A DNA stretch of 9,835 nt, taken from Pseudomonadota bacterium. GTDB lineage: Bacteria > Pseudomonadota > Gammaproteobacteria > Burkholderiales > Burkholderiaceae. The stretch lies in NCBI GenBank assembly GCA_023441105.1, contig JAEZQX010000550.1:1-9835 (forward strand), read 5' to 3'. The translations under genes were made by a program, and so were the position numbers. Each line of letters begins with the position of its first letter. Position 1 is the first letter of the stretch. Positions 1 through 9,835 of the stretch are shown here, piece after piece. The notes under the pieces were generated by a model that did not search any database, was not told where the DNA came from, and was given only the letters and a program-made list of their open reading frames with translations.

Positions 1-1014
1 GCCGCGACCGGTGGCGCCTTCGTCGCGAATCTCCCCGCCGGCGCCGGTCGCGGCACCCGGATGCGGCGCGATCGCGGTCGGATGGTTGTGCGTCTCGACC
101 TTCAGGAGGTTCTGCACCGGCGTCGCCGCCCAGCGGTAGCGACCGTTGCCACCGTCGGCGTGCAGCGGCGCCCAGGTGGCGATGTCGCGGCCTTCGAGGA
201 TGGCGGCGTTGTCGGCATAGGCCACCGCCGTGCCGCGCGGCTGCGCGGCATGAGTCGCCTTGATCATCCCGAACAGCGATGACGGCTGCTCGACGCCGTC
301 GATGGAGAACCGCGCGTTGAAGATCTTGTGGCGGCAATGCTCCGAATTCGCCTGCGCGAACATCATCAGCTCGACGTCGGTGGGGTCGCGACCCAGCGTC
401 GCGTAGGCATCGACCAGGTAATCGACCTCGTCGTCCGACAATGCCAGTCCGAGCTCGCGGTCGGCAGCCAGCAGCGCCGCGCGCCCGCTCGCCCGCAACG
501 GTATCCGCGACAGCGGCTTGCCTTGCAGCGGCCTGAACAGCTGCGCCGGATCGGGCGCCTGGGGAAACCAGCTTTCGGTCATCCGGTCATGCAAGGCCTC
601 GGCCAGCCGCTCGGACACCTCCGGCGCCGGCGCATTGCCAAAACCGAACAGCCCGGCCTTGCGAACGATGCGATAGCGGATGCCGCGCTCGATCCGTTCC
701 ACCTGCGCCATGGCGCAGTTGTGGGCAATGTCGGTCGCCTTGGTGGACCAGGGCGACAAGGTGCCGACCCGCGCCGTCACGAAGATGCTCAGCGCCCCTG
801 CGGCCGCCGGCGACGGCGCCGGCGATTCATCGAGCAGCGCCTGCAGCCGCAACCGGTCGTCGCCGGACAGCTCCTGGGTGGTAGCGACCAGGTAGAAGTA
901 GTCCGCGTCGACCTGGGTGACGGCGGCATCGATGCCCTGCAGCCGCCCCAGCAGCCGGCGCGCCCCATGCTGGCCGAGGGCGCTGCTGCCCGGCAATACG
1001 TAGTGGAAGGTCAT
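1..1014 (-). CDS. purL: Phosphoribosylformylglycinamidine synthase (FGAM synthase), N-terminal 338 residues, cut by window edge
   Basis: PurL converts formylglycinamide ribonucleotide, ATP and glutamine to the amidine in step four of de novo purine synthesis, in the cytosol. Translating the minus strand from the ATG at 1014 gives 338 uninterrupted codons that reach the left edge. Visible are the PurS-like N-terminal domain, a TLSPWSTKATDIAHNC stretch near residues 85-100, ANSEHCRHKIFNA around residues 222-234, KVETHNHPTAIAPHPGAATG near 305-324 and GGEIRDEGATGRG at the edge. All match the large single-chain PurL of E. coli (about 1,290 residues), so roughly three quarters of the gene, including the glutaminase domain, lies outside. 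The start is the only well placed ATG: upstream codons in this frame run back to the otsB stop. I see no good Shine-Dalgarno sequence before it. It lies 30 nt downstream of otsB on the same strand, so read-through from the sugar genes is possible. Family assignment is nearly certain. Confidence 0.96.
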   Translation of the reverse strand, partial: MTFHYVLPGSSALGQHGARRLLGRLQGIDAAVTQVDADYFYLVATTQELSGDDRLRLQALLDESPAPSPAAAGALSIFVTARVGTLSPWSTKATDIAHNCAMAQVERIERGIRYRIVRKAGLFGFGNAPAPEVSERLAEALHDRMTESWFPQAPDPAQLFRPLQGKPLSRIPLRASGRAALLAADRELGLALSDDEVDYLVDAYATLGRDPTDVELMMFAQANSEHCRHKIFNARFSIDGVEQPSSLFGMIKATHAAQPRGTAVAYADNAAILEGRDIATWAPLHADGGNGRYRWAATPVQNLLKVETHNHPTAIAPHPGAATGAGGEIRDEGATGRG

Positions 1015-1044
1015 GACGGAACCAACAGGCTGATCAACCCGTGA

Positions 1045-1847
1045 TTATAGGTTCCGCAGCAACCTCCCCATCCGCTCCAGGAGTTCGATCACGCCGTCGA
1101 CCCGGTGCACGAAGGCGCGCGCGGCGCTGGCCGTGCCGGCCGCATTGGCCTCGTCGTCCCATACCCGGACGGTCAGCCAGTCCGGCGGGGCGCGCTCGAA
1201 GACCCGTTCATCGGTGACGTCGTCCCCGACGAAGATCACCGTGCCGGCCTGCCGGCGCCGCTGCAGCTCGGCGACCGCCTCGAACTTGGTCACCAGCCCT
1301 GGCGCCATCAGGTTGAGCACGAACTTGCCGTCGATGATCTCCGGATCCGGCCGCAGGCTGCCGACCAGCCGCAACAGCGCCGCGCGCGTCGGCTCGGGTG
1401 CGGGCGCATGGCGGTAATGGAGCGACAGCGACAACGACTTGCGCTCGAAGACGATGCCCGGTCCCAGCTCCGCCAGCGGTTGCCGAAGGGAGGCGGCCCA
1501 GTCGAGCACCACCTGGCGCTGCTGCGCCCGTCGTCCGGCCGCGGCCGCCGCTTCTTCCCCGTCGTCATCGGCATCCGCAGCCCATTCGTTGCCATGGTTG
1601 CCGATCAGCACCAGTCCTGGCAGCGGCACCCGCGGCGCGAGGTCATCCAGGCCGCGGCCCGACACGATGGCCACCGGCAAGCGGCCCTGCAGCGGGGCCA
1701 GCAGCGGGGGGACGCGAGGGTCGATGGCGGCGTCCGCCGGCTGGGCGACGATCGGCGCCAGCGTGCCGTCGAAGTCGAGCGCCAGCAGCGGCTGGCGGCC
1801 CAGGGCCTCGATCAGCAGGCCGTCGCCGGCCGTGCTCTGCAGGTCGA

Positions 1848-1851
<4 letters not shown>
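1045..1851 (-). CDS. otsB: Trehalose-6-phosphate phosphatase-like HAD hydrolase (OtsB family)
   Basis: Predicted to dephosphorylate the sugar phosphate made by the upstream synthase, giving free trehalose in the cytosol. The 268-residue product has the HAD signature LALDFDGTLAP with nucleophile D26 and acid/base D28, SGR at 64-66, GNHGNE at 84-89, a cap-domain FERKSLSLSLHYR with E136 and K138, motif III lysine probably K189, and GDDVTDE at 209-215 for magnesium binding. Length is normal for OtsB. The start is GTG: the bases GTGA (1851-1848) combine this start with the otsA stop, and there is no Shine-Dalgarno sequence, which fits translational coupling. Oddity: where OtsB proteins usually read VxEI(R/K)Px(4-5)KG, this one reads VLNLMAPGLVTKF, so the sugar-contacting cap glutamate appears to be N180 and the glycine after the lysine is phenylalanine. 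A phosphatase for a related sugar phosphate, such as glucosylglycerol phosphate, is the main alternative. Confidence 0.9.
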
Positions 1852-3674
<1,823 letters not shown>

Positions 3675-3680
3675 GGGCGG

Positions 3681-3685
3681 CCTCC
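3681..3685 (-). promoter_or_regulatory. Ribosome binding site of otsA
   Basis: The minus strand reads GGAGG six bases before the ATG at 3674. It is a near-ideal Shine-Dalgarno sequence, and it fixes the long N-terminal form (608 residues) as the likely product rather than a shorter OtsA starting near the VSNRE motif. Confidence 0.75.
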
Positions 3686-3842
3686 GGCTTACCGGTACCG
3701 CCCGGGCGATGAGGCCGCAACTGCGTCGGCCCCGGCAAGTTGATCCTCTGCGTCAGCCCGAAGGGCTATGCCGCGGGGCGTTTGCAAGTTTCGTGCCCAC
3801 GTTCCCATCAGCCAAGGCTAACATGATTGCCTGCGCGACGTG

Positions 3843-3848
3843 AAGGAG
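3843..3848 (+). promoter_or_regulatory. Ribosome binding site deciding the gdhA start
   Basis: AAGGAG lies 8 bases before the ATG at 3857. An in-frame TTG at 3827 would give ten more residues but has no such site and begins upstream of this Shine-Dalgarno sequence, so 3857 is preferred. Confidence 0.75.
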
Positions 3849-3856
3849 CATCCCCG

Positions 3857-5128
3857 ATGAGCTCGCTCTCCTATCTGGACCCGACCCCAGGCAGCCCCTG
3901 GGATACCTACCTGGCGCAAGTCGAACAGGTCACTCCGCATCTCGGCAAGCTGGCGCGCTGGGTGGAGACCCTCAAGCGCCCCAAACGCGCCCTCATCGTC
4001 GACATCCCGATCGAGATGGACAACGGCGAGGTCCGTCATTTCGAGGGCTTCCGCGTCCAGCACAACCTCTCGCGCGGCCCCGGCAAGGGCGGCGTGCGCT
4101 ACCACCCGGACGTGACCCTCGAGGAGGTGCTGGCGCTGTCGGCGTGGATGACGATCAAGAACGCCGCGGTCAACCTTCCCTACGGCGGCGCGAAGGGCGG
4201 CGTGCGCTGCGACCCGAGGCAGCTGTCGCTCAACGAGCTCGAGAAGGTCACCCGGCGCTACACCAGCGAGATCGGCATCGTCATCGGGCCCACCAAGGAC
4301 ATCCCGGCGCCCGACGTCAACACCAACGCGCAGGTGATGGCCTGGATGATGGACACCTACTCCGCCAACCAGGGCGGCACGGTGACCGGCGTCGTGACCG
4401 GCAAGCCGATCGAGCTCGGCGGATCGCTGGGACGGGTCAGGGCGACCGGCCGCGGGGTGTACCTGACGGCCCGCGAGGCGGCGCGCAGCATGGACCTGTC
4501 GCTCGACGGGGCGCGGGTCGCGGTGCAGGGCTTCGGCAACGTCGGCAGCGTCGCCGCCGAGCTGATGGCGCAGGCGCATGCGAAGGTGGTGGCCGTGCAG
4601 GACCACACCGGCTCGCTGCGCCGCGACGCCGGCATCAACGTGCCGGGGCTGCTGCAGCACGTCCGGAGCACGGGCGGCATCGCCGGCTATACCGAGGCCG
4701 AGGCCATCGACGAAGAGGACTTCTGGGGCGTGCCGTGCGACATCATGATCCCCGCCGCACTGGAGGGCCAGGTCGACGGGCCACGCGCGCGGCGCATCCG
4801 CGCGCGCCTGCTGGTGGAAGGCGCGAACGGGCCGGTGAATCGCGAGGCGGACCAGATCCTGCTCGAGCGCGGCATCACGGTGGTGCCGGATGTGATCGCC
4901 AACGCCGGCGGCGTGGTGGTGTCCTATTTCGAATGGGTGCAGGACTTCTCGAGCTTCTTCTGGTCGGAGGACGAGATCAACGCGCGCCTCGAGGCGATCC
5001 AGCTCGGCGCCTTCCGCGACATCCAGCAGCGGGCGCAGGCGCTGTCGGTGCCGCTTCGCACCGCTGCCTACGTCATCGCCTGCCAGCGGGTGCTGCAAGC
5101 CCGCGAGGAGCGCGGACTCTATCCCTGA
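3857..5128 (+). CDS. gdhA: Glutamate dehydrogenase (Glu/Leu/Phe/Val dehydrogenase family), probably NAD-dependent
   Basis: Catalyses reversible oxidative deamination of glutamate to 2-oxoglutarate and ammonia, linking nitrogen metabolism to the TCA cycle in the cytosol. The 423-residue product is the usual length for the hexameric class. The substrate domain shows [11 protein letters not shown] (K77), MTIKNA (K101), [10 protein letters not shown] (K113, equivalent to the catalytic lysine) and [11 protein letters not shown] (D153, equivalent to the catalytic aspartate). The Rossmann domain begins at about residue 220 with [11 protein letters not shown] (glycines in 225-231). The next strand ends VVAVQDH with D249, an acidic residue there being more usual in NAD than NADP enzymes. 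That cofactor call is inference. The substrate could in principle be another amino acid, but overall similarity to glutamate enzymes is strong. It diverges from otsA and ends 6 nt before the yceH stop on the other strand. Confidence 0.93.
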
Positions 5129-5130
5129 AG

Positions 5131-5145
5131 CCGCTCATGAAGCGG
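5131..5145. terminator. Possible small stem-loop at the convergent gdhA / yceH ends
   Basis: CCGCT and AGCGG form a 5 bp stem with a CATGA loop, just after the gdhA stop and covering the last base or two of yceH. Being symmetric it could work on both strands, but there is no T-run on either side, so an intrinsic terminator is not proven. The convergent genes have only 6 nt between their stops, so their transcripts must overlap or terminate inside each other. Confidence 0.25.
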
Positions 5146-6010
5146 TCTCCGGGGCCGGGGCAATCGGGTGCGCCGCAACCACCCGCCAGCCCTGCGGGAA
5201 CCTGACCCAGGCAAGGCATTCCCGCTGCGGCCGCCCCAGCGCGTCGGCGCCGGCCGCCACCACGGTGACCGCGAACTCGCGACCGAAGCTGCGCACCTGG
5301 GCGCCGGCGGGAGCAGGCAGGCGCGCCGACGAGCCATGGAGGGCGCGGGCAGACTGCCAGAGCAGGCCTTCCATGGCCCCCGGATCGCCGGCCGCCCGGG
5401 CAGCGACGTAGTCACCCGCCAGCGCCTCGAGCTCGGCCACCACGTCCGGCAGGTCGACCGGCAGCGGTGCCGGCGCCGAGCCCGCCGGCGCAGCCGCGGC
5501 AGACGCAGCGGCCGGCAGCGGCATGCCGCTGAGGCAGTGCATCCAGCGGTTCTCGCGCGAGCCGGGCTGGCGCGGCAGCTCCTGCACCAGGGCGCCGGCG
5601 GCACGCTGCGCCAGCTCGCCGAGAAAGCCCTCCACAGCCGAAACGTCGGAGAAGCGACACAGGCGCTCGCTGTTGGCTCGCAGCTCGGCGGCGGTCTGCG
5701 GTCCGCGCAGCATGAGCATCGCCAGCAAGGCAACCGATTCGACCGGTACCTGCAGCACCCGCTTCAGGTTCTGCGCGTAGCGCATCACCCGGCCGCCGCT
5801 CGACTCGATCACCAGCGACAGTGCCTGCAGCGACCCGAGCGCGGCGACCACCTCCGCCTCGGCGGCATTCATGACCGGGTTGCGGCTGGTCTTCTGGTTG
5901 CAGCCGGCCACCAGCGCGTTGAGGCTCATCGGATAGGCATCCGGTACGGTGCGCTCTTTCTCGACCAGCACGCCGAGAACCCGGGCTTCGAGGGCGGTCA
6001 GGTCACGCAT
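5135..6010 (-). CDS. yceH: YceH family (UPF0502/DUF480) protein with C-terminal AtzH-like domain
   Basis: YceH proteins have two winged-helix-like domains and no settled biochemical role. Residues 1-163 of this 291-residue product match E. coli YceH closely: LTALEARVLGVLVEKE, YPMSLNALVAGCNQKTSRNPVMN, the LRGPQTAAELR segment near 101-111 and PGSRENRWMHCLSG at 149-162. E. coli YceH then ends in a short coiled coil. Here an Ala/Pro-rich linker (about 167-184) leads instead to roughly 100 residues resembling the AtzH-like/DUF3225 NTF2-fold family: VVAELEALAGDYVAA, LLWQSARALHG, and a terminal AWVRFPQGWRVVAAHPI. The domain match is by recognition of these motifs, so the fusion should be tested by profile search. 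The ATG at 6010 matches the family's N-terminus but has no clear Shine-Dalgarno. It may be coupled to a small ORF that overlaps it by 8 nt. The gene is convergent with gdhA. Confidence 0.9.
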   Translation of the reverse strand: MRDLTALEARVLGVLVEKERTVPDAYPMSLNALVAGCNQKTSRNPVMNAAEAEVVAALGSLQALSLVIESSGGRVMRYAQNLKRVLQVPVESVALLAMLMLRGPQTAAELRANSERLCRFSDVSAVEGFLGELAQRAAGALVQELPRQPGSRENRWMHCLSGMPLPAAASAAAAPAGSAPAPLPVDLPDVVAELEALAGDYVAARAAGDPGAMEGLLWQSARALHGSSARLPAPAGAQVRSFGREFAVTVVAAGADALGRPQRECLAWVRFPQGWRVVAAHPIAPAPETAS

Positions 6011-6113
6011 GGCGGTTACCGGCGGCGCTGTCCGCGCGCAGGATCGCCAGCACGGCGAGCGCGGCCAGGGCCACGAGCAGGCGGCTCGAGCGGTTGCAGT
6101 GGTTGCTGCTCAA
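6003..6113 (-). CDS. Possible small membrane peptide ORF overlapping the yceH start
   Basis: A 36-codon frame starting at TTG (6113) carries a GGAGAG Shine-Dalgarno-like sequence 6 nt upstream (6125-6120). The peptide has a short polar start with a cysteine, the hydrophobic segment LLVALAALAVLAIL (about residues 11-24), then a polar tail RADSAAGNRHA. An in-frame ATG at 6128 would give 41 residues but has no ribosome binding site of its own. The stop overlaps the yceH start by 8 nt (ATGCGTGA), a layout typical of translational coupling, and yceH itself lacks an obvious Shine-Dalgarno. I recognise no family. In GC-rich DNA, Ala/Leu-rich short frames arise by chance, so this is tentative. Confidence 0.33.
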   Translation of the reverse strand: MSSNHCNRSSRLLVALAALAVLAILRADSAAGNRHA

Positions 6114-6181
6114 TCGTTTCTCTCCCATCAGGGCAGCCGGCGGCGGAAAAGGCGGCTGCATCCGGACCGAGGATACCGCAG

Positions 6182-6211
6182 GGGACACGCCGGCGGCCGA
6201 CGGGGTACGAT
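6182..6211 (+). promoter_or_regulatory. Candidate sigma-70 promoter for the amidohydrolase-QEGLA-ligase set
   Basis: GGGACA at 6182-6187 (four matches to TTGACA) and TACGAT at 6206-6211 (four matches to TATAAT) are separated by 18 bp. Transcription would begin a little before the GAGGG ribosome binding site at 6221-6225, leaving a short leader before the ATG at 6233. Weak consensus matches occur often, so this is only a candidate. Confidence 0.3.
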
Positions 6212-6220
6212 GATTGCTCT

Positions 6221-6225
6221 GAGGG
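6221..6225 (+). promoter_or_regulatory. Ribosome binding site of the amidohydrolase gene
   Basis: GAGGG lies 7 nt before the ATG at 6233. It supports that start over any of the upstream in-frame codons, which read through the antisense of yceH. Confidence 0.6.
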
Positions 6226-6232
6226 CAGAAGA

Positions 6233-7033
6233 ATGACGACTCGAGATCCCGACGCCTGGTGGAGCGCCATCCGCGGAAGCGGTCCGATCATCGCCACCGC
6301 CATCCATGACGGCACCGGCCTGCGTCCGGAGGTCGCCGCGCTGATGAAGCTGGCCCCGCTCGACCGGCTGCGCGAGGAGGATCCGCACACCGGCGAGATG
6401 ATCGCCGCCGTCCCGTCGCGGGTGATCGTGCACCGTTCCCGCTTCGAAGTGGACCTCAACCGGGCGCGCGAGCAGGCCATCTACCGCACGCCGGAGCAGG
6501 CCTGGGGGCTGGACCTCTGGAAGGAGGCGCCGGATGAGGGATTCGTCGAACGATCACTGGCCTTGCACGACGGCTTCTACCGGATGATGCGCGGCTTGCT
6601 CGACGGCATCGTGGCGCAGCACGGCCGCTTCATCCTGCTCGACGTGCACAGCTACAACCATCGCCGCGACGGCCCCCACCATCCTGCCAGCGACATCGCG
6701 AAAGCGCCCGACATCAACCTCGGCACCTTCTCGATGCCGGCGGGCCGCTGGAACCATGTGATCGACACGCTGGTCGACGGTGTGCGCCGCTACGACTATC
6801 CCGGCCGCCGGTTGTCGGTCGGCATCGACGTCGCCTTCCAGGGCCGCGGCGCCCTCGCCCGCTTCGTGCACGAGACCTATCCCGAGGCCGGCTGCGCCAT
6901 CGCGCTCGAGGTGAAGAAGTTCTTCATGGACGAATGGACCGGGGTACCGCACCGCGACCACATCGCCGCGCTGCAGACGATGTTTGCCGCGCTCCTCCCG
7001 AGCCTGCAGGCCAGCCTCGACGGATCCCGCTGA
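6233..7033 (+). CDS. N-formylglutamate amidohydrolase family protein (FGase-like, M14-type zinc hydrolase fold)
   Basis: Family members hydrolyse N-formylglutamate or related N-acyl/amide bonds with a zinc site. The physiological substrate here is unknown. The 266-residue product shows the family landmarks in order: ATAIHDGTGLRPE (H25, in the place of the canonical PHSG), REEDPHTGEM at 47-56, RSRFEVDLNR (R70, D74, N76, R77), LLDVHSYNHRR (D137, H139, S140) and AIALEVKKFFMDEW (E226). H25, an acidic residue and H139 are plausible zinc ligands, with E226 as a candidate catalytic glutamate; this mapping is by analogy. No histidine-degradation (hut) genes are nearby, so a HutG role is unlikely. Its stop overlaps the next start by one base (TGATG, 7031-7035), placing it in one translational unit with the QEGLA and ATP-grasp genes. 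It may deacylate a substrate or product of that pathway. Confidence 0.87.
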   Translation: MTTRDPDAWWSAIRGSGPIIATAIHDGTGLRPEVAALMKLAPLDRLREEDPHTGEMIAAVPSRVIVHRSRFEVDLNRAREQAIYRTPEQAWGLDLWKEAPDEGFVERSLALHDGFYRMMRGLLDGIVAQHGRFILLDVHSYNHRRDGPHHPASDIAKAPDINLGTFSMPAGRWNHVIDTLVDGVRRYDYPGRRLSVGIDVAFQGRGALARFVHETYPEAGCAIALEVKKFFMDEWTGVPHRDHIAALQTMFAALLPSLQASLDGSR

Positions 7034-8973
7034 TGCCGAGCCCGATCAACGAAGCCGCCACCCCCGACATCGATCCGTCCGAGGTCTACATGCTCGAGCG
7101 GACGGCCATGGCCTTGCCGGGACCGCGGCCGTTCCGGGTCATCTCCGCCGGCGGCAACCGGGTGCACGTCGATCGTGACCTGCCCTTCATGTGCGCCTAC
7201 CAGCGCGGCATCAGCACGCCGCCCAGCCTGGCGCGACGCATCGCCGCCTCGAGCGCCATCCACCTGCTGTGGAGCCGCGTCGAGCCGGGCGACAGCGAGC
7301 CGGAAGCCATCGTCGATGCCATCGCGGGGCGCATGCGCCAGCATTACGAGCGCTTCCTGCTGATCGAGATCAAGGACCTCGAGTCGCAGGCCGGTGCGGA
7401 CCCGGAGTCGCCGCAACTGCCGGAGTTCCGTTTCGACATCGAGGGCGAAGGGCTGGCGCCGGAATCGGACGTGATCGACACGATCCGCAAGGCGCTGACG
7501 CGCAACGAGATCGACTATCGCCATCCCGACGTGCGCATCCTGGCGCCGCACGAAGCCGACGGGCTTCGGGACCTGGGGGCGGTCGGGCCGGAGATCGCCC
7601 GCCTGGCGATCGGCGTGCCGACCATCCATCGTTCGCCGGACGGACAGCGGCAGTATCCGGCGCTGTTCCACCAGATGGAAGCCGCCGTGATCGATGCGGT
7701 GCTGCGCGCGGCGATGACCTTCGCGCGCCATCACCACGTCTTCGGCACGATGCACCATCGCGCGCTCGGCAGGCGCGCCTTCGTGCAGGCGGCGCGGACG
7801 GTGGACCGGCAGATGACGGAGATCTCCGGCTCCTATGATTTCCTGCTCGACCTGACGCCGATCAATTCGGCGCAGGCGCGCGAGGAATTCAGTCGCAGCG
7901 GCTGCGTGGCACCGCCGCGGCTGCGCTACCGGCCGCTGGCGATCGCGCCGGGGGAACTCAAGCGGGCGCTTTATTCGATCAACATCGGCCGCATCGAAGA
8001 CCCCACGCTCGAGGACCTGTTCCGCGAAAAGCAGCTGGAGATGGACCACCAGCTGACCATGCTGCAGTGTCGCAACACGCCGCAGTTCAAGGAGGCCAGC
8101 CGCCTGCTCTACGGCCGCGTCGACGACGGGCTGCTCGCCATCGCGCGCGCGGTGATCGAAGCGGCACAGGCCGCCGACGGCGACCAGGACGGCGATCCGG
8201 TCGCCGAGCCCGAGGACGAGGTGGGCTGCGAGGAGATCCTCGCCGCGGCCAATCGCACCATCGAGTGGTATCGCGCCATTTGCCCCGACTTCAACGCGGT
8301 GGCGCTGCTGCGCGACGACACGCCGCCCGGACTGATGGTCTCCGGCCCGCGCCTGCTGATCTCGCGCCAGACGCGCATGTCGGCGCGGCGGCTGCCGGCG
8401 CTGCTGGAGCACGAGGTGGGCGTGCACCTGCTCACCTATTTCAACGGCAATGCCCAGGGCTTGCGCATCTTCCGCGCCGGCCTCGCCGGCTACGAACGCA
8501 CCCAGGAGGGCCTCGCCGTGTTCGCTGAGTTCGCCACCGGCGGCACCGGCGTGCAGCGGCTGGTGCTGATCGCTGCCCGGGTGCTGGCGGTGCATGCGAT
8601 GCTCGACGATGCCAGCTTCATCGAAACCTTCCGCTTGCTGCGGCGGGAGGCCGGCATGGACGAGACCGCGGCCTTCGGCGTGGCGCTGCGGGTGCACCGT
8701 TCGGGCGGGCTGAGCAAGGATGCCATCTACCTCCAGGGGCTGCAGCAGGTACTGCAACACGTTGCCGGCGGCGGCGAGCTGGAGCCTTTCTGGTACGGCA
8801 AGATCGCGGCGCACCACTTCAATGTGCTGCAGGAACTCAGGGCTCGTGGCATGCTTCGCGAGCCGTGCGCGCGGCCGGCGTTCCTGTCGTCGCCGCGCGG
8901 GCAGGCATTCGTCGAGTCGGCGGTCGCCGGGCTCGGTGTCCGCGACCTCATCCGGGAGCAGCAGCCAGCGTGA
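7033..8973 (+). CDS. DUF1704 / QEGLA-motif putative zinc carboxypeptidase (MATCAP-related)
   Basis: A 646-residue member of the family often labelled 'flavohemoglobin expression-modulating QEGLA motif protein'. The C-terminal half has EHEVGVHLLTYFNGNAQGL with an HExxxH motif (H460, E461, H465) followed by YERTQEGLAVFAEF with E492 in QEGLA. This HExxxH+E arrangement matches the metallopeptidase site of eukaryotic MATCAP, which removes the C-terminal tyrosine of alpha-tubulin and belongs to the same DUF1704 family. All three predicted metal ligands and the catalytic glutamate are intact. The N-terminal part (VHVDRDLPFMCAYQRG near 45-60; IGVPTIHRS near 195) is typical of bacterial members. A variable acidic insert lies near 382-400. 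No signal peptide or membrane segment is visible, so it is probably cytosolic. It overlaps the upstream stop by 1 nt and the downstream GTG start by 4 nt. The bacterial substrate is unknown; peptidase activity is inferred. Confidence 0.9.
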   Translation: MPSPINEAATPDIDPSEVYMLERTAMALPGPRPFRVISAGGNRVHVDRDLPFMCAYQRGISTPPSLARRIAASSAIHLLWSRVEPGDSEPEAIVDAIAGRMRQHYERFLLIEIKDLESQAGADPESPQLPEFRFDIEGEGLAPESDVIDTIRKALTRNEIDYRHPDVRILAPHEADGLRDLGAVGPEIARLAIGVPTIHRSPDGQRQYPALFHQMEAAVIDAVLRAAMTFARHHHVFGTMHHRALGRRAFVQAARTVDRQMTEISGSYDFLLDLTPINSAQAREEFSRSGCVAPPRLRYRPLAIAPGELKRALYSINIGRIEDPTLEDLFREKQLEMDHQLTMLQCRNTPQFKEASRLLYGRVDDGLLAIARAVIEAAQAADGDQDGDPVAEPEDEVGCEEILAAANRTIEWYRAICPDFNAVALLRDDTPPGLMVSGPRLLISRQTRMSARRLPALLEHEVGVHLLTYFNGNAQGLRIFRAGLAGYERTQEGLAVFAEFATGGTGVQRLVLIAARVLAVHAMLDDASFIETFRLLRREAGMDETAAFGVALRVHRSGGLSKDAIYLQGLQQVLQHVAGGGELEPFWYGKIAAHHFNVLQELRARGMLREPCARPAFLSSPRGQAFVESAVAGLGVRDLIREQQPA

Positions 8974-9835
8974 AGATCGGATTCTTTGTCAATGACATGG
9001 CGCGCGAAGAGGAGCACTTCGCCACCACCATCCTCGCCAACGAATGCTCGCGCCGGGGCCATACGGTCTGCTACATCACCCCCTCGGATTTCAGCTTCAT
9101 GCCGGACGACCGGCTGCACCTGAGGGCCCGCTTCGCGCCGCGCAAGAAGTTCCCCAGCTACATGGCCTTCTTCAAGGCGATGCAGGACCGCAAGATCGAG
9201 ACGCGCACCATCGAGGCGGCCGAGCTCGACGTCATCATGCTGCGGAACGACCCGTCGGCCGACGCGGTGGATCGCCCCTGGGCCGAGGGCATCGGCATCC
9301 TGTTCGGGCGGATCGCGGCCGAACAGGGGGTGCTGGTGCTCAACGACCCGGACGGTCTCAGCCTGGCCACCAACAAGCTCTACTTCCAGTCGTTCCCGGA
9401 GGCGTTGCGGGCCCCGACCCTGATCTCCAAGGACGTCGAGGCCATCAAGAAGTTCGCCAACGAGCAGGGCGAGAAGATCGTTCTCAAGCCGCTGCGCGGC
9501 AGCGGCGGCCAGAGCGTGTTCGTGGTCGGCGCGGAGAAGTCCTCCAACCTGAACCAGATGATCGAGGCCATCAGCCGCGACGGCTACGTCATCGCGCAGG
9601 CCTACGTGCCGGCGGCGAAGGACGGCGACATCCGCTTCTTCCTCATCAACGGCGTGCCGCTGATGCACAAGGGAAAGTACGCCGCCTTCCGGCGCACCTC
9701 GGCCTCCGGCGACGTGCGCAGCAACATCCACGCCGGCGGCAGCCCCAGCAAGGCCGAGATCGGCGACATCGAGCTGCAGGTGGCCGAGATGGTCCGGCCG
9801 AAGCTGGTGCGCGACGGGATGTTCCTGGTCGGGCT
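8970..9835 (+). CDS. Glutathione-synthetase-like ATP-grasp ligase, N-terminal 288 residues, cut by window edge
   Basis: ATP-grasp enzymes of this type join a carboxylate to an amine through an acyl phosphate. The frame is open from GTG at 8970 to the right edge. It aligns along its whole visible length with E. coli GshB: MKIGFFVNDM, LDVIMLRNDPSAD (86-98), LVLNDPDGLSLATNK (122-136), IVLKPLRGSGGQSVF (170-184, nucleotide-binding lysine K173 and glycine loop), AQAYVPAAKDGDIRFF (209-224), NIHAGG (252-257) and a final FLVGL. GshB's RKDPPFD, part of its substrate pocket, reads RNDPSAD here, so true glutathione synthesis is doubtful and a paralogue with another substrate is more likely. No gshA is visible. 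The GTG overlaps the preceding stop (GTGA, 8970-8973). A weak GGGAG sits 11 nt upstream, so coupling probably sets expression. The catalytic C-terminal metal-binding residues lie beyond the window. Confidence 0.87.
   Translation, partial: MKIGFFVNDMAREEEHFATTILANECSRRGHTVCYITPSDFSFMPDDRLHLRARFAPRKKFPSYMAFFKAMQDRKIETRTIEAAELDVIMLRNDPSADAVDRPWAEGIGILFGRIAAEQGVLVLNDPDGLSLATNKLYFQSFPEALRAPTLISKDVEAIKKFANEQGEKIVLKPLRGSGGQSVFVVGAEKSSNLNQMIEAISRDGYVIAQAYVPAAKDGDIRFFLINGVPLMHKGKYAAFRRTSASGDVRSNIHAGGSPSKAEIGDIELQVAEMVRPKLVRDGMFLVG

Follow-up and report, generated by a model that had tools for sequence, protein, structure and literature searches.

A MATCAP-type metallopeptidase encoded with an FGase-family hydrolase and a GshB-like ATP-grasp ligase in a compact bacterial cassette

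Results

A cassette of three overlapping genes

At positions 6233 to 9835, on the forward strand of the window (the whole stretch of DNA analysed, 9,835 nucleotides), lies a cassette of three genes which encode, in this order, an FGase-family hydrolase, a MATCAP/DUF1704 metallopeptidase and a GshB-like ATP-grasp ligase. The first two genes overlap by one nucleotide, at position 7033, and the last two by four, the GTGA read from the sequence at 8970-8973 (+). Both overlaps had been reported in a preliminary description of this DNA and were found again here. The ligase gene is cut by the end of the window, which contains 288 of its about 350 codons. The cassette is probably made up of one enzyme that builds amide bonds and two that break them.

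The FGase-family hydrolase

The first gene (6233-7033, +) encodes a protein of 266 amino acids whose match to PF05013 (1.5e-20; 74.8 bits against a Pfam gathering score of 28.9) agrees, at the family level, with its earlier assignment. Across the FGases of 83 cassettes, residues H25, E48, E49, D50, D137 and H139 are each conserved in 97% or more. The invariance of H25 (codon at 6305-6307, +) suggests that it is a metal ligand, and the conserved D137-x-H139 (DVH) is encoded at 6641-6649 (+). HutG, the N-formylglutamate deformylase, shares the PF05013 family with the cassette protein, but the latter reached only 25 bits with the HutG equivalog model TIGR02017, far from the cut-off of 278.75. "FGase" is therefore used here as a family name only. 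No histidine-degradation family was detected among the seven window proteins scanned against Pfam and NCBIfam.

The MATCAP/DUF1704 metallopeptidase

The second gene (7033-8973, +) encodes a long-form MATCAP protein of 646 amino acids, which matched PF08014 with 279.8 bits (4.1e-83; gathering score 27) and narrowly missed the cut-off of TIGR02421 (QEGLA), with 325 against 338.65 bits. Its catalytic domain (residues 271-641; 7843-8955, +) contains the metal motif HEVGVH (HExxxH, H460-H465; 8410-8427, +), aligned with HEIGTH of the human protein, and a QEGLA motif (8503-8517, +), aligned with human EEGLA, in which E492 is the predicted third metal ligand according to the alignment with MATCAP. 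All the predicted metal ligands mentioned in the preliminary description are present in the sequence. HExxxH is kept in 83 of 83 cassette MATCAPs and a QEGLA-like motif in 82. The same description had called for a structural comparison: the AlphaFold2 model of the protein (mean pLDDT 86, pTM 0.72) has the fold of human MATCAP, and HExxxH and the downstream Glu were matched in the alignment with the human structure 7z5g.

Residues 39-234 (7147-7734, +) correspond to a degenerate, N-terminal domain of the FGase fold, in which the His of D-x-H is lost in 77 of 83 proteins. The eukaryotic tubulin carboxypeptidases MATCAP/TMCP (KIAA0895L, KIAA0895) are devoid of this domain and differ further from the bacterial protein by its operon setting with a ligase and an FGase. 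Neither a substrate nor an activity of any bacterial member was found in the literature searched. Most bacterial MATCAP homologues bear the annotation "flavohemoglobin expression-modulating QEGLA motif protein", a name that served as a table entry in the one paper in which it was encountered.

The ligase

The third gene (8970-9835, +) starts with GTG. Its product matched PF02955 and PF02951, and its best NCBIfam model was PRK12458 (NF009110), in agreement with the GshB-like ATP-grasp ligase announced previously. The 288 residues of this incomplete copy scored 367.6 bits with PRK12458, for a cut-off of 408; full-length relatives passed this cut-off in 8 of 299 genomes, and two alphaproteobacterial ligases fell under it. 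The GshB fold extends over the whole chain and, among the best 50 structural matches, GshB ranked first by a clear margin, followed by RimK. Tubulin tyrosine ligase was absent from these best 50, a set that does not cover lower-ranking matches, and its Pfam family gave no match either with the window ligase (E <= 0.001) or with any of 21 ligases (E <= 0.1).

With NF007764, the equivalog model of the S6 ligase RimK, the incomplete window ligase scored 31.1 bits for a cut-off of 331. RimK-type glutamate ligases have accessory protease genes, RimB and RimC; to our knowledge, the RimK/RimB/RimC system includes no MATCAP.

The cassette ligase also differs from GshB proper. The incomplete window ligase scored 149.8 bits with the GshB model TIGR01380 (cut-off 299.05), and all 13 full-length cassette ligases, from 11 genomes, missed this cut-off with 186-248 bits. 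Two positions nearly invariant in canonical GshB are changed: position 307 is G in 29/29 cassette rows and T in 22/22 canonical ones, while position 304 is F in 27/29 and T in 22/22, respectively. Residues of the C-terminal NVTSPT motif that are invariant in canonical GshB are not kept in cassette ligases, a comparison that rests on relatives, as the window's own ligase ends before this stretch. Six of the 11 cassette genomes carry a gshA-like gene and no canonical gshB, indicating that the cassette ligase is the sole close GshB homologue there. The five others carry a canonical gshB in addition, indicating that glutathione synthase is not simply what the cassette ligase is in these.

Conservation of the gene association

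The trio was found within 1 kb and on one strand in 82 of 82 close relatives, indicating that the association is more than chance. The tabulation of gene neighbourhoods proposed in the preliminary description shows the trio kept in these relatives, and it is kept in distant proteobacteria as well. One cassette is located on pSymB of Sinorhizobium meliloti 1021 (within 6078-9879 of L088), and cassette ligases occur in Magnetococcus and in rhizobia. In a phylum sample, the ligase was the neighbouring gene in 8 of 9 cassette-type regions, and of the eight genomes with a ligase above the subfamily cut-off, seven carried a cassette-type MATCAP (P 2e-13 for the overlap, uncorrected for kinship). Three of 289 alphaproteobacterial genomes contained the ligase, and in all three its match was preceded, at a distance of 42-54 bp, by one to MATCAP.

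In gammaproteobacteria, the order of the genes differs and the partners are the same. There, FGase and MATCAP are fused: both Pfam domains were present in 117 of 120 relatives among those listed, and the ligase adjoins the fusion at three loci (L092, L093 and L146). A strict D-x-H-S-Y-N pattern was absent from 13 of the 120 listed fusions, some of which are real losses, suggesting that FGase chemistry may be dispensable.

Several exceptions were observed. The 15-kb stretch around the fusion of the Vibrio sp. HDW18 plasmid (L089) contained no cassette ligase; one cassette-type MATCAP (L147) had no partner gene within about 7 kb; at another locus (L150), no FGase was found in the 2.7 kb up to the contig end; and one ligase genome (G113) matched neither MATCAP nor FGase, its ligase being only 48 bp away from the end of a contig.

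Bacterial MATCAPs of the solo type, most of which are about 390-485 aa long, have the PF08014 catalytic domain in common with the cassette proteins, but no FGase gene or domain and no cassette ligase were found in 23 solo regions, one of which held a weak 59-bit GshB-type gene. In the MATCAP tree, 24 of 25 solo rows fall on a separate side from the cassette branch.

Discussion

The preliminary description had proposed either a cycle of tyrosination and detyrosination or the making and trimming of a small peptide. This interpretation is supported in part. The second proposal is retained as the best reading, the first being disfavoured by the kinship of the ligase with GshB and by the lack of a tubulin-tyrosine-ligase Pfam match in 21 ligases. 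We tentatively propose, with slightly less than even confidence, that the cassette makes and trims one peptide-like substrate. The ligase would use ATP to activate a carboxylate, which would then be joined to an amine, as in GshB and RimK. This same product would then lose residues, probably at the C-terminal or the gamma-glutamyl side, to two metal hydrolases: the MATCAP peptidase and the FGase, the latter with a fold of the M14/aspartoacylase type. The likeliest substrate would be a small gamma-glutamyl peptide resembling glutathione, or else a short peptide tail, and not a tubulin-style tyrosine. The degenerate domain of the MATCAP protein most likely would dock the active FGase or hold the substrate. 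The sequences establish the genes and their close linkage, the fold and metal motif of MATCAP, the degenerate domain and the natural FGase::MATCAP fusions, from which catalysis, the sequence of steps, the sharing and nature of one substrate and the function of the degenerate domain are inferred. Against a small peptide, the characterised MATCAP enzymes act on protein tails (PMC10499314).

The cassette may instead edit a protein's C-terminal tail reversibly, in the manner of the tubulin code, the ligase adding tyrosine, glutamate or other residues and MATCAP and the M14-fold FGase removing them, as MATCAP/CCP oppose TTL/TTLL. The CCP carboxypeptidases are M14 enzymes, and ATP-grasp, M14-like and MATCAP folds are all present in the bacterial cassette. 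Human MATCAP/TMCP remove the C-terminal tyrosine and shorten polyglutamate chains, beside CCPs and opposite TTL/TTLL (PMC10499314), RimK extends ribosomal protein S6 with glutamates (PMC4431377), and a rimK gene was induced 52-fold at low salt in the Photobacterium data set of PMC10308900. We nevertheless regard tail editing as rather unlikely, since GshB is the closest relative of the ligase, the tubulin-tyrosine-ligase family is unmatched in the 21 ligases, and no recurrent fourth gene that could encode a dedicated protein target is conserved around 32 loci. It is likewise doubtful that this one operon amounts to a full bacterial version of the tubulin-code toolkit, in which an ATP-grasp writer and M14-fold and MATCAP erasers would edit the C-terminal tail of a bacterial protein reversibly and a dead eraser domain would read the substrate or regulate the system, and that eukaryotic MATCAP is rooted in such peptide editing.

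A genuine glutathione (or close-analogue) synthase, with two hydrolases recycling glutathione or its conjugates, is an unlikely identity for the ligase in view of the missed TIGR01380 cut-off, the second gshB in 5/11 genomes and the substitutions at positions 304 and 307. Three independent housekeeping or salvage enzymes sharing an operon for regulation only would fit the broad family names and the effect of salinity on the expression of two of them in one species (PMC10308900), but the FGase/MATCAP fusion, the altered gammaproteobacterial gene order with the same partners and the near-complete co-occurrence make this very improbable.

A distinct MATCAP branch, which has an FGase::MATCAP fusion as its basis and is accompanied by a second hydrolase and a peptide ligase, provides a concrete biochemical hypothesis for the family, and three purifiable proteins make it testable where an enzyme of eukaryotic tubulin tails originated. 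The make-and-trim reading also agrees with the low-salt response of a Photobacterium, in which a GshB gene (tag RS17020) increased 38.4-fold and a QEGLA gene (RS17025) 27.5-fold (PMC10308900). The two locus tags are adjacent, and this strongly induced "GshB" is probably the cassette ligase, which may correct its reading as a housekeeping glutathione synthase.

Organization of the cassette

The window opens with the end of a purL-like gene (named from a translation read by eye), followed by otsB and otsA on the reverse strand and by a glutamate dehydrogenase gene on the forward strand. Between the latter and the cassette lies a reverse-strand gene for a DUF480 (YceH) protein (5135-6010) with an AtzH-like segment at its C-terminus (PF11533, E 1.7e-11), a fusion which looks unusual. 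The trehalose-phosphate synthase (1848-3674, reverse strand) is extended at its N-terminus, with about 110 residues preceding the GT20 domain. The cassette itself, on the forward strand, consists of the FGase gene (6233-7033), the MATCAP gene (7033-8973) and a ligase gene starting with GTG at 8970, which the window end cuts at residue 288 of about 350. The 1-nt and 4-nt gene overlaps reported in the preliminary description are both present in the sequence: at 7033 the A of the FGase stop codon TGA is the first base of the MATCAP ATG, and at 8970 the ligase GTG overlaps the MATCAP stop. Residue invariance predicts the metal ligands of the FGase. The closest named proteins are Lautropia entries (P0017, P0020 and P0021; 73%, 66% and 76% identity), which makes a Lautropia-like burkholderial the probable source. 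No description of the cassette was found in the open-licence literature searched, although an earlier account may exist.

Conservation of the gene neighbourhood

Relatives of the long MATCAP protein occur in at least 526 stretches in a scan with one genome per species; since the best-scoring 80 of 526 were kept, these are close relatives by construction. All 82 loci analyzed (these 80 and two plasmid loci) carry FGase, MATCAP and ligase genes on one strand within 1 kb, in taxa including rhizobia, sphingomonads, Brevundimonas, Lysobacter and Luteimonas. Among 72,556 plasmid records, 126 matched the MATCAP protein, mostly rhizobial plasmids, and 111 of the matches extend over 80% or more of the query. 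At three plasmid loci inspected for all three genes (L081, L082 and the Sinorhizobium meliloti 1021 plasmid pSymB), the trio is complete.

As a wider sample against the bias towards close relatives, 299 genomes spread over Pseudomonadota were searched with PF08014, giving matches in 29 genomes at 35 places. The 33 regions fetched comprised nine with a cassette-type MATCAP (L145-L153; L151 and L153, cut at contig ends, were classed by score), 23 with other MATCAPs (L123-L144 and L155) and one fragment (L154). The ligase adjoins the cassette-type MATCAP in eight of the nine regions, being absent in L147. An FGase gene or domain lies within five of the nine, at 1.4 kb from MATCAP in L148 and 2 kb in L152; L147 showed none, nor did the 2.7 kb of L150 before its contig ends, and in L151 and L153 its presence or absence is masked by contig edges. 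The L147 MATCAP (G097:C24) has no partner in about 7 kb, and the same genome has a complete cassette at L149. Another genome, G117, carries three ligase-MATCAP copies (L150, L151 and L152).

The 23 other MATCAPs are mostly short proteins, two mechanical reading frames being longer (549 and 702 aa). No FGase was detected in any of these regions, some of which are on short contigs, and a GshB-type gene, weak at 59 bits, was seen in a single one. A solo MATCAP gene of Lysobacter (L083) adjoins the rsgA GTPase gene, and six solo regions (L137-L140, L144 and L155) share a clustered 365-aa gene, which we take to be rsgA as well.

Co-occurrence of ligase and MATCAP

The NF009110 (PRK12458) model scored over its cut-off in 8/299 Pseudomonadota genomes (424-488 bits; next match 241 bits). 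Seven of these are all seven genomes with a cassette-type MATCAP, and none of the 22 remaining MATCAP genomes gave a match over cut-off (hypergeometric P 2e-13; 8e-12 when the centre genome is left out; kinship uncorrected). In the eighth, G113, 48 bp separate the ligase from a contig start, and neither PF08014 nor PF05013 gave a match in that genome. Among 289 alphaproteobacterial genomes, the ligase was detected at E <= 1e-80 in three (the centre genome G002 and two below the curated cut-off), with a MATCAP match 42-54 bp ahead of it in all three. MATCAP was found in eight of the 289; the five outside the ligase set have four frames of 441-453 aa and one split across two frames. At G373:C39:82978-83945 a MATCAP gene lies in two overlapping frames, and G373 has no cassette ligase at E <= 1e-80. 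Ligase homologues include entries named Deltaproteobacteria and Aminicenantes, the genome sampling itself being of Pseudomonadota.

FGase::MATCAP fusions and MATCAP phylogeny

A Vibrio plasmid encodes a 663-aa fusion protein with PF05013 at 42-223 and PF08014 at 324-644. Among its best 120 of 450 relatives, those named are mostly Vibrio, Shewanella, Ferrimonas and Colwellia-like; both domains are listed in 117 and all five motif patterns (three FGase, HExGxH and QEGLA) were found in 90. The strict D-x-H-S-Y-N pattern is missing in 13/120, through near variants in some and real loss in others; a strict QEGLA pattern was unmatched in 13/120 and the HExGxH pattern in 1/120. The ligase adjoins the fusion in three of the four loci examined (two Photobacterium plasmids, L092 and L093, and L146), with overlapping frames in the Photobacterium plasmids, where frame starts are mechanical. 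The fourth locus, that of Vibrio sp. HDW18 (L089), has no cassette ligase in the 15 kb that surround its fusion. COG3930 is presumably the MATCAP/QEGLA family. In Vibrio vulnificus, according to a table in PMC3091676, VV2_1203 (COG3930) adjoins the glutathione synthetase gene VV2_1204, both being clade-2-specific.

In a tree of 65 MATCAP-domain sequences, the 24 cassette MATCAPs formed one group (support 100/100), which shares with the fusions one side of a 100/100 branch; 24 of the 25 solo proteins fall on the other. The exception, L143 (G271:C1), is a 393-aa MATCAP without FGase domain on a long branch among the fusions, possibly reflecting secondary loss of that domain. Because of this exception and of the long branches, the tree is read with caution.

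Possible function of the cassette

Human MATCAP/TMCP are described in PMC10499314 as metal carboxypeptidases which strip the C-terminal tyrosine and shorten polyglutamate, acting beside CCP enzymes and opposite TTL/TTLL ligases. Given these roles, the folds of the cassette resemble the tubulin writer/eraser set (TTL/TTLL, MATCAP and CCP), which favours a protein-tail editing cycle. However, the cassette ligase is nearest to an enzyme making a small gamma-glutamyl peptide, the ligases scanned gave no tubulin-tyrosine-ligase match, and no protein target recurs among genes near the cassette. For these reasons we place first, tentatively, a make-and-trim system, in which the cassette would make and then trim a glutathione-like peptide or short tail. 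The protein-tail cycle, placed second, appears unlikely, and glutathione synthesis with recycling, placed third, somewhat more doubtful still.

Recurring neighbours and regulation

Close to the cassette, the two Photobacterium loci as well as L145, L148, L149 and L150 carry a gene which we take to encode a LysR-type regulator. The small gene recurring in L092, L093 and L146 is presumably MaoP/DUF413; the L089 record annotates maoP just upstream of the fusion. In Photobacterium damselae at low salt, PMC10308900 reports the GshB tag RS17020 up 38.4-fold and the QEGLA tag RS17025 up 27.5-fold. The adjacent tags, together with the Photobacterium loci analyzed here, suggest that RS17020 is the cassette ligase.
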